Assembly (NCBI GenBank): GCA_003202005.1
Contig: QJJF01000001.1
Coordinates: 589,099 to 653,098 of the forward strand
Source: Williamsia faeni
Lineage (GTDB): Bacteria > Actinomycetota > Actinomycetes > Mycobacteriales > Mycobacteriaceae
DNA: 64,000 nucleotides
Direction of reading: 5' to 3'
Part shown: one piece after another, positions 1 through 64,000 of the stretch
Position numbering within the stretch: the stretch's first letter is position 1
Layout: each line of letters opens with the position of its first letter
Made by a program: the position numbers and the translations under genes
Notes under the pieces: generated by a model
Seen by the model: the letters and a program-made list of their open reading frames with translations, nothing else
Told to the model about the DNA's origin: nothing
Database searches by the model: none

Positions 1-266
1 TTGATGTAGGCGTCGGTCTGCTGCTTTGCCTGGACCTGGGCTTCGAGTGCCCGCTCAGACATTCCACGACCGCGTGCGATGAGATAGACGAAGAGGGTTA
101 TGTATGGCAACAGGACCAGGAAGAAGATCCATACCGCCTTGAACCAGCCCGACGTCTTGTGGTCACGAAACAGATCTATCAATACGTAGAACAGGATCAT
201 CAAATACGCGATGAAAGCGAAGATCACCAGCGTGTACCAGATGAAGTCCCAGAATGAATCCCACAT
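1..266 (-). CDS. Membrane protein with PLDc_N-like domain (3' end outside window)
   Basis: The first 88 codons are present and the gene runs off the left edge. The start is ATG at 264-266, with AGGA a few bases upstream. The protein opens with a hydrophobic segment (residues about 7-29), a short charged loop around RDHKTSGW, and a second hydrophobic segment (about 44-62) followed by RGRGMSERA. Two close membrane helices with a W-K-A-x-W start to helix two is the pattern of the phospholipase D nuclease N-terminal (PLDc_N) domain, found in small actinobacterial membrane proteins that often end in a SHOCT domain. The end that would show SHOCT is missing. Function is unknown. Confidence 0.75.
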   Translation of the reverse strand, partial: MWDSFWDFIWYTLVIFAFIAYLMILFYVLIDLFRDHKTSGWFKAVWIFFLVLLPYITLFVYLIARGRGMSERALEAQVQAKQQTDAYI

Positions 267-419
267 GTCCTGACCGCTCCTTGCTCGGCGAATCGCCGCC
301 TATCGGCGACCACATTAATCATCGCATGCCGGGTCACAGAATCCCTACAATCCCGCTACCGGTTTCGCGCCCAGTTCGCGGTTTTGCACGAGAATTTGTG
401 ACCTAGATGCACAAATCGG

Positions 420-1178
420 TCATCTCGTGGTCGAAATACCACCGTCGACGGGGATCACCGCACCGGTCAGATAGCCGCCGGCCCGACTGGTCAGATAGAC
501 AACGGCACCGACCATGTCGTCGGGCCGACCGATACGACCGAGCGGTGTACCCGCCTCGATGTCGTCGCGCCGCTGCGCCAGCATCGCCCGCATCATCCGC
601 GACTCGAAAGGCCCTGGTGCGATGGCATTCACGGTGATGTTCCGGGAGGCGAGGTGACCGGCCAGGTGACGGGTGAGCTGATGCACCGCGGCCTTGCTGG
701 CCGTGTACGAATACGACGGGGTCTCCGGTACCCGAAGCCCATCGATGCTGCCGATCATGATGATCCGCGAAGGGTCGTCCGGCGTGGCCGATTCACCCAG
801 CGCCGGTAGCAACGCCTGCGTCAGGAGGAACGGCGCCCGCACATTGAGGTCGAGCACCTTGTCGAAGGCAGAGGCGGGGAAGTCATCGACCGGGGCACCC
901 CAGGTGGCTCCGGCGTTGTTCACCAGGATGTCCAGCGAGTCGACTTTTTCGAGCACGTCCTGCGCCAGCTTGGTGCAACCGTCCGGCGTCGACAGGTCTG
1001 CCCCGATCGCGGTGAGCCCGTCCGCCGACGCCTTCTCGAGTGAGTCGGCCTTGCGTCCGGCGATCACCACCTTGACCCCCCGCGCCTGGAGTCCGTGGGC
1101 AATCATCGCTCCGATCCCGCTGGTGCCCCCGGTGATCAGAGCAGTCTTTCCGCTGATGTCGAACAGATCGTGAGCCAT
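420..1178 (-). CDS. SDR family NAD(P)-dependent oxidoreductase
   Basis: A complete classical short-chain dehydrogenase/reductase of 252 residues. The cofactor motif TGGTSGIG is at residues 16-23 and NNAG at 87-90. The catalytic set is Ser144, Tyr158 and Lys162 (YTASK). The C-terminus has the usual GAVIPVDGG. It ends 41 bp from the monooxygenase gene upstream on the same strand, so the two are probably cotranscribed and may serve one catabolic step. No good ribosome binding site precedes the ATG. Substrate cannot be deduced; the closest functional class is 3-oxoacyl-reductase or glucose-dehydrogenase-like SDRs. Confidence 0.88.
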   Translation of the reverse strand: MAHDLFDISGKTALITGGTSGIGAMIAHGLQARGVKVVIAGRKADSLEKASADGLTAIGADLSTPDGCTKLAQDVLEKVDSLDILVNNAGATWGAPVDDFPASAFDKVLDLNVRAPFLLTQALLPALGESATPDDPSRIIMIGSIDGLRVPETPSYSYTASKAAVHQLTRHLAGHLASRNITVNAIAPGPFESRMMRAMLAQRRDDIEAGTPLGRIGRPDDMVGAVVYLTSRAGGYLTGAVIPVDGGISTTR

Positions 1179-1219
1179 GGTCTGTTGATATCAACTACCA
1201 CCCGAGTCAGGTGCGGGAA

Positions 1220-2641
1220 TCAGGAATGCGCACCGACCCCGCCGCGTACCGAGTCATCGATGGTGGAGTTGACGCCGCCGACCCGGTAGGTGGCGCCGCG
1301 GTGGTAGTCGGGCAACAGATCACCCTTGCCGAACAGCTTGTGCCGCAACGTACCCGGCACATAGTCACGGTCGTAGGCACCCCGGGCTTCCAGCGCCGGG
1401 ACCACATGGTCGACGACGTCGGTGAACGTACCCGGTGTCACGGCGTAGGCGAGGTTGAATCCGTCGACATCGGTGAACTCGGCCCATTCGAGCAACTGGT
1501 CGGCGATGCTTTCACCCGACCCGACCAGCACGGGACCCATGCCACCGATTCCGCCCCAGGCCGCGATGTCGCGGACAGTCCACTCTTTGCGATCACCGGA
1601 CGCCTGACTGAAAGCGGCCACCGCAGACTGGATTGCGTTGCTGTGCACGTTGCCGATCGGTTCGTCGAGGTCGTACTCCGACAGGTCGATTCCCATCCAG
1701 CCCGACATGAACACCAGGGCGCCCTCGGCACTGGCGTAGCGCTGGTATTCCTCCGCCTTGGCCTGTGCGGCTTCCTCGGTCTCGTCGGTGATGATGGTGA
1801 GCAGCGTGTAGATGCGAGCATCGTAGGCGTCGCGGCCGGCGGCGACGAGCTCTTGCCGGATGTTCGTAACCAGGTTGCGCAGAAGCTCTTTGGTGGGTGC
1901 GCCGACAAAAACCGCCTCGGCGTTCTCGGCGGCGAACCTCACGCCGCGTGGCGAGGCCCCGGCCTGGTAGATCACGGGCGATCCCTGCGGTGACGGTTCC
2001 GAGAGATGGATGCCCGGCACACTGAAATGCTCACCGCGATGGCCGATGTGGTGAACCTTGGCGGGATCGGCGAACACTCCGTGGTCCTTGTCGCGACGGA
2101 CCGCGTCCCGCTCCCAGGAGCCTTCCCACAACTTGTAGAGCACTTCGAGGTACTCGTCGGCATGGTCGTAGCGGGCATCGTGCTCGAGCTGGTCGACCTC
2201 GCCCATGTTCCGGGCCGCCGAGGGCAGATAGCCGGTGACCACGTTCCAGCCGATCCGGCCGCGGGTCAGGTGATCGAGGGTCGAGAGCCGGCGCGCAAAC
2301 GGGTACGGATGCTCGAATCCGGTGCCCGCGGTGATGCCGAAGCCGAGATGCTCGGTGGCGTGGGCCATCGCCGAGACCAGGAGCAGCGGATCGGCGACCG
2401 GGATCTGGGCACCCTGACGGATCGCGGCCTCGTCGGTCCCCGCGAACACGTCGTAGGTACCGAGGACATCAGCGATGAACAGTCCGTCAAAACCGCCCGT
2501 CTCCAGGACTTTCGCCAGGTCGACCCAGTAGTCGAGGGTGTTGTAGTCCCAGGACCGGTCCTGCGGATGACGCCACAGGCCGGGCGATTGATGGGCGACG
2601 CAGTTCATGTCGAACGCGTTGAACCGGATCTTGCGGGACAT
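1220..2641 (-). CDS. FMN-dependent monooxygenase, NtaA/SnaA/DszA family
   Basis: A bacterial-luciferase-like flavin monooxygenase of 473 residues from the ATG at 2639-2641, which has a GAGAGG-type ribosome binding site. Longer starts exist, but the family begins at the RKIRFNAFDMN strand. Landmarks of the DszA/NtaA group are the W-R-H-P near residue 25, GRIGWNVVTGYLPSAARNMG, LEHDARYDHADEYLEVLYKLW, GVFADPAKVHHIGHRGEHF and SPQGSPVIYQAGASPRG. These enzymes use FMNH2 supplied by a separate reductase to oxidise sulfones, aminopolycarboxylates or related compounds. No flavin reductase is adjacent. The gene is divergent from the receiver/reductase fusion. Substrate is unknown. Confidence 0.9.
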   Translation of the reverse strand: MSRKIRFNAFDMNCVAHQSPGLWRHPQDRSWDYNTLDYWVDLAKVLETGGFDGLFIADVLGTYDVFAGTDEAAIRQGAQIPVADPLLLVSAMAHATEHLGFGITAGTGFEHPYPFARRLSTLDHLTRGRIGWNVVTGYLPSAARNMGEVDQLEHDARYDHADEYLEVLYKLWEGSWERDAVRRDKDHGVFADPAKVHHIGHRGEHFSVPGIHLSEPSPQGSPVIYQAGASPRGVRFAAENAEAVFVGAPTKELLRNLVTNIRQELVAAGRDAYDARIYTLLTIITDETEEAAQAKAEEYQRYASAEGALVFMSGWMGIDLSEYDLDEPIGNVHSNAIQSAVAAFSQASGDRKEWTVRDIAAWGGIGGMGPVLVGSGESIADQLLEWAEFTDVDGFNLAYAVTPGTFTDVVDHVVPALEARGAYDRDYVPGTLRHKLFGKGDLLPDYHRGATYRVGGVNSTIDDSVRGGVGAHS

Positions 2642-2764
2642 CAGGTAACGACCTCTCGACGAAGGCAAACAACCGAAGTCGGCTGGTTCGAGTTTCCAGC
2701 GCCGGCCCGGCACCGAAAACACTTACACCCACACTGACCCCAACACCGCGCTAGATTTGACGAG

Positions 2765-4501
2765 GTGACCTCAGGCTCGCTCGATCCCGCCGCTCTTGAT
2801 CCCAATGACCGTCTGACGCCGGCGATAGTGCTGGCCACCACCGAAACCTCGCGGAACACCGTCATCGACGAGATCCGCAGTCGCTATGGCCGCGATTACA
2901 CCGTCAAATACGCCGACACCGGCGAGGCCTGTCTCGATATCGTCAAAGCGCTTGTGGAACACAGTGTTCCAATCGCCCTGATCCTTGTCGAACTCGAGGA
3001 GCTCGGCCGGTGGGAGGGCTCAGACCTGCTCCAGAAGTTGCGGTTTGTCGTCCCCACCGCACGCCGGATCGCCCTCGTCCCGGCGCTTCGGTTCGGAACC
3101 TCGTACGACGAACTGCGAACCGGCATCGCCGAAGGTCGCTTCGACACCTATCTCGGCATCCCCCGCGGTCAGCGCGACGAGGAGTTCCACACGGCCATCG
3201 TCGAATACCTGTCGGACTGGGGCTGGTCGGTCGCCACACCCGAGGTGGCGTTCATGCAGATCGTCGCCGACGGACCATCACCCGAACTCGCCGAGATCCG
3301 CGACTTCCTCGACCGGATGGGCATGCCCGTACAGATTCATCACCCGGAATCCCGGGAGGGCCGGGACATCCTCGAATCGGTGACCGGCGACTCCGACCTG
3401 CCGCTCCTCTACCACCCGGGCAAACCGCCACTATCGCGGCCGACCGTCAGCGAGGTCGCCGCCCGCATCTACGGAACCCCCGACGACATCCCCGAAGGCA
3501 CCGTCGCCGACCTGTTGGTGATCGGCTCGGGCCCCGCCGGTCTGGCCGCTGCGGTATACGGCGCCTCGGAAGGTCTGTCCACCACTGTCATCGAGGAGGG
3601 AGCCGTGGGCGGGCAGGCCGGAACCAGCTCGATGATCCGCAACTATCTCGGATTCCCGCGCGGGATCTCGGGGATGCGCCTGGCGCAACGTGCCCGGATC
3701 CAGGCCAGCCGTTTCGGCGCGCAGTTCTACTGCGGTCGCGGTGTCACGCACATCGACATCGACTCGCAATTCGACCACCACCACGTCCACGTCGGTGAAG
3801 CCCGTATCTGTGCCCGCACGATCGTCATCGCCACCGGTGTCGCCTACCGTCGCTTCGGCATCCGGGGATGCGAAGACCTCGTCGGGTCGGGTGTCTACTA
3901 CGGTGCCGCCACCAGCGCCGCCCGCGAGATGGCGGGCCGCGACGTCGTGGTGGTCGGTGGCGGCAACTCAGCCGGACAGGCGGCGATGCACCTGTCGCGG
4001 TTCGCCCGATCGGTCACCATCGCGATCCGCCGCGAATCGCTCACGGAAACCATGTCGGATTACCTGATCCGAGAGATCGACGCGAGCCCCTGCATCACGG
4101 TGGCCGGGCACACCGAAGTGGTCGACGGAGGCGGCGAAGGTCATCTGGAATGGCTGGAACTGTGCAACAACCGGACGGGATCGTCGCAGCGGATCGCCGC
4201 GTCGGGTCTGTTCCTGCTCCTGGGTGCGGCGCCCACCTGCGATTGGATTCCCCACCAGGTCAAGCGAGACGAACACGGCTTCCTGCTGACCGGGCGATCC
4301 ATCCCGAAGGACAAGTGGCGCGACGGGTTACCGCCGGCATTCCTCGAGACGACGGTGCCGGGGATCTTTGCCGTCGGTGACGTCCGGAGCGGATCGATGA
4401 AGCGCGTAGCAGCGGCGAGTGGAGAAGGTGCTTCCGCCGTTCCTCTGGTCCACGAACGGCTACAACAGGTCCGCCTGGAGAACCTGCCGCCCGCACACTA
4501 G
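2765..4501 (+). CDS. Fused pseudo-receiver / thioredoxin-reductase-like FAD oxidoreductase, no CxxC
   Basis: 578 residues from a GTG start. Residues about 20-135 fold like a response-regulator receiver, but the phosphoacceptor strand reads ALILVELEEL, with Glu where Asp is expected, and no Lys-Pro pair follows later, so it is probably not phosphorylated. A linker domain (about 160-240) precedes a thioredoxin-reductase-like part: FAD site GSGPAG at 254-259, GGQAG at 282-286, and NAD(P)H site GGGNSAGQ at 398-405. The redox CxxC expected between these (CATC in TrxR) is replaced by GVYYGAATSA (376-385). It therefore cannot act as an ordinary thioredoxin reductase. The stop lies 1 bp from the stop of the convergent amidohydrolase. 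Similar receiver-TrxR fusions are annotated in actinobacteria; their role is not established. Confidence 0.85.
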   Translation: MTSGSLDPAALDPNDRLTPAIVLATTETSRNTVIDEIRSRYGRDYTVKYADTGEACLDIVKALVEHSVPIALILVELEELGRWEGSDLLQKLRFVVPTARRIALVPALRFGTSYDELRTGIAEGRFDTYLGIPRGQRDEEFHTAIVEYLSDWGWSVATPEVAFMQIVADGPSPELAEIRDFLDRMGMPVQIHHPESREGRDILESVTGDSDLPLLYHPGKPPLSRPTVSEVAARIYGTPDDIPEGTVADLLVIGSGPAGLAAAVYGASEGLSTTVIEEGAVGGQAGTSSMIRNYLGFPRGISGMRLAQRARIQASRFGAQFYCGRGVTHIDIDSQFDHHHVHVGEARICARTIVIATGVAYRRFGIRGCEDLVGSGVYYGAATSAAREMAGRDVVVVGGGNSAGQAAMHLSRFARSVTIAIRRESLTETMSDYLIREIDASPCITVAGHTEVVDGGGEGHLEWLELCNNRTGSSQRIAASGLFLLLGAAPTCDWIPHQVKRDEHGFLLTGRSIPKDKWRDGLPPAFLETTVPGIFAVGDVRSGSMKRVAAASGEGASAVPLVHERLQQVRLENLPPAH

Positions 4502-4502
4502 A

Positions 4503-5699
4503 TCATTCCAGGCGATAGACACGTCGGGCGTTGTCGCGGAACACCTTTCGGAGCAGACTGCCGCCATAGGGCTCCAGGATCTCCAACTGACTTCCGACGA
4601 TCATCGGCAGCGTCGCGTTCGGCTTGTCGGCCGGGAAGTTGGAGCCGAACATCAATCGATCAGGCCCGAAGGCCTTCACCGCATGCTCGATCAGCGGCCC
4701 GGTCATGTTGGTCAGAGTCTGTTGCGTTCCGATGTTCCCGGAACGCTGATGGCCGTAGCCCAGCAACGGAAACGCAACGCCCGATAGCTTGGCGACCACA
4801 TTGCGGCACTGCGCCAATGCAGAGATGTCCTCACGCCACGCCCGCATGAGTTCATGGCGCTGCGCTGCAGTACTGCCGGTCGTCTGCCCCATCGGACCGA
4901 ACAATCCGACCGGGGTTCCCAGATGGTCGAGGACGATCGTGGTGTCCGGATATTCACGCGCCAACGCCCGCACCTCGCGAAGCTGGTGCGAATACACCCA
5001 TGCCTCAAAAACCAGGTCTCGCTCCGCGATCGCGGAGAACCCGGACAGGAATTCCGGGTCCGCCAGCACGCCCGCGCGGTCGGCCCAGCTACGCACCTGG
5101 GGATCTGGATGCCACGCAGAGGCACAACGAATACCGCGAACCTTGTCGCTGACGTCGAGGTGCATGTCGATCAGCTGGCCGAACTTCGGATTGCGCGGGT
5201 CACCTCGGGCCACGATCGCAGCCAGGTCGGGTGCGTCATTCTTTCCGAACGGAAGGTTTGTCACCCAACGGGTTTCATCGGCAGAGCCGAGCGGATCATC
5301 GGAACTCCAGTCGGTCTCGACGTACACCACGGATTCGACCGGCACACCGCTGACCGCCACTGCACCGGCTGCGTCGGAGTAATAGTTCCTCGGCAGGTAC
5401 GACCGAGCCACTATTCGCGGATCGAGGATGAGCTCTCGATCGCGCTGCGCCACCGCATACCGGAAGATGGCTTTACCGAGCACCGGGGCCGCTCGGTAGA
5501 GGCGGCCTCGCCGTGAGGCCTTCCACGGAGAATGCATCGGATCCCACTGGTGGATGTGCGTGTCGATGATCCCCGGAATGACTCGTGCCAGCAGGCCTGA
5601 ATCAGCGGCGGCGGATTCGCGCGCGCGTGCCCCGGACCATTCACCCGGCCCGGCGAGCGAACCCTCGCGCGCATAATTACTGGCGCGCCCCTCTGCCAT
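4503..5699 (-). CDS. Amidohydrolase family (amidohydrolase_2) protein
   Basis: 398 residues from the ATG at 5697-5699. The TIM-barrel metal site begins with IDTHIHQWD. Further family marks are ETDWSS after the third strand, FEAWVYSHQL, the LDHLGTP strand with its metal-binding His, and GSNFPAD near the C-terminus, carrying the catalytic Asp. Members hydrolyse lactones or decarboxylate cyclic carboxylates (for example 2-pyrone-4,6-dicarboxylate lactonase). The exact substrate is not evident. No Shine-Dalgarno precedes the chosen ATG, and the spacing to the 180-bp divergent promoter region would fit a leaderless transcript. The N-terminal 48 residues before the barrel look poorly ordered, so the real start could be further inside. 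Confidence 0.78.
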   Translation of the reverse strand: MAEGRASNYAREGSLAGPGEWSGARARESAAADSGLLARVIPGIIDTHIHQWDPMHSPWKASRRGRLYRAAPVLGKAIFRYAVAQRDRELILDPRIVARSYLPRNYYSDAAGAVAVSGVPVESVVYVETDWSSDDPLGSADETRWVTNLPFGKNDAPDLAAIVARGDPRNPKFGQLIDMHLDVSDKVRGIRCASAWHPDPQVRSWADRAGVLADPEFLSGFSAIAERDLVFEAWVYSHQLREVRALAREYPDTTIVLDHLGTPVGLFGPMGQTTGSTAAQRHELMRAWREDISALAQCRNVVAKLSGVAFPLLGYGHQRSGNIGTQQTLTNMTGPLIEHAVKAFGPDRLMFGSNFPADKPNATLPMIVGSQLEILEPYGGSLLRKVFRDNARRVYRLE

Positions 5700-5880
5700 G
5701 AGTTGACTGTACCCAGCCGACTGCGCTCGCCTGATCGTAAGTGGCCGGAAAACACAATAAACTGTCGCAGGGTGACGAGGTCGACAAGTTTCGCTCGATG
5801 GGTGCACATTTTGCGCAACCATCGGAACATGCCTCTCACCTGGCATTATCGGTAGATCAACGGAGAGGCCGGGCTATAGC

Positions 5881-7035
5881 GTGGGTACTCATACGCGGCA
5901 CGTGCTGGTGCAGGTGCGCGATGTGCTGGCCCGGGATCCCGACCGATTCACCGCTAATTTCTACATCCGGTTATTCGCAACAAATCCGGCGCTCCGAGAA
6001 CTCTTTCCCGCAAATATGGGACACCAGCGGGAAACCCTGTTCCGGGTCATCGACTATGTCTTCGAAGCGGTCCCCGACCGCGACAACCATGCACTGCTGT
6101 TGGAATTTCTCGGTCAACTGGGCCGCGATCACCGGAAGTACGGTGTCACCGAGCAGAATTACAACGAGTTCTCCGTCGCGCTGATGCGTGAGATCGCCTC
6201 GGTCATGGGCGAGGCGTGGGACGAAGAGACCGCAGACGTCGTCTCTCAGGCGGTGATGCTGACCACCGGTGTGATGAGGGGCGCCGCACATTCGGCGAAA
6301 GGTCCCGCGACCTGGCCGGCGACCGTTGCCGAAAAATATCGGCTGTCAAGAGATCTCGCTGTCGTTCGACTCCGAACCGGCGAGCCGTTGCGATTTGCCG
6401 CCGGACAGTACCTCGAAGTGCAGATCCCGCAGTGGCCGCGCATCTGGCGGCACCTGTCGCCGTCGATCCCCCCGAACCCGGAGGGCGAACTCGAGTTCCA
6501 TGTCCGGGCAGTGCCCGGCGGAACGGTCAGCAACTCGATCGTCACCGAAACCCAGGTCGGTGACGTGTGGAATCTGGCACAGAGCCACGGCACCCTGCAC
6601 GTCGACCCCACCGGCAACGACGTACTCATGGTCGCCGGCGGAACCGGGCTCGCACCGCTGCGCGCGATCATCATCGACCTGACGAGACTCGTCGCCCCGC
6701 CGGCGGTGCATCTGTTCTGTGGTGCGCGCTACCCCGCCGACCTATACGACCTCGCCCGGCTGGGGCAGATCGCGGCCATGAACCCCTGGCTCACGATCAC
6801 CACCGTTGTCGAGGACACCGACGACCCGTGGTGGAGTACGGCCGGCGAGCATTCCGACCTGATCACCTTTGAACGCGTTCAGGGGCAGCTGTCAGATGCC
6901 GTCCTCGAATCCGGCACGGACTGGACCACCCACCAGGTCCTGATGGCCGGCTCCCCGGACATGCTGCTGAACACCCGCCGACGATTCCTGATCGCCGGCA
7001 TCCCGGCCAGCCGGATACAGACCGACCCGTACTGA
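5881..7035 (+). CDS. Flavohaemoglobin-like protein (globin plus FAD/NAD(P)H reductase), type II candidate
   Basis: 384 residues from GTG. Residues 1-138 form a globin domain with B10 Tyr28, distal Gln49 (HQRETLF) and proximal His84 (GRDHRKYG). Residues 145-384 form a ferredoxin-NADP reductase-like module. There the FAD motif is RHLSPS (190-195) instead of the RxYS of Hmp-type enzymes, and the nucleotide site is GGTGLAP (253-259). The protein ends in DPY, not the usual Phe-containing tail. The altered FAD loop is a known mark of mycobacterial type II flavohaemoglobins (Rv0385 class), linked to D-lactate oxidation rather than NO dioxygenation. It is transcribed away from the amidohydrolase and its stop lies next to the stop of the following gene. 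Confidence 0.88.
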   Translation: MGTHTRHVLVQVRDVLARDPDRFTANFYIRLFATNPALRELFPANMGHQRETLFRVIDYVFEAVPDRDNHALLLEFLGQLGRDHRKYGVTEQNYNEFSVALMREIASVMGEAWDEETADVVSQAVMLTTGVMRGAAHSAKGPATWPATVAEKYRLSRDLAVVRLRTGEPLRFAAGQYLEVQIPQWPRIWRHLSPSIPPNPEGELEFHVRAVPGGTVSNSIVTETQVGDVWNLAQSHGTLHVDPTGNDVLMVAGGTGLAPLRAIIIDLTRLVAPPAVHLFCGARYPADLYDLARLGQIAAMNPWLTITTVVEDTDDPWWSTAGEHSDLITFERVQGQLSDAVLESGTDWTTHQVLMAGSPDMLLNTRRRFLIAGIPASRIQTDPY

Positions 7036-7036
7036 G

Positions 7037-8230
7037 CTACTCCGCGCCCGACTCCGGTGGTGCGCCCGCCCCCGGTGCTGGCGGGTTGGCCGCGTCGTCG
7101 GGCGGGCTGGGCTCGACCGAGGGCGTGGTTGTGGTCGTCGTCGACCCGGTGGAGGACGGGGGCGTTTCGCTGGTTGTAGTGGACGACGGTGGTGGCGGAG
7201 GCGGAGGTGTCTGCGTGATCGTGGTCGGTGGCGGGACCACGGTGACCACGGGCGGCTCCTCCGTCGTCACCGGAGCCTGCGTGGTCTCGGGAGGCAGTGT
7301 CGGTGAGGAGATCGTCGGCCGCGGCGTCGACTTCTTCGACGTCGTGGTCGTGGTGGTGGTCGACGTCGTGGACTGCGTGGTCGAGTGGTCGTCGACGGCG
7401 CTCTTGGGGATGCTCGAGTCGCCGGTCATCACCACTGCGGCAACCACACCGATCGCGACGAGCAGCGCGGCTGCGGCCGCTGCCGACAACAGCACCCACC
7501 GGCTGTTGTTCCCTCTGACCACGGTCGTCGAGGCGGCAACCCGCGCGGCACCATAGGCGGCGGCGTACTGCCCGTCCTCGGTGACCTGGACCGGTAGCTG
7601 CAACGCATATTCGAGAGACGGTGCGACACCCGGAATCGCTGCACCCGGTCCGAGGACCGCGATGCCCTGCAACGCACCGGTCGGGTTGCCGATCACGCCG
7701 ACCGCATCGGCGAGGAGTTGCGCTCCGTCGGGTTCGGTGACCGGTGGACGGACACCGACGCCGGAGATCTCACTGGCACCGACGACCACCCGGGTGTCGG
7801 TGTCGACCAGGGCCACGGACTGGCCGGGGAACAGCGCGCCGGACCTGTCGAGGTCGGCGACGAGCACCACACCGCGCGCACCGAACAGCACGGCGGCGAT
7901 CTCCGCGTAGGCCACCGGGCTTCCGACCACGGTCGTCCGGGCAAACCAGTCCGGTGTCGTCGGGGCCACCCCGGGCTCGGCGGGAAGCTGACCGGAATTG
8001 ATGATGCCGCCGATGGCAAGGGTGGTGGCGCTGTCGGCACACGCGATGGTGATCGCCGACGGCACGATCGGCGCGGACTGGACCAGCTGATAGATCGCGT
8101 CGAACACGTGGTCCGGGGACGAACTCGGCAGCTCCACAAAGTTGCGGGCCAGCACTTCGCCGGTATCAGAGTCGGCGACAACCGATGCGATCTCCAGGTC
8201 GGTGACCGATATACCGAGTACCTGGTTCAT
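7037..8230 (-). CDS. Single-pass membrane protein with Pro/Thr-rich tail (DUF7159-like)
   Basis: 397 residues from the ATG at 8228-8230 (a second ATG lies 7 codons upstream). The N-terminal 240 residues look like a soluble domain opening with VLGISVTDLEIASVVADSDTG. I associate this pattern with a conserved actinobacterial family of unknown role. A transmembrane helix follows (WVLLSAAAAAALLVAIGVV). The remaining 130 residues are almost all Thr, Ser and Pro with TTTTTT and PPPPPP runs, and probably lie outside the membrane. The reading frame is very GC-biased, so several opposite-strand frames stay open across it; these are shadows. It lies downstream of hspR on the same strand, across a 33-bp tandem repeat. 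Function is unknown. Confidence 0.72.
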   Translation of the reverse strand: MNQVLGISVTDLEIASVVADSDTGEVLARNFVELPSSSPDHVFDAIYQLVQSAPIVPSAITIACADSATTLAIGGIINSGQLPAEPGVAPTTPDWFARTTVVGSPVAYAEIAAVLFGARGVVLVADLDRSGALFPGQSVALVDTDTRVVVGASEISGVGVRPPVTEPDGAQLLADAVGVIGNPTGALQGIAVLGPGAAIPGVAPSLEYALQLPVQVTEDGQYAAAYGAARVAASTTVVRGNNSRWVLLSAAAAAALLVAIGVVAAVVMTGDSSIPKSAVDDHSTTQSTTSTTTTTTTSKKSTPRPTISSPTLPPETTQAPVTTEEPPVVTVVPPPTTITQTPPPPPPPSSTTTSETPPSSTGSTTTTTTPSVEPSPPDDAANPPAPGAGAPPESGAE

Positions 8231-8272
8231 GCTGATTAATCGCCCTGTCATCTGTTTGTGTTACCCAACGGA

Positions 8273-8338
8273 GACGTAGCGTAGCGGAGCTCGACCCTGT
8301 TCGGGGACGTAGCGTAGCGGAGTTGGACCCGATTCGGG
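8273..8338. repeat. Two tandem copies of a 33-bp direct repeat
   Basis: Copy one is 8273-8305 and copy two is 8306-8338. Each begins GACGTAGCGTAGCGGAG and ends TTCGGG, with 4 differences in 33 positions. The pair fills the gap between the hspR stop (8341) and the leader of the next gene and is itself non-coding. There is no clear terminator hairpin in it. Confidence 0.85.
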
Positions 8339-8340
8339 AG

Positions 8341-8757
8341 TTACCGATTACCTCGTTCTCGTCGCGGTTTCCAGACCACGAGAGCGTTGGTGCGGGGGAT
8401 CGGGACGAGTTCGCTGCCCCGTGCCGCGCGGTGTTGCGCGAGCTCGGCCTCGAGTTCGCGGACCCGGCTCTGCAGAGCATCGACCTGGTTTGTCAGGTCG
8501 ATGACGCGTTTGATCCCGGCGAGGTTCACGCCGTCGTCCTGCGAGAGACGTTGCACCATGCGCAGGAGCTCCACATCGCGACTGGAATAGCGCCGACCGC
8601 CCCCGGCCGCACGCTGCGGGGTGACCAGTCCGAGCCGGTCGTAGGTCCGCAGCGTCTGGGCGTGCATCCCGGCGAGCTCGGCCGCCACCGAGATCACGAA
8701 CATCCGGGCGGACTCGGTGACGTCCCGTTCGCGATCATCCGGCGGCGGCGCGCTCAT
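8341..8757 (-). CDS. hspR: HspR, MerR-family heat shock repressor
   Basis: 138 residues. The MerR-type winged helix-turn-helix is at about residues 18-85 ([25 protein letters not shown], then [32 protein letters not shown]), followed by a short coiled coil. It is the last gene of dnaK-grpE-dnaJ-hspR, and its start overlaps the dnaJ stop by 4 nt (ATGA). In actinobacteria HspR represses this same operon by binding HAIR elements, with DnaK as co-repressor. Two HAIR-like sites lie upstream of dnaK here, so autoregulation is expected. The C-terminal tail [17 protein letters not shown] is typical in being basic. Confidence 0.96.
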
Positions 8758-9944
8758 GACTTGCCCCAGTTTGCACGCGGGTCGAACCCGCTGGCCTTCT
8801 CTGCGGCGGCGTACTTGGTCAGTGCCTCGACCGCGGCGTCGTCCAATGTCGGCGGGACGGCAACTTTGACGGTCACCAGCAGGTCACCGGCACCGCCGGC
8901 CCGCTTCGCCACACCGCGTCCCCGCACCCGGAGAGTCCGTCCGTCGACGGTGTTCGGCGGGACCTTCAAGCCCACGCTGCCCTCGAGGGTCGGCACCGAC
9001 ACCGTGGTGCCCAGTACGAGCTCCGAGAAGCTGACCGGCAACGTCACCTTGATGTCGTCGCCGCTGCGGGTGAACGTCCGGTCGGGTGACACATTGACGA
9101 TGACGTAGAGGTCGCCCGACGGGGCACCACGCAGACCCGCCTCGCCTTGTCCGGCGAGTCGGATCTTGCCGCCGTTCGAAACACCGGGCGGGATCCGCAC
9201 GGTGATCGGACGGGTCCGGATCGTTGCGCCGTTGCCCTCGCAGACGGGGCAGGGATCGTCGATCCGCGAGCCGGTGCCACGGCAATCCGTGCAGGGTTCG
9301 CTGAATCCGAAGGCGCCCTGGTTGCGACTGACCACACCGGCACCGTTGCAGGTCGGGCACACCCGAGGGCTGGTACCCGGCTTGGCGCCACTGCCATGGC
9401 AGTTGGTGCAGGGCGCAGAGCTCGTGACCGTGATGGTGGTCGAGGTGCCGAGTGCAGCTTCTTTGAAGCTGAGCGTGGTCTCGGTCTCCAGGTCGTTGCC
9501 GCGTCGGCTCCGGGGCTGGGTGCCCCGCGATCCACCGCCACCTCGGTTGAACAGCCCACCGAACAGGTCACCGAGGTTCGCCTCGGATCCGCCACCGGGT
9601 CCGTCGCCGAACAGGTCGTTGATGTTGAATTCCTGGCCGCCGGACGGGCCACCGAAGCCACCGGGGAAACCGCCCCCGCCGCCTCGGGCACCGCCGCGGG
9701 CACCGGCGAACATGCGCCGGGTGTCGTCGTACTCTTTGCGTTTTGCCGGATCAGAAAGGACGCTGTGCGCCTCGGAGACAAGCTTGAACCGCTCCTCGGC
9801 TGCCGCGTCGTTCGGGTTGGCGTCGGGATGTAGTTCCCGGGCCAGCTTCCGATAGGCCTTCTTGATCTCGTCGGCGGACGCACCGGGCGCGACGCCCAGC
9901 GCTTTGTAGAAGTCCTGTTCCAGCCACTCACGTTGTGGGGCCAC
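8754..9944 (-). CDS. dnaJ: DnaJ (Hsp40) co-chaperone
   Basis: 396 residues from a GTG start with a near-perfect AAGGAGGTGA upstream. The J domain (about 10-75) has the HPD motif at 39-41. A Gly/Phe-rich stretch follows (about 80-145). The zinc region has four CxxCxGxG repeats ([32 protein letters not shown]), then the C-terminal substrate domains. It stimulates the DnaK ATPase and presents unfolded clients. It is separated from grpE by 120 bp that contain a strong hairpin and an A-rich leader, unlike the overlapping junctions elsewhere in the operon. Confidence 0.97.
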
Positions 9945-10026
9945 CAGGCGTCACCTCCTTCTGTAGATCTTCGTCTTTGTTCGCTCTGTAATTCTTTGCT
10001 CTGTATTTCATTGTGTGCCGAAGGTG

Positions 10027-10057
10027 CCGGCCCAGGCACCTCGGGTGCCTGGGCCGG
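10027..10057 (-). promoter_or_regulatory. 13-bp perfect hairpin between grpE and dnaJ
   Basis: CCGGCCCAGGCAC (10027-10039) and its exact complement (10045-10057) flank a 5-nt loop CTCGG. It starts 7 bp after the grpE stop in the direction of transcription. No T-run follows, so it may be a non-U-tract terminator or attenuator, or an RNA processing or stability element that sets the dnaJ-hspR level relative to dnaK-grpE. From 9960 to 10010 the sequence is unusually A-rich (reading on the minus strand) and ends in the strong dnaJ ribosome binding site. Confidence 0.75.
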
Positions 10058-10064
10058 TCAGCTC

Positions 10065-10700
10065 CTAGTCCTGCGACGGTGTCGGGTCCGCGGGCTCAGG
10101 CCCGTCGACAACAACCACCATCGCGGTGCGCAGCACGCGATCCGCGAGGCGGAAGCCCTGCCGATACACGGTCCCGATGACCGGGCGAGAGCCGTCACCC
10201 TCGTTTTGCACGGCCTCGTGCAACGCCGGATCGAACTCGTCACCCTCGGCGCCGAAGGCCGCGAGGCCGGCGGTACCGAGCGTTTCGGTGATCTTGTCGG
10301 CCACCGCACGCAACGGTCCGGCCTCGAGGTCACCGTGAGCCCGGGCCCGGTCGAGGTCGTCCAGCACCGGCAGCAGTGACTTGATCAAGTCACCCTTGCC
10401 GTACTGCTGAGCCGAGACCTTCTCCCGTTCCGCACGCTTACGGTAGTTGGCGTACTCCGCGTGAACCCGCTGCAGATCGGCGAGCAGTTCGGCTTCTTTG
10501 TCCGAACCTGCCGCATCGGCAGCGACCTCGTCGAGCGCGGCGTCCACACTGTCGACAACGTCCACACTGTCCACCGAATCCGGTTGCTCCCCTTCTGACT
10601 CCGGAGCGTCCGTGTTCGCCTCGGGGCGCACCTCACCCGTTTCGGGATCGATACGCCGCTTGTCGGTCACGGTCACCGGTTCGGCTTCGGGACCGGTCAC
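10065..10700 (-). CDS. grpE: GrpE nucleotide exchange factor
   Basis: 211 residues from GTG; the GTGA at 10697-10700 overlaps the dnaK stop. An acidic, disordered N-terminus (about 1-70) precedes the long coiled-coil dimerisation helix ([23 protein letters not shown]) and the beta-rich head with [14 protein letters not shown] and [22 protein letters not shown], which are GrpE signatures. It releases ADP from DnaK. The N-terminus has repeated [12 protein letters not shown]. Order and overlap match the standard actinobacterial operon. Confidence 0.96.
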
Positions 10701-12529
10701 TTGTTGTCTCCGTCGACACCCTCGTCGACAACCTCTGCGTCGACGACGTCGTCGGCACCACCGGGTGCTGCTGCGCCGCCCTCTTCGGCAGCTGCCGCGT
10801 AGATGGCCTGGCCCAGCTCCTGCGAGTCGGTGGTCAGCTTCTCGACAGCCGACTTCACGGCGCCGAGGTCACTGCCCTTGAGCGATTCGCGAACACCTTC
10901 GATCGAGCCCTCGACCTTGGTCTTGAGATCGGCGGGAACCTTGTCGTCGGAGTCCTTGAGGAACTTCTCGGTCTGGTTCACCAGCGACTCGGCCTGGTTG
11001 CGGGTCTCCGCCTCTTCACGACGCGCACGATCCTCGTCCGCGTGAGCTTCGGCGTCCTTGATCATCCGGTCGATCTCGTCCTTGCTCAGGCCCGAGCCGT
11101 CCTGGATCCGGATCTTGTTCTCTTTGCCGGTGCCCTTGTCCTTCGCGGTGACGTGCACGATGCCGTTGGCGTCGATGTCGAAGGTCACCTCGATCTGCGG
11201 GACACCCTGCGGGGCGGGAGCGATACCGGCCAGCTCGAACGATCCGAGCAGCTTGTTGTGCGAGGCGATCTCGCGCTCACCCTGATAGACCTGGATCTGC
11301 ACCGACGGCTGGCTGTCTTCGGCCGTCGTGTAGGTCTCGGACCGCTTGGTCGGGATGGTGGTGTTGCGCTCGATGAGCTTGTGCATGACGCCACCCTTGG
11401 TCTCGATACCGAGGCTCAGCGGGGTCACGTCGAGCAGCAGCACGTCCTTGACCTCACCGCGCAGCACACCGGCCTGCAGTGCGGCACCGACGGCCACGAC
11501 CTCATCGGGGTTCACGCCCTTGTTGGGCTCGCGTCCACCGGTGAGCTCCTTGACCAGTTCGGTCACGGCCGGCATACGGGTCGAACCACCGACGAGCACA
11601 ACGTGATCGATGTCGCCGACCGAAACGCCGGCATCCTTGATCACGGCCTGGAACGGCGCACGGGTGCGCTCGAGCAGGTCGCCGGTGATCTTCTGGAACT
11701 CACTGCGCGAGAGCTGCTCGTCGAGGAACAGCGGGTTCTTGTCCGCGTCGACCGTGATGTAGGGCAGGTTGATCGACGTGCTCTGTCCCGAGGACAGTTC
11801 GATCTTCGCCTTCTCGGCAGCCTCACGCAGACGCTGCAGGGCCATCTTGTCCTTGGTCAGATCGATGCCGCTGCTCGCCTTGAACTTGTCGACGAGCCAG
11901 TCGACAACACGCTGATCCCAGTCGTCGCCACCGAGGTGGTTGTCGCCGGAGGTCGCACGGACCTCGACAACGCCGTCGCCGATCTCCAGGAGGGACACGT
12001 CGAACGTGCCGCCACCGAGGTCGAACACGAGGATGGTCTGCTCTTTTTCGCCCTTGTCCAGGCCGTATGCCAGAGCGGCCGCGGTGGGCTCGTTGACGAT
12101 ACGCAGGACGTTGAGGCCGGCGATCTGGCCGGCTTCCTTGGTCGCCTGACGCTGGGCGTCGTTGAAGTACGCGGGCACGGTGATCACGGCGTCGACAACG
12201 TCTTCACCGAGGTAGGCCTCTGCGTCACGCTTGAGCTTCATCAGCGTGCGGGCGCTGATCTCCTGCGGGGTGTACTTCTTGTCGTCGATAGCGGTGTTCC
12301 AGTCTTCGCCCATGTGGCGCTTGACGGAACGAATGGTGCGGTCGACGTTGGTCACTGCCTGGTTCTTGGCCGGCTGTCCGACCAGGACCTCGCCGTTACG
12401 GGCGAATGCGACAACCGACGGTGTGGTGCGCGAGCCTTCGGCATTCGCGACGACGGTGGCTTCTCCACCTTCGAGGACCGACACCACCGAGTTGGTGGTG
12501 CCCAGGTCGATTCCTACAGCACGAGCCAT
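10697..12529 (-). CDS. dnaK: DnaK (Hsp70) chaperone
   Basis: 610 residues from the ATG at 12527-12529, preceded by AGGAGG; an upstream in-frame ATG is ignored because [14 protein letters not shown] is the universal Hsp70 start. The nucleotide-binding domain shows [24 protein letters not shown] and [14 protein letters not shown]. The linker [16 protein letters not shown] leads into the substrate domain, and the C-terminal tail is rich in Ala, Gly, Asp and Glu and ends DGDNK. It is the first gene of the HspR operon, with a leader of roughly 90 nt from the predicted promoter. Confidence 0.98.
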
Positions 12530-12625
12530 TTCTTGCCTCCTATAAGCAGTGCATCCGCAGCAGTGCGGCGCACGGATGTTCACGTTTGTGGTTCTGGGTC
12601 TGAAACCTCAGCGCGATCGACTCAA

Positions 12626-12654
12626 CTTCTACCGAGTCTTGATCCTCCAGTCAA
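12626..12654 (-). promoter_or_regulatory. Predicted dnaK promoter
   Basis: On the minus strand TTGACT (12649-12654) and TAGAAG (12626-12631) are 17 bp apart, a good housekeeping-type promoter. Transcription would start near 12619. It lies directly downstream of the first HAIR-like box. Confidence 0.6.
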
Positions 12655-12659
12655 GTCAG

Positions 12660-12680
12660 GTTGAGTGGAGGCCGCTCAGG
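12660..12680. promoter_or_regulatory. HAIR-like HspR operator 1
   Basis: GTTGAGT, 7 bases, GCTCAGG matches 11 of 14 positions of the HspR inverted repeat CTTGAGT-N7-ACTCAAG. It sits 6 bp upstream of the predicted dnaK -35 box, so bound HspR would block polymerase. Confidence 0.6.
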
Positions 12681-12736
12681 TCTCTCGAGTTGTACAACCG
12701 GCCGCATCCCGATTGTGTTCCCGATTTCGCGAAAAA

Positions 12737-12757
12737 GTTGATTCGAGTGGACTCAAG
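12737..12757. promoter_or_regulatory. HAIR-like HspR operator 2
   Basis: GTTGATT, 7 bases, ACTCAAG matches 12 of 14 positions of the HspR consensus, with a perfect right half-site. It lies 77 bp upstream of operator 1, centre to centre. Actinobacterial dnaK promoters often carry more than one such box. Confidence 0.65.
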
Positions 12758-12853
12758 TCTGGCAGGAGTGCCGTTTGTCACCGGGCAGAATCCGGGAGAG
12801 GTGCGTCACGAATGGCTGATCAGGGTTTGCGGACAGCAAGTAGTTGTCTTAAC

Positions 12854-12877
12854 CTAAGTATAAATCGACTGACTTAG
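12854..12877. promoter_or_regulatory. Inverted repeat upstream of the MFS gene
   Basis: CTAAGT (12854-12859) and ACTTAG (12872-12877) form a perfect inverted repeat with a 12-bp spacer; a TATAAA at 12859-12864 overlaps the left arm. The site is 35 bp before the MFS start codon and is placed as a repressor operator would be. The regulator is not in the immediate neighbourhood. Confidence 0.45.
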
Positions 12878-12911
12878 ATCTGAACTTTTTCTTGATATCC
12901 GACGGGGAGCC

Positions 12912-14387
12912 ATGATGACCAGTCCCACCACTTCGCCACCAACGACCCAGAGCCCACCGACCGGGCCGATCGTCGCGGTGCTGGCTTTCGCCGGCATCGT
13001 GGCCTCCCTCATGCAGACCCTGGTCATCCCGATCATTCCGCAACTGCCCGAGTACCTGAACGCGTCGCCATCTGACACAGCGTGGGCCGTGACCGCCACG
13101 CTGCTGGCCGCGGCGGTGGCCGTGCCGACGATGGGCCGCCTCGGAGATATGTTCGGCAAGCGACGCATGATGCTGATCAGCATCGCGCTGCTCGTGGCCG
13201 GTTCGGTCGTCTGTGCGCTCTCGTCGAGCATCGTCCCGATGATCATCGGCCGAGGACTGCAAGGCCTGGCAGCGGGCCTCATCCCGCTGGGCATCAGCGT
13301 CATGCGCGACATCCTGCCTCCCCAGAAGCTCTCCGGTGCCGTTGCCGTGATGGGCGCTTCACTGGGTGTGGGCGGCGCGCTCGGCCTTCCGATCGCCGCG
13401 GTCATCGCCGAATACTCCGACTGGCACATGCTCTTCTGGGCATCCGCTGTTCTCGGCGTCGTCGCAGCTGTCCTGGTGGTCCGCGTGGTCCCCGAGTCCC
13501 CGATACGGACCGGTGGCAAGTTCGACTTCGTCGGCGCGATCTCACTCGCGATCGCTCTGATCGCCCTGCTGCTGCCGATCTCGAAGGGATCGAACTGGGG
13601 CTGGACCGACACAAAGACGATCGGCCTGCTGGTCGTTTCGCTGGTCGCACTCCTCGTGTGGGGCTGGTGGGAACTCCGCACCGACAAACCGCTCGTCGAC
13701 CTGCGGGTGTCCGCCCGCCGCCAGGTGCTCCTCACCAATGCCGCGTCAATTGTCTTCGGTTTTGCGATGTTTGCCCAGACGATGGTCTTCCCCCAGGTGA
13801 TACAGCTCCCCGAGGCCACCGGTTACGGACTCGGCGGATCGATGCTCCTGTCCGGTTTGGTGATGGCACCCTCCGGCATCATCATGATGCTGATCTCGCC
13901 GTTCGGATCGAGGCTCACCAACGCACAGGGACCCAAGACCACATTGATGCTCGGTGCCGTGGTGGTGGCGATCGGATATGGAGTCGGTGTCTTTGCAATG
14001 CACTCGATCTGGCAGATGGTCATGATCGCGCTCATCATCGGCGCCGGAACGGGATTGGCCTACGGCGCGATGCCGGCGCTCATCATGTCGGCGGTTCCGC
14101 CCACCGAAACCGGTGCCGCGAACAGCTTCAACACGCTGATGCGGTCGCTCGGCACTTCGTTTGCCAGCGCAATCGCCGGTGTCATCCTTGCCAACATGAC
14201 GATGACACTCGGCTCCGCAACCGTGCCTTCCGAGAACGCATTCCGTGTCGTCATGGCATTGGCGGCCTGCTCGGCAATCACAGCATTGATCATCACCGTG
14301 TTCCTGCCCAAGTTCCGGGCACCGATCGCCGCCAAGGGATCATTGTCTGCAGACGACGTCGAGCCTGAACTCATCTCGTCGAAGTAG
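12912..14387 (+). CDS. MFS multidrug-type exporter (DHA2-like)
   Basis: 491 residues with about 14 hydrophobic segments. The loop GRLGDMFGKRRMMLISIALL (motif A) follows helix two, and RGLQGLAAGLIPLGISVMRDILPPQKL fits helices four and five of drug/H+ antiporters. The DHA2 group exports drugs, dyes or lipids using the proton gradient. The start MMTSPTT has a GGGGAG ribosome binding site. It is followed 25 bp later by the universal stress gene, so cotranscription is possible. Substrate cannot be inferred. Confidence 0.88.
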   Translation: MMTSPTTSPPTTQSPPTGPIVAVLAFAGIVASLMQTLVIPIIPQLPEYLNASPSDTAWAVTATLLAAAVAVPTMGRLGDMFGKRRMMLISIALLVAGSVVCALSSSIVPMIIGRGLQGLAAGLIPLGISVMRDILPPQKLSGAVAVMGASLGVGGALGLPIAAVIAEYSDWHMLFWASAVLGVVAAVLVVRVVPESPIRTGGKFDFVGAISLAIALIALLLPISKGSNWGWTDTKTIGLLVVSLVALLVWGWWELRTDKPLVDLRVSARRQVLLTNAASIVFGFAMFAQTMVFPQVIQLPEATGYGLGGSMLLSGLVMAPSGIIMMLISPFGSRLTNAQGPKTTLMLGAVVVAIGYGVGVFAMHSIWQMVMIALIIGAGTGLAYGAMPALIMSAVPPTETGAANSFNTLMRSLGTSFASAIAGVILANMTMTLGSATVPSENAFRVVMALAACSAITALIITVFLPKFRAPIAAKGSLSADDVEPELISSK

Positions 14388-14412
14388 GCACCATCACTAG
14401 GAGAAAACGCGC

Positions 14413-15291
14413 ATGTCGAAGTCAGCAGTGATCGTCGGAGTCGACGGTTCTGAAAGTTCGGACCAGGCCGTTGTGTGGGCCGCGAACACCGCCCGGCTCA
14501 TGGGACGCGAGCTGGTTGTGGTCGGCGTCTACGAACCCCAGATCGGTGGATACGCGGGATCGGCGATGGCGTACACCGGCGACCTGATCACAATGCTCCA
14601 GAAGGCAGTCGTGGATACGGTTGCCGCGTCCGTGCAACTGGCCCGCGAGACCGCGCCGGCGGTACAGGTATCGAGTCGGGTCGTCGCGGGAACTCCCACA
14701 TCCGTGCTCAACGACGAATCTGCCGACGCTGCACTGGTTGTCGTCGGGAGCCGGGGTCGTGGTGCGGTCAAAGGCCTGATCGCCGGATCCGTCAGCACCG
14801 GCGTGGCCGCACACGCCGCCAGTCCCGTTGCCGTCATCGCCCATACCCCGGGCACCGGCCCCGTGGTGGTCGGCATCGACGGCTCGGAGATCAGCGACCA
14901 CGCACTCACGGCGGCGTTCGAGCAGGCATCGCTACGAGGAACCGGCCTCACCGTCGTCCACACCTGGACCGACCTGGCCACCAACACATTCGGCGGATTG
15001 GGTATCACCGACGACCTGGTCCAACTGTCCCGGGACGAGGCGCACAAGCTCGTCGCAGACCGAGTTACGGCCCACGCCACCGACTACCCCGATGTCAAGG
15101 TATCGACGATTGTTGCCGCAGACGGGCCCGCCCACCAGTTGCTGACCGCGGCCGGCGAGGGTGCCCAGCTGCTCGTTCTGGGCAGTCGCGGACGAGGCGG
15201 TTTCACCGGTCTGCTGCTCGGTTCGGTGAGCCAGACCGTGCTGCACCACGCGCCGAGCCCGGTCCTGATCGTCAAGACCCCCGTCGGCTGA
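14413..15291 (+). CDS. Universal stress protein, tandem USP domains
   Basis: 292 residues made of two USP domains (about 1-145 and 150-292). Each starts with a V-x-G-(V/I)-D-G-S-E strand and ends with the ATP-binding loop: VVGSRGRGAVKGLIAGSVS in the first, VLGSRGRGGFTGLLLGSVS in the second. Tandem ATP-binding USPs are common in mycobacteria and are tied to hypoxia and persistence. AGGAG lies 8 bp before the ATG. No DosR-type box was recognised upstream. Confidence 0.94.
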   Translation: MSKSAVIVGVDGSESSDQAVVWAANTARLMGRELVVVGVYEPQIGGYAGSAMAYTGDLITMLQKAVVDTVAASVQLARETAPAVQVSSRVVAGTPTSVLNDESADAALVVVGSRGRGAVKGLIAGSVSTGVAAHAASPVAVIAHTPGTGPVVVGIDGSEISDHALTAAFEQASLRGTGLTVVHTWTDLATNTFGGLGITDDLVQLSRDEAHKLVADRVTAHATDYPDVKVSTIVAADGPAHQLLTAAGEGAQLLVLGSRGRGGFTGLLLGSVSQTVLHHAPSPVLIVKTPVG

Positions 15292-15304
15292 CCTGGAGAC
15301 TCGG

Positions 15305-16090
15305 TCAGAGCCGGGTGAGAATCTGCGGTCCGTCCGCTGTGATCGCGATCGTGTGTTCGCAGTGGGCGGCCCGGGCTCCGGATGCGCTTTGCAGTTCCCA
15401 CCCGTCGGCGGCATGGATATACCGGTCGTCGCCACCGTGGATCAACATCGGTTCGATCGCAATCACCAGTCCGCCACGGAGTTTCATACCGCGCCCCACC
15501 CGTCCCTCATTCGGGACGTGTGGGGCTTCGTGCATCGCCCGGCCGATGCCGTGTCCGCCGTGGTTTTCGAGCAGCCCGTATCCGGCAGCGCGCGCGGGTC
15601 CGGCGATGGCATGCCCGATGTCGCCCATCCTCCCACCGGGCTGCGCGGCCTCGATACCTCGCAGCAGTGCGGCCTCGGTGGCGGCAATCAGATCGACATC
15701 AGCCGAATCTTCTTGACCCACGATGAAACTGACTGCGGCATCGCCACACCAACCGTCGAGGAATGCCCCACAGTCGATGCTCACCAGGTCGCCATCCCGA
15801 AGCTCCCGACCATCCGGGACGCCGTGCACGATCCCGTTGTTGACACTGGCGCAGATGACTCCGGCAAACGGGGTCGGCGCCCATTTCGGGTGGTAGTCCA
15901 GAAAAGCCGGCTTCGCTCCGGCTCCCTTGATGACGGCTGCCGCGACGTCGTCGAGCTGTTTGAGCGTCGATCCGACAGCAGCTTCCGCTTCCACTGCGGA
16001 CAACGCCCGCGCGACCACTCGTCCGGCCTCACGCATCATCTCGATCTCGCCGGGTGACTTGAGTTGCCCCTTTGACTTGAGTTGCACCAT
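15305..16090 (-). CDS. map: Methionine aminopeptidase, type I
   Basis: 261 residues from the ATG at 16088-16090, with AAGGGGA upstream. It removes the N-terminal Met from nascent proteins using a two-metal site. The ligands are visible in order: Asp in SIDCGAFLDGWCGDAA (two), His in GHGIGRAMHEAP, Glu in AIEPML and Glu in the C-terminal HCEHTIAI region. The substrate-binding His is in NNGIVHGVPD. There is no N-terminal zinc-finger extension. It is convergent with the USP gene. Most actinobacteria have two such genes; which paralogue this is cannot be told. Confidence 0.95.
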   Translation of the reverse strand: MVQLKSKGQLKSPGEIEMMREAGRVVARALSAVEAEAAVGSTLKQLDDVAAAVIKGAGAKPAFLDYHPKWAPTPFAGVICASVNNGIVHGVPDGRELRDGDLVSIDCGAFLDGWCGDAAVSFIVGQEDSADVDLIAATEAALLRGIEAAQPGGRMGDIGHAIAGPARAAGYGLLENHGGHGIGRAMHEAPHVPNEGRVGRGMKLRGGLVIAIEPMLIHGGDDRYIHAADGWELQSASGARAAHCEHTIAITADGPQILTRL

Positions 16091-16118
16091 CGCCGGTCCC
16101 CTTTCGCACTCACCCGCC

Positions 16119-16347
16119 ATGATCCCCCACAACGTCAGCAACGAGTACCGCATCGACCTCGATGGCCTCCGCGGCATCGCGATCACGCTGGTGGCCGTCT
16201 TTCACATCTGGTTCGGCCGGGTCTCCGGCGGCCGTCGGAAACATTCTGGTGTGGCACGACTTTCACCATTTGAGCACCACGTTTGTGCGAAGCCTGATCC
16301 CTGCGCTGGGGACCGACATGCAGAAGGTGTTGTCCGGCTGGTGGTGA
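16119..16347 (+). pseudogene. Remnant of an OafA-type acyltransferase (large internal deletion)
   Basis: The frame from ATG 16119 encodes YRIDLDGLRGIAITLVAVFH followed by WFGRVSGG, the hallmark start of an OafA/acyltransferase-3 membrane protein. After residue 38 the similarity stops. A second frame, shifted by one, carries VWHDFHHLSTTFVRSL and runs to the stop at 16347; H-H-L-S followed by a short helix is how the C-terminal SGNH domain of such proteins ends. Family members are about 650-700 residues, so roughly 1.9 kb appears to have been deleted, leaving both ends out of frame. It ends 4 bp before the SMP-30 gene stop. Confidence 0.7.
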
Positions 16348-16351
16348 CCGA

Positions 16352-17200
16352 TCAGGGCGATCCCACGCCCGGCACGGCGACTCGCGCCTGCATGATCCTC
16401 CCCGTGGACTCGCCTTTCACGAGGCCCTCTTCGGTGGTCTCGTTGACCACCATGTACAGCGTGCGCCCGTCGGGTCCACCGAGGGCCGGTGCGACAGCCC
16501 ATCCGCGGTCGATCGCAACGCGATGGGTGACGGTCCCGCCCGCGACGACCCGGAGGAACTCACCGGAGTCGTAGCAGCCGACCCACACCCCGCCTTCGAC
16601 GTCGACGCAGAGGCCATCGGGATGCCGATGTTCGCCTAGGTCAGCGAACACGCTTGGGGCGCTGAGGCTTCCGTCGGCTTCGACCGGAAACGTGAGAATT
16701 CGCGACCCCTTCGTCTCGTTGACGACGAGGGTCGTCCCGTCGGGCAATAGTGCGATGCCGTTCGGGACGGCGAGGCCTTTCGCCACGATCCGCACACCTC
16801 CGGCGGGGTCGACGAGGCCGATCGCACCTTCCATTCCCGTCGCGGACGCCTGGTAGAGGTCGACGTAGCCACGGCCGTCACGGGCGACGAACAGGTCGTT
16901 GGTCATCCGGGCGAGGTCGTTGAGCTCGAACGTCGCTGACACCTGCCCTTGGGCGTCGACGTGGTGGATCTTTGGCTCGAAGAGGGTGGACACGACGAGA
17001 GTCCCGTCGGGCAACCAGCCAAGCCCCGAGGCGTGCTCGATCTCGGCCTCCACGGCAAGGTCACCCGATTCACCAACCGAGTACACCCGACCTGCCAGTC
17101 CATCGGTGAACCAGAGCCGATCGTTGTGCCAACGAGGCCCTTCACCGAAAACGATGCCATCGACAAGTGGCACTGGCTCAATAACTTCCACCGCGGTCAT
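16352..17200 (-). CDS. SMP-30/gluconolactonase family protein
   Basis: 282 residues forming a six-bladed propeller. The expected metal ligands are visible: Glu in GIVFGEGPRW, Asn in LAVPNGIALLPDG and Asp in HPDGLCVDVEGGVWVG. Members hydrolyse sugar lactones or act as drp35-like esterases. It starts 37 bp after the stop of the TSUP permease on the same strand, suggesting an operon in which the permease exports or imports a product. Substrate is unknown. Confidence 0.88.
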   Translation of the reverse strand: MTAVEVIEPVPLVDGIVFGEGPRWHNDRLWFTDGLAGRVYSVGESGDLAVEAEIEHASGLGWLPDGTLVVSTLFEPKIHHVDAQGQVSATFELNDLARMTNDLFVARDGRGYVDLYQASATGMEGAIGLVDPAGGVRIVAKGLAVPNGIALLPDGTTLVVNETKGSRILTFPVEADGSLSAPSVFADLGEHRHPDGLCVDVEGGVWVGCYDSGEFLRVVAGGTVTHRVAIDRGWAVAPALGGPDGRTLYMVVNETTEEGLVKGESTGRIMQARVAVPGVGSP

Positions 17201-17237
17201 AGCTCACAAGCTAGTCGCAAGCCCGATCGGGCGCGTA

Positions 17238-18011
17238 TCAGGCCCACTGATCCCAGGCGAGTTTGATCGACATCAGTACGACCACGGTCAGAAGTGCGAT
17301 TCGAATGACGCCTGTCCCGCGGTTAAGCACAGTCCGAGACCCCAGGATCGATCCACCTATATTGGTGACTGCGAGCATCAAACCCAGTGCCCACCAGATG
17401 TTTCCCCCGATGGCGAAGACCATCAGCGCGCCGAGGTTGGTGGCCGTGTTGGCGATCTTCGCCAGCGCCGCACTCTCGATGAAGTTGCGCGACAACAACG
17501 CCGTGAGCGCGATGATGAGGAACATGCCAGTGCCGGGCCCGAAAATGCCGTCGTAGTAACCGATCACGGCAAACGCGATACATCCACCGACCATCTGGCG
17601 ACCGGTCAGCGGTGGACTCACACCACTGTTGCTGCCGAAGGAGGGCCGCACCGCGACAAAGATTCCCACCGCCAGCATCAACACGATCACCAGTGGCCGG
17701 ATGACATCGGCCGACACCGCTGTCGCCGACAACGCCCCGGCGGCCGAAAACGTGAACGCAATCGGCACCGACATCAGCGCCAGCTTCCGAGGTACCTTCA
17801 CGGCCCTCGAATAGTTGACCGCGGCCACACTTGTCCCCGCGATGGCCGCCACCTTGTTGGTGCCCAGCACCGTCGCCGGCACCGCACCCGGGAAGGCGAT
17901 CAGCATGGCCGGGATGAGAATCAGCCCGCCACCGCCGATGACAGCGTCGATCCAGCCGGCCACCCCCGCAGCGGCCAGCAACAACACCAGGACATCCCAG
18001 TCCGGAATCAT
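17238..18011 (-). CDS. TSUP (TauE/SafE) family anion permease
   Basis: 257 residues from the ATG at 18009-18011 with AGGTGG upstream; a much longer open frame continues upstream but lacks membrane character. About eight hydrophobic segments are present, with the family repeat marks AGWIDAVIGGGGLILIPAML early and GYYDGIFGPGTGMFLIIAL in the second half. Members move sulfite, sulfonates or other organic anions. Its promoter region is divergent from the acyltransferase gene at 18102. Confidence 0.9.
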   Translation of the reverse strand: MIPDWDVLVLLLAAAGVAGWIDAVIGGGGLILIPAMLIAFPGAVPATVLGTNKVAAIAGTSVAAVNYSRAVKVPRKLALMSVPIAFTFSAAGALSATAVSADVIRPLVIVLMLAVGIFVAVRPSFGSNSGVSPPLTGRQMVGGCIAFAVIGYYDGIFGPGTGMFLIIALTALLSRNFIESAALAKIANTATNLGALMVFAIGGNIWWALGLMLAVTNIGGSILGSRTVLNRGTGVIRIALLTVVVLMSIKLAWDQWA

Positions 18012-18101
18012 CAACCCCACCTGTCTTGCATCCCTGCACGGTAGATCGCGGCTGAATGTGACCCGGACCTCCCATCGTGCAACTTCCCTGTCGGGTACGG
18101 C

Positions 18102-19322
18102 ATGCTGGACGCGATGCTTTCCCCCACCAACCCAACCCTTTTGCGCTCCACGACCGAAACCACAACGGCCGGTTCGTCGACAAAACGCACATATCTCCAC
18201 CACGTGGATCTGATCCGGGCGACCACGTTTTCGCTGGTCATCTTCGTGCACTGTCTTACCGCAACCACCGACGAGTTCCACAGCATGCCGGTGAACTCGA
18301 CGGCCCTGCTGTTGCACTTCACCCGAAACATGTTCTTTGCCCTGACCGGGTACGTGCTGATGTATCAGAACTTCGACCGGGGCGATTTCCGGACGGTCCA
18401 CTTCTGGCGCCGCCGGATCAAGCTGGTCATCATCCCGTATCTGATCTGGTCGTTCATCTACTGGGTGATCGAGGACATGTGGGACCGCGGCCGCCTCGGC
18501 GACGTCACCGGGAGCCTGGACGAGTTCTGGGACCTTCTCAAGTGGGGCCTGTCGGGCTTCCACATGTACTTCCTGTTCGTGATGCTGCAGGTGTACCTAC
18601 TGTTTCCGCTGGTCCTGTGGCTGGTCCGGGCCACGAGAAACCACCACGTAGCGCTGCTCGCGGGCAGCTTTGCGGTCCAGGTCGCGGTCATCTCGATCAT
18701 CACCTACTGGCAGCCACCACAGAGTTGGTCGAATGTCTGGTGGCACTACTACGCCACCTTCATCCCGTACCAGTTCTTCATCGTCCTCGGCTCGGTTGCT
18801 GCGGTTCATCGCGAGGAGACCCGCCGCTGGTTGCGCGGCAAGGGCTGGTGGCTGTTCGCGGCGCTGGTGCTCACCGCCGCGTTTGCACTCGGGACCTTCT
18901 GGCGGCGGGTATGGGGCCTGCACCAGATCCCCATCTACGCCGGCGCGGCGTTCCAGCCGACGCTGCTGCCGTTCCTGATCGTGGCCATCATCTGCCTGTA
19001 CGCCGTCGGCAGGCACTGGGCCGACACATATCGGGAACAGACCCCACGATTCGATCGGGTGGTCAAATACGCGTCGAACAGGTCGTTCAGCGTGTTCCTC
19101 TGCCACGCGATCCTCATCTTCTTCATCCTGCATCCGCAGAAGGACGGTCAGCCGTGGATCAAAACCCTGGAATCGCCGTGGGCCACGATCCTGATGTACA
19201 TCGGCACCATCGCGGGTTCATTGCTGCTGGTCGAGATCCTGCGACGCCTGCCCGGCTCCTCGTACCTGACCGGACGTCCACAGCTGCCACCGCTGCGATC
19301 TACCCGTAGACCTAGTTGGTGA
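18102..19322 (+). CDS. Acyltransferase-3 family membrane protein
   Basis: 406 residues with about ten hydrophobic segments. The family start HHVDLIRATTFSLVIFVHCL contains the catalytic-type His, and R-R-R-I-K-L-V-I-I-P-Y-L-I-W-S-F follows helix three. Such enzymes transfer acetyl, succinyl or other acyl groups onto exopolysaccharide, glycolipid or peptidoglycan. It lacks the SGNH extension. An upstream ATG is 4 codons before a second possible start. The 3' end overlaps the convergent SanA-like gene by 11 bp. Confidence 0.9.
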   Translation: MLDAMLSPTNPTLLRSTTETTTAGSSTKRTYLHHVDLIRATTFSLVIFVHCLTATTDEFHSMPVNSTALLLHFTRNMFFALTGYVLMYQNFDRGDFRTVHFWRRRIKLVIIPYLIWSFIYWVIEDMWDRGRLGDVTGSLDEFWDLLKWGLSGFHMYFLFVMLQVYLLFPLVLWLVRATRNHHVALLAGSFAVQVAVISIITYWQPPQSWSNVWWHYYATFIPYQFFIVLGSVAAVHREETRRWLRGKGWWLFAALVLTAAFALGTFWRRVWGLHQIPIYAGAAFQPTLLPFLIVAIICLYAVGRHWADTYREQTPRFDRVVKYASNRSFSVFLCHAILIFFILHPQKDGQPWIKTLESPWATILMYIGTIAGSLLLVEILRRLPGSSYLTGRPQLPPLRSTRRPSW

Positions 19323-19917
19323 GACTGGTCAGAAATGCCCTGGGCCGCGCCAGATATGTCTCACGAATGTGATTGCGCGCCACCGACCACATCGGGCAGT
19401 CACAGTCGGCGTACACCCCGTGCGCGTCGACACCGATGTCGCGACACAGCGCAATCGCGCGCCCAAGGTGGAAGCCCTGCGTCACGACGAGGACGTCGTC
19501 GAAGCCGAAGACCTCGCGGGCACGACGACAACTCGTCGACGTGTCGTAGCCTTCGGGGTCGTCGACGATCGCGGCGGCCGGGACGCCATGTTCTTCGAGG
19601 TAATCGCGCATCACGGCCGGTTTATCGCCGGCCTCCGGGCGACCGTTGCCGGAGTTCAGGATTCGCTCGACCCGGCCCGTTCGGTACAGCTCGAGTGCGG
19701 TGTCCAGGCGGCCCTGCACGTAGGAGCCGGGCCCACGCTCATCAACCTTCGACCCGAGCACCAACGCCACCGGCGCAGATGGTGCGTTTTCGACGGAGGA
19801 TTCGCGACCGAACGCCAGCACGTATACCCATGTCGCAGCCACCGCGACGACAAATTGGACACCGATCATGGCCGCGCCGATCAATGCGACAAATCTGACG
19901 CGATTTATGGCGGACAT
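19312..19917 (-). CDS. SanA/YdcF family (DUF218) membrane-anchored protein
   Basis: 201 residues. One N-terminal transmembrane helix (about 8-35) precedes a DUF218 domain: VALVLGSKVDERGPGSYVQGRLDTALELY, then ILNSGNGRPEAGDKPAVMRDYLEEHGVP, DTSTSCRRAREVFGFDDVLVVTQGFHLGRAI. This layout is that of SanA, a protein affecting envelope barrier function. A GTG lies just before the chosen ATG. Biochemical activity is not established. The 190 bp upstream are shared with the Fe-S reductase promoter. Confidence 0.88.
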   Translation of the reverse strand: MSAINRVRFVALIGAAMIGVQFVVAVAATWVYVLAFGRESSVENAPSAPVALVLGSKVDERGPGSYVQGRLDTALELYRTGRVERILNSGNGRPEAGDKPAVMRDYLEEHGVPAAAIVDDPEGYDTSTSCRRAREVFGFDDVLVVTQGFHLGRAIALCRDIGVDAHGVYADCDCPMWSVARNHIRETYLARPRAFLTSLTN

Positions 19918-20113
19918 CACAATGGACCTTACCGATTAGTAACTTAGGTCAACCTGCGCAATAGTGCTGCAAAGACAAGCCTTAACGTACCTAGTGGAGA
20001 ACACTGCGTGCGCTCTGCGCTGTGTACTGCCATCCCGTTGAACGATCCACCTCCAGGTTTGAAGAATTCGCAACCGGAGTCAGGAAGTTCGGTAAGAGAA
20101 AGGCCACGACGCC

Positions 20114-23100
20114 GTGAATGCCACGACGATCACCCTAGGAACCATCGGGCTCCTTCTCAGCCTGGTGTGCTGGGCCTTATTCCTACGTGGAGTGGGCCGC
20201 ATCTTCCGAACGATCATGAAGGGACAACCGGCGCCCGACCGGTGGCGTCCCTTCATCCCGCGCTTCAAGACGATGGTCGTCGAGTTCATCGCCCACACCC
20301 GGATGAACAAATTCCGGACGGTGGGCTGGGCCCACTGGCTGGTGATGATCGGCTTCCTGCTGGGTTCGCTGTTGTGGTTCGAGGCCTACGGCCAGACGTT
20401 CAACCCCGAGTTCCACTGGCCCCTCTTCGGCGACACGTTCATCTGGCACCTGCTTGATGAGATCCTCGGCCTGGGCACCGTGATCGGCATCATGACGCTG
20501 ATCATCATCCGTCAGCTCAACCATCCGCGAGTGCCCGAACGGCTGTCCCGATTCGGTGGCTCGCGGTTCCGTGCCGCGTACTTCGTCGAGATCGTGGTGC
20601 TGCTCGAGGGCCTGGGCATGATCTTCGTCAAGGCCGGCAAGATCGCCACCTACGGCCACTCGGATCCCGCATCCGATTTCTTCACGATGCAGGTCGCCAA
20701 GCTCCTCCCCGCCAGCGTCGTCATGGTGTCGATCTTCGCGTTCATCAAGCTGATGAGCGGCATGATCTGGCTGGCCGTTGTCGGCCTGAACATCACCTGG
20801 GGTGTCGCGTGGCACCGGTTCGCGGCGTTCTTCAACATCTACTTCAAGCGTGAGGACGACGGCGGCGTCGCACTCGGTGCTGCCAAGCCGATGATCTCCG
20901 GCGGCAAGGTCCTCGACATGGAGACCGCAGACCCCGACGTCGACGCGTTCGGCGCCGGCAAGATCGAGGACTTCTCCTGGAAGGGCTGGCTCGATTTCAC
21001 CACGTGTACCGAGTGTGGTCGCTGCCAGAGCCAGTGCCCCGCCTGGAACACCGGAAAGCCGTTGTCGCCCAAGCTGCTCATCATGTCGCTGCGTGACCAT
21101 GGCTATGCCAAGGCTCCGTACCTGCTCGCCGGTGGCAAGAAGGACATGGGCGGCGACGAGGTCGGTCTCGTCGACGGCGACGGCAACGTCAAACAGGACA
21201 AGCTCGACGCGATCCCCGAAGCCGCCCGCCTCGAAGCCGAGCGCAAGCTCGTCGGTGAGAGCGAAGGCGCGACCGGCGCCGTCATCGACACCGAAACGCT
21301 GTGGAGCTGCACCACCTGTGGCGCCTGCGTGGAGCAGTGCCCCGTCGACATCGAACACGTCGACCACATCATCGACATGCGCCGCTACCAGGTTCTGATC
21401 GAGTCGGACTTCCCGACCGAGTTGGCCGGCCTGTTCAAGAACCTCGAGAACAAGGGCAACCCCTGGGGCCAGAACTCTAAGGACCGCACCAAGTGGATCG
21501 ACGAGATGGACATCGAGATCCCGGTGTTCGGCAAGGACGTCGAGAGCTTCGAAGGATTCGAATACCTCTTCTGGGTCGGTTGTGCCGGCGCCTATGAGGA
21601 CCGCGCCAAGAAGACCACCAAGGCCGTTGCCGAGCTGCTCGACATCGCCGCCGTCGACTTCCTGGTCCTCGGCGAGGGCGAGACCTGTACCGGTGACTCC
21701 GCTCGCCGCGCGGGCAACGAGTTCCTGTTCCAGATGCTGGCGCAGCAGAACATCGAGATGCTCGGCGAGGTCTTTGCCACCGCCCCGAATCAGAAGAAGA
21801 AGATCGTCGTCACCTGTGCGCACTGCTTCAACGCGCTGGGCAACGAGTACCCGCAGGTCGGTGGCACGTACGAGGTTGTGCACCACACCCAGCTGCTGAA
21901 CCGGCTGGTCCGCGACAAGCGCCTGATCCCGGTTGCCGAGGTCAACGAGGACATCACCTACCACGACCCCTGCTACCTGGGACGCCACAACAAGGTCTAC
22001 GACGCTCCCCGTGAGCTGATGGCCGCGTCGGGCGCCAACCTGAAGGAAATGCCTCGCCACGGCGAGCGGTCGATGTGCTGTGGCGCCGGCGGTGCCCGCA
22101 TGTGGATGGAAGAGACCATCGGCAAGCGCATCAACGTCGACCGGGTCGACGAAGCACTGGCGACCAACCCCAAAAAGGTTGCGACCGGCTGCCCGTTCTG
22201 TCGCGTGATGCTGACCGACGGTGTGACCGCTCAGATCGCGGGCACCGAGAAGGAGGGCCAGGTCGAGGTTGTCGACGTTGCGCAGCTGATCCTGGAGTCC
22301 GTCAAACGTGGCGCCCCCGAGATCAAGCGTGGCGGACGGTTCCTCGGAGCTGCATCGCTCGGCCTGTCGGCTCCCACGATCGAGCCGGAAGAGACGAAGG
22401 CACCGGAACCGGCCAAGGCCGCAGTAGCTACCGCTGCTGCTGCCACCGCGTCGACGGTCACGGTCGACAAGCCCAAGATCGGCGGCGGACTGGGCATCGG
22501 CGGCGGGGCCAAGAAACCCGGCGGCGGAGCCCCGAAGCCGGGTGGACTCGGCATCGGCGGCGGGGCCAAGAAGCCCGGCGGCGGAGCGCCCAAACCAGGT
22601 GGAGCGAAGCCGGCCGCACCGGCCGCACCGGCCGCACCGGCCGCACCGGCCGCACCGGCCGAAGCAGCAGCAACCGAGGCACCGGCAGCCGAGACCGCGG
22701 CACCCGCGGCCAAGGGTCTGGCGATCGGCGGCGGCGCCAAGCGTCCGGGAGCACCCCGGCCCGGCGGCGCAGCCAAGAAGCCCGGCGCGGCCAAGCCCGC
22801 GGCGGCAGCACCCACCACTGAAGCAGCACCGGCAGCACCCGCAGCCGAGGCAGCACCGGAGGAGACCAAGCCGGCAGCCGCACCGGTGAAGGGTCTGGCC
22901 ATCGGTGGCGGCGCCAAGCGTCCGGGAGCACCCCGGCCCGGCGGCGCAGCCAAGAAGCCAGGCGCAGCAAAGCCGGCTGCGGCAGCACCGGCAGCTGAGC
23001 CGGAGCAGCCCGTTGAGTCGGCTCCTGAAGAAGTTGTCACCGAGGCCGTCACCGACACCGTGACCGAAGCTCCGAAAGAGCCTGCGGTTCCGGTGAAGGG

Positions 23101-23392
23101 TCTGGCAATGGGTGGGGCCGCGAAGCGTCCGGGCGCAAAACGTCCGGGAGCTCCGAAGCCGGCCGCAGCAGCCGAGCCGGCTGAGGAAGCGGTAGAGACA
23201 GCCCCACCGGCAGCCGAAGAGCCGGAGGCCCCGGCAGTCGAGGCAGAAGCACCCGCGGCTGTCGAGCCGGAATCGGCACCGGCAGCGACGGGTTCGAACA
23301 ACTCCGATGGCCGCGCGCTGGCCGAGTCCGGCCCGACCAAGGCCAAGGGCTTCGGAATCGCGGCCGGCAAGAAGCGTCCGGGCAAGAGCTGA
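20114..23392 (+). CDS. Membrane Fe-S oxidoreductase (Rv0338c-type) with long Ala/Pro/Gly repeat tail
   Basis: 1092 residues from GTG. The N-terminal 250 residues hold about five to six transmembrane helices resembling a NarI/HdrE cytochrome b module. Two ferredoxin-type clusters follow (CTECGRCQSQCP near residue 298, CTTCGACVEQCP near 400), then two CCG-type domains (CPxxN-like region, CCGAGGARMW near 655, and GCPFCRVMLTDG). This is the heterodisulfide-reductase-like protein encoded next to the AspC-type aminotransferase in mycobacteria, where it is essential. Its electron partner is not known. The last 310 residues are low complexity, with repeated blocks KGLAIGGGAKRPGAPRPGGA, and make the protein about 200 residues longer than the roughly 880 I recall for the M. 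tuberculosis homologue. Confidence 0.9.
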   Translation: MNATTITLGTIGLLLSLVCWALFLRGVGRIFRTIMKGQPAPDRWRPFIPRFKTMVVEFIAHTRMNKFRTVGWAHWLVMIGFLLGSLLWFEAYGQTFNPEFHWPLFGDTFIWHLLDEILGLGTVIGIMTLIIIRQLNHPRVPERLSRFGGSRFRAAYFVEIVVLLEGLGMIFVKAGKIATYGHSDPASDFFTMQVAKLLPASVVMVSIFAFIKLMSGMIWLAVVGLNITWGVAWHRFAAFFNIYFKREDDGGVALGAAKPMISGGKVLDMETADPDVDAFGAGKIEDFSWKGWLDFTTCTECGRCQSQCPAWNTGKPLSPKLLIMSLRDHGYAKAPYLLAGGKKDMGGDEVGLVDGDGNVKQDKLDAIPEAARLEAERKLVGESEGATGAVIDTETLWSCTTCGACVEQCPVDIEHVDHIIDMRRYQVLIESDFPTELAGLFKNLENKGNPWGQNSKDRTKWIDEMDIEIPVFGKDVESFEGFEYLFWVGCAGAYEDRAKKTTKAVAELLDIAAVDFLVLGEGETCTGDSARRAGNEFLFQMLAQQNIEMLGEVFATAPNQKKKIVVTCAHCFNALGNEYPQVGGTYEVVHHTQLLNRLVRDKRLIPVAEVNEDITYHDPCYLGRHNKVYDAPRELMAASGANLKEMPRHGERSMCCGAGGARMWMEETIGKRINVDRVDEALATNPKKVATGCPFCRVMLTDGVTAQIAGTEKEGQVEVVDVAQLILESVKRGAPEIKRGGRFLGAASLGLSAPTIEPEETKAPEPAKAAVATAAAATASTVTVDKPKIGGGLGIGGGAKKPGGGAPKPGGLGIGGGAKKPGGGAPKPGGAKPAAPAAPAAPAAPAAPAEAAATEAPAAETAAPAAKGLAIGGGAKRPGAPRPGGAAKKPGAAKPAAAAPTTEAAPAAPAAEAAPEETKPAAAPVKGLAIGGGAKRPGAPRPGGAAKKPGAAKPAAAAPAAEPEQPVESAPEEVVTEAVTDTVTEAPKEPAVPVKGLAMGGAAKRPGAKRPGAPKPAAAAEPAEEAVETAPPAAEEPEAPAVEAEAPAAVEPESAPAATGSNNSDGRALAESGPTKAKGFGIAAGKKRPGKS
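22612..22656 (+). repeat. Five perfect copies of a 9-bp repeat inside the Fe-S gene
   Basis: GGCCGCACC is repeated five times without a mismatch, coding (Ala-Ala-Pro) units. Flanking it, two roughly 100-bp near-identical blocks start at about 22712 and 22889. Such arrays change copy number easily by slippage. Confidence 0.9.
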
Positions 23393-23398
23393 CGGTCT

Positions 23399-23487
23399 GG
23401 GGGCAACGAGTATTCAGCGGCGATCGCAGGTCCGAAATGTCGGCATTTGCGAGTGATAGCAACGCACGCTGAAACTCGCTTGCCCCC
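23399..23487. promoter_or_regulatory. Long imperfect inverted repeat between Fe-S gene and aminotransferase
   Basis: GGGGGCAACGAG...CAGCG (23399-23419) pairs with CGCTG...CTTGCCCCC (23467-23487) with a few bulges around a 47-nt interior. It occupies most of the 114-bp gap. It may act as a terminator for the Fe-S gene or as a leader structure; the aminotransferase start follows 20 bp later. Confidence 0.45.
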
Positions 23488-23506
23488 TACTGGCACCATA
23501 AGGGGC

Positions 23507-24760
23507 GTGAGCAGACCACACGTTTCGCATGTTTATCGCGACCTGAAACCCCTCGAGCAATCGGCGAAGCTACGCAACGTCGCCTACGAGATCCGCGGAC
23601 CCGTGACGGCCCATGCCGCCCGCCTCGAGGCCGAGGGCCACCGGATCCTCAAACTGAACATCGGCAATCCCGCCCAGTTCGGCTTCGAGGCCCCGGACGT
23701 GATCATGCGCGACATGATCCACGCTCTCCCCTATTCGCAGGGCTACAGCGAGTCGCTGGGCGTTCTGTCCGCCCGCCGTGCCGTCGTGACGCGTTATGAG
23801 CTGCTGCCCGACTTCCCGTACTTCGACGTCGACGACGTGATCCTGGGCAACGGTGTCTCCGAGCTGATCACGATGACCATGCAGGCTCTCCTCGATGACG
23901 GCGACGAGGTGCTGATCCCATCGCCGGACTATCCGCTGTGGACCGCCATGACGGCGCTGTCCGGGGGCAAGGCCGTCCACTACGCGTGCGACGAGTCCAA
24001 CGACTGGAACCCCGACATCGAAGACATCGCGGCCAAGATCACCCCGCGCACCAAGGCGCTCCTGGTGATCAACCCGAACAACCCCACCGGCGCTGTCTAT
24101 TCGCGCGAGGTCCTCACCCAGATCGTCGAGTTGGCGCGCAAGCATTCGCTGCTGATCCTCGCCGATGAGATCTACGACAAGATCCTGTACGACGAGGCCA
24201 AGCACATCAACATCGCCTCGCTTGCGCCCGATCTGCTGTGCCTGACCTTCAACGGCCTGTCCAAGGCGTACCGGGTGTGTGGTTACCGGGCCGGCTGGGT
24301 CGCGATCACCGGCCCCCAAGATCATGCCAAGGGTTTCGTTGACGGCATGAAGATGCTGGCGTCGACACGTTTGTGCTCAAATGTGCCGGGCCAGCACGCA
24401 ATTCAGGTAGCACTGGGTGGCTATCAGAGCATCGATGCCCTCGTCCTCCCCGGCGGACGGCTGCTGGAACAGCGCAATGTCACCTGGGAGAAACTCAACG
24501 AGATTCCCGGCGTCAGCTGCGTGAAGCCGATGGGCGCGCTGTATGCGTTCCCCAAGATCGACCCCGAGGTGCACGAGATCCACGACGACGAGAAATTCGT
24601 CACCGATCTGCTCCTGCGCGAGAAGATCCTGGTTGTCCAGGGAACGGGCTTCAACTGGCCCAACTCCGACCACTTCCGCGTCGTCACCCTGCCCTGGGCC
24701 CGCGACCTCACCGACGCCATCGATCGCCTGGGCAACTTCCTGGCCAGCTACAAGCAGTAG
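23507..24760 (+). CDS. PLP-dependent class I aminotransferase (AspC/AlaA type)
   Basis: 417 residues from GTG 23507; an upstream TTG is possible but has no ribosome binding site. Fold type I features: GNGVSELITMTMQALLDDGDEVLIPSPDYPLWTA, NPNNPTGAVYSREVL, LADEIYDKILYD, and the PLP lysine in FNGLSKAYRVCGYRAGW. It ends GNFLASYKQ. It closely resembles, by my recollection, mycobacterial Rv0337c (annotated aspC; AlaA-like proteins use alanine/glutamate). Its position after the Fe-S reductase is the conserved mycobacterial pairing, although the two genes are on opposite sides of a hairpin here. Confidence 0.92.
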   Translation: MSRPHVSHVYRDLKPLEQSAKLRNVAYEIRGPVTAHAARLEAEGHRILKLNIGNPAQFGFEAPDVIMRDMIHALPYSQGYSESLGVLSARRAVVTRYELLPDFPYFDVDDVILGNGVSELITMTMQALLDDGDEVLIPSPDYPLWTAMTALSGGKAVHYACDESNDWNPDIEDIAAKITPRTKALLVINPNNPTGAVYSREVLTQIVELARKHSLLILADEIYDKILYDEAKHINIASLAPDLLCLTFNGLSKAYRVCGYRAGWVAITGPQDHAKGFVDGMKMLASTRLCSNVPGQHAIQVALGGYQSIDALVLPGGRLLEQRNVTWEKLNEIPGVSCVKPMGALYAFPKIDPEVHEIHDDEKFVTDLLLREKILVVQGTGFNWPNSDHFRVVTLPWARDLTDAIDRLGNFLASYKQ

Positions 24761-24781
24761 CTGCTCCAACCCCCTGCCAGT

Positions 24782-24823
24782 TGAGCGAGTCTGCAGTTGT
24801 GAAGGCTGCAGACTCGCTCATTT
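24782..24823 (+). terminator. Intrinsic terminator after the aminotransferase
   Basis: A perfect 15-bp stem, TGAGCGAGTCTGCAG (24782-24796) and its complement (24806-24820), with a 9-nt loop, followed by TTT. It lies 22 bp after the stop codon. Confidence 0.9.
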
Positions 24824-24902
24824 GTGCTGGTCGGACCCCTGGTGATTTATATGTGACTGCTGGTAACGTCTAATGCATCACAGCGAGCTCAAAGGGGAGT
24901 TG

Positions 24903-26471
24903 ATGACCGCTATTGATCAGAAGATCGACTGGCAACGACGAACGGTCACTCGTGGGGGCATAGAGCTGGCCGTGTTCGAACTCGGGCACCGAGCGCAGGA
25001 TCGACCGACCGTGGTGCTGGTGCACGGGTGGCCGGACACGCACCACCTGTGGACTCAGATGGCGGCCGAACTGGCCCGGCGTTACCACGTGGTCGCCTAT
25101 GACACTCGCGGTTATGGGGAGAGCGACCGCCCGGACGGGGACGCTGCCTATCGCCTGCCCGAACTCGCCGCTGACCTGTACGCGGTCATCGACACGTTCA
25201 GTCCGGACCTGCCGGTTCACGTGGTCGCCCACGACTGGGGTTCGGTTCAGACCTGGGAGGCCGTCAGCGTACCGGGCGCCGAGCGGCGGATCGCATCCTT
25301 CATGTCGGTGTCAGGCCCGAATATGGACCATCTGAGTGTGTGGACCCGAGAGCGGCTACGGCGACCGACACCGAAGTCGTTGGCACAAGCACTTTCTCAG
25401 GGATTATCGTCTGCCTACACCGTGGTCTTCCAACTGCCGGTGATCCCAAAGATCCTGTTGAGCACCGCGATACGCCCGGCGCGCTGGCAGAGGTGGCTCA
25501 ACAAGCTCGAAGGCACCGACCCCGACAATCTCGATCTTGCGCCGACATTTCGCGCCGACACGATATCCGGCCTGCGCTACTACCGCGCCAACATTCGCGA
25601 ACGGATGCGCAAGCCCAACCCGCGGAGCACAAGAGTTCCTGTCTTCGAGATCGTCAACACCCGAGATGTCGCGTTGCGCAAGGCAATTTACGTCAACAGC
25701 CATCGGTACGTCGATCGTCTCTGGCGCAACGACACCCCGACCGGCCATTGGCTGCCCTATACGAACCCCGACTATCTGGCCAACATGGCAACCCAATTCA
25801 TCGAAACGATCCGGGGAACCGCCTCGTCTCCCATCATCGACCGCGCCCGCCAGGACGGTCGCCATCGTCTGCTGTCCGGAAAACTCGCCGTGGTCACGGG
25901 AGCCGGCAGCGGAATCGGACGTCGCACAGCATCTCTGCTGGCCGACAACGGTGCCGAGGTCATCGTCACCGACATCGACCTGACCTCGGCCAGGCGGACC
26001 GCGGCGACCATCATGTCCACCGGAAACACGGCCCACGCCTACGAACTCGATGTCACCGACAGCAGTGCGTTCGCCGCATTCGCCGACGACGTGACACGGC
26101 GGTTCGGTGTTGCCGACCTGGTGGTGAACAACGCCGACGTCAGTGTCGCCGGTCAGGTACTCGACAACAACGTGCTCGCGGTGATCACCGGAAGTCGACT
26201 CTTCGGCCAGCGGATGGTCGATCGTGGTGTCGGTGGGCACATCGTGAACATCTCATCGGCCGGGTACGCCGCCGGAAAAGCCGGCATCCTGATGTTCAGC
26301 GAAACGCTTCGCACCGAACTCGCCGAACACCACATCGGGGTGTCGGCGGTTTGCCCCGATCAGATCGGGGAGCAGCTGCAGGCCATGATGACCGACCTGC
26401 ACCGGCGCAGCGGTTTCACCCCGAAGTGGCTCGAAAGATTGCCCGGGCGAACCCGTTCCGGGAGGGCATGA
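24903..26471 (+). CDS. EphD-like alpha/beta hydrolase fused to a decayed SDR domain
   Basis: 522 residues from ATG 24903, which has AAAGGGGAG upstream. Residues 1-305 are an epoxide-hydrolase-type alpha/beta hydrolase: HGWPD 41-45, nucleophile Asp111 in HDWGS, and catalytic His282 in GHWLPY. Residues 325-522 are an SDR domain like that of EphD (about 590 residues in M. tuberculosis). The cofactor motif TGAGSGIG (332-339) is intact. However, the segment with the catalytic Asn is shortened, Ser452 is only three residues before Tyr455 (normally about thirteen), and the C-terminus leaves the family sequence after GFTPK. The SDR half is probably inactive. The stop overlaps the next start (ATGA). 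Confidence 0.82.
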   Translation: MTAIDQKIDWQRRTVTRGGIELAVFELGHRAQDRPTVVLVHGWPDTHHLWTQMAAELARRYHVVAYDTRGYGESDRPDGDAAYRLPELAADLYAVIDTFSPDLPVHVVAHDWGSVQTWEAVSVPGAERRIASFMSVSGPNMDHLSVWTRERLRRPTPKSLAQALSQGLSSAYTVVFQLPVIPKILLSTAIRPARWQRWLNKLEGTDPDNLDLAPTFRADTISGLRYYRANIRERMRKPNPRSTRVPVFEIVNTRDVALRKAIYVNSHRYVDRLWRNDTPTGHWLPYTNPDYLANMATQFIETIRGTASSPIIDRARQDGRHRLLSGKLAVVTGAGSGIGRRTASLLADNGAEVIVTDIDLTSARRTAATIMSTGNTAHAYELDVTDSSAFAAFADDVTRRFGVADLVVNNADVSVAGQVLDNNVLAVITGSRLFGQRMVDRGVGGHIVNISSAGYAAGKAGILMFSETLRTELAEHHIGVSAVCPDQIGEQLQAMMTDLHRRSGFTPKWLERLPGRTRSGRA

Positions 26472-27346
26472 TGTACAACTTCGATCCAGGACCAGTCGAA
26501 CTCCACGCCCGCAACGTCGAGTTCGACTGGAAAGACACACCGCTGCACTGGATTCCGGATCATCCGGTTCCATCCAACGTGGCCAGCATGCTGAACCTGT
26601 TGCTCCCCGAAGGTGAGCGGTGGTTTGTGCAGACCTACAACGAAGCGCTGCCATTGGTGCAAGACGAAGAACTCGCCTCGGCCATGCGCGGATTCATCGG
26701 CCAAGAGGCGATGCACGCCGAAACCCACGACCGGGTGCTGTGGGAGTTCCTGGAAACACGCGGTCTCGACCCCGCGCCCTTTCAGAAACAGATGGAATGG
26801 GTGTTCCGCAAGGTCCTCGGACCGTCGCAGCACCCGGATGCCGATGTGCGGCATAAACATCTGGTCGAGCGACTTTGGTTCATCGCGGCCATCGAGCATT
26901 ACACCGCCATCCTGGGTGACTTCGCTCTCAACAACACCTGGACCGAGTACAACGCCGACGCGGTGATGGCCGACCTGTTTCGGTGGCATGGCGCAGAGGA
27001 GGTCGAACACCGCGAGGTGGCCCACGATGTGGCCACCTACTTCGGTGACAGCTATCTCAAGCGCGGACGCGCGATGCTGGTGGTTCTGCCGGCGCTGTTG
27101 TTCGTGATCAACCGGGGCACCAAATTCCTTGCCCTGAACGATCCCGGCGGCAAAATCGGTTACACGAGACTGATGCTCGGATACTTCCGGGGAGCGCACA
27201 AGGGACTGCTGCCCACGGTTCGATCCATCATCCTGGCCACCTTCACCTATTTCAAACCCTCGTTCCGGCCGACACAGGTCGGATCCACCGCCCAGGCTGT
27301 CGCATATCTCGCGTCATCTCCGGCAGCAAGGGCCGCGAACAAGTGA
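26468..27346 (+). CDS. PF10118 metal-dependent hydrolase family; probable di-iron oxygenase component
   Basis: 292 residues from ATG 26468 with GGGAGGG upstream; the start overlaps the previous stop and the end overlaps the next GTG. The family is named for predicted metal-dependent hydrolases. The conserved acids and histidines, however, fit a ferritin-like di-iron bundle: Glu50 (GERWFV), Glu80 and His83 (GQEAMH), Glu143 (IEHYTA), Glu178 and His181 (AEEVEH). All are conserved in the paralogue at 43392. A hydrophobic hairpin follows (about 202-215). The C-terminus GSTAQAVAYLASSPAARAANK is also shared. Coupling to an FAD/2Fe-2S reductase suggests an oxygenase that receives electrons from it. 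Confidence 0.85.
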   Translation: MMYNFDPGPVELHARNVEFDWKDTPLHWIPDHPVPSNVASMLNLLLPEGERWFVQTYNEALPLVQDEELASAMRGFIGQEAMHAETHDRVLWEFLETRGLDPAPFQKQMEWVFRKVLGPSQHPDADVRHKHLVERLWFIAAIEHYTAILGDFALNNTWTEYNADAVMADLFRWHGAEEVEHREVAHDVATYFGDSYLKRGRAMLVVLPALLFVINRGTKFLALNDPGGKIGYTRLMLGYFRGAHKGLLPTVRSIILATFTYFKPSFRPTQVGSTAQAVAYLASSPAARAANK

Positions 27347-28461
27347 ATCAGCGTCACCTCGAGCACACCACCACCATGACCTCCGCGCCTCCACACTTGC
27401 GGGGGCGATACCAGCGCGATCCCGCGATGCGGGTTGCCAGTGTCATCGGCAAGGTCTGGTTTCCGTTGTGGGGCAGGTTCACCCATCTGGACATCCCCGG
27501 TCCGGCCGACCAGGTCACCACGCTGAAGGTTGTCGGACGTGAGGTGGTCGCGCACGACAACAACGTCGTTGCACTGACGATGGCCGCACCCGATGGCGGT
27601 GAGTTGACACCCTGGTACGCCGGGGCGCATCTCGATCTGCTGCTCCCGTCCGGCCGGATGCGGGAGTATTCCCTGTGCGGCGACCCGGCCGACCGTAACC
27701 GCTATCGCATCGCGGTCCGGCGGATCCCTGACGGAGGCGGCGGATCGATCGAGGTGCACGACACCCTCACCATCGGCAGCTCTGTCCGGATCAAAGGTCC
27801 GCGCAACGCATTTCCGCTGGCCGCGCCCGGCCACGGATCGCCGGCGAAGAAGCTGCGATTCATTGCCGGTGGCATCGGCATCACACCGATCCTGCCCATG
27901 CTGGGCGCCGCCCAGCGTCTCGGACTGGACTGGTCGATGCTCTACACCGGCCGCACAGCTGCCACACTGCCATTCCTCGACGAACTCACCGGCTACGGCG
28001 ACAAAGTGGCCATCCGCACCGATGACAGATACGGACTACCCAGCGCCGCAGATCTTCTCGGTCCGATGGATGCCGGAACCGCGGTGTACTGCTGCGGTCC
28101 GCCACCGATGCTTCACACAATCCGCACCGAACTACTCGGACGCGGCGACGTCGAACTCCACTTCGAGCGCTTCAGCCCACCACCGGTGGAGAACGGCCGA
28201 CCGTTCACCGTCACCATCGGCTCGAGTGACCGGAGGATCGCGGTCGGTGCAACAGAGTCCGCACTGGCAGCGATTCGGCGGGAGCTGCCGTCGGTCCCCT
28301 ACTCCTGCCAACAGGGATTTTGCGGAACCTGCAAGGTCCGAGTTCTGGAAGGCGCCGTGGATCACCGCGACAACATCCTCACCGGACCCGAACGTGATGC
28401 CGGCGTGATGCTCACCTGTGTGTCCCGCGCCGAAGGAAATCACCTTCGCCTCGATCTATAG
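27343..28461 (+). CDS. Ferredoxin reductase with C-terminal 2Fe-2S domain
   Basis: 372 residues from GTG 27343, which overlaps the preceding stop (GTGA). Order: short N-terminal segment, FAD-binding barrel with REYSLCGDP, NAD-binding region GGIGITPILPMLGAAQ and YCCGPPPML, then a plant-type [2Fe-2S] domain with CQQGFCGTC and the distal Cys in LTCVSRAEG. This is the phthalate-dioxygenase-reductase layout. It passes electrons from NAD(P)H through FAD and the cluster to an oxygenase; the PF10118 protein upstream is the obvious partner. Confidence 0.93.
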   Translation: MNQRHLEHTTTMTSAPPHLRGRYQRDPAMRVASVIGKVWFPLWGRFTHLDIPGPADQVTTLKVVGREVVAHDNNVVALTMAAPDGGELTPWYAGAHLDLLLPSGRMREYSLCGDPADRNRYRIAVRRIPDGGGGSIEVHDTLTIGSSVRIKGPRNAFPLAAPGHGSPAKKLRFIAGGIGITPILPMLGAAQRLGLDWSMLYTGRTAATLPFLDELTGYGDKVAIRTDDRYGLPSAADLLGPMDAGTAVYCCGPPPMLHTIRTELLGRGDVELHFERFSPPPVENGRPFTVTIGSSDRRIAVGATESALAAIRRELPSVPYSCQQGFCGTCKVRVLEGAVDHRDNILTGPERDAGVMLTCVSRAEGNHLRLDL

Positions 28462-28493
28462 ACTTCCCACCCTCTGAGCCCAGGAGAAACCCG

Positions 28494-29987
28494 ATGGCAA
28501 CAGCCAACATCCAGCAGCCTGACCACACCGTTGCGATAGTCGGTGCCGGGTTCGGCGGACTTGCTGCCGGAATCAAGCTGCAGGAACGCGGTATCGACGA
28601 CTACGTCATCTTCGACCGCAACGACGATGTCGGTGGCACCTGGCTCGCGAACCGGTATCCCGGCGTCGAGGTCGACATCCCCTCGGTGACATATTCGTAC
28701 AAGTTCGCCCTGAATCCCGAGTGGTCCCAGGTGTTCGCCCCCGGCGCGGAGTTGCTGCAGTACGCCCGAGACATCGCCGAGCGATATGGCATCCGGGGGC
28801 ACATCCGGTTCGGAACTCAAGTCACCGCAGCCGACTTCGACGACTCCACCGATCTGTGGACCATCACCACCGCGGCCGGAGACAGGGTCACCGCACGATT
28901 CCTGATCTCATGCCATGGCGCACTGTCGACACCGGCCACCCCGGACCTGCCCGGCCTGGAGAGCTTCTCGGGCAAGGTGCTGCGATCGGCATCGTGGGAT
29001 CACGACTACGACCTGACTGGGAAGAAGGTCGCCGTCATCGGCACCGGCGCCACCGGCATCCAGATCATCCCGACCATCGCACCGCAGGTCCAGCACCTGA
29101 CCGTGCTGCAACGCACGGCGATCTGGGTCCTGCCCAAGCCGAATGCGCCCATCCCCGGCTTCCTGCGCAACATCTACCGCGCGATCCCCAAACTTCAACT
29201 GCTGCCCCGTTTTCTCATCGACTCGACCTTCGAGATCGCCGAGACGATCGGGGTGGTCCACAACAAACAACTGCCGGCCATCACCCGCGGGATGGAAAAG
29301 CTGTGCCGGCGACATCTGCACAGCCAGATCAAGGACAAGCGGATCCGCGAGCAGCTCACACCACACTATGGCTACGCCTGCAAACGCCCGTCGTTCTCCA
29401 ATGACTACTTCCCGACGTTCAACCGCGACAATGTCGATCTGGAAACCGAATCGATCTCGCAGATCACCAGTACCGGAATCGAATTCGCCGATGGCAGCAA
29501 TCTCGAGATCGACACCTTGATCCTGGCAACCGGATTCAAGATCTTCGACCTGCCGTACGAGATCAGCGGCATCGACGGCCAGGATCTGTCGAAGACATGG
29601 GATTCCGAACGGATGTACTCCTACGAGGGAATCACCGTTCCGGGTTTCCCCAACCTGTTCCTGGCACCGGGTCCGTACGGTGTCATCGGCTTCTCGTGGT
29701 TCGACACGATCGAGCTGTGTGTCACCCACGCCGTGCAAGTGGTCGCCAAGGCCGTAAAGTCCGGTTCGCCTCGGGTCAGCGCCACCGACGAGCAGACCAC
29801 CGAGTTCGTGGAGAAGATGCGCAAAAAGGTGCGCAGCACGGTCTTTGCAAGTCCGCGCTGCGCCGGGTCGAATACGTATTACATCAACGCCCAGGGCGAT
29901 TCGCCCTACCTTCGGCCGACCACTCGGATCGAGTCGGCGCGCTCACTCCGCAAGGCACTCAAAGAAGGCTACGAGTACTCGGCCTGA
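28494..29987 (+). CDS. Flavin-containing monooxygenase (Baeyer-Villiger type) with altered fingerprint
   Basis: 497 residues with AGGAG before the ATG. The FAD motif is GAGFGG (17-22), then DVGGTWLANRYPGVEVDIPS. The fingerprint FxGxxxHxxxW(D/P) reads FSGKVLRSASWD (about 159-170), with Arg in the His position. The NADPH motif is GTGATG. BVMOs insert oxygen next to ketones or oxidise S and N. It follows the PF10118 reductase by 32 bp and completes the oxidation cluster. The 3' end overlaps the convergent MFS gene by 29 bp. Confidence 0.87.
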   Translation: MATANIQQPDHTVAIVGAGFGGLAAGIKLQERGIDDYVIFDRNDDVGGTWLANRYPGVEVDIPSVTYSYKFALNPEWSQVFAPGAELLQYARDIAERYGIRGHIRFGTQVTAADFDDSTDLWTITTAAGDRVTARFLISCHGALSTPATPDLPGLESFSGKVLRSASWDHDYDLTGKKVAVIGTGATGIQIIPTIAPQVQHLTVLQRTAIWVLPKPNAPIPGFLRNIYRAIPKLQLLPRFLIDSTFEIAETIGVVHNKQLPAITRGMEKLCRRHLHSQIKDKRIREQLTPHYGYACKRPSFSNDYFPTFNRDNVDLETESISQITSTGIEFADGSNLEIDTLILATGFKIFDLPYEISGIDGQDLSKTWDSERMYSYEGITVPGFPNLFLAPGPYGVIGFSWFDTIELCVTHAVQVVAKAVKSGSPRVSATDEQTTEFVEKMRKKVRSTVFASPRCAGSNTYYINAQGDSPYLRPTTRIESARSLRKALKEGYEYSA

Positions 29988-31581
29988 CGTTCGCGCTCGT
30001 CGAGTACACATCGTCGGCGACAACTTCGGCGACCACGGCATTGCCGAGTTTGTCGCCACGCAGGGTGAACCAGGCGATCGGCGCTGCCAGTCCGGCCGCC
30101 GCGATCGCCGCGATGACCGAAACGTGGAGGCCGTCGACAAACGCATCCTGGATGGTCACGAGTATCTGCTGGCCTGATGCCCCGCCGATACCCGACGCCA
30201 TCTCCACCCCGGCCATCACCGAGTTCTTCGCGGTGTCAACGGCTTCGGGCGGCAGTCCGACATTGTCGAGTTGGGTTCCGATCTCGGCGGTGTAGACCGA
30301 GGTGAGGATGGAACCGAGAACTGCCACACCCAGGGTTCCACCGATTTCGCGGGTCACGTCGTTGACCGCTGAACCGGCACCGGTCTGATCCGCAGACAAC
30401 GAGTTGGTGATGATGTTGGTCGCGGGACCCTGAACAAGCGCCAGTCCCATCGCCATCAGGCTCATCGACCAGATGATCAGGCCCCAGTACGACGCATCCC
30501 GGCCCGCCACCAGGACCAATGCGAATCCGCCCGCCATGGTGGCCGAGCCCAGCGCTGCCACCCGGCCGGGACCGATCTTCCGGGCGAAAATCATTGCCAG
30601 TGGCGAGAATACGGCCATCACGACTGCGAATGGCAGCGTGTGCAGGCCGGCGGAGAGCGGGCCGTAACCTTTGACGGCCTGGAAGTACTGGGTGATCAGG
30701 AAGATGAACCCGAAGAGGCTGAAGAACGCCACCGCGATAAGACCCGATGCCACCGAGAAATGCCGGTTCGCGAAGAGCCGGACATTGAGGATCGGGTGCA
30801 CCGATCGCAGCTCACGCAGTACAAAGAGCGTGAGAATGACTGCGGCTCCGACGAATCCGGCGATCGAGACGGCGGAATCCCAGCCATGGTTCGGCCCTTC
30901 GATGAGGGTGTAGACCAGCAACGCGACACCTGCGATGGACGTGATCGCACCGATGGCATCAAACGGACCCGGCTGCGCCTTGCCACCACTGGGCACCACC
31001 AGCGCAACACCCACCAGGACGGCAGCGGCGATCGGTAGATTGACCCAGAACACCGAGGACCACGAGTAGTGCTCGAGCAGCCAGCCACCGAGGACCGGAC
31101 CGATCGCCACGGCGATACCCGATGTACCAGCCCAGATGCCGACGGCGATCGCACGTTCCTTGAGGTCGGGGAACAATCCGATCAGCAGTGACAGCGTCGC
31201 CGGGAACACCATGGCGGCAAACAATCCGAGCCCGGCCCGGGTTGCGATGAGTTGCCCCAGTGTTTGCGATTCGGCAGCGACGACCGAGACCGCGGCAAAC
31301 CCGAGGACACCGATCACCAACATCCTGCGGCGGCCGAAGCGATCCGCGAAGTGTCCGGCGGTCAGAAGCAGTCCCGCGAAGGTCAGCGTGTAGGCATCGA
31401 CAACCCACTGCAGACCGGAATTGTCGGCGGAGAGGTCACGGCTGATGGTCGGCAGTGCCACGTTGACGATGGTGTTGTCGATCATCACCAGCAGCACCGC
31501 GCCGCAGAGGGCGGCCAGTGCCCACCAGCGCTTGTCGGTTGCCGGCGATGTCGCCGGCGCAACCAGGGTTCGGTCACTCAT
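29959..31581 (-). CDS. MFS exporter, DHA2 family, 14 helices
   Basis: 540 residues. Motif A appears as GHFADRFGRRRMLVIGVLGF, motif C region as GPVLGGWLLEHYSWSSVFWVNLPIA, and the DHA2 marks VVDAYTLTFAGLLL and GSAVNDVTREIGGTLGVAVLGS are clear. It probably exports drugs or toxic organics by proton antiport. GAGGAG precedes the ATG. It is divergent from the TetR gene at 31701 across a 14-bp palindrome, the standard layout for a self-regulated efflux pair. Confidence 0.92.
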   Translation of the reverse strand: MSDRTLVAPATSPATDKRWWALAALCGAVLLVMIDNTIVNVALPTISRDLSADNSGLQWVVDAYTLTFAGLLLTAGHFADRFGRRRMLVIGVLGFAAVSVVAAESQTLGQLIATRAGLGLFAAMVFPATLSLLIGLFPDLKERAIAVGIWAGTSGIAVAIGPVLGGWLLEHYSWSSVFWVNLPIAAAVLVGVALVVPSGGKAQPGPFDAIGAITSIAGVALLVYTLIEGPNHGWDSAVSIAGFVGAAVILTLFVLRELRSVHPILNVRLFANRHFSVASGLIAVAFFSLFGFIFLITQYFQAVKGYGPLSAGLHTLPFAVVMAVFSPLAMIFARKIGPGRVAALGSATMAGGFALVLVAGRDASYWGLIIWSMSLMAMGLALVQGPATNIITNSLSADQTGAGSAVNDVTREIGGTLGVAVLGSILTSVYTAEIGTQLDNVGLPPEAVDTAKNSVMAGVEMASGIGGASGQQILVTIQDAFVDGLHVSVIAAIAAAGLAAPIAWFTLRGDKLGNAVVAEVVADDVYSTSANVRPSTRSLL

Positions 31582-31628
31582 CGAAGGCTCCTCGTGTGGA
31601 AGGTTGATCTATTGTTGTAGTACGTTGC

Positions 31629-31642
31629 TCTACTTAAGTAGA
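31629..31642. promoter_or_regulatory. Perfect palindrome, probable TetR operator
   Basis: TCTACTTAAGTAGA is a perfect 14-bp palindrome midway between the divergent MFS (start 31581) and TetR genes. It can control both directions. Confidence 0.7.
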
Positions 31643-31700
31643 ACGCTGTGCCACAATGGTGTCAAGTGTTATCGAGGGCGTTTATGAAAGGATCGAGGTC

Positions 31701-32309
31701 GTGGCAGCAAGATCGCCGGGAACGGCAACGCGAACTCCAGCCGGTGACGTGCGCGGACTGTTATTGGCCGCCGCTTTGCGGGTCCTCGATGAGCACGGCG
31801 AAAAAGGTCTGACAGTTCGGGCGGTCGCGACCGAGGCCGGTGTGGCGCCGATGGGTGTCTACAACCACTTCGAGGGCAAATCCGGCTTGATGACCGCGGT
31901 GGTCACCGAAGGGTTTACTCAACTGCGCGCGATGATCGGCGGTGTGGTCGATTCCGACACCGCGGCCCGACTCCGGGGTGCAGGTGTGGCCTACCGCGAC
32001 TTCGCCCTCCGATCACCCACGCTGTACCGGCTGATGTTCTCCGGTCAGTGCAAGCCCGAGGGCGACCTCGGCGAAACCGCCCTCTACGCCCTGACCGAGA
32101 TCATCCGGCACGGACAGGCGGCCGGAACCATCAGGGACGGCGACCCGATGATCCTGACGTTGCAGATCTGGGCCTGTGTCCACGGCGCAGTCAGCCTCGA
32201 GATCGATGCGCGCGAGTTCGACGGCGGTGGCCCGGCCGGCACCAACTCGCACTGGCCCCACGTCTACGAGCAGACCCTCGACCTGATCAGCCGCGGTGTC
32301 GCACCCTAG
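31701..32309 (+). CDS. TetR family regulator
   Basis: 202 residues from GTG 31701, chosen because AAAGGA lies 8 bp upstream; an ATG at 31656 in frame has no such site. The DNA-binding domain is AALRVLDEHGEKGLTVRAVATEAGVAPMGVYNHFEGKSGLMTAV. The C-terminal domain fits the TetR_C family with YRDFALRSPTLYRLMFSG. It most likely represses the divergent MFS exporter and itself and is released by the exported compound. Confidence 0.9.
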   Translation: MAARSPGTATRTPAGDVRGLLLAAALRVLDEHGEKGLTVRAVATEAGVAPMGVYNHFEGKSGLMTAVVTEGFTQLRAMIGGVVDSDTAARLRGAGVAYRDFALRSPTLYRLMFSGQCKPEGDLGETALYALTEIIRHGQAAGTIRDGDPMILTLQIWACVHGAVSLEIDAREFDGGGPAGTNSHWPHVYEQTLDLISRGVAP

Positions 32310-32316
32310 CCGGCAC

Positions 32317-33552
32317 TCAGGGCAAAACGATCGGGGGCTGCCCCGGTATCGGGTTCGGGATCGTGTTCTGACGGGGCGGTAGCGGCGTGGTCCGTCGCGA
32401 CGTCGGCGGTGGTGCAGGCGTCGGTGTCGGTGTCGGTGTCGGGGTCGTGTAAATGACGATCGGAGCGAGGGCCGCCTTCGTGTTGATCGGCGGGATCGTG
32501 GTGGTCGTCGGAATGAGGGCCGGCGTGGTCGTTGGGTTTGACGCACTCCCCGACGTCGGTGCCGTCAGATAGCGCTGCGACTCCGGGCCGGAGGTGTCCT
32601 CGCGCCATGGACTGACTGCCGCAATGATCCCACCCGCGACGATCACCGCAGCGATGACGGCGGCTGCGGTCATCACCAAACGGTTCTGCTTCCGTCGACG
32701 GTCTGCGGCCCGGGCATCGGACACCACCGGGACCGGGTCGACGATCGGCGCGGGAAATGGTTCCGGTAGCGGGTCCGGGAGTGGATCTGCGACCGCAGCC
32801 CTCCGCGTCGGCTGCACCGGCAACGGCATAGGCACCGGAAAAGACATAACGCCACGTTCGGCCTGGTCAGCTGAACGCGAATGCCGTCCCTGACGCGCTG
32901 GTGCCGGCGAGGCCCGGATCGGCAGAACCGGCAACTGGCCGTTGAACGCCCGTGAAATCTCGTCGATGAGGCCCGGCCATTCGACGTGGTGGGACATCAC
33001 GACGACTGCGAAGACGGGACTGGGCGAAGCCAGAGACACCGACCTGGCCACACTGATCGCCCGGACCGCGGACGGGTTCAGCGCCTCTTCCACATCTTCT
33101 CTGGTGACGCGGAGCAGACCGACGTCCTGCTTTCCCATCACGAAGGTCGCCTCGGATGTTCCGAGCAGAGTCCTGGCCTGCGACATCATCCCGATCAGTT
33201 CACGGGCCCATTCCGGGGTTGCCGGCATCCTGGCCCGGCCGCTGCGCACCAGGTGGTCGGCCATCGCCCGATCGAATGATGCGGAGTGCAAGGTGTTGTC
33301 GTTGAGTTCGATGAGACATTGCCCGGTCTCCGCATCGACAGCCGCGCCGCGTAGGCCACCGTCGTCGAGGTCTACCAGCGCAAATGCCGCTCCGATGCCA
33401 CCGAGTTCGGTTGTCAGCAAGTTCCGGATATCGGCGAACAACGCTTCGTGGAGCCAGATCATGCGGCTTGGAGCCAGTGCTCGCTGCGGATCGTGATCCA
33501 ACACTGCCTCCCGCCGCAATCCCGTCACCTCTATGTACGGTGTGGTCGCCAT
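32317..33552 (-). CDS. Single-pass membrane protein with Pro/Thr-rich tail, unknown family
   Basis: 411 residues from the ATG at 33550-33552. Residues 1-230 appear soluble, with IEVTGLRREAVLDHDP at the start and repeated alpha/beta patches; I do not recognise the fold. A Pro-rich linker with PLPDPLPEPFPAP precedes a basic stretch (RRRKQNR), one transmembrane helix (LVMTAAAVIAAVIVAGGIIAAV) and an extracytoplasmic tail with TPTPTPTPTPAP. The architecture repeats that of the protein at 7037-8230, but the cytoplasmic domains are different. No ribosome binding site is clear. Confidence 0.7.
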   Translation of the reverse strand: MATTPYIEVTGLRREAVLDHDPQRALAPSRMIWLHEALFADIRNLLTTELGGIGAAFALVDLDDGGLRGAAVDAETGQCLIELNDNTLHSASFDRAMADHLVRSGRARMPATPEWARELIGMMSQARTLLGTSEATFVMGKQDVGLLRVTREDVEEALNPSAVRAISVARSVSLASPSPVFAVVVMSHHVEWPGLIDEISRAFNGQLPVLPIRASPAPARQGRHSRSADQAERGVMSFPVPMPLPVQPTRRAAVADPLPDPLPEPFPAPIVDPVPVVSDARAADRRRKQNRLVMTAAAVIAAVIVAGGIIAAVSPWREDTSGPESQRYLTAPTSGSASNPTTTPALIPTTTTIPPINTKAALAPIVIYTTPTPTPTPTPAPPPTSRRTTPLPPRQNTIPNPIPGQPPIVLP

Positions 33553-33613
33553 TCTGCCCAATGCAACCCGGGCTGTCCCGGTCGGCACCGTTTTTGCTCC
33601 GACCGGACGCCGG

Positions 33614-34990
33614 CTACGGCCGCTGCCCCGCCAGTTCCGGACGGCGGTGCGTGGGCAGATCACGGACGGGACCGCCGAGGCTCGAATAGGACCATCCGGC
33701 CCGCCGCCACGCGCCCGCATCCAGGCATCGCCGCCCGTCGATCACATTCATGTTGCGGACGAGGGGTCGCAGCGCCGCCGGGTCCATGTGTACGAACTCG
33801 GTCCACTCGGTCAGGACCAGCACCGCATCGGCCTGCCGGCAGGCCTCGTGTACCGAATCTGCGTAGGTGAGCGTTGGAAATACCTTGCGGGAGTTGTCGA
33901 TTGCCTTCGGGTCGAAAACACTGACCGCGGCTCCCTTGAGCTGTAGTTGTCCGGCCACGTTGAGCGCAGGCGAGTCACGCACATCGTCACTCTCCGGTTT
34001 GAACGCCGCCCCCAGCACGGCAATATTCTTGCCCAGCAAGGTGTTACCGCACACCTCTGTGGTCAGCTCGACCATCGCCGTGCGGCGACGCATGTTGATC
34101 GAGTCGACTTCACGCAGGAACGTCAGGGCCTGATCGGCGCCGAGTTCGCCGGCGCGGGCCATGAATGCACGGATGTCCTTGGGCAGGCATCCACCGCCGA
34201 AACCCAGACCCGCATTGAGGAATCGGCGTCCGATTCGATCGTCGAACCCGATGGCATCGGCCAGCATCGACACATCGGCGCCGCTGGCCTCGCATACTTC
34301 ACTGATGGCATTGATGAATGAGATCTTGGTTGCCAGAAAGGCATTCGCCGAGACCTTGACCAATTCGGCGGTGGCCAGATCGGTGACGAGAAACGGGGTC
34401 CCGGTCGCAAGAATCGCACTGTAGAGATCGCGCACCTGCGCTTCCGCGCTACCAGCAGAATCACTTGAGTCGATCCCCAGCACTATCCGGTCGGGACGCA
34501 GGGTGTCGTCGACGGCGTGTCCTTCGCGGAGGAACTCCGGATTCCACGCGATGGTGATCTCGGCGCCGTCACCGGACGCACTCCGCGCCCGCCGCTTGAG
34601 CTCTTCTGAGGTCCCGACGGGCACGGTTGATTTGCCGATGATCAGGTGGTCACCGGACAACCGGGGCGCCAACTCGTCGATCACCGCGTAGACGTGGCGG
34701 AGATCCGCTGCGTATTCACCCTTTTTCTGCGGGGTGCCGACGCCCAGGAAGTGCACCTCGGCGAAAGCCGCGGCCCGGTCGTAGTCGGTGGTGAACTGCA
34801 AGCGTCCGGCAGCGAGGTTGCGCCGAAGCACATCCGGCAGACCGGGTTCGTAGAAAGGGAGCTCGCCGTTCTGCAGTCCGGCGACCTTCGCCTCATCGAC
34901 GTCGACCCCGAGAACCTCGTGCCCGAGTTCGGCCAGACATGCAGCGTGGGTGGCTCCGAGGTAGCCGCATCCGAAAACCGTGACCTTCAT
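33614..34990 (-). CDS. ugd: UDP-glucose 6-dehydrogenase
   Basis: 458 residues. NAD-binding GCGYLG is at residues 8-13. The catalytic Cys is in GFGGGCLPKDIRAF (near residue 267), and the UDP-binding domain has GAAFKPESDDVRDSPALNV. It oxidises UDP-glucose twice to UDP-glucuronate for cell-surface polysaccharides. It sits 66 bp downstream of dcd on the same strand; the same two genes are neighbours in M. tuberculosis (Rv0321, Rv0322). The last 30 residues past GRRCLDAGAWRRAGWSY are extra and variable. Confidence 0.95.
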   Translation of the reverse strand: MKVTVFGCGYLGATHAACLAELGHEVLGVDVDEAKVAGLQNGELPFYEPGLPDVLRRNLAAGRLQFTTDYDRAAAFAEVHFLGVGTPQKKGEYAADLRHVYAVIDELAPRLSGDHLIIGKSTVPVGTSEELKRRARSASGDGAEITIAWNPEFLREGHAVDDTLRPDRIVLGIDSSDSAGSAEAQVRDLYSAILATGTPFLVTDLATAELVKVSANAFLATKISFINAISEVCEASGADVSMLADAIGFDDRIGRRFLNAGLGFGGGCLPKDIRAFMARAGELGADQALTFLREVDSINMRRRTAMVELTTEVCGNTLLGKNIAVLGAAFKPESDDVRDSPALNVAGQLQLKGAAVSVFDPKAIDNSRKVFPTLTYADSVHEACRQADAVLVLTEWTEFVHMDPAALRPLVRNMNVIDGRRCLDAGAWRRAGWSYSSLGGPVRDLPTHRRPELAGQRP

Positions 34991-35056
34991 ACCCCTGTGG
35001 GTACCGAACGCGGTTGGCCATCGGGCAACGATCAGGTGGCGCGTCGGCCACCGTAT

Positions 35057-35635
35057 TCAGTCGGTCTGGTTCTGCGGGAAGTTCAGGTACGCCTTCGACG
35101 GGGTGGGTCCGCGTTGCCCCTGGTACTTCGATCCGGCGGCGGCGCTGCCGTACGGCGCTTCTGCCGGGCTCGACAGCTTGATCACGCACAGCTGCCCGAT
35201 CTTCATCCCCGGCCACAGCGTGATCGGTAGGTTTGCAACGTTCGACAGCTCCAGCGTGATGTGGCCGGTGAAGCCAGGGTCGATGAAACCCGCGGTCGAG
35301 TGCGTCAGCAGGCCCAGCCGACCCAACGACGACTTGCCCTCCAGACGCCCCGCGAGGTCGTCGGGGAGGGTGCAGACTTCCAGCGTCGACCCGAGGACGA
35401 ACTCGCCGGGGTGCAGAACAAACGGCTCCCCCTGGGTCCGCTCGACCAGCGTCGTCAGCTCATCTTGACGCTGAGCAGGGTCGATATGGGTATAGCGGGT
35501 GTTGTTGAAGACCCGGAAAAGACCATCGAGCCGGACGTCGATGCTGGAGGGCTGGACCAGCTCCGGATCGTACGGTTCGATGGCCAACCGGCCGTCAGCT
35601 ATCTGGGCACGGATGTCGCGGTCTGAGAGCAGCAC
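35057..35635 (-). CDS. dcd: dCTP deaminase, dUMP-forming type
   Basis: 192 residues from [15 protein letters not shown] and [20 protein letters not shown] form the active site. In the mycobacterial enzyme this same T-A-G-F-I-D-P-G-F form is bifunctional, converting dCTP directly to dUMP and pyrophosphate, whereas the E. coli form reads differently and makes dUTP. The length matches the mycobacterial protein (190). Role: pyrimidine nucleotide supply for dTMP. Confidence 0.96.
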
Positions 35636-35659
35636 ACGACGAGGTTAGCTGCCTGCTGC

Positions 35660-36121
35660 TCAGCTCCACGTTGTGCCTGCGGGTTCTTGGATGGTCACGT
35701 TGATCCGGTTGAAGAAGTTGATCAAGGCGATCTGCAGGACTACACCCGCCAGCGCCTTCTCGTCGAAGTGGTCGGCAGCGTTGTCCCAGATCTCGTCCGG
35801 AACTGCGGTGGCCCGCGAATCAGCGAGCCGCGTCGCTGCTTCCGCCAGGTTCAAGGCCGCTCGTTCGCTGTCGGTGAAGAATGGCGATTCGCGCCAGACC
35901 ACCACCGTGTTGATGCGGTCCTCGGACTCTCCTTCTTTGCGCAAGGTGTCGACGTGGCCGTAGACGCAGGCCGCGCAACCGTTGATCTGGCTGACCCGGA
36001 GGCTGATCAGTTCGCGCAGGACGAGCGGAAGTCCACTGTCCTCGAGCGCGCCGAGGAGGCTTCCCACACCTTTGAGGGACTGCGGCAGGATGGTGGCGGG
36101 GTTGGTCATACGTGCGGACAT
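35660..36121 (-). CDS. Carboxymuconolactone decarboxylase / AhpD-like family protein
   Basis: 153 residues with GAGGAG before the ATG. The family core LISLRVSQINGCAACVYGHVDTLRKEGE carries the CxxC and following His used for peroxide reduction in AhpD-type members. It is divergent from an ECF41-like sigma gene, the classic arrangement in which the sigma factor drives a decarboxylase, oxidoreductase or epimerase gene beside it. A matching promoter motif is listed at 36189-36215. Confidence 0.92.
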   Translation of the reverse strand: MSARMTNPATILPQSLKGVGSLLGALEDSGLPLVLRELISLRVSQINGCAACVYGHVDTLRKEGESEDRINTVVVWRESPFFTDSERAALNLAEAATRLADSRATAVPDEIWDNAADHFDEKALAGVVLQIALINFFNRINVTIQEPAGTTWS

Positions 36122-36188
36122 GGTGTGCTCCTCAGGATTGGCCGGCGGTGTGTTGTCACATCGGCGGTGTCGGGCGGTTCATAGCTCT

Positions 36189-36215
36189 GACACCCCGGAG
36201 AAAGGAAATGTGACC
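36189..36215 (-). promoter_or_regulatory. Candidate ECF41-type promoter for the decarboxylase gene
   Basis: On the minus strand GGTCACA (36209-36215), 16 bp, then TGTC (36189-36192). The ECF41 consensus I recall is TGTCACA and CGTC, so this is one mismatch in each box. It ends 67 bp before the decarboxylase ATG. A perfect TGTCACA on the plus strand (36154-36160) points to the sigma gene, but no CGTC follows at the right distance. Confidence 0.5.
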
Positions 36216-36216
36216 G

Positions 36217-37095
36217 ATGGACGGGAACGACTTTTTGCTCACCGAGTTCGAGGCCAATCGCGGACATCTGCGCGCGGTCGCCTATCGGATGTTGGGGTCG
36301 CTGCCGGAGGCCGAGGATGCAGTGCAGGAGACGTGGCTGAAGGTCGCGGCCGCCGACACCGATGACATCGCAAACATCGGCGGCTGGTTCACCACGATCA
36401 CTTCGCGGGTGTGTTTGAACATGTTGCGGTCGCGGCGGGCGCGCCACGAAGAATCCTTGGACATCGTCCACGTACCGGACCCGATTGTGGCTCCGATGAA
36501 TTCCGCAGACGACCCGGAAGACCAAGCGTTGCTGGCCGATTCGGTCAGTGTTGCCTTGCTGGTGGTGTTGGAGACGTTGACTCCGAGCGAACGATTGGCG
36601 TTCGTTCTGCACGACTTGTTCGCGATGCCGTTCGACGAGGTCGCACCGATCGTGGACAAGACCCCCGCAGCAGCGCGAAAGCTGGCCAGCCGGGCGCGGA
36701 CCCGGGTGCAGGGAGCGACACCTCAGTCCCCGCGGGTGTCCGAGCAACGCCGTGTGGTCGAGGCGTTTCTCTCCGCGGCACGTGGCGGCGACCTCGAGGC
36801 ACTGATGACCGTGCTCGACCCCAACATCGTGCTGCGCAATGACCACGCGCCCGACAAGGCCCCGATGGAGTTGGTGGGCGCCGATCAGGTCGGCCGCGGA
36901 GCGATCATCTACCGGGCCGCGAACGCACGCAGTCAGCTCGTGCGCGTGAATGGCGGCTACGGTGTGTTGTCGTTCAGCGGCGACGACGTCTCCGCGATCG
37001 CATCATTCACAGTTGCCAACAATCGCGTGGTGGCGATGAACATCGTCTCCGATCCTGAGCGAATCGCGAAGCTCGACTTTACCGGCATCGTCTGA
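36217..37095 (+). CDS. ECF sigma factor with C-terminal SnoaL-like domain (SigJ/ECF41-like)
   Basis: 292 residues. Region 2 is AYRMLGSLPEAEDAVQETWLKV (about 23-45). Region 4 is LETLTPSERLAFVLHDLFAMPFDEVAPIVDKTPAAARKLASRARTRV. A SnoaL/NTF2-like domain follows (about 180-292). In ECF41 this extension senses or gates activity in place of an anti-sigma factor. The WLPEP linker motif is not recognisable, and the terminal NPDKL-type motif is degenerate (SDPERIAKL). GGAGAAAGG precedes the ATG. There is no anti-sigma gene nearby, as expected. Confidence 0.9.
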   Translation: MDGNDFLLTEFEANRGHLRAVAYRMLGSLPEAEDAVQETWLKVAAADTDDIANIGGWFTTITSRVCLNMLRSRRARHEESLDIVHVPDPIVAPMNSADDPEDQALLADSVSVALLVVLETLTPSERLAFVLHDLFAMPFDEVAPIVDKTPAAARKLASRARTRVQGATPQSPRVSEQRRVVEAFLSAARGGDLEALMTVLDPNIVLRNDHAPDKAPMELVGADQVGRGAIIYRAANARSQLVRVNGGYGVLSFSGDDVSAIASFTVANNRVVAMNIVSDPERIAKLDFTGIV

Positions 37096-37111
37096 CGCAC
37101 TGTCCAGTTCA

Positions 37112-38836
37112 TCAGAACGGCGGCGGATCCTTCCTTTCCTGTTCTTCGCGGAGTCTGCGGTTTCGTAGTCGTTCTTGTTGGCGGCGTGCGTGTTTGGCAG
37201 CGGTGCGTGATTGCTGCCGGGAGTCCGGTGCTGTGGGCGGTGGCTGGCCGGGCGAGCCTCGTTGATTGTCGAAGACGATCAGCCGAAGTGTCGGGAACAG
37301 ATCATCACCCGTCCAGGCGGGTCCGTCGTAGCTACGGCCTTCCGGAGTGGTGAAAATCAGCCGCGGGCGTCCAGTCCGCGGATCAGGGTACTGGTCGTCG
37401 AGCCAGTCGGAATAGGTCTTCAATAGGTGATGAAACCTGCAGAGCGTCTTCATCTCTGACGGATGCGTGCAACCGCCGGCATCGGGATCGTGGTGGTTGT
37501 ATTCGCGGGTGTGGTCGAGGTCAGCGCCCCACGCCTTCTTGTCACAGCCGGGCCACATGCAATAGCAATCCCGGATCCGGATGTAACTGTCAAGGACCAC
37601 TGACGGCCGGTACTCGTCACCAGGTTGGGTCGCTGGCAGCGGCACCACCCGCGCGAACGGCGCGTCCACCGTGTCGCCCGTATCCGAAAACTCACCGAGA
37701 GTTGGGTTTTCCGGCGACCGCATGTACACGGTGGGCTTGCCAGGTTTCGTTTCCGGCTGTGGCTGCTCAGGTTCCGGCTGTGTGGGTTCGGACTCTGCCG
37801 GTTCAGGTTCGGGCTGAACAGGTTCCGGCACCACAGGTTGTGCAAATTCAGTCTCGTTGCCCATCGGTCGCTGAACTGTTTCCGTGCGGTCGGCGATGTC
37901 ACGGATATGAGCGGCGGAAATGACCCCATGTCCATCGAGGAACCCCGGATTATCGGCCGTCCCGTCGAGCGTGGCTTGATCAGAAATCACGTGCAGAACG
38001 ATCTTCACATCGACACCGGAGATCACCTGATCGGCTGGGACCGTGACGATCTCGGCCGTGCAGGGATGTTTCGGGTCGTCCGGGCACTGGCAACCGAACT
38101 CACGGCCCATCACCGTCGCAAACAAGGCATCGGCCATCCGCTCAGCTTTGCGGCGCGGATCAGCCTTGCACGTCGACGTGGCGAGCTTTTCCAGCCGCGC
38201 CATGATCATCGTCATCTCTTCAGCGGTGGACTGTGCCTCCAGGACGGCCATGCCGTGATCAGCGTGCGAGCCCCACACCCCACGCCGGTTCTTCGCATCC
38301 TCGCGGGCCTGCCGCACCAGGTCAGGATCGCGGCGGAAGATGATCGCATCGACCATGTCCCGCATCCGGTTCTTCGACCACGACCCCCGCCGACCCAACG
38401 TTGCAGCGATTACCTGATCAATCTCTGCCCGATGCGGCGACCCGTCGATCAACTCGGTACGAGACACGACGTCCGGAATGTACTCAGCGGCCACCCGCCC
38501 CGCCTTCAGCAACGCATTCACCTCGGGCAGACGATCCCGCAACGCCAAGGCCCGATTGATCTGCAACTCAGCGGTGTGCTGCGTGATCTCCTGTGAGGCA
38601 GACAGTCTCGCCGCACACTGCGCGAACGGATCAATTGCCCGCATCTCCGCCTCGGTCCCCGCGGATGGTTCCACCAACAAGGCATGCAACTCCGCCGCCG
38701 CGGTATAGCGCTGCCATTCCAGCTGACCCTGCTGCGCACGCGCTAGCTCGGAGTCGCGCAGCAGTTCATTCGCACGCAGCTCCTCAGGACTGATTTCTGC
38801 GTCCCCACCAGCGGATTCATCCCCCATATCAAACAT
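37112..38836 (-). CDS. DUF222 / HNH endonuclease (13E12-type) protein
   Basis: 574 residues. The DUF222 domain covers about 20-270 (LRANELLRDSELARAQQG... RAEIDQVIAATLGRRGSWSKNRMRDMVDAIIFRRDPD). A spacer of PEP, QPE and EPTQP repeats (about 340-385) follows, and the HNH core lies at about 430-490 with CMWPGCDKKAWGADLDHTREYNH and CRFHHLLKT. The Cys pairs bind zinc and D-H-T is the nuclease motif. These genes are present in many copies in actinobacteria and are often associated with repeats; their function is unclear. It lies just upstream (opposite strand) of a tRNA gene. Confidence 0.93.
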   Translation of the reverse strand: MFDMGDESAGGDAEISPEELRANELLRDSELARAQQGQLEWQRYTAAAELHALLVEPSAGTEAEMRAIDPFAQCAARLSASQEITQHTAELQINRALALRDRLPEVNALLKAGRVAAEYIPDVVSRTELIDGSPHRAEIDQVIAATLGRRGSWSKNRMRDMVDAIIFRRDPDLVRQAREDAKNRRGVWGSHADHGMAVLEAQSTAEEMTMIMARLEKLATSTCKADPRRKAERMADALFATVMGREFGCQCPDDPKHPCTAEIVTVPADQVISGVDVKIVLHVISDQATLDGTADNPGFLDGHGVISAAHIRDIADRTETVQRPMGNETEFAQPVVPEPVQPEPEPAESEPTQPEPEQPQPETKPGKPTVYMRSPENPTLGEFSDTGDTVDAPFARVVPLPATQPGDEYRPSVVLDSYIRIRDCYCMWPGCDKKAWGADLDHTREYNHHDPDAGGCTHPSEMKTLCRFHHLLKTYSDWLDDQYPDPRTGRPRLIFTTPEGRSYDGPAWTGDDLFPTLRLIVFDNQRGSPGQPPPTAPDSRQQSRTAAKHARRQQERLRNRRLREEQERKDPPPF

Positions 38837-38992
38837 ACATTCGAGACTAGATCAGGGGTCTGACAATCCGGATCGACGGCCAAACGTCAGCGCATAGCGA
38901 ACTCGGTCGCTACCGGATTGTTCCTAGCCGGGCGCGCCACGCGCATTCCTGGCAGTGCCTGTTAATATCGCTCTCGCGGCCTGAGGTCGCAC

Positions 38993-39066
38993 GCCGATGT
39001 AGTTCAATGGCAGAACGTCAGCTTCCCAAGCTGAACACGCGGGTTCGATTCCCGTCATCGGCTCCA
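38993..39066 (+). tRNA. tRNA-Gly (anticodon CCC), CCA encoded
   Basis: The acceptor GCCGATG (38993-38999) pairs with CATCGGC (39056-39062). The D arm is GTTC/GAAC, the anticodon arm TCAGC-TTCCCAA-GCTGA with CCC, and the T arm GCGGG-TTCGATT-CCCGT. A T discriminator and CCA follow. No direct repeat of the 3' end was found downstream within the window. Confidence 0.97.
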
Positions 39067-39196
39067 CGATCACCGCAGGTAGAGCGGTTCACAACCTTCC
39101 AGCCCTGCGCGATGGCCGCCGTACTACCCCCGTGGTGGCGCCGCTTGTCGTGAGAGTATCTACAAGTGAGCACTTTGACCTGACCGTGGTGAGCAA

Positions 39197-39221
39197 CCCA
39201 GGTTCAGCGCTTGCACCTGGG
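39197..39221. other. 7-bp stem-loop downstream of tRNA-Gly
   Basis: CCCAGGT (39197-39203) and ACCTGGG (39215-39221) flank an 11-nt loop. It lies in the 216-bp gap between the tRNA and the next gene and has no T-run. Apart from this the gap shows nothing I can name. Confidence 0.45.
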
Positions 39222-39282
39222 ATTCGGTGCTGGGAGTCCAACCTCGCAGCGCTGCCGCACCACGTTCTCGCCCTGAGGCTGG

Positions 39283-39531
39283 TTAGCTCGGGTCGTTGAG
39301 TGATTCCGGTGACGCGGTGGCTCGGTCGCCGAGCATTTCGTGGGCCCGCCGTTCGACCAGAAGTGGCACGAAATCACGGATAGGTTGATCGTCGAAACGG
39401 CGATAAGCCTCCTCGACGATCTGTGCGACGGCGTCGGCAGGAAGGCCGGGGTGTTGTTTGATCAGTTTTTCGGCAATGAGATCGATGTTTTGCCGCTCAT
39501 CTTGCTGGCGCTTGTCGGCATAAGTGGTCAT
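39283..39531 (-). CDS. Small three-helix-bundle dimerization domain protein
   Basis: 82 residues. The pattern IAEKLIKQHPGLPADAVAQIVEEAYRRFDDQPIRDFVPLLVERRA is that of a small actinobacterial family annotated as three-helix bundle dimerization domain protein. It is all helical, charged and cytoplasmic. Function is unknown; relatives occur near stress and regulatory genes. Confidence 0.75.
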   Translation of the reverse strand: MTTYADKRQQDERQNIDLIAEKLIKQHPGLPADAVAQIVEEAYRRFDDQPIRDFVPLLVERRAHEMLGDRATASPESLNDPS

Positions 39532-39651
39532 GGTCTCCAGTTTAGGACCGAAGACGGCACGTCCTGTGATCGTTCATTTTCTGTTAACCCTGCGGTTGCG
39601 TGGCTTTCAGGGTAACGTCGTTTTCCGTTTCAGTTCCGGAAGTCGTACGCT

Positions 39652-39867
39652 ATGCGAATTATGACATCCCCAGACCGGCAGGGCGCTGAAGCAGAACAGG
39701 CGCGCTACTTCGCAACAGAGCTCAAGCATTGGATCGATAAAATCGTGTTAGAGATCGGTCGTGGCGGCAAGCGCGCGACTGGAACGACCGCGAAGCGGCA
39801 CGAGCTTAGCGATCTACACCGTCAGCTAAAAGCATTACGCGACAGTTTCCCTGGCGCGTTCATGTAG
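39652..39867 (+). CDS. Hypothetical small helical protein
   Basis: 71 residues (a second ATG is 3 codons inside). The sequence is mostly helical and charged, with ARYFATELKHWIDKIVLEI and ELSDLHRQLKALRDSF. No family was recognised. It ends 8 bp inside the convergent small gene. Codon use (agc, tta, cgcgcg) is a little less GC-biased than the neighbours. Confidence 0.5.
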   Translation: MRIMTSPDRQGAEAEQARYFATELKHWIDKIVLEIGRGGKRATGTTAKRHELSDLHRQLKALRDSFPGAFM

Positions 39868-40117
39868 CCCCCAACACCGCAGGTCCCGTTCCATGTTGCG
39901 GGCACGGTTCCGCGACGACCGTGAGCAGCGGCCGGGTGGAGTCGATCGGACGGACGCCGTAATCGGGGCTGCCGTTGCGTTCGTGAAGGTATTCAAGGTG
40001 CAACGTGAGTGGCGCGAGGTCCTCGGCGGTCAGCTGTTGTGCGTCGATCACTTCAAGGATGTCGGCGAACCTGAGGAGCCAATAGTTGGTGTCGTCGAAT
40101 ATGCCGTCGGTCGTCAT
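39860..40117 (-). CDS. Hypothetical protein
   Basis: 85 residues from the ATG at 40115-40117, with GAGGA upstream. The core is NYWLLRFADILEVIDAQQLTAEDLAPLTLHLEYLHERNG. I do not recognise it. It contains two Cys near the C-terminus. It follows the DUF2254 gene on the same strand by 114 bp. Confidence 0.55.
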   Translation of the reverse strand: MTTDGIFDDTNYWLLRFADILEVIDAQQLTAEDLAPLTLHLEYLHERNGSPDYGVRPIDSTRPLLTVVAEPCPQHGTGPAVLGAT

Positions 40118-40231
40118 TTCCGTATCCTCTTGTTGAAGCCGGGTTTCCGTCCCCGTGTGCCCAATCCGTTGACATGTTTGCATGGACCACCCCCGATGAG
40201 CAGCCTGTTTCCCGGTCAGTGGGTGGGTCGG

Positions 40232-41545
40232 TCATCGCTCCAGGAGCTTCTTCAGCTTCTCTGCGTGACGAACTACCGGTTCCAGATCTGCGGGTTGAGC
40301 GATGTTCCGGTGGGCGTCGTCGAGAATCAGATCCAGCTGTGTGACCAGCGCAGCGCGGCGACTCGCCGATTCCGGTCCGAGACAGCTCGCCACCGAACTG
40401 AGCATCTCGATCAGTGCGAGCGCGATTGCCGGTTCCGTTGCGCCGTAGCGGCGGATCTGTCCGCAGGCCAAATCGAGGTAACCCTCGAAGTCGCGGGCTG
40501 GTGTGGTGACAGTGGCGGAGGGTGTCGGCCGGTGGACCGTGGGGCCCAGGCGGCGGGTCGCGAGAATGGCGAGAATGGTTGCGAGCTGGTCGATCACCTG
40601 CACGCCGGTGTACGGGTCGTTGACAGCGGGCGACAGAGCCTTGGCTGCGACGTCGACGAGTTGACGTATACCGAACGGGACGTCTTGTTCGAGGGTCCGT
40701 TCGAAGCCGACCCGAACGCAGTCCGCGATCAGTACCGCGCACCGGCCGGCATCGACCTCTGCTCCGGTGTCGGACCACACCCACGCCAGGGGTGATCCGC
40801 GGACGATGTGTGCGCCGACCGGCATGGCATACCGGATGTGTATGGAATGGCCGGCCGCGTAGTCGATCGCGGCATCGGGATGCAAGGTCTGCACATACCC
40901 GGAATGCACGGCCGCGATCGCTATGGCGTCAGCCGGCGGGATGGGCACAACCTCGGCGTCATCGTCTCCGTGAGTGAGCCGGTTATGGATCACCTCTGTG
41001 GTGTTGCGACCGATTCGGCGCATGATCTCGTCGATCTGCATCGAATGAGAGATGTGGTGGACCTCGTACACCAGAGCGCCGAGGCTGAGAAACAGCAGGC
41101 CGATGGCCCCCGAGACCGCCGCACGTGGAAACGATTCAGTGTCACGGCCGGCGGAGACACCGACGGTGTACAAGCCGGCAGCCGAGTACGCGAAGGTCGC
41201 GACGAACACGCTGAGCACGATCTGATTTGGCCGGTCACGAAGGAAGTTCCTGACGATGCGCGGCGAGTACTGCGTCGACGACAGTTGTAGGGCAACAACG
41301 GTGAGCCCGAGCATCAGGGCGATCACCGTGATGGTGGTGCCGGCGATTCCGATCAAGAGGCTGCGTGCGTCGTCGGGGCTGCCCTGAAAGACCAGCCAGT
41401 CGTACGACGAAGACTCGGGGATGTCCACCAGGGAAAGAGCGGCACCGAGCGCGATCGACAGCACCATCGCGGTGATGGGCAGCACCCACATTGCACCGAG
41501 CAAGTACTCCCACCATGCTTCGAGGCGTTGCCTTCGTCGAGTCAT
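40232..41545 (-). CDS. DUF2254 family membrane protein
   Basis: 437 residues with GGAGGAGGT before the ATG. Four hydrophobic segments fall in the first 170 residues: LLGAMWVLPITAMVLSIALG, the region TTITVIALMLGLTVVALQLSSTQYSPR, one around SVFVATFAYSAAGLY, and GAIGLLFLSLGALVYEV. A large cytoplasmic part follows, with DVAAKALSPAVNDPYTGVQVID. These are DUF2254 features. The role is unknown; it is divergent from a proton antiporter, so ion homeostasis is possible. Confidence 0.9.
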   Translation of the reverse strand: MTRRRQRLEAWWEYLLGAMWVLPITAMVLSIALGAALSLVDIPESSSYDWLVFQGSPDDARSLLIGIAGTTITVIALMLGLTVVALQLSSTQYSPRIVRNFLRDRPNQIVLSVFVATFAYSAAGLYTVGVSAGRDTESFPRAAVSGAIGLLFLSLGALVYEVHHISHSMQIDEIMRRIGRNTTEVIHNRLTHGDDDAEVVPIPPADAIAIAAVHSGYVQTLHPDAAIDYAAGHSIHIRYAMPVGAHIVRGSPLAWVWSDTGAEVDAGRCAVLIADCVRVGFERTLEQDVPFGIRQLVDVAAKALSPAVNDPYTGVQVIDQLATILAILATRRLGPTVHRPTPSATVTTPARDFEGYLDLACGQIRRYGATEPAIALALIEMLSSVASCLGPESASRRAALVTQLDLILDDAHRNIAQPADLEPVVRHAEKLKKLLER

Positions 41546-41688
41546 CGATTACCTCCTCCCGATGACTGTTGCACTTGATGGTGTCCGGTGTCGTATCGTC
41601 TACGAAATCCAGCCAAGAAGAAAGACAAACTGATGATCATACGCCGGGGCTCAGGCGAATTAACAGGTCTTTCAACGGGTGTCGGGCA

Positions 41689-42915
41689 ATGACAGCCGAG
41701 GTCGCCGAGTCACTGTTCTGGATCGTGCTCGCGGCAGCCATCGCGCCGCTGCTGGCGGCAGCGGTGCCCGGGCGATTGATCCCCGAAGTGGTACTGCTCC
41801 TTGCGGCCGGAATCATCATCGGACCGTTCGGGATCGACATCGCCGCGATCTCACCTGAGATCGACATGCTCCAGGAACTCGGGCTCGGTCTACTGTTCCT
41901 CCTCGCCGGATACGAATTGGATCAACGTGAACTGGTCGGTAGCGGAGGACGTCGAGCACTTCTGACCTGGTTGTGCTGTCTGGCACTGGCATTCGCGGTC
42001 ACATATTCAATCGCCCAGGTGATTGAGATCCGAGCAGAAGTCGCGACGGCGATCGCGCTGACGTCGACCGCGCTCGGCACACTTTTACCGATTCTCACCG
42101 AACGTGGATTGGTCGAGACACGTATGGGCCGAACCATTCTCAACCACGGAGCGATGGGTGAGCTCTGCCCGGTGATCGCGATGGCGGTTCTTCTCGGTGT
42201 ACACGGAGCGGCAGGTTCGGTGTTGGTGCTTGGCTTGTTCGCGGTCGCAGCGGTCGGTGTCGCTTTGGTACCCCGGCGGTTCGGCGGTTCACAATCCCGA
42301 TTGTCGGCAGTGATCGCAAAAGGCGCCGACACCACGTCGCAAACGCAGGTCCGGTTGACGGTGTTGCTCCTCGTCGGGTTGATCGCCCTTGCTGCCGCAT
42401 TCGACCTCGACATCATCATCGCGGCCTTCGCCGCCGGATTCATCTTGCGCCGAACGCTGCCAACGGGTCACGAAGGACTCGAGACGAAACTGAGCGGGCT
42501 GGCCTTCGGTCTACTGGTCCCGGTATTCTTCGTGACCTCCGGGATGAATATCGACGTAGATGGCGTCGTGAAGCGGCCCGAAGTACTTGTGCTCGCGATC
42601 GTGATGCTCTTGCTCGTACGTGGGCTGCCGGTGTTCATCGCCACCCGATTCGAAAAGTCCGACGACGGCCGTCGGGCCTTCGACCGGCGTGAACGTGCCC
42701 AGATCGGTCTGTATTCGGCCACCGGGCTGCCACTCATCGTCGCGGTCACCACGGTTGCGGTCGATGCCGGTCCGATGACCCCGACCAACGCGTCCATCCT
42801 CGTCGCAGCCGGTGCAATCACGGTACTGATCCTCCCGCTCACCGCCACCCTGCTCGGTCGCGGTGAGGTGGAGAAGATCATCGTCGAAGAGGCTCAGAAT
42901 GAGGATCGGGACTGA
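41689..42915 (+). CDS. Cation/proton antiporter, CPA2 (KefB/NapA-like)
   Basis: 408 residues from ATG 41689; a longer frame upstream lacks membrane character. About 12 hydrophobic segments. Glycine-rich helix one-two reads IPEVVLLLAAGIIIGPFG. The ion-binding region is LGLLFLLAGYELD. The second core helix has FAAGFILRR. No C-terminal TrkA-N domain is present, unlike KefB. It exchanges K+ or Na+ for H+. The 3' end overlaps a convergent remnant by 22 bp. Confidence 0.9.
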   Translation: MTAEVAESLFWIVLAAAIAPLLAAAVPGRLIPEVVLLLAAGIIIGPFGIDIAAISPEIDMLQELGLGLLFLLAGYELDQRELVGSGGRRALLTWLCCLALAFAVTYSIAQVIEIRAEVATAIALTSTALGTLLPILTERGLVETRMGRTILNHGAMGELCPVIAMAVLLGVHGAAGSVLVLGLFAVAAVGVALVPRRFGGSQSRLSAVIAKGADTTSQTQVRLTVLLLVGLIALAAAFDLDIIIAAFAAGFILRRTLPTGHEGLETKLSGLAFGLLVPVFFVTSGMNIDVDGVVKRPEVLVLAIVMLLLVRGLPVFIATRFEKSDDGRRAFDRRERAQIGLYSATGLPLIVAVTTVAVDAGPMTPTNASILVAAGAITVLILPLTATLLGRGEVEKIIVEEAQNEDRD

Positions 42916-43153
42916 TCGGTGGCCGCGAACGCGGCGACCGCTGATACCAAGGACGAATAGATGTGGGTGTTGTCGAAGTCGGCCAGTTTGCCGTACTTCT
43001 CGAGAGTGGCCGGCGACGCGGGATCGGCTGCGGCCAAAGCGAACACACCGTCGGTGTCATGAACTGATTCGGTGAGTCCTGCGAGTGGGATGCCCGCGAT
43101 AACGTAACGGTATTCGCCGAGTCCGGGTCAGCGAAAAGCCGGTTGCCGGTCAT
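42894..43153 (-). pseudogene. Short frameshifted gene remnant, family unknown
   Basis: The minus-strand frame from ATG 43153 reads MTGNRLFADPDS. It then loses sense, while a second frame from 43127 continues EYRYVIAGIPLAGLTESVHD and on through GVFALAAADPASPATLEKYG and DNTHIYSSLVSAVAAFAATD to a stop at 42894. Joining the two near 43125 gives a plausible 86-residue protein. The second frame alone has no good start codon. No ribosome binding site is seen. It could be a decayed gene or a sequencing frameshift in a small real one. Confidence 0.4.
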
Positions 43154-43391
43154 GGATTTGGTTCAGAAAACAGAGTCGTCGTTAACTTCCGAAAAAACGT
43201 CGGTGCCGTCGAATGCAAGCACGACGTCGAAACGAATGAATTATGTTATCAAACCAACTATCTCCGAATTGAAATTCGCCGGGAATGCGATTTGGTAACT
43301 ACCCAGAGCGTGTTACGGTCGGCGAACGAAAGCTTGCGACGGCAGTACCCGAGGGGTGTTCGGCCGAGCCCCAGAGGAGGTCAGTCACCCC

Positions 43392-44270
43392 GTGAGATCC
43401 GAATCCGACATCCGGTTGATGATCCAGCCCCGCAACGTCTCGTTCGACTGGGCCGATATGCACTTGCATTATATGGACGGAAGTCCCCTGGCCACGCACC
43501 TGATGAATGTGATGCACCTGGCGCTTCCCGCAGGTGAAGAGTGGTTCGTCGAGACATTCAAAGAAGCGTTGCCGTATATCGATGACGAGGACCTTCGTGA
43601 GGACGTCATCGGATTCATCGGTCAAGAGGCGATGCACGCGAGCGCCCACACCACCGTTCTGCAGTACCTGAAGGACCAGGGACTCGATCCCACGCCGTTC
43701 ACCGACCAGATGAACTACCTGTTCGGCGTCGCACTCACGAAACGACCGTCGGAAGATGCGAATCCGCGTCACGGTTTGGTCGAACGACTCGCGTTGATCG
43801 CCGGCGTCGAGCACCTCACCGCATTCCTCGGCAACTGGGCGCTCAATGAAACTCGGATGGACGACGCCGACGTCGACCCCACGATGCTGGACCTGCTTCG
43901 ATGGCATGGCGCCGAGGAAGTCGAACATCGCTCCGTCGCATTTGAGGTGTTGGAGTACTTCGACGCCCGGTACAGCCGCCGGGTCCGGGCCTACCTGCTG
44001 ATCGCTCCCACCATGGTCTGGTGCTGGGCCAGGGGCGTGCGGTTTCTCATGCAGAACGACCCGACTCTGAGTACTCCGGACAGTCGTCGGGTGCGGTGGT
44101 CCGATTGGCGCGCGGTGACCAAACAGGGCCTGTTTCCCAACGGCCGATCGATGCTCCGCGCCAGTGCCCGGTACTTCCGGCGTTCGTATCACCCCAGTCA
44201 GGAAGGCTCGACTGCCCAGGCCGTGCGGTACCTCGCGGCGTCGCCGGCCGCGCGGGCCGCGAACAAATGA
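43392..44270 (+). CDS. PF10118 metal-dependent hydrolase family; probable di-iron oxygenase component, paralogue 2
   Basis: 292 residues from GTG 43392 (GAGGAGG 11 bp upstream), the same length as the paralogue at 26468. The putative metal ligands are all kept: Glu49 (GEEWFV), Glu79 and His82 (GQEAMH), Glu140 (VEHLTA), Glu176 and His179 (AEEVEH). The C-terminus GSTAQAVRYLAASPAARAANK is also kept. The stop overlaps the reductase start (ATGA). The 238 bp upstream are AT-rich for this genome and probably hold its promoter. Confidence 0.85.
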   Translation: MRSESDIRLMIQPRNVSFDWADMHLHYMDGSPLATHLMNVMHLALPAGEEWFVETFKEALPYIDDEDLREDVIGFIGQEAMHASAHTTVLQYLKDQGLDPTPFTDQMNYLFGVALTKRPSEDANPRHGLVERLALIAGVEHLTAFLGNWALNETRMDDADVDPTMLDLLRWHGAEEVEHRSVAFEVLEYFDARYSRRVRAYLLIAPTMVWCWARGVRFLMQNDPTLSTPDSRRVRWSDWRAVTKQGLFPNGRSMLRASARYFRRSYHPSQEGSTAQAVRYLAASPAARAANK

Positions 44271-45379
44271 AGCTCAGCCCCCGGCGGGTCTCGCAGTTGG
44301 TCACATCGTTTCGGGAAGGCCGGGAGATCCCCCGAGACCTCTTCGACCGTGACGTGCAGGACCAGACGCTGGCATTGATCACCGACGGCCTGGACAAGAT
44401 CTTCGCCAGCCTCAGTGGGTTCGAATATCGGGAAGAATACGCCGCAGGCAAACGAAACCCGTTGATCACGTTGGTGGTTTCGGAGCGGAAGATGTTGTGC
44501 GACGACGTCGTGCAATTGACGTTCAGAGCTGCCGACGGTGAACAATTGCCGACGTGGGATGCGGGTTCACATCTGGATTTGCATCTGCCTTCCGGCCGGC
44601 GCAAGCATTACTCGCTGTGCGGTGACCGTCAGGATCGATCGAGTTATCAGATCGCGGTCCGCCGGATGCCCGCGGCCGGCGGGTCGTGGGAAATGCACGA
44701 GCTGCCGGTGGGCGCGCAGGTCACGACACGAGCTCCTCGCAACGGTTTCCCGTTCGTCGCCGATGAGCGCGCGCTGTTCATCGCCGGGGGCATCGGTATC
44801 ACCCCGATCATCGCGATGGTCCGCGAAGCTCGCGAACTCGGCATCGACTGGTTCCTGGTCTACTCGGGCCGATCGCGAAGCTCGCTGCCATTCCTCGACG
44901 AGATCGAGGGTTGGGAGCGCGACCGGGTGCTGATCCGGACCGACGACGACCACGGCAACCCCGATGCAGCAGAGTTGTTGCAGCACGCACCTGCCGGTGG
45001 AGCCGTCTACTGCTGCGGACCCGGCCCGATGATCGATGCTGTCCTCGGTGGTTTCGGCCAGGCATCGGCGACGGAGCTGCACTTCGAACGGTTCAGCGCG
45101 CCACCCGTCGTGGACGGCGTCGAGTTCGAGGTCGAGTTGGCGCGGTCGGGGCGGGTACTCACGGTCCCAGCGGATCGCTCGATGCTCGAGACGGTCCGCG
45201 CCGAAGTCCCCGACGTGGCGTATTCATGTCGTCAGGGATTCTGCGGTACCTGCCGAACCAGGGTTTTGAGTGGCACGCCGGATCACCGAGACAGTCGGCT
45301 CAGCCCGCAGGAACAGCAGAACGAGATGCTGATCTGCGTCTCTCGCGCCAGTGGCGGACGCGTCGTCATCGACCTCTGA
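44267..45379 (+). CDS. Ferredoxin reductase with C-terminal 2Fe-2S domain, paralogue 2
   Basis: 370 residues from ATG 44267, inside the previous stop. FAD site KHYSLCGD, NAD site GGIGITPIIAMVREA, YCCGPGPMI, then [2Fe-2S] CRQGFCGTC with the last Cys in LICVSRASGG. It is a paralogue of the reductase at 27343, in the same order and same overlap with its PF10118 partner. It likely feeds electrons to that protein. Confidence 0.93.
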   Translation: MKLSPRRVSQLVTSFREGREIPRDLFDRDVQDQTLALITDGLDKIFASLSGFEYREEYAAGKRNPLITLVVSERKMLCDDVVQLTFRAADGEQLPTWDAGSHLDLHLPSGRRKHYSLCGDRQDRSSYQIAVRRMPAAGGSWEMHELPVGAQVTTRAPRNGFPFVADERALFIAGGIGITPIIAMVREARELGIDWFLVYSGRSRSSLPFLDEIEGWERDRVLIRTDDDHGNPDAAELLQHAPAGGAVYCCGPGPMIDAVLGGFGQASATELHFERFSAPPVVDGVEFEVELARSGRVLTVPADRSMLETVRAEVPDVAYSCRQGFCGTCRTRVLSGTPDHRDSRLSPQEQQNEMLICVSRASGGRVVIDL

Positions 45380-45479
45380 ACACTCCGTCGTACAGCAAGA
45401 ACAGCATTCTTCCATTCCCAAACGCCATTTCGGTCAATCAGAGTATGGTTCCGGCATGCGGGGTGCCGAGAGGGTTGCG

Positions 45480-47498
45480 ATGACTGTTCATGAGGTGGAG
45501 GACACGAGGACGGTCCGGAGTTTCTGCCGCGTCTGCGTCTCGGTGTGCGGGATTCTTGTCGATGTCGTCGGCGACGAGGTCACCCACGTGCGCGGCGATC
45601 GTGACCATCCGCGGTCGCAGGGTTACTCCTGCACGAAGGGTCGCGCACTGCCGAAGATGCACCACCACCCGGACCGGATCGAACGCCCGGAGATGCGGGT
45701 CGACGGCAAGCTGCAACCCACCACCTGGGACGAGTGCCTGGACGATCTGGCCACCAAGGTGCGCGCCATCATCGACGAGCACGGCCCGGATTCGGTCGGC
45801 ATATTCTTCGGTTCCGGACTCGGGATGGACGCCGCGGGCTATCGAATCGCGCAGGGGCTTCACGCGGCGATCGGAACCTCCGCCAAGTTCAGTCCGCTGA
45901 CCATCGACGGTACGGCCAAGGTTCTGATCTCCGACCTGGTGGGAGGCTCGACCGCCTTGTCCGGCCGGCCCGACTACGTCAACACCGACTTCGTGATCCT
46001 GATCGGCTCCAATCCGGTTGTGTCCCATGGCCACACAATTGCCATGCCCAACCCAAAAGGCACGCTGAAGGAATTGGCGCAACGAGCCGAGATCTGGGTC
46101 CTCGATCCCCGTCGGACCGAGACCGCTCGGCTCGCGACCGGACATCTGGCGCCTCGGCCCGGCACCGACCATGCCGTGCTCGCCTGCCTGGTGCGAGAGA
46201 TGCTCGTCGACGGCGCCGACCGCGACTTCATCGACAACCACACCGCGGATGTCGAGATCCTCGCAGATGCGGTGGCGGACTTCACGATCGAGCACACCGC
46301 GAGGTTGGCCGACATCGCCGAAGCCGACCTCATCTCGCTCTGCGAGGCCGTCCGGCGAGCCGGGCCGATTGCCGTCGATACCGGAACCGGTGTCACGATG
46401 TCGTCGAGCGCCAATGTGACGCAATGGCTCTCGTGGGCGTTGATGGCGGTGAAGGGTTCGCTCAATCGCAAGGGCGGCTACTGGTTTCACCCGGGCTTCG
46501 GGTATCAGCTGGAATCGTTCGAGCTCCCCGTGTCGCCGGCGGAGGGATCGTTCGGGCCCGGTCCGCGCAGCCGGCCCGAGACGCATTCGTTCCTCGACGA
46601 ATGGCCCTGCGCGGTATTGCCCGACGAGATCAATACCGGCAACATCCGCGCGGTTCTCAACCTCGGCGGCAACCTCGTGACGGCCTTTCCCGATGCCGGG
46701 GCACTGATCCCAGCGCTCGAGAAGCTGGAGGTGTTCGCCACGATTGAGATCATCGGAAACGAGACAACAGCCCTCTCGACCCACGTCCTGCCGACGAAAG
46801 ATCAGCTCGAGCGTGCCGATGTGACGTTGTGGGACATCATGTTACCGCGCGTCACCTCGCAACACACGGAGGCCGTCGTCGAGCCCGTGGGTGACCGGAA
46901 GTCGGGTTGGTGGGTGCTCGCCGAGCTCGGTCGGCGGCTCGGATACGACTTGGCCGACACGAGCAACGACCAGGTGACCGACGATGCGATGCTCACCGGA
47001 ATCATGATGGGCGCCCGTATGCCGATCGAAAAAGTTGCCGAAAAGGGCTGGGTCGAGGTCCCGAACGAGGTACCGGCGGCCTGGGTCGACGCGCATGTCG
47101 AACGGCTCGGTGGTTGGCGGCTCGCTCCTGCCCTGCTGGTGAATCAACTTGCCGCGCTGGAGGAGCCGGCCGATCTGGTATTGGTTCCGCGCCGGCAGCA
47201 CGGCAAGCTGAACTCGCAGCTGGGCTACTTGGGCGAGCCGGCCGAGGTGCTGATGAATCCCGCCGACGCCGCGGCCGCCGGAGTTGTGCACGGGCAGCAG
47301 GTGACCGTCCGCACCGCGACCGGTGAGCTCACGGGCGTCGCGAAGGTCGATGATTCGATCCGCCGCGGCGCGGTCTCGATACCGCACGGGCATCCGTTGG
47401 CCGCAAACGTCAACCGCCTCACCGACAAAGACCAGATCGACCTGGTTACCGGCATGGCTCGGTACGGTGGGTTCCCGGTCACGGTGGTGCCGGGCTGA
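45480..47498 (+). CDS. Molybdopterin (bis-MGD) oxidoreductase, FdhF/NarB-like
   Basis: 672 residues from ATG 45480 with GAGAGGG upstream. A [4Fe-4S] site is formed by Cys16, Cys19, Cys23 and Cys51. The cofactor domains show WDECLDDLATKV, DFVILIGSNPVVSHG, VLDPRRTETARLA and the C-terminal MopB domain (LNSQLGYLGEPAEVLMNPADAA). Where FdhF has its Mo ligand (near residue 140), this protein reads LTIDGTAKVL with Asp143 and no Cys or Sec. It has no Tat signal and is cytoplasmic. The start is 100 bp after the reductase, so it may belong to that operon. Substrate is unknown. Confidence 0.88.
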   Translation: MTVHEVEDTRTVRSFCRVCVSVCGILVDVVGDEVTHVRGDRDHPRSQGYSCTKGRALPKMHHHPDRIERPEMRVDGKLQPTTWDECLDDLATKVRAIIDEHGPDSVGIFFGSGLGMDAAGYRIAQGLHAAIGTSAKFSPLTIDGTAKVLISDLVGGSTALSGRPDYVNTDFVILIGSNPVVSHGHTIAMPNPKGTLKELAQRAEIWVLDPRRTETARLATGHLAPRPGTDHAVLACLVREMLVDGADRDFIDNHTADVEILADAVADFTIEHTARLADIAEADLISLCEAVRRAGPIAVDTGTGVTMSSSANVTQWLSWALMAVKGSLNRKGGYWFHPGFGYQLESFELPVSPAEGSFGPGPRSRPETHSFLDEWPCAVLPDEINTGNIRAVLNLGGNLVTAFPDAGALIPALEKLEVFATIEIIGNETTALSTHVLPTKDQLERADVTLWDIMLPRVTSQHTEAVVEPVGDRKSGWWVLAELGRRLGYDLADTSNDQVTDDAMLTGIMMGARMPIEKVAEKGWVEVPNEVPAAWVDAHVERLGGWRLAPALLVNQLAALEEPADLVLVPRRQHGKLNSQLGYLGEPAEVLMNPADAAAAGVVHGQQVTVRTATGELTGVAKVDDSIRRGAVSIPHGHPLAANVNRLTDKDQIDLVTGMARYGGFPVTVVPG

Positions 47499-47528
47499 GT
47501 TCTCCACAACCCGGCGCGGGTTAGGCTC

Positions 47529-47780
47529 ATGACCATGGCAGATGACCTCGTAGCGCAGCAGAACAGCTCGATCCTTGCGTGGTGGCAGCGCACTACCGTG
47601 CGCGCAGGCCGAACGGCCGATGCGGTGCGGGCCGAGAAGGCCGCGAAGCGGAAATTGAAGGCGCACCAGCCCGAGGGTGGCGTGTACGGCGCCGATTGCC
47701 TGGGACGCCATTCCTCGCCTACGCCGTGGCCGTGCGACATCGTCCGCGGCTTGGACGACCCCGGATTTCGCAGCCGATAG
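47529..47780 (+). CDS. Possible small hypothetical protein
   Basis: 83 residues. The N-terminal 50 residues (ADDLVAQQNSSILAWWQRTT, then helix AVRAEKAAKRKLKAHQPEGG) look like real protein; the last 30 (SSPTPWPCDIVRGL) do not. The frame may be shifted near 47690. A weak TAGG precedes the ATG. No family was recognised. Confidence 0.35.
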   Translation: MTMADDLVAQQNSSILAWWQRTTVRAGRTADAVRAEKAAKRKLKAHQPEGGVYGADCLGRHSSPTPWPCDIVRGLDDPGFRSR

Positions 47781-47862
47781 ATCAGGTAGTCGACTACTCA
47801 TGCGGGTCGGCACATCGGCGCCGATGATGGTCATACCTGACCGTCGTCCCGGGAGCGATCTC

Positions 47863-48615
47863 ATGGCCTTGCATGCGAACGACATCGAAGACGTGCTCGA
47901 CATCCTCGGCGGAATCGTCGCGGACACAACCCTGGTCCACGATCGCCGCGGCTACTTTGCGGCGTTGTACCGCCAGGTCACCCTCGAAGTCCAAGAGGGT
48001 ATCGCCGTGGGCCTCTTCGACGACGGCCCCCGGATGAGCGCCTTCGACGCCGCGTTCGCCAACCGCTACTTCACCGCGTACGAATCGAAGCCGGCACCGA
48101 CACGGTCCTGGCGGGTGACTTTCGACGCGATCGACAACACCCCACTGATCGTCTTGCAGAACCTGCTACTCGGCATCAATGCCCACATCAATCTCGATCT
48201 GGCCGTCGTGACCGGAACCCTGTTCCACGGCGCAGATCTCGCGGACTTCCATGCCGACTTCGATCGCCTCAACGACATTCTCGCGGACCTGATCCCGAAG
48301 GTCCGCGAGACCATCGAGGATTTCTCGCCGCTGCTGGACATTCTGGGGCCGATCGGCGACGGGCTCGATCCGATCCTCGACTTCAGTGTCGAAAAGGCCC
48401 GCGACAGCGCATGGTCGGCGGCAACCCTCATCTCTCTGCAAAATCAGGAAACTCGACCGCTCCTGATCCGGCACATCGACAACGGCACCTCCCGCCTCGG
48501 GCAGCTGATCGCACGGCCCACCGAGCCGGCCGCGACATGGATCAGGCTGATCCGCCGGACCGAGAGCAAGAACGTGCCCGCGATCATCACCGCCCTCGAC
48601 GGGATCGTGCAATAG
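47863..48615 (+). CDS. DUF5995 family protein
   Basis: 250 residues from ATG 47863 (GGGAG upstream). Conserved marks are RRGYFAALYRQVTLEVQEGIAVGLFDDGPRM, PTRSWRVTFDAID and LQNLLLGINAHINLDLAVV. The last, with its N-A-H-I-N-L-D, suggests a metal or hydrolase site, but no biochemical role is established for the family. It is all helical and cytoplasmic. It is convergent with the acyl-CoA synthetase gene. Confidence 0.85.
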   Translation: MALHANDIEDVLDILGGIVADTTLVHDRRGYFAALYRQVTLEVQEGIAVGLFDDGPRMSAFDAAFANRYFTAYESKPAPTRSWRVTFDAIDNTPLIVLQNLLLGINAHINLDLAVVTGTLFHGADLADFHADFDRLNDILADLIPKVRETIEDFSPLLDILGPIGDGLDPILDFSVEKARDSAWSAATLISLQNQETRPLLIRHIDNGTSRLGQLIARPTEPAATWIRLIRRTESKNVPAIITALDGIVQ

Positions 48616-48642
48616 ACACGGATCCGATCCGGGATACCCTGT

Positions 48643-50298
48643 CTACGAGTGGGTTTCGCGAAGCTGTCGTCGAAGGATCTTTCCGGTGGCCGTCTTGGGT
48701 ACCTCGTCGAGGACAACGATCTCACGTGGCACCTTGTATGCGGCGAGCCGCTCCTTGGTGAAGCTGATCAGTTCCTCGGTGGTGACCGATGCGCCGGCAC
48801 GCAGGCTGACGAAAGCCTTCACCGTCTCTCCACGGTACGAATCCGGTACTCCCACAACAGCTGCCTCGCGGACCTCCGGATGCTCATAGAGCACATCCTC
48901 GACCTCCCGGGGCCATACCTTGAATCCGCTGGCATTGATCTGGTCCTTTTTGCGATCGATGATGAAGAACCACCCCTGCGCATCCATGTACCCGACATCA
49001 CCGGTGTGCAATGCCCCGCCCGGGAAGGTCGAGGCGGTGGCCTCGGGCTTGTTCCAGTAGCCCGAAACAACCTGCGGCCCGGACGTCACCAGTTCACCGA
49101 CCTCGCCGGGGGGCAGGTCGGCGCCGTTTTCGTCGACGATACGAACCACGGTGTCGTACACCGGAACACCCACCGACGTGGCTCCCGTGAGTTCGTCGAC
49201 CGGAGCGACCTTGCCAAACGGGACCCCGTGCGACGGTGACGTGGTCTCGGTCAATCCGTAGATGTTGTGGATGTAGTGACCGAATGCCTCTTTGAAGGCC
49301 GCGATGGTACTCGGCGGAATCGGCGCACCACCGGAGTAGATCTTGGTGAGCGACGACAGCGCTTCGCGAGAAGCGTTGGGCGCATTCATCAATGCGATGA
49401 ACACCGTGATCGAACCGACGGTGAACGTGGCCTGCTCAGACTCGATGAGATCGACCGTATCGACCGGATCGAGGCGGAACATCAACAACATCGGAGCGCC
49501 GGTCAGCAGGGAGAGCGCGATGTGACCCACGATGCCCGTGATGTGGAACAGCGGCGCCACACCCAGGATCACATCGTTCTCGTCGATGCCGATCCAGTCC
49601 CGGTACGTCTGTGCGTTGAACACCAGGTTCCGATGGGTGGTCATCGCCCCCTTGGGCGGTCCGGTGGTACCCGAGGTGTAGGTCAGCAGCGCGACATCAT
49701 CGGCGGCGATCGTGTGCGCCGGCGGTCGCTTGCCGTCGAACTTCGCCAACAACTCGGCCATGTCCGCAGCGCCGGGGCATTCGATCCGTGCCGAACCCTC
49801 CAGAACGCCGCCTCCGGCGCTCTGGTACTCCAGCTCCGATGTCGTGATCACCTGGCGCACAGCGGTTTCCGATACCACATCGGCCGCGACATCACGGTGG
49901 AGCGACTCAAGGGCCACCAGCACAGTGGCTCCCGAGTCGTTGAGGATCTCGGCAAGCTCACGCGCCTTGTACATCGGGTTGGCCGACACGGCGATTCCGC
50001 CGGCCTTCCAGATACCCAATTGCGCGATCACGAACTGCGGGATGTTCTGCAGGTACACCACCGCACGATCACCGGCGACGAATCCGCCGTCGGCGAGTGC
50101 GGCCGCGAAGGCGTCGCTCAGCTCGTCGAGACGCCGGGCGGTGATCCGCCCGTCGAAGTAGCGAATGATGTCCTGATCCGGGGTGCGCGCGACGGTTGCC
50201 GCAAACATCGCAAGTGCGCTGTCGAAGGCCGGTTCGTGGTTTCCCTCTGACCCGGCCGGGTATTGGCTGAGCCAGACCTTGTTGTCATACACACTCAT
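48643..50298 (-). CDS. Acyl-CoA synthetase / AMP-dependent ligase (FadD-like)
   Basis: 551 residues from the ATG at 50296-50298; the longer frame upstream is antisense noise inside the cyclase gene. ATP motif LLTYTSGTTGPPKGAMTTH, adenylation motif NIYGLTETTSPSHG, GELVTSGPQVVSGYWNKPEAT, LHTGDVGYMDAQGWFFIIDRKKD and the C-terminal catalytic Lys in PKTATGKILRRQLRE are all present. It activates a carboxylic acid as its CoA thioester. It starts 8 bp after the cyclase stop, so the two form an operon, likely for catabolism of one acid. Confidence 0.94.
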   Translation of the reverse strand: MSVYDNKVWLSQYPAGSEGNHEPAFDSALAMFAATVARTPDQDIIRYFDGRITARRLDELSDAFAAALADGGFVAGDRAVVYLQNIPQFVIAQLGIWKAGGIAVSANPMYKARELAEILNDSGATVLVALESLHRDVAADVVSETAVRQVITTSELEYQSAGGGVLEGSARIECPGAADMAELLAKFDGKRPPAHTIAADDVALLTYTSGTTGPPKGAMTTHRNLVFNAQTYRDWIGIDENDVILGVAPLFHITGIVGHIALSLLTGAPMLLMFRLDPVDTVDLIESEQATFTVGSITVFIALMNAPNASREALSSLTKIYSGGAPIPPSTIAAFKEAFGHYIHNIYGLTETTSPSHGVPFGKVAPVDELTGATSVGVPVYDTVVRIVDENGADLPPGEVGELVTSGPQVVSGYWNKPEATASTFPGGALHTGDVGYMDAQGWFFIIDRKKDQINASGFKVWPREVEDVLYEHPEVREAAVVGVPDSYRGETVKAFVSLRAGASVTTEELISFTKERLAAYKVPREIVVLDEVPKTATGKILRRQLRETHS

Positions 50299-50306
50299 CG
50301 GCCGAC

Positions 50307-51281
50307 CTACCGGATCACGATCGGGTTGACCGGGGCACCGGTGCCGCCCACAACCTTCAGCGGTGCCGCTGTGTAGAGGAACGTCCAGCGGTTGTCTGCG
50401 GCACAGGCATCGGCGAGCGGTTCGAGCCAGGCGATCTCGGTGAGCGCGATGCCGAGGTTGCGCATGAGCGCGCAGTGAAGTGGCAGTGCCACACCACTTT
50501 CGGGATCGTAGGTGACCTCGTTGGCGATCGTATCGGTGACCAGGTTGGGAACTTCCCGCTGCTGGAACCATTCGACGAGTTCCCGCGAGTAGGTCAGACC
50601 GGGCTCGGTGAATCCTTCGTAGAACTTCTCCGGGTTGTTCAGCTCGTACCAGTACTTCATCCAGCCGGTACGGATGACGAGGATGTCGTGCGGTTCGATG
50701 GTGACGCCCTGCGCCTTGGCTGCGGCTTCGAGGTCGTTGTGGTTGAACGTCTCGCCCTTGTCCAGGTACGGCTTCCCGCGGAACCGCGCGATGTCGATGA
50801 GGACGCCGCGTCCGGAGACGCCCTTCTCGGCGATGGGTAGGACGGACGCCTTGTCCATGCCACCGACGGTGCTGCGCGCGTCGTAGCCGTTCCACAGCTT
50901 TCCGTCGTACCAGACATGTCCGAGCGCGTCGTACTGCGTGGAGCCCTGGAGGAAGACCAACGCGGTGTCATCGGCATAGTGCAGGCCGCCGGGGAACGCA
51001 GGTGCGCCGTCGCCGTCCCACGAGGACTCGTCGAGTACGTTCTGACGTTTGATGCCCTCACGCCCCGGCCACAGCGGATCGCCCGGCGATTCTGAACGGC
51101 CCATGTGGATCTGCAGGGTGAACGATTCACCGGACTTGATCTCCGCGACTCCGCGCAACGTCTCGGCATTGTCGAGGTAGTTCAGGGCGCCCAGTTCGTC
51201 GTCGGGTCCCCACTTACCCCAGTTCGAAGGTGCGTCGTCTCCAAGGAGTTCGCGCATCTCGGGTGCTTGGTTCTCGGTCAT
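50307..51281 (-). CDS. Cyclase family (kynurenine-formamidase-like) hydrolase
   Basis: 324 residues with GAGGA near the ATG. The family metal motif HxGTHxDxxxH reads QGSTQYDALGH (112-122), keeping Asp118 and His122 but with Gln112 and Gln116 for two His. This variant is frequent in large actinobacterial members. Further marks are VLIDIARFRG, DILVIRTGWM and TDTIANEV. It probably hydrolyses a cyclic or amide substrate before CoA activation by the next gene. It is divergent from the XRE-TetR regulator. Confidence 0.88.
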   Translation of the reverse strand: MTENQAPEMRELLGDDAPSNWGKWGPDDELGALNYLDNAETLRGVAEIKSGESFTLQIHMGRSESPGDPLWPGREGIKRQNVLDESSWDGDGAPAFPGGLHYADDTALVFLQGSTQYDALGHVWYDGKLWNGYDARSTVGGMDKASVLPIAEKGVSGRGVLIDIARFRGKPYLDKGETFNHNDLEAAAKAQGVTIEPHDILVIRTGWMKYWYELNNPEKFYEGFTEPGLTYSRELVEWFQQREVPNLVTDTIANEVTYDPESGVALPLHCALMRNLGIALTEIAWLEPLADACAADNRWTFLYTAAPLKVVGGTGAPVNPIVIR

Positions 51282-51298
51282 GATTCCTCCTCATTCAC

Positions 51299-51312
51299 CG
51301 AACAATCGTTCG
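51299..51312. promoter_or_regulatory. Inverted repeat in the cyclase operon leader
   Basis: CGAAC (51299-51303), AATC, GTTCG (51308-51312), a TetR-type operator shape, 18 bp upstream of the cyclase start. Confidence 0.5.
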
Positions 51313-51412
51313 CGATGGCTATGGTGCAGGTCACACCAGCCAGCTGTCAAGGACGGCATATCCCCAGTTGGATGCCAATCAACTCGATTCAGAAGAGATG
51401 CGAACAACAACG

Positions 51413-51433
51413 GTGTTCAGATAATCTGAACAC
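51413..51433. promoter_or_regulatory. Perfect palindrome abutting the XRE-TetR start codon
   Basis: GTGTTCAGAT (51413-51422), a central A, and the exact complement (51424-51433); the next base is the A of the ATG. A -10-like TAATCT (51422-51427) lies inside it, consistent with a leaderless, self-repressed transcript. Confidence 0.75.
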
Positions 51434-52351
51434 ATGTCAGAGTCATCGCAGGTGAGCGAAGTCGGTGGACCGGGCGCCTCGGCGTGGCGCGAGCCGGGCC
51501 GTCGTGTCCGCGCCGTCCGCGAGGCGAGCGGGCTGAGTTTGCGTGAGGTGGCCAGGCGCATCGGCGTCAGCGCGGCGACATTGAGCCATATCGAGAATGA
51601 CAAGGCAGGCCTGTCGGTCGAACGTCTCGAAGCCATCGCAGACGCCCTGGGCATGGACGCGGCATTGATCCTCCATTCATCAGACGCCCCGAGAAGACGC
51701 CCGAAAACGCCCCGATCCAACCGGCCGAAGGGCAAGCCGGCCGAACACGGTTCGTGGCGCGACTACGCACCACTGAAAACCTCCCCCACGCTCGACGCCG
51801 CACTGATCGAGTTCCTGACGGTCGGATACCACGGCACCAGCATGCGGTCGATCGCCGCGCGGTCCGGACTCCCGACGTCGAGCATCTACCGTCAGTTCAC
51901 CGGCAAGCAGGACATCTTGATGCGGATCCTCGACGAGACCATGACCGACCTGGAGTGGAGATCCGCCGCCGCCGAATCCGAGGGCGACACCGCGGTGGAG
52001 CGATTTTGCCTTGCGGTGGAAAACCTCGCACTATTCCACGCCCACCGACGGCAATTGGGCTTCATCGGGGCGAGCGAGGTCCGCGCACTCGACCCACGCA
52101 ACCGCGCCGCCATCAGTTCCCGGCGAAATCGGCAGCAGTCCCTGGTCGACGAACATGTCTATGCCGCAATCCGTTTGGGAGAATTCGAGGTCACACATCC
52201 GGACGATGCCTCCCGAGCCGTCGTGACGATGTGCACGGCCCTACCCACGTGGTGGCAACCCGAAGGACGACTCTCGGCAGACGCCATCGCGGCCGAGTAT
52301 GTCGACTACGCACTCGACATCATGCGCTACCGCGGCCGCCGGGTGCATTGA
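51434..52351 (+). CDS. Dual DNA-binding regulator: XRE helix-turn-helix fused to TetR
   Basis: 305 residues. Residues about 20-78 are an XRE/Cro HTH (GRRVRAVREASGLSLREVARRIGVSAATLSHIENDKAGLSVERLEAIADALGM). A basic Pro-rich linker (RRRPKTPRSNRPKGK) follows, then a TetR N-domain (about 115-160: AALIEFLTVGYHGTSMRSIAARSGLPTSSIYRQFTGKQDILMRI) and a TetR ligand domain. Two DNA-binding units in one chain suggest bivalent contact with the two inverted repeats in the 152-bp divergent promoter. It likely controls the cyclase-FadD operon in response to an acid or CoA ester. There is no ribosome binding site (leaderless). Confidence 0.92.
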   Translation: MSESSQVSEVGGPGASAWREPGRRVRAVREASGLSLREVARRIGVSAATLSHIENDKAGLSVERLEAIADALGMDAALILHSSDAPRRRPKTPRSNRPKGKPAEHGSWRDYAPLKTSPTLDAALIEFLTVGYHGTSMRSIAARSGLPTSSIYRQFTGKQDILMRILDETMTDLEWRSAAAESEGDTAVERFCLAVENLALFHAHRRQLGFIGASEVRALDPRNRAAISSRRNRQQSLVDEHVYAAIRLGEFEVTHPDDASRAVVTMCTALPTWWQPEGRLSADAIAAEYVDYALDIMRYRGRRVH

Positions 52352-52432
52352 CAAACAAATCAGTTGCGCTCAAGTGAATGGTCGCGTTGCATTGCCTGGG
52401 CGCACAACGATTTTCCGGAGAGGAGGACCCCG

Positions 52433-52897
52433 ATGAAGTTGGCAGAAGCACTGGCCCGACGCACAGATACAAGCCGGCGTATCGAGCAACTACGTGCCCG
52501 CATCGCGGACAACGCGCGATACCAGGAGGGCGAGCCACCCTCGGAGAATGCCGCCGAGCTGCTGACCGAAGCCGAAGGCGCGCTCGACGAGCTGGAACTG
52601 CTGATCCGAAGGATCAATGCCACCAACTCGGCGACGCCCCTCGGCAACGGCACCATCACCGATGCACTGGCCCGACGTGATGTCCTGCGCCTGCGTCATG
52701 CGCTGGTCACCAATTCCGCGAACGCGGCGGCGGGCAAGAATCAGCAGTCCTACCGGCAGCTCCGTTCAGAACTGATGTACGTGTCGGCACTGACGGTCCG
52801 CCCTCTGCGCGAGCGCGCCGACAACGTGGCCCGGGAACTTCGCGAGGTCGATCTGCAGATCCAGCAGGCCAACTGGACCACGGATCTGATCGCGTAG
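52433..52897 (+). CDS. DIP1984 family protein
   Basis: 154 residues from ATG 52433 with AGAGGAGG upstream. The family pattern is KLAEALARRTDTSRRIEQLRARI, then INATNSATPLGNGTITDALARRDVL and the C-terminal coiled coil. Members are helical and of unknown function; some were called septicolysin from weak similarity. It stands alone after the regulator. Confidence 0.9.
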   Translation: MKLAEALARRTDTSRRIEQLRARIADNARYQEGEPPSENAAELLTEAEGALDELELLIRRINATNSATPLGNGTITDALARRDVLRLRHALVTNSANAAAGKNQQSYRQLRSELMYVSALTVRPLRERADNVARELREVDLQIQQANWTTDLIA

Positions 52898-52959
52898 AAC
52901 TGTTCGATCTGTGCTGAATGCAGCAGGTACCCGATTGCAAGGCGAGCACACACCGCGCG

Positions 52960-53017
52960 GCGGCGGATCCGCCGCTCCTGGTGGTGCCGAGGGCGGCGCC
53001 GAGGGTTCGACTCCCTC
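52960..53017 (+). other. Three consecutive hairpins resembling a decayed tRNA 3' half
   Basis: A 16-bp palindrome (52960-52975), then GGTGCC...GGCGCC, then GAGGG-TTCGACT-CCCTC (53001-53017), which is a textbook tRNA T arm. No complementary 5' acceptor or D arm is found upstream, so this is not a working tRNA. It lies in the 275-bp gap between two genes; the rest of the gap holds nothing I can name. Confidence 0.4.
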
Positions 53018-53172
53018 ACACACATCGCACGCCCAGCACACCGCACAGGTGAATGTGCAAAGCGCACAACGCATAACCACGTGCTGATTGTCATCGGGGA
53101 GGGTAGGGCAAGGGGATCTGCATTCAGACAAACGTCGGCGGGCTATCCTTCGACGAGACGAAGGGAAGCGAA

Positions 53173-53679
53173 TTGAATCTCGAGGATTTCCGTCAGATCA
53201 TCCAGAACTCTGGACCCGATGACTGGCGAGTGATCAAGCACCAGGGGCCGAGCTACCACGACTGGTTCGACGGTTCGCTCACCCCGGACGGCTACCGCAT
53301 CGAGATCAACAGTCACTACGCCAACGCTTCGTACAAGCCCAACATCAACATCACCATCGCGTGGGGCATGGGCCTGGAGTTCGAGCACGCAGGTGACGCG
53401 AGCCACGCCCGCCGCTTCGAGTGGTCAAAGATCTTCTCCGACAAAACAGTCAGGCTCTGTTTCGCCGACTTCTTCTGGTGCGGAGCACTCGTCGACCGGT
53501 TCAACTACGTTGTCGCCGACGGCGGTAAAGCCGTGCTGCCCTGGGCCCTTGAGATCCGGGGCCTCGCGACCACCCAACACGAACACGACACCGCGAAACT
53601 CATCCACCACCTCGGCGATCACGTCGAAGGTTTCGAAGAGTATTTCCGACGAGTCGGTTTCACGATCGCCGGCAGCTAG
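53173..53679 (+). CDS. Hypothetical protein
   Basis: 168 residues from TTG 53173, with AAGGGAAG 6 bp upstream. It is soluble, Trp- and His-rich: DWRVIKHQGPSYHDWFDGSL, NINITIAWGMGLEFEH, FSDKTVRLCFADFFWCGALVD. Well-formed beta-strand and helix patterns support a real gene. I do not recognise the family. It overlaps the convergent kinase gene by 4 bp. Confidence 0.7.
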   Translation: MNLEDFRQIIQNSGPDDWRVIKHQGPSYHDWFDGSLTPDGYRIEINSHYANASYKPNINITIAWGMGLEFEHAGDASHARRFEWSKIFSDKTVRLCFADFFWCGALVDRFNYVVADGGKAVLPWALEIRGLATTQHEHDTAKLIHHLGDHVEGFEEYFRRVGFTIAGS

Positions 53680-54329
53680 CCCGACGTTTCGGCAAAGCCC
53701 ATCACGTCAATGATCAGGTCGGCATCGGCCCGCATCGCCCGCACGCGGTCGGCGTTGACCTGATCCGGACCCATCGCCCACGCCGTCGCCGCTCCCTCAT
53801 CCATGCCGAATCTGATGTGCCGGCGGACAATCCGCTCGACCCGAACTTCGGTCGGCGCCTCGACGAACCACACCTCGTCGAGTATCGACCGAACCTCGCA
53901 CCACGGCTTGTCCGCATCAAGCAGATAGTTGCCTTCTGTGATGACCACGGAGATCTCCGCAGCCACGGGGATCGAGCCGGCGACCGATTCCTCCATCCCG
54001 CGGACATAGTCGGGCGCGTACACCACGGCTTCCTGTTGATTGCGTAGGCGTCTGAGGAGGTGCACATAGCCGTCGCCGTCGAATGTGTCGATCGCACCTT
54101 TCCGGTCCGCCCGGCCCAGCCTCGACAATTCGCGATTGGCCAGGTGAAAGCCATCCATCGGCACCACCACTGCTGCATCACCGATACGATCGGCAACGGC
54201 CGCGGACACCGTACTCTTGCCACTCCCGGGCTCCCCCACGATGCCGATGAGCACGCGGCGGCCGTCGCGCCGCCGCCGCCGCTCGATCCGGCGGATCAAT
54301 TCGTCGACGTCCTTGACCGCGCGCAACAA
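53676..54329 (-). CDS. P-loop nucleoside/nucleotide kinase family protein (PanK/uridine-kinase-like)
   Basis: 217 residues from TTG, AGGAGG directly upstream (a second TTG follows at once and may be the true start). Walker A GEPGSGKST (about 32-40), MDGFHLANRELSRLGRADRKGAIDTFD, ITEGNYLLDADKPW and the lid region RIVRRHIRFGMDEG. This subgroup includes uridine kinase, pantothenate kinase and putative fructose kinase relatives; the substrate is not determined. Confidence 0.88.
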   Translation of the reverse strand: MLRAVKDVDELIRRIERRRRRDGRRVLIGIVGEPGSGKSTVSAAVADRIGDAAVVVPMDGFHLANRELSRLGRADRKGAIDTFDGDGYVHLLRRLRNQQEAVVYAPDYVRGMEESVAGSIPVAAEISVVITEGNYLLDADKPWCEVRSILDEVWFVEAPTEVRVERIVRRHIRFGMDEGAATAWAMGPDQVNADRVRAMRADADLIIDVMGFAETSG

Positions 54330-54392
54330 TCCTCCTAGCGTTCTCAGTCATTGCTGTGTAGTCGCCGATGGCATTCGTGCCGAGGAGTTCAC

Positions 54393-55679
54393 ATGAATGT
54401 CTTCCGCTCGGTCACGATCGGAACAACTGTACTTGCACTCACCGCAGCCGGACTTGTTGTGCTGGCCTCACCCGCCACCGCGCAACCCTGCGGAATCCCC
54501 GATACCGGCAGCAGCGGCAGCAGCGGCCTCGGCAGCAGCGGCTTCACCGCCTTCGGCAGCACCGGCAGTAGCGGCTACGGGAGCTACGGCAATCAGCCGC
54601 CAGAGGGGCGACAAGGCCCACTCCCGGTGATCGCGAGCGCCAATACCAACGCCGTCGAATGGGTTACCGGTCCTCGCAGTAACAACAGCACATTCAACCG
54701 TTTCGGCATCTCCGGCACCGACCTCGCGCTCAGTTGGGACAACGGATCCGGACAGATTCTGATGGCCTTCGGCGATACCTTCGGAAACTGCTCGATCGGC
54801 GGCCAGGAATGGAGACACAATGTGCTGCTCCGCTCTGATGACACCGATCTGTCCAACGGGATCACCCTGTCCAACGCCGTCCCCGGCGACGCCCGGTCCG
54901 GGTCGGTTGTCACCCCTGACCGAACCAACTTCGGTCGTGAACTGATACCCGCGATCGGCTTCAGCTACATCGAGACCACCACCATCCCCACTGCCGCGAT
55001 CTCGATCGGCAACACCCAGTACATCAACTACATGTCAATTCGCTCCTGGGGCGCCCCGGGTCAGTGGTTCACCAACTTCTCGGCAATCTCCGTCTCGCAC
55101 GACAACGGTCAGACCTGGTCCACCGATGGCAACACCATCCGTGCGAACGTCGACCTCACCATTCCCGGTGTCCGAGAGGCCCGTCAAGGCAACGACAAAT
55201 TCCAGATGAGCTCCTACCTGAAAGGCAACGACGGCTACATCTATCAGTACGGAACACCCAACGGCCGGTCCGGCGCCACTTATCTGGCCCGGTTTCTGCC
55301 GCAGGACATCCTCGATCTGAACAAGTACGAGTACTTCACCAACGATGCGGCCGCACGCTGGTCAACCGACGCCTCAAACCTCGCAGCTGTTGCACCTCAA
55401 CCGACCGGCGAACTCTCGGTCGCATGGAACGAGTACCTCAAGCGATACGTGATGCTGAATTACTCCAGCGATCCTGGGAGCGGAATCTTGATCCGGACGG
55501 CCGAGAACCCCGAAGGTCCTTGGAGCGGACCCAAACTCCTCGCTCCCGGTAGTAACCTCGGCGGTGTCTACGCCCCCTTCATCCACCCCTGGTCGTCCGG
55601 AAAGTACCTGTACTACACCGCATCGGTGTGGAAGGACTACAACGTGATGCTCCTTCGTACCGACCTCAGCCGTATCTGA
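54393..55679 (+). CDS. Secreted DUF4185 protein, candidate endo-D-arabinanase
   Basis: 428 residues from ATG 54393, GAGGAG upstream. A Sec signal peptide (about 1-30, VLALTAAGLVVLASPATAQ) is followed by a Ser/Gly-rich spacer (SSGSSGLGSSGF) and a five-bladed-propeller-like DUF4185 domain: DLALSWDNGSGQILMAFGDTFG, SVSHDNGQTWSTDG, YIYQYGTPNGRSGATYLARF, WNEYLKRYVMLNYSS, GGVYAPFIHPWSSGKYLYYTAS. DUF4185 members have been reported as enzymes that cut mycobacterial D-arabinan (CAZy GH183). A role in arabinogalactan turnover fits this organism. The Asp residues at FGDTFG are the likely catalytic region. Confidence 0.85.
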   Translation: MNVFRSVTIGTTVLALTAAGLVVLASPATAQPCGIPDTGSSGSSGLGSSGFTAFGSTGSSGYGSYGNQPPEGRQGPLPVIASANTNAVEWVTGPRSNNSTFNRFGISGTDLALSWDNGSGQILMAFGDTFGNCSIGGQEWRHNVLLRSDDTDLSNGITLSNAVPGDARSGSVVTPDRTNFGRELIPAIGFSYIETTTIPTAAISIGNTQYINYMSIRSWGAPGQWFTNFSAISVSHDNGQTWSTDGNTIRANVDLTIPGVREARQGNDKFQMSSYLKGNDGYIYQYGTPNGRSGATYLARFLPQDILDLNKYEYFTNDAAARWSTDASNLAAVAPQPTGELSVAWNEYLKRYVMLNYSSDPGSGILIRTAENPEGPWSGPKLLAPGSNLGGVYAPFIHPWSSGKYLYYTASVWKDYNVMLLRTDLSRI

Positions 55680-55755
55680 GGCGACTGTCGTCCCGGTCGC
55701 CGCCGACCGCCCGGTAGGGTGGATGATGTCCGATTTCTGAATCGAAGGGACGATC

Positions 55756-56556
55756 ATGGAGCTAGTTCTGGTCATCGCCGTCATCGCTGTTGTCGCCGGG
55801 ATGATCGCGCTGACGAAAAACCAGGGTTCCACGCGCCGCCGCCGCGAAGAGACCTCTCTCGCCGATGCGAAAGCCGATGCCCGCCAAGCCATCGAGAGAC
55901 TCGGCGGTCAGGTCTACAGCCTCATCGGTTCCAACGGACCCGCCAAATCGGCCATGTCCGATGCCTCCGAACGGTTCAACGCAGCCGGTTCACAAATCGA
56001 GCAGGCCACCACGCCCAGACAAGCACTGCTCGCGAAACAAACAGCGCTGGAAGGTCTTTACTACGTCCGCGCCGCACGTCTGGCGATGGATATGGACCCC
56101 GGACCCGAGATCGCAGTCCTCGACGGCCAGAAGTCGTCGGGCGCTGTCACCGAAGACCGCGACATCGAGTTCGAGGGCCGGCAGGTCTCGGCTTCGCCGA
56201 ACCCCTCCGACAAAACACCCAATTACTACCCCGGCGGTCGCGTCGCCGACCGGCCCGTGCCCGCCGGCTGGTATTCCGAACCGTGGTGGAAGCCGGCGCT
56301 GGTCGCCGGCGCCTGGGGTATCGGGTCGGTCCTCCTGTTCAACGCCATGTTCACCGGCATGGCCGGCGTCGGCTACGACAGCAACGCCTTCGAGAGCGGG
56401 TACGGCGACGGCTACCAGGACGGCATCGACGCGGACCAGGGTGGTGACTTCGGTGGCGATCAAGGCGGCGGAGATTACGGCGGCGGGGACTTCGGTGGCG
56501 GTGGGGATTTCGGTGGCGGAGATTTCGGCGGCGGCGGGGACTTCGGAGGGTTCTAG
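55756..56556 (+). CDS. Membrane protein with Gly-rich C-terminal tail (DUF1542-like)
   Basis: 266 residues. One N-terminal helix (ELVLVIAVIAVVAGMIAL), a basic RRRREE stretch, a helical coil (ADAKADARQAIERLGGQVYSL to LYYVRAARLAMDMDPGPEI), a second hydrophobic segment (WWKPALVAGAWGIGSVLLFNAMF), and a tail made of GGGDFGG repeats. Such tails occur in actinobacterial envelope proteins of unknown role. It is 76 bp after the DUF4185 gene on the same strand. Confidence 0.8.
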   Translation: MELVLVIAVIAVVAGMIALTKNQGSTRRRREETSLADAKADARQAIERLGGQVYSLIGSNGPAKSAMSDASERFNAAGSQIEQATTPRQALLAKQTALEGLYYVRAARLAMDMDPGPEIAVLDGQKSSGAVTEDRDIEFEGRQVSASPNPSDKTPNYYPGGRVADRPVPAGWYSEPWWKPALVAGAWGIGSVLLFNAMFTGMAGVGYDSNAFESGYGDGYQDGIDADQGGDFGGDQGGGDYGGGDFGGGGDFGGGDFGGGGDFGGF

Positions 56557-56563
56557 CGTCCGG

Positions 56564-57484
56564 TCAGCCGAAGATCGACGTCAACGCCGGTGCGACATCG
56601 TGATGGTCGCGGATCAGCCGGCATCGTCCCCGTCCGATTGTTGCCAGATCCCGGCCCAGGTCGACATCGTCCTCACCTGAGGTGTCAAGCAGGACATCCA
56701 GTCGTGGCAGACGCGCCGCGACTCCACGCGGGTCAGGGCCGGCATTGTGCACGCAGTCGCTCAGCAGCAGCACCCGCGCATCCGCCGGTGGTACCCCGGC
56801 CAATTCCCGCGCCGCCACCTCGAGAGCGAAAGCAACGTTGGTCAACCCCTGAGTCGGCAACGTCAGCAATTGATCGAGTACCGTCTCGGCGCTGACCCGC
56901 TCCCCCAACCGCACCAGGATCGCGGCATCGGACCAAAATGCCACCACCGCAACGTCATCGCGGGCGAGTTCACCCACCATCGCACCGACCGTGGCGGCTG
57001 CGGTACGCACCTGTTCGCCTTTGGTCGAACCCGAGATGTCGACGACCAGAACGATCGAGCGCCGATTACGGACCCGTTCGCGGACCAGGATGTCGTCGTC
57101 GGTGGGCAACGGGTTACCCGCGATCGCCACCAGCGTCGCATCCAGATCGATCTCATCGGTACCACCGCGCCAGCGCATCGTCGTCAGCGTGCCGGAACTG
57201 GCCCGCCGCGCACGGCGCTGTCTCATCGGCTGCGCCAGCGCCAATCGGCGAGCGATCTGTTTCGCCCGTCGCCGGCCGATCTCGTCGACAACAGGAGCGG
57301 TGGACGAATCCACCAGATCACCCTCGTCGTCGGTGGCACCGGGCGCCGACGATCCGGGCAACTGCATCGGCTTGCCGCGTTCGGTTCCCTTGGGGATCAA
57401 CGTGAATCCGCCGCCACCGGCCGACGGCTTCAGCAGCGACGGCTCCTCGTCCAGAACCTTCGGCTTGCGACGTAGTGGTCGCAT
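56564..57484 (-). CDS. von Willebrand factor A domain protein, partner of the MoxR ATPase
   Basis: 306 residues. An Arg-rich N-terminal half (KQIARRLALAQPMRQRRARRASSGTL) precedes a VWA domain with the MIDAS motif VVDISGSTKGEQ, then AFWSDAAILVRLG and VLLLSDCVHNAGPDPRG. It resembles the D-subunit half of magnesium-chelatase-type pairs. It follows the MoxR ATPase by 69 bp; the ATPase and VWA protein are expected to form a metal-insertion or chaperone machine. Confidence 0.9.
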   Translation of the reverse strand: MRPLRRKPKVLDEEPSLLKPSAGGGGFTLIPKGTERGKPMQLPGSSAPGATDDEGDLVDSSTAPVVDEIGRRRAKQIARRLALAQPMRQRRARRASSGTLTTMRWRGGTDEIDLDATLVAIAGNPLPTDDDILVRERVRNRRSIVLVVDISGSTKGEQVRTAAATVGAMVGELARDDVAVVAFWSDAAILVRLGERVSAETVLDQLLTLPTQGLTNVAFALEVAARELAGVPPADARVLLLSDCVHNAGPDPRGVAARLPRLDVLLDTSGEDDVDLGRDLATIGRGRCRLIRDHHDVAPALTSIFG

Positions 57485-57553
57485 GTGTGCCCGGTCCCGA
57501 CCGTGATCACTCTTCGACCGCCGCGAGAGCGGACTATCGGCCGCGACGGCTCT

Positions 57554-58501
57554 TCAACCCGGTTCGGCAGCCGCCGGAATCAGGATGAAGTGGTCCTGCC
57601 AGATTTCCCGCAACACTGCTTCCGGTGTCTCAAAAGCGGTGTCGTCGAGGTGAATTCGCCCCGACAACGCGACCAGCATGGCATCGAGCATCACATTCGT
57701 GTAGTCCTCCGGCAGTCCCCGGGGCGGATCGATCGAATCGACCTCGGGCAGCGTGACGCCGCGCATCTGCGCCAATTCCGATGCCAGCAACGCAACGTCG
57801 ATCGCACCACGGACGCTGCTTCCCTGCCGGATGTCGTCGCGCTCGCGGGTGACCCGGGTGACCGCAACGGCATCGGCGATCACGCGCGCCGAATTGATTC
57901 CGGTTCGGCGTTTCACGATTTCACGCTCGGCCTCGGCGTCCTGGTATGTCACCACCAGCCGGCACATCCGGTCGTGCACAGACGTCGACAACCGCGTGGT
58001 GCCGATGTTGTCGTACGGGTTCAGCGACGCGACCACCCGGAACGTGGGCAACGCGGTCACGCTGCCCACTCGTGGAATCGTGATGACTCTTTCTGCCATG
58101 GCCGTGAGCAGGGTGTTGAGGGTGTCCTCCGGGGCGCGGTTGAACTCCTCGATGTACAAGAACCCGCCCGTGCGCATCGCCTCGATGAGCGGGCCTTCGA
58201 CAAAGTTGTCCGCCGAGTAGTCCTCCCGCAGTACGCGCGCTGGATTGTGATGTCCCACAAGTCGACTCGGGGTCAGATCCGCGTTGCCCTCGACGAACAC
58301 CAGCGGGATGTCCCACTCCGCGGTGATGGTCCCCAGCAACGTCGACTTCGAGGTGCCGGGAGGGCCTTCCAGCATCAGATCGCGTCCGGCCGAGACCGCC
58401 GCCAGGAGCAGGTCGACCTCGCGCTCGCGCCCGACCACCCGTTCGGCGATCCTGGCCCGGATCTGAGCGGTTGCGGCCACGTCTTGGAGAGCTCTTGTCA
58501 T
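57554..58501 (-). CDS. MoxR/BchI-type AAA+ ATPase
   Basis: 315 residues from ATG. Walker A GPPGTSKST (about 50-58), Walker B FLYIEEFNRAPEDTLNTLLTAMAER, sensor 1 FRVVASLNPYDNIGTTRLS, arginine finger DRMCRLVV and sensor 2 SVRGAIDVALLA. Walker A has Ser where most MoxR have Gly-Lys (TSKST instead of TGKT). It energises the VWA partner. The client or substrate is unknown. Confidence 0.92.
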   Translation of the reverse strand: MTRALQDVAATAQIRARIAERVVGREREVDLLLAAVSAGRDLMLEGPPGTSKSTLLGTITAEWDIPLVFVEGNADLTPSRLVGHHNPARVLREDYSADNFVEGPLIEAMRTGGFLYIEEFNRAPEDTLNTLLTAMAERVITIPRVGSVTALPTFRVVASLNPYDNIGTTRLSTSVHDRMCRLVVTYQDAEAEREIVKRRTGINSARVIADAVAVTRVTRERDDIRQGSSVRGAIDVALLASELAQMRGVTLPEVDSIDPPRGLPEDYTNVMLDAMLVALSGRIHLDDTAFETPEAVLREIWQDHFILIPAAAEPG

Positions 58502-58898
58502 GCCAACAATCTAGGGTCGCCAGCCACCAACGACAAGCGACGTTGCACGCAGCGAATGGGGCATCGCCTCAGATTGCCCTCAGCGTCGCCCTGGGAACTG
58601 CCGCCACCGTCATTGGCTCTGCCGGATTCGCGATTGAACATCCGAAAACAATGCTCGCACAATACCTTCGGTGGACAGCCCTTTTGCCGTTTTCCGGCGG
58701 ATCCGACACCCGCGCGGATCGCCGAGTATGACCGAGATCACAGTATTCACAGTGCGAAAGTCTGACCTGCGGAGGGCGTGGACGCATCCATCGACGACCC
58801 ACGGTTGATCACGGAAAGATAACGAATAGTCGAACATCCTCGGGTAGCGTCGGCGCGGACTCGACGGGCGAAGGCCCATCAAAGGAGGTTCGTCTGAC
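58502..58898. other. Intergenic region upstream of the transglycosylase
   Basis: 397 bp between the divergent MoxR and transglycosylase genes. An open frame up to 58731 on the plus strand has no ribosome binding site or recognisable content. The last 130 bp are likely the leader of the transglycosylase gene, with an AT-richer patch at 58818-58834 and AAAGGAGG at 58881-58888. No riboswitch was recognised. Confidence 0.6.
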
Positions 58899-59684
58899 TT
58901 GGGTAAGCACTCGGCACCGAAGAAAAGGTTGCGATCACCGTACGCATTGGCCGCGCTCGTCCCAGTCGGACTGGCCAGCGCCGTGGCCGCTGCGCATGCA
59001 GGGCAGCAATTGACGACCGAATCACCCAAGCAGGTCGCAGAGAGCACGCCCGACAATGCGCCGACCGCCGCTCCGACCATCCCTTCCCAGACTCCGGTCG
59101 CCCTGCCCATCACCACCGAACCTGCTCCGGTTGCCGCGCGTGAGCCTGCGCCTGAAGTGGTCCCGGAGAGCGTGACAACCGGCCAGATCCCGCTCATCAA
59201 TTACGAGGCCTACCACGCCGCGGGGTCGAAGCTTGCCCAGGAACTACCGGGTTGCGGCATCTCGTGGCAGCTGATCGCCGGTATCGGCCGGGTCGAATCG
59301 ACCCACGCCAACAACGGCAAGGCCGATCCGGACGGTGTCCTCGAGATACCCATCCTCGGTCCGGTGCTCGACGGCAGCCTGGCCGGCAACAACGTCATCC
59401 ACGACACCGATGGTGGCGAACTCGACGGAGATCCTCACTTCGACCGTGCGGTGGGGCCGATGCAGTTCCTTCCAGAAACCTGGAAGCGCTATGCCGAAGA
59501 CGGCAACTCAGACGGCGTCACCGACCCGCAAAACCTCTTCGATGCAGCCCTCACCACCGGCCGGTACCTCTGCGACGGCAACCTCAACCTCCGGGATTCC
59601 TCCCAGGTGACCAAGGCCGTCCTGCGTTACAACAACTCGATGGACTACGTGTCCAAGGTCCGCGGGTGGGCCGACCGTTACTGA
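58899..59684 (+). CDS. Lytic transglycosylase (SLT/MltB-like), exported
   Basis: 261 residues from TTG 58899, AAAGGAGG upstream. A basic N-terminus and hydrophobic segment (YALAALVPVGLASAVAAAHA) act as signal or anchor. A Pro/Ala/Thr spacer follows (about 38-100), then the catalytic domain: GCGISWQLIAGIGRVESTHANNG with the catalytic Glu, HFDRAVGPMQFLPETWKRYAEDGN and GRYLCDGNLNLRDSSQVTKAVLRYNNS. It cleaves peptidoglycan glycan strands. Ile/Leu spacing and length match mycobacterial homologues. Confidence 0.92.
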   Translation: MGKHSAPKKRLRSPYALAALVPVGLASAVAAAHAGQQLTTESPKQVAESTPDNAPTAAPTIPSQTPVALPITTEPAPVAAREPAPEVVPESVTTGQIPLINYEAYHAAGSKLAQELPGCGISWQLIAGIGRVESTHANNGKADPDGVLEIPILGPVLDGSLAGNNVIHDTDGGELDGDPHFDRAVGPMQFLPETWKRYAEDGNSDGVTDPQNLFDAALTTGRYLCDGNLNLRDSSQVTKAVLRYNNSMDYVSKVRGWADRY

Positions 59685-59694
59685 GCAGGCATGC

Positions 59695-60267
59695 CTACTG
59701 AGCAGCAGGCGTGGCCGCGGCGCGCGGCAGTGTCAGCAGCGTGATGACGCTGACGATGATGAGCAGGATCGCGCCGACCACCAGGAACGTTTTGATCGCG
59801 ACGGCCGGCAGGAACAGCACAACGATGCCGGCGATGAGTGAGATCACTCCAGCCACGATGAGGAACCATTTGGGCGCGTAGTGGGCACCGGTGACTCCCG
59901 CGACGATCTCCAGGATGCCCTGGATGATCCACGAGACACCGATGACGATGGCCAGCAGCACCAGTGATTCAGCCGGGTTGAACAGGCACAGGATGCCCGC
60001 GAACAAGATGATCGCGCCCATGATTCCGAGGAAGATCCGCAGCCCGGTGGGCAGCAGCTTCGCCGACAAAGCCATGATCAGGCGGTAGATACCGGCGAAG
60101 ATCAGGGTGATTCCGAAGAGCACGGCCACCACGACCAGTGTTGGTTCGGGCCAGATGAGGGCCACGACACCGAGGACGATCCCGAGGACCGCAGTGGTGA
60201 TGAGCCCGGCGCGCACAGCATTGCGCAGCTCATCGGGAAACGGCTGAGGGACAACATAGTTCGTCAT
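59695..60267 (-). CDS. HdeD family (DUF308) membrane protein
   Basis: 190 residues with six hydrophobic segments in three hairpins. Marks: GIVLGVVALIWPEPTLVVVAVLFG, GILCLFNPAESLVLLAIVIGVSWIIQGILEIVAG. The P-E after each first helix is the DUF308 repeat. HdeD protects against acid stress in E. coli; the role here is inferred only. It is convergent with the transglycosylase gene. Confidence 0.9.
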   Translation of the reverse strand: MTNYVVPQPFPDELRNAVRAGLITTAVLGIVLGVVALIWPEPTLVVVAVLFGITLIFAGIYRLIMALSAKLLPTGLRIFLGIMGAIILFAGILCLFNPAESLVLLAIVIGVSWIIQGILEIVAGVTGAHYAPKWFLIVAGVISLIAGIVVLFLPAVAIKTFLVVGAILLIIVSVITLLTLPRAAATPAAQ

Positions 60268-60434
60268 GGGTGAAACTTACCCTGTGAAACAACAGGTAGC
60301 GCGCCAATTCAAGGCAACTTTGCGCGACGGTTTCTTCGGTCATTGCCGCAGCGATTCCGGAGTCTCACCAGAGCCGACATAAGCGAGCAGTCGCTCGGTA
60401 TAGTTGGCCGAAAGGACTCAACCAAGGATCGCCC

Positions 60435-61430
60435 ATGCCCGTTCGGCACGATCAACTCACCCAAATCGACGCCAGAACATACGCTTTCATGCACTTGCCC
60501 GGCGGTTGGGGACAGACCAACACGGGCTTGGTGGTGGGCGACGACGCGTCGATGGTGATCGACACGGTCTGGGATCGGGTCCGGGCCCAGGCGAATATGG
60601 AAGCGTGGTCGTCGGTCAGCGACGCCCCGATCACCGAAGCGGTGAACACCCATTCCGACGGTGACCACTGGTGGGGCAACAACACGCTTCCCCGGGCCGC
60701 GCGCATCACGACGTCGGCGGCCGCTCTGACCGCGATGAAGGAAGACACCCCACCGGGAGTGGTCGGCGCGCTTGCCAAGCTCGGCAGGCTGACCCGGCCG
60801 ATTCCGGGTCCGGCCGGGCATCTCGGCGGCTACATGCATCAGGTGACGGGCGGCGCGGACCTGCCGAAACGATTGCCCCGCCTGCCCGACCACACCTTCT
60901 CGGACACCGAAGACATCGAGGTCGGCGGCCGCGGTGCCCAGCTGCGCAACTTCGGGCCCGCGCACACACCCGGGGATCTCATCGTTCACATTCGCGACGC
61001 CGGAGTGGTCTTCACCGGAGATCTCTTGTTCATCGGTGCCACGCCGGTGATCTGGCATGGGCCGCTGGAGAATTGGATGGCGGCAATCGACCATCTCCTG
61101 CAACTCGACGCCGCGACCTACGTTCCCGGACACGGCCCGATCTGCGGCCGTGCCGAGATCGAGTTGTTGCGCGACTACTGGGTGTGGTTGGCGCAGGCGG
61201 CAGGCGACCAGCACTCCGCCGGCGTGGCGCCGCTGCCCGCCGCACGCGCGTTGGTTCGGTCACCGGAATTCGCGCCGTTCGCCCAGTGGGGTTCACCCGA
61301 ACGAATCGTGCTGAATCTCAGCACCCTGTACCGATTGTTCGAGGGCGCCCCGCCGGCACCACCGACCATCGTCCGCCGCGCCAAGGCATTTGCCGACGCC
61401 GGAAAACTCCAACGCGACATGACTTCATGA
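60435..61430 (+). CDS. MBL-fold metallo-hydrolase, variant metal motif
   Basis: 331 residues, AAGGA upstream. The core HxHxDH motif reads HSDGDH (73-78): Asp75 in place of the second His. Later ligands are seen: His in GPAHTPGDLIVHI, Asp in FTGDLLFIG and His in VPGHGPI. Asp variants at this site occur in several MBL families and change the metal preference. The stop overlaps the start of the FAH-family gene (ATGA), so both likely act on one substrate. Confidence 0.88.
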   Translation: MPVRHDQLTQIDARTYAFMHLPGGWGQTNTGLVVGDDASMVIDTVWDRVRAQANMEAWSSVSDAPITEAVNTHSDGDHWWGNNTLPRAARITTSAAALTAMKEDTPPGVVGALAKLGRLTRPIPGPAGHLGGYMHQVTGGADLPKRLPRLPDHTFSDTEDIEVGGRGAQLRNFGPAHTPGDLIVHIRDAGVVFTGDLLFIGATPVIWHGPLENWMAAIDHLLQLDAATYVPGHGPICGRAEIELLRDYWVWLAQAAGDQHSAGVAPLPAARALVRSPEFAPFAQWGSPERIVLNLSTLYRLFEGAPPAPPTIVRRAKAFADAGKLQRDMTS

Positions 61431-62419
61431 AGATTCGCCGCCTTCCCGGGCCCGCCTCGTTGGCGATCCTGCACGAGCCGTCAGGCCGCTGGATCAGTCT
61501 GCGCGCCGCCCTCAACGGCCGGGCCGGACTCGAAGAGTTCAGCCACCTCCAGTCAAATCTGTTGGCACTGCTCGCCACCGGCGAACAGTCCAGGGCAAAG
61601 ATCATCGATGCGGTCGATCGGGCCGCAGGCGAGGGAATCGGGATTGCCACCGATCCGCCGCCGGCCATCCCCTACTACCCCAGCTCCCTGCGCTGCGCTC
61701 TCGGATGGGAACAGCACTGGACCAACGCCGCACACGGTCTCGTCCAACGCAATCTCCCCGCCAGCCGGCCCTTCCTCCGTACCTACGGACGCCTGACGCA
61801 CAAGGTGTTTCCGCTCCTGCGGCCAGGCTCCGCGTTTTACGATCACCCCGTCTACTACACCGGCAATCATCTGACGGTAATCGGCGACGGCGAACCGATG
61901 CCCTGGCCCAGCTACACCAACGAACTCGACTTCGAACTCGAATTCGGGATGATCATCGCCCACCCCGTTCGCGACGCCACCCCGGAAAAAGCGGCCGCGG
62001 CCATCGGAGGATTTGTGGTGTTCAACGATTTCAGCGCTCGCGATGTGCAGTGGGACGAGCAACGTCGCGGCGTGTTCGGGCCAGTGGTGAAGACCAAAAC
62101 CTTTGGCAGTTCCATTGGTTCGGTGGTGGTGACCGCCGACGAAGTCCTACCCAAGATCGATCAGCTCACCGCGTCGGTGCACATCAACGGCGAACTGTGG
62201 TCGTCAACCGGTACACACGGATTGCGTTACCACCCCGGCGAAGTCGTCGCCTACGCCAGCCAGTCGGAGAACCTGCACCCCGGCGAACTGATCACGTCCG
62301 GCACCCTGCCGTCAGGGTGCGGCCTCGAACTCGACCGCTGGATCCGTCCGGGCGACGAGGTGACGCTGTCGATCGACGGGATCGGTTCGGTGACCAACAC
62401 CGTCGCCGACCCCGGCTGA
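61427..62419 (+). CDS. Fumarylacetoacetate hydrolase (FAH) family protein
   Basis: 330 residues from ATG 61427. Metal site TNELDFELEFGMIIAH with two Glu, VFNDFSARDVQWDE with Asp, the T-K-T-F stretch before GSSIGSVVV, and LITSGTLPSGCGLELDRWI. Such enzymes cleave C-C bonds of diketo acids or act as hydratases or decarboxylases. It is coupled to the MBL hydrolase, which suggests a two-step degradation. Confidence 0.9.
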   Translation: MKIRRLPGPASLAILHEPSGRWISLRAALNGRAGLEEFSHLQSNLLALLATGEQSRAKIIDAVDRAAGEGIGIATDPPPAIPYYPSSLRCALGWEQHWTNAAHGLVQRNLPASRPFLRTYGRLTHKVFPLLRPGSAFYDHPVYYTGNHLTVIGDGEPMPWPSYTNELDFELEFGMIIAHPVRDATPEKAAAAIGGFVVFNDFSARDVQWDEQRRGVFGPVVKTKTFGSSIGSVVVTADEVLPKIDQLTASVHINGELWSSTGTHGLRYHPGEVVAYASQSENLHPGELITSGTLPSGCGLELDRWIRPGDEVTLSIDGIGSVTNTVADPG

Positions 62420-62436
62420 TCACTGCGGCAAGTGAA

Positions 62437-63873
62437 CTACTCGGGCAGCCAGTGTCGTCCGCGCGCCTGGTGGGGGTCGTCGACCACCACGACGTCGTCG
62501 GTGTCATCGGCCTTGCCCTCCATCCCCGGCTTGGTGGACAACATCACCGCAACCGCGGTGGTCAGCGGCACCGAGAGCGCAATCGCGATACCGCCGACAA
62601 AGCTGCGGGCCAGTTCGATCGCGACCAGTTCGGTCGTCATCAAGGTTCCGAAGGTCTGACCGGACACCGAGAAGAGCAACAGCAACGGAAGTGTGCTGCC
62701 CGCGTACGCGAACACCAATGTGTAGACGGTGCTGGCGATGTGGTCGCGGCCCACCCGCATCGCGGCGGTGAAGGTCTGCCGCCGATTGCCACCATCGGCC
62801 GCGGAGAGCTCGAACACCGCCGAAGCCTGGGTGATGGTCACGTCGTTGAGCACACCGAGCACGCCGATGATGAATCCCGCCAACAGGATTCCGTTCAGCG
62901 AGATCGTGTTGTTGTAGAGCTGCAGATTGGTCGTCTGCTCCTGGGAGAAGCCGGTGATGTGCATTGTCTCGATCGCCAGCCACGACAGGAAGCCTGCCAG
63001 CATCAGTGACGCCAGCGTTCCCAGCAGCGCCGCACTGGTCCGCAGACTCACTCCGTGGGCGAGGTAGATGACCACGAACAAGATCGCCGCCGACGACACA
63101 ATCGCGACCGCGACCGGAGACTGTCCGTCCAACATCGCGGGCAATGTGAAACCGAAGAGCATGGCAAAAGCGAAGACCAGCCCGATCACCGACCGCAGAC
63201 CGCGCCAGGCCGCCACCAGAACGATGGCGAAGACGAACACCAACGCCCAGATGATGATCGACGTCGAACGGCCGTAGTCGAAGAACGAATACGTGTCGGC
63301 ACCGTCGACACCCGCCGAGCGCGACAACTTGATGTTGTCGCCGACCTTCAGATCCGGTTGTCCCGGCAGCGGCTGGGCAAGCTGTTCCGGCGTCAGCTCG
63401 TCACTGCCCGAATCCTGCTCGATCCCGGCCTCCACCCGATGCGTGGCGACCTCGATCAAGGTGTTGGCACCCTCGTTGGGACCCGAGGTCAGTCGCACGG
63501 TGTTCTGGATGCACGGACCATCTTTCACCGACTCCACCGCCGGATCACCGGCGAACACCTGCCCGGCTTGCTTGTTGAGACAGGCTGCGGTGGCCTGCGC
63601 GACCACCTGCCCGCTTTCGAGCTGGATGGAACCACCACCGACCGACTGGAAGTTCACCGGGATGTCGTGGTCCCGGTCGCCGGGCCAGAGAAGCACCAGC
63701 CCCAGAACAACCGCAACCGCGGAAGCAACCAGCAGTCCGATGACCACCTTCGCGACGCTCGGATGAAGATCCACCGGGCCCAGTTGGTGGTGGTGATGTT
63801 GATGCGGATCGTCAGGGCGTGGAGGTCGTCTCACTCCGGTGACATTAGTGGTCCGGGCCGCCCGTTCGCGCAT
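62437..63873 (-). CDS. YibE/F family membrane protein
   Basis: 478 residues from the ATG at 63871-63873 (another in-frame start lies 19 codons upstream). A His-rich N-terminus (HQHHHHQ) leads into TM1 (VVIGLLVASAVAVVLGLVLL) and an extracytoplasmic domain with two Cys (ATAACLNKQ and DGPCIQNTV). Seven more hydrophobic segments follow: GRSTSIIIWALVFVFAIVLV, LNGILLAGFIIGVLGVLNDVTITQAS and SSVYTLVFAY-type repeats. YibE/F proteins are uncharacterised membrane proteins, sometimes placed next to regulators. The His cluster could bind metal. Confidence 0.88.
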   Translation of the reverse strand: MRERAARTTNVTGVRRPPRPDDPHQHHHHQLGPVDLHPSVAKVVIGLLVASAVAVVLGLVLLWPGDRDHDIPVNFQSVGGGSIQLESGQVVAQATAACLNKQAGQVFAGDPAVESVKDGPCIQNTVRLTSGPNEGANTLIEVATHRVEAGIEQDSGSDELTPEQLAQPLPGQPDLKVGDNIKLSRSAGVDGADTYSFFDYGRSTSIIIWALVFVFAIVLVAAWRGLRSVIGLVFAFAMLFGFTLPAMLDGQSPVAVAIVSSAAILFVVIYLAHGVSLRTSAALLGTLASLMLAGFLSWLAIETMHITGFSQEQTTNLQLYNNTISLNGILLAGFIIGVLGVLNDVTITQASAVFELSAADGGNRRQTFTAAMRVGRDHIASTVYTLVFAYAGSTLPLLLLFSVSGQTFGTLMTTELVAIELARSFVGGIAIALSVPLTTAVAVMLSTKPGMEGKADDTDDVVVVDDPHQARGRHWLPE

Positions 63874-63986
63874 CGTCCCGCGCTGGTCAGTCCGGATTCG
63901 CGACAAAAACGTGACCGGCGCCGGTGCCACCTCTGCCTACCGTGGAAATGGACATATTTCTACTCACAGAAAGGACAAATGTCACC

Positions 63987-64000
63987 ATGAAACGCTCATT
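63987..64000 (+). CDS. Start of a gene cut by the right edge
   Basis: ATGAAACGCTCATT gives Met-Lys-Arg-Ser and continues past the window; AAAGGA lies 12 bp upstream. The M-K-R start is compatible with a signal peptide but too short to call. Confidence 0.45.

Follow-up and report, generated by a model that had tools for sequence, protein, structure and literature searches.

A PF10118 protein and its adjoining reductase in Williamsia faeni: a probable two-component di-iron monooxygenase

The oxygenase AurF has a 3-His/4-carboxylate site, and the published pattern of the dimetal halogenases is the motif pair QExxH and HxxDExxH, as given in a part of the text of PMC12101540; the same part names ferredoxin, ferredoxin reductase and NADPH as components of the assay of the halogenase NocO. 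The EphD protein opens 9,10-cis-epoxystearate and modifies epoxymycolates, according to a portion of PMC7998700.

Proteins of family PF10118 carry a different name. Pfam terms the family 'predicted metal-dependent hydrolase' (Metal_hydrol), and public plasmid records label members 'metal-dependent hydrolase'. Neither a characterised member nor a naming of the family as an oxygenase was found in the open-licence papers searched; work elsewhere may exist. In the portions of text covered, the phrase 'metal-dependent hydrolase' is not found in PMC13304129 or PMC12472514, and PMC8406957 displays no word beginning with 'hydrolase'. The family is widespread: of 296 genomes sampled from the phylum, 17 have a member. 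Matching records in a plasmid collection are from Acinetobacter, Burkholderia, Rhodococcus, Mycolicibacterium and others, some of these 'plasmid' records being chromosome-sized (L061, L069).

Two PF10118 genes, each paired with a reductase gene, are found in the window, the whole 64,000-nucleotide stretch of the Williamsia faeni genome that was analysed (Table 1). PF10118 protein and reductase probably constitute a two-component di-iron monooxygenase, a reading already put forward, as a two-component di-iron oxygenase, in the initial annotation and supported here by ligand conservation, ferritin-like models, fold neighbours and reductase co-occurrence.

Table 1. Features of the PF10118 loci in the window (window positions)
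Feature	Position	Strand	Basis or remark
EphD-like gene, 532 aa; intact N-terminal epoxide hydrolase domain, C-terminal SDR domain	24873..26471	+	NF004514, E 4.5e-175
PF10118 protein, 291 aa, predicted ferritin-like di-iron oxygenase component	26471..27346	+	alternative ATG 26468
E49 codon, candidate first helix ligand	26615..26617	+	invariant 68/68
QEAMHAETH (Q78-H86), QExxHxxxH	26702..26728	+	Q78, E79, H82, H86 invariant 68/68
E142 codon, candidate third helix ligand	26894..26896	+	invariant 68/68
WHGAEEVEH (W172-H180), HxxEExxH, AurF/CylC-like	26984..27010	+	W172, H173, E176, E177, E179, H180 invariant 68/68
PDR/VanB-type reductase, 372 aa; flavin domain, NAD domain, C-terminal [2Fe-2S] (CQQGFCGTC...C)	27343..28461	+	2pia, E 2.1e-51
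FMO/Baeyer-Villiger-like flavin monooxygenase; fingerprint His to Arg (FSGKVLRSASWD)	28494..29987	+	domain matches
MFS transporter (context)	29959..31581	-	neighbour scan
TetR regulator, divergent from MFS gene (context)	31656..32309	+	Pfam
Second PF10118 protein, 304 aa, same motifs	43356..44270	+	PF10118 match, AlphaFold model
Second PDR/VanB-type reductase, 370 aa; start overlaps PF10118 stop (ATGA)	44267..45379	+	domain matches

Candidate metal ligands and predicted fold

Both window copies pass the PF10118 cut-off of 33.2 bits, with 229 and 249.7 bits (E 9.3e-68 for the first copy). The coordinates first given for the PF10118 and reductase open reading frames hold. The residue numbers were one higher because a start at ATG 26468 had been assumed, and ATG 26471 is used here; E50, E80, H83, E143, E178 and H181 are thus E49, E79, H82, E142, E177 and H180. 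These six residues, then singled out as conserved acids and histidines, are identical in all members of a 68-row alignment (built without fragment L057; the structure alignment A1 is without L008), as are H86 and H173. The pattern E-x(28-29)-QExxHxxxH-x-E-x(30-31)-HxxEExEH is common to the 68, and identity to the window protein is as low as 21% in a 46-row subset.

The E, ExxH, E, ExxH ligand set of ferritin-like di-iron oxygenases is present in 68/68 and, in the models of both window copies, is spread over four long helices. A histidine four residues before the last Glu (H173-x3-E177-x2-H180) is found in every member and may be a seventh ligand. The six ligands proposed initially are all invariant, but the set is probably AurF/CylC-like and not a plain six-ligand one, because of the extra invariant H173 and the Gln before the first ExxH.

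The Gln before ExxH distinguishes radical halogenases of the CylC/NocO kind from AurF, and PF10118 displays QExxH and HxxEExxH in 68/68 members, close to the motif pair published for those enzymes (PMC12101540, in part). The NocO assay components named above also agree with a halogenase. Nevertheless, this function is extremely unlikely: Glu stands where HxxDExxH has Asp, the nearest solved relatives of the partner hydrolases are epoxide hydrolases, with one partner of limonene-epoxide type, and no carrier protein or ligase is found among the scanned window neighbours, though one locus elsewhere (L149) has an AMP-binding neighbour.

Structure prediction, called for in the initial annotation, gives AlphaFold (AF2) models of a ferritin-like helical bundle for both copies (pLDDT 85.2 and 85.6, pTM 0.85). 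Foldseek neighbours are near-uniform in kind. Ferritin-like di-metal proteins represent 50/50 and 49/50 PDB rows among the matches listed for the two copies, these rows being redundant and classed by title and general knowledge of the families; R2lox, R2, CmlI, AurF, cADO, sMMO and desaturase are among them. The E-values are not significant: no Foldseek match is found at E ≤ 0.001 (best 0.045 and 0.0077, TM mostly 0.3-0.54), and neither single-sequence nor profile searches against the PDB detected a significant relative.

Pfam AurF (PF11583, cut-off 29.6 bits) is touched by 12 of 46 members at E ≤ 1 (best 5e-6) and Ferritin_2 by 10 of 46; all bit scores inspected are below the Pfam cut-offs. 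The second window copy displays sub-threshold matches to AurF (1.3e-4, 21.6 bits) and Ferritin_2 (0.0029), the first has no AurF match at E ≤ 10, and neither reaches the AurF cut-off. An hhalign comparison with AurF homologs gives a weak match (P 0.018, probability 2.5%) in which E79 is four residues off register; it lines up the H173...H180 motif with the conserved H/E/E/H of these homologs. As a profile of these AurF homologs, which come from relatives, also finds no solved chain at E ≤ 0.001, the aligned AurF set may be a divergent branch and the hhalign comparison a weak test.

Weak Rubrerythrin and bacterioferritin similarity in profile searches, together with the family name, would suit a metal-dependent hydrolase or a ferritin/rubrerythrin-like iron/peroxide protein, the reductase being adjacent by accident or serving as a peroxide-reducing donor. 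This is very unlikely, as most fold neighbours are ferritin-like oxidases and oxygenases, a hydrolase would have no evident use for the reductase found at 27/27 and 14/27 loci (see below), and the epoxide hydrolase and flavin monooxygenase (FMO) are oxygenase-pathway neighbours. The presence of cADO and acyl-ACP desaturase among the fold neighbours is consistent with a di-iron enzyme of desaturase or aldehyde-deformylating type that takes acyl chains or aldehydes as substrates and electrons from the reductase, as is the gene upstream in L149, which has AMP-binding and NAD_binding_4 domains and is read as a carboxylate reductase. That neighbour is found in one locus only, however; the HxxEExxH pattern is AurF/CylC-like and the epoxide hydrolase linkage would be left without explanation, such that an acyl or aldehyde substrate is unlikely.

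The reductase partner

The reductase consists of FAD_binding_6, NAD_binding_1 and Fer2 domains (Pfam), and residues 57-372 are homologous to phthalate dioxygenase reductase (PDR, 2pia). In a search of solved structures it also resembles the reductase part of self-sufficient P450s. It was initially termed an FAD/[2Fe-2S] reductase. The flavin, NAD and [2Fe-2S] domains are indeed found, but the protein is of the PDR kind, which carries FMN rather than FAD; FMN is expected here from the 2pia homology. A Rieske oxygenase as partner was rejected, as none of the neighbours scanned around the two window pairs is a Rieske gene. A crude six-frame scan for the Rieske motif in 30 reductase loci gave three matches (L154, L172, L182); PF10118 is missing from L172 and L182, and the match in L154, which is the window's own locus, is ascribed to chance.

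A PDR-type reductase adjoins PF10118 in 27/27 named orthologs as well as in both window copies. It is beside 14 of 27 other actinobacterial members, compared with 0/60 control loci, a set that includes L115 (under the Pfam cut-off), draws several loci from a single genome and was scored for PDR-type reductases only. Two further members have a different ferredoxin reductase in its place. Conversely, PF10118 is found in 21 of the 30 reductase loci examined (of 54 matches), including the best 19; these 19 are not independent because 10 belong to the genus of the window, with the window's genome among the sources. The co-occurrence that the initial annotation had proposed to check is thus seen in both directions.

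In a tree of 49 rows, from which 19 close orthologs had been removed beforehand, a main set of 36 rows has a PDR-type reductase nearby in 26 and an epoxide hydrolase in 22; L058, L060 and L069 of this set have neither within the flanks covered. Thirteen of the 49 rows, in remoter subfamilies, lack both the PDR-type reductase and the Asp-elbow epoxide hydrolase over the same extent of flank.

The stop of PF10118 overlaps the start of the reductase in the sequence GTGA (27343-27346), as claimed at the outset. The EphD-like stop likewise overlaps the PF10118 start (26469-26471); this overlap and the second pair, with its ATGA, had been missed. By tblastn ends, an overlap is kept in L007-L009, and the remaining orthologs have small gaps, the widest of about 117 bases (L025). 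The overlap suggests translational coupling only, and the initial claim that the two proteins are made in equal amounts does not follow from it.

In the mechanism proposed, the PF10118 protein would be the O2-activating half of a soluble, ferritin-like two-component di-iron monooxygenase. E49, E79/H82 (H86), E142 and H173/E177/H180, on four core helices, would bind the two irons of an AurF/CylC-like site. Electrons would pass from NAD(P)H to the flavin and the [2Fe-2S] centre of the reductase and then to the di-iron site, and an oxygen atom from O2 would be inserted into a hydrophobic, perhaps lipid-like, substrate.

The epoxide hydrolase and other neighbours

The EphD-type and FMO flanks noted initially are both real, as judged by domain matches, and the more informative of them is EphD, through its epoxide hydrolase half. 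The protein has the alpha/beta epoxide hydrolase set (HGxP, Asp nucleophile, two Tyr, Asp, His). HGWP, D121, Y182, Y237, D265 and H292 are invariant in 25/25 aligned EphD-like proteins; the roles of the five residues, including a lid placement of both Tyr, would be those of the family. The best solved matches are epoxide hydrolases, with dehalogenases, also of Asp-nucleophile type, further down. An Asp-nucleophile epoxide hydrolase is found in 27/27 orthologs, EphD open reading frames being recovered in 24 by a motif filter that missed L011, L012 and L019, and in 13 of 41 diverse loci, all 13 on the same strand. Among the 41 loci 18 are reductase-linked, and nine of these (the second window copy and eight others) are without either kind of epoxide hydrolase within ~5 kb, so that an epoxide reading should not be extended to PF10118 as a whole.

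In the clade of the window the favoured product would be an epoxide, opened to a diol by the neighbouring hydrolase, with the SDR and FMO as optional later steps; this product is plausible, if somewhat short of probable. More tentatively, the large main set (36/49 tree rows, from actinobacteria and proteobacteria) might represent AurF/CylC-like di-iron epoxygenases of a new, single-polypeptide class, connected with a reductase and an epoxide hydrolase. A limonene-type epoxide hydrolase, of unrelated fold, overlaps one PF10118-reductase operon and, were such a class to exist, would replace the usual hydrolase there.

The same enzyme and reductase could instead act as a C-H hydroxylase, with SDR oxidation, an FMO-catalysed Baeyer-Villiger step and a hydrolysis to follow, a sequence like that of sub-terminal alkane oxidation. 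The FMO beside the window copy has the Baeyer-Villiger-type motif GGTWLANRYPGVEVD, an FMO is again on the same strand in the diverse loci L139, L153 and L187, and in most orthologs the hydrolase carries a fused SDR. However, the hydrolase has an Asp nucleophile and two conserved Tyr and no esterase serine. The SDR domain is decayed in the window, with several in-frame deletions, and is missing in 4/27 orthologs (L017, L024, L025, L027), where the spacing is too short for it. The FMO adjoins 7 of 27 named loci (L003-L009) and is not found in the flanks of 18 of the 20 other, Gordonia-type loci, the flanks of L013 and L029 being too short to tell. The His of the FMO fingerprint is Arg in the window and in 7/7 Williamsia-type loci. 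This variant is rather doubtful.

Returning to the two-component monooxygenase, the real task of PF10118 is probably the oxidation of oily molecules, given the likeness to two-iron enzymes, the adjoining electron supplier and the frequent epoxide-opening neighbour. The name 'hydrolase' then sends annotation of its members the wrong way. As di-iron oxygenases, PF10118 genes would gain a testable function, a ready donor in the adjoining reductase and a clue to the product in the epoxide hydrolase. A soluble two-protein di-iron oxygenase would be attractive for biocatalysis, and an epoxygenase class, if real, would represent a way of oxidising alkenes or unsaturated lipids that is masked by its annotation.

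Relation to known systems

The AurF/CmlI N-oxygenases (PF11583) share with PF10118 the E, ExxH, E and H-x3-E-x2-H pattern and are represented among the fold neighbours by 5hyg, 5hyh and 2jcd, besides the sub-threshold Pfam matches. The sequence relation is weak, however. AurF has Asp where PF10118 has Gln before the first ExxH (PMC12101540, in part), and a PDR-type reductase is found within 1.5 kb in 0/30 AurF-family loci. By the motifs published in that part of the source, the CylC/NocO halogenases share QExxH and the 3-His pattern and differ in the Asp of HxxDExxH; epoxide hydrolase and PDR-type reductase are the neighbours of PF10118. The likeness to R2lox and ribonucleotide reductase R2, the top Foldseek neighbours, is one of predicted fold.

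The bacterial multicomponent monooxygenases (sMMO, T4MO, phenol hydroxylase) also pair an oxygenase with a flavin/[2Fe-2S] reductase, and sMMO and T4MO are among the fold neighbours of the second copy. The ligand spacing of PF10118, 30/63/35, is close to that of T4MO. In contrast to these enzymes, PF10118 is one oxygenase polypeptide, beside which neither an additional subunit nor a coupling protein is seen, and the domain order of its reductase is that of PDR. Membership in this group was rejected, as a search of the genome for PF02332 gave nothing at E ≤ 0.001 and the scanned neighbours are of other families, with no subunit or coupling genes.

The window reductase resembles PDR/VanB (2pia) in its C-terminal [2Fe-2S] domain and its homology beyond residue 56, but its partner is PF10118, and no Rieske oxygenase is found among the neighbours scanned. 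The EphD-like gene represents the same epoxide hydrolase and SDR fusion as mycobacterial EphD (NF004514), and differs in that its SDR half is decayed and that it is in an operon with PF10118 and the reductase.

Gene order and the second pair

The PF10118 gene, assigned in Pfam to a "metal-dependent hydrolase" family, overlaps its neighbours at both junctions, on the EphD side and on the reductase side (junction sequences GCATGATG and AAGTGAAT). An EphD-type hydrolase (an epoxide hydrolase/SDR fusion) and a flavin monooxygenase (FMO) had been placed in the initial annotation on the flanks of PF10118 and its reductase, and the gene order bears this out. A second PF10118 and reductase pair, overlapping by ATGA, is found ~16 kb downstream of the first in the window, and these two are the only PF10118 matches at E ≤ 0.001 in the 44 contigs of the assembly. 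The closest named loci are from Williamsia, with 85% identity in the PF10118 protein, and the window is assigned to a Williamsia/Gordonia-like actinobacterium. An Fe-S oxidoreductase with CCG domains is encoded at 20114-23392 of the window; its long tail is of low complexity (Ala/Pro/Gly/Lys) and repeats KKPGGGAPKPGG-like units.

Positions in the window of the PF10118 genes and their neighbours
Feature	Position	Strand
Aminotransferase	23447-24760	+
EphD-like epoxide hydrolase/SDR fusion	24873-26471	+
PF10118 protein, copy 1	26471-27346 (alternative ATG 26468)	+
Flavin/[2Fe-2S] reductase	27343-28461	+
FMO-type flavin monooxygenase	28494-29987	+
MFS transporter	beyond the FMO gene	-
TetR regulator	after the MFS transporter gene	
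Second PF10118 gene	43356-44270	
Reductase of the second pair	44267-45379	

Candidate ligand residues and predicted fold

Ferritin-like di-iron proteins carry their ligands in the order Glu / ExxH / Glu / ExxH. The proposal that the conserved acids and histidines of PF10118 follow this order held in an alignment of 68 members, made up of both PF10118 proteins of the window, 27 named orthologs, 27 other members of the phylum and 12 plasmid-collection records from actinobacteria and proteobacteria (the fragment L057 was left out). Invariant in 68/68 are E49, F75, Q78, E79, H82, H86, E142, W172, H173, E176, E177, E179, H180 and P267, in the numbering of the 291-residue copy 1. The spacing is 29 or 30 from E49 to E79, 51 to 66 from E79 to E142, 31 or 32 from E142 to H173, and 4 in every row from H173 to E177. 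Identity to the window protein is as low as 21% among 46 more diverse rows.

AlphaFold2 models were obtained with pLDDT 85.2 for copy 1 (28 sequences) and 85.6 for copy 2 (23 sequences), pTM being 0.85 for both. The copy 1 model displays helices at 45-62 with E49, 66-96 with E79, H82 and H86, 124-154 with E142, and 164-191 with H173-H180. Foldseek searches of the PDB gave 385 (copy 1) and 515 (copy 2) matches at E ≤ 10. The suggested comparison with ferritin-like di-iron proteins found neighbours that are nearly all ferritin-like, though none for either copy at E ≤ 0.001 (best 0.045 and 0.0077). Judged by titles and general knowledge, ferritin-like di-metal proteins make up 50 of the best 50 matches for copy 1 and 49 of 50 for copy 2, in redundant lists of which R2lox and R2 entries form a large share. 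The one exception, for copy 2, is FlcD, which we take to be heme-oxygenase-like. Among the rival readings, a desaturase or deformylase type of enzyme is unlikely, and a hydrolase, as in the Pfam name, or an iron-handling protein is distinctly improbable.

Reductase and epoxide hydrolase neighbours

The reductase is related to phthalate dioxygenase reductase (2pia, 2.1e-51) and to the reductase portion found in self-sufficient P450s (6laa, 8.9e-59). There are 15 matches to it in the genome at E ≤ 0.001, the query included; of its paralogs, the one that accompanies the second PF10118 gene is nearest (51%). Co-occurrence with PF10118 across genomes, proposed as a further check, was confirmed: the reductase is directly downstream in 27/27 named ortholog loci and within 1.5 kb in 14 of 27 further actinobacterial loci, versus 0/60 for a PDR-type (phthalate dioxygenase reductase-like) reductase in the same flank of control loci (AurF 0/30, phenol hydroxylase 0/15, acyl-ACP desaturase 0/15). 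In the reverse direction, the reductase was searched in 31 genomes, and PF10118 lies within 1.5 kb at 21 of the 30 loci examined from the 54 matches listed. These comprise 19/19 of the best reductase loci, ten of which come from the genus of the window (counting its own genome), and 2/11 weaker ones. Two of the 27 further loci have another ferredoxin reductase, of Pyr_redox_2 + Reductase_C type. Such a reductase, not of PDR type, follows PF10118 at loci L145 (3534-4745) and L147 (6155-7384), an apparent change of electron donor.

In the EphD hydrolase half, HGWP, D121, Y182, Y237, D265 and H292 are identical in 25/25 aligned proteins (window and 24 of 27 orthologs) and would represent the epoxide-hydrolase set. 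Among solved structures its best matches are epoxide hydrolases; dehalogenases appear lower in the list. An EphD-type hydrolase adjoins PF10118 in 27/27 orthologs; none was found around the 60 control loci. As the hydrolase has 11 matches in the genome at E ≤ 1e-6, the query among them, chance adjacency to PF10118 should be rare. In a diverse set of 41 loci (two from the window, 27 other actinobacterial, 12 plasmid-collection), an Asp-elbow epoxide hydrolase lies within ~3 kb in 13, upstream or downstream and always on the same strand, including records of Burkholderia (L061), Acinetobacter (L063) and Dietzia (L062). A PDR-type reductase is present in 18 of the 41, nine of these with an epoxide hydrolase of either kind. 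In an overlapping run on plasmid pGS01 of Rhodococcus fascians, PF10118 and the reductase are followed by a member of the limonene-1,2-epoxide hydrolase family (LEH, 7.6e-15), whose fold is unrelated to the EphD type.

The opening of 9,10-cis-epoxystearate is reported for mycobacterial EphD and also for EphG, a homolog of limonene type (PMC7998700), and a fatty substrate is therefore plausible. No epoxide hydrolase lies within 5.5 kb of the second window pair, and thus the two pairs may differ in substrate. Locus L149 (2939-9118) carries on one strand an AMP-binding + NAD_binding_4 protein, read as carboxylate-reductase-like, then PF10118, epoxide hydrolase and reductase.

In a tree of 49 PF10118 proteins, whose deep splits are unsure because of long branches, the reductase label requires 4 changes versus a shuffled mean of 16.5 (0/500 shuffles as low). 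Every reductase- or epoxide hydrolase-labelled row falls within one 36-row set (SH-aLRT 98), with a PDR-type reductase in 26 rows and an epoxide hydrolase of either kind in 22. Within it, L046 and L048 carry the other reductase type, and L058, L060 and L069 have neither label from the flanks examined. The 13 rows outside have neither a PDR-type reductase nor an Asp-elbow hydrolase in the flanks examined; at L034 an alpha/beta hydrolase that lacks the Asp elbow lies on the opposite strand, and L068, a remote PF10118 gene, has a P450, a 2Fe-2S protein and an FAD oxidoreductase nearby (the FAD reductase of the P450 cluster at 2 kb). Of the 76 plasmid-collection records that match PF10118, 56 are from Acinetobacter.

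Hydrolase, oxygenase and reductase are the kept core; the SDR and FMO are, by contrast, variable. The SDR half is absent in 4/27 orthologs, and in the window (25872-26468) it has at least four in-frame deletions relative to five SDR-bearing Williamsia/Gordonia orthologs, one lost stretch being directly before the catalytic Tyr, with the hydrolase half intact. This is a decaying SDR domain within an apparently live gene. Among ortholog loci, the FMO was seen with PF10118 only in seven of Williamsia type. A variant of the core reading, a C-H hydroxylase feeding the SDR and FMO, is a less likely possibility. The FMO is Baeyer-Villiger-like; in what we take to be the fingerprint motif, His is replaced by Arg (FSGKVLRSASWD) in the window and 7/7 Williamsia-type loci checked, and is kept in the homologs of L139 and L153. 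Locus L009 (NZ_JNYV01000013.1), titled Kitasatospora arboriphila, has 95% identity to Williamsia muralis over 10 kb, and its assembly is probably contaminated or mislabelled.

Proposed reaction and relation to known enzymes

Electrons would pass from NAD(P)H via flavin and [2Fe-2S] to the di-iron site, where O2 would be activated at the reduced metal; oxygen would be inserted into a hydrophobic substrate and the epoxide then opened by EphD. The predicted fold, ligand set, reductase type and gene overlap rest on sequence or model, and we infer the iron, the O2 chemistry, the direct electron transfer and the epoxide. A limited search of open-licence literature found no publication that addresses what the PF10118 family does.

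Pfam AurF matches 12/46 PF10118 members at E ≤ 1 (best 5e-6) and Ferritin_2 10/46 (best 1.4e-4), with the bit scores inspected below the curated cut-offs. The C-terminal half of window copy 2 resembles AurF (1.3e-4) and the N-terminal half Ferritin_2 (0.0029). An hhalign comparison of the 46 rows with 23 AurF homologs gave a weak match (P 0.018, probability 2.5%) that pairs E142, H173, E176, E177 and H180 with conserved residues, the E79 region being four residues off.

The AurF site is described as 3-His/4-carboxylate, and CylC/NocO halogenases by the motifs QExxH and HxxDExxH, in PMC12101540. PF10118 shares QExxH with the latter, but has HxxEExxH in place of HxxDExxH, and this Asp to Glu replacement sets it outside the CylC/NocO family; a halogenase is very improbable. 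Its H/E/E/H region is similar to that of AurF, yet it falls short of the Pfam cut-off and was not accepted as an AurF family member. Because QExxH and HxxEExxH stand so beside the published patterns, the metal site is probably AurF/CylC-like. PF10118 is predicted to be a ferritin-like di-iron oxygenase served by a PDR-type reductase of its own.
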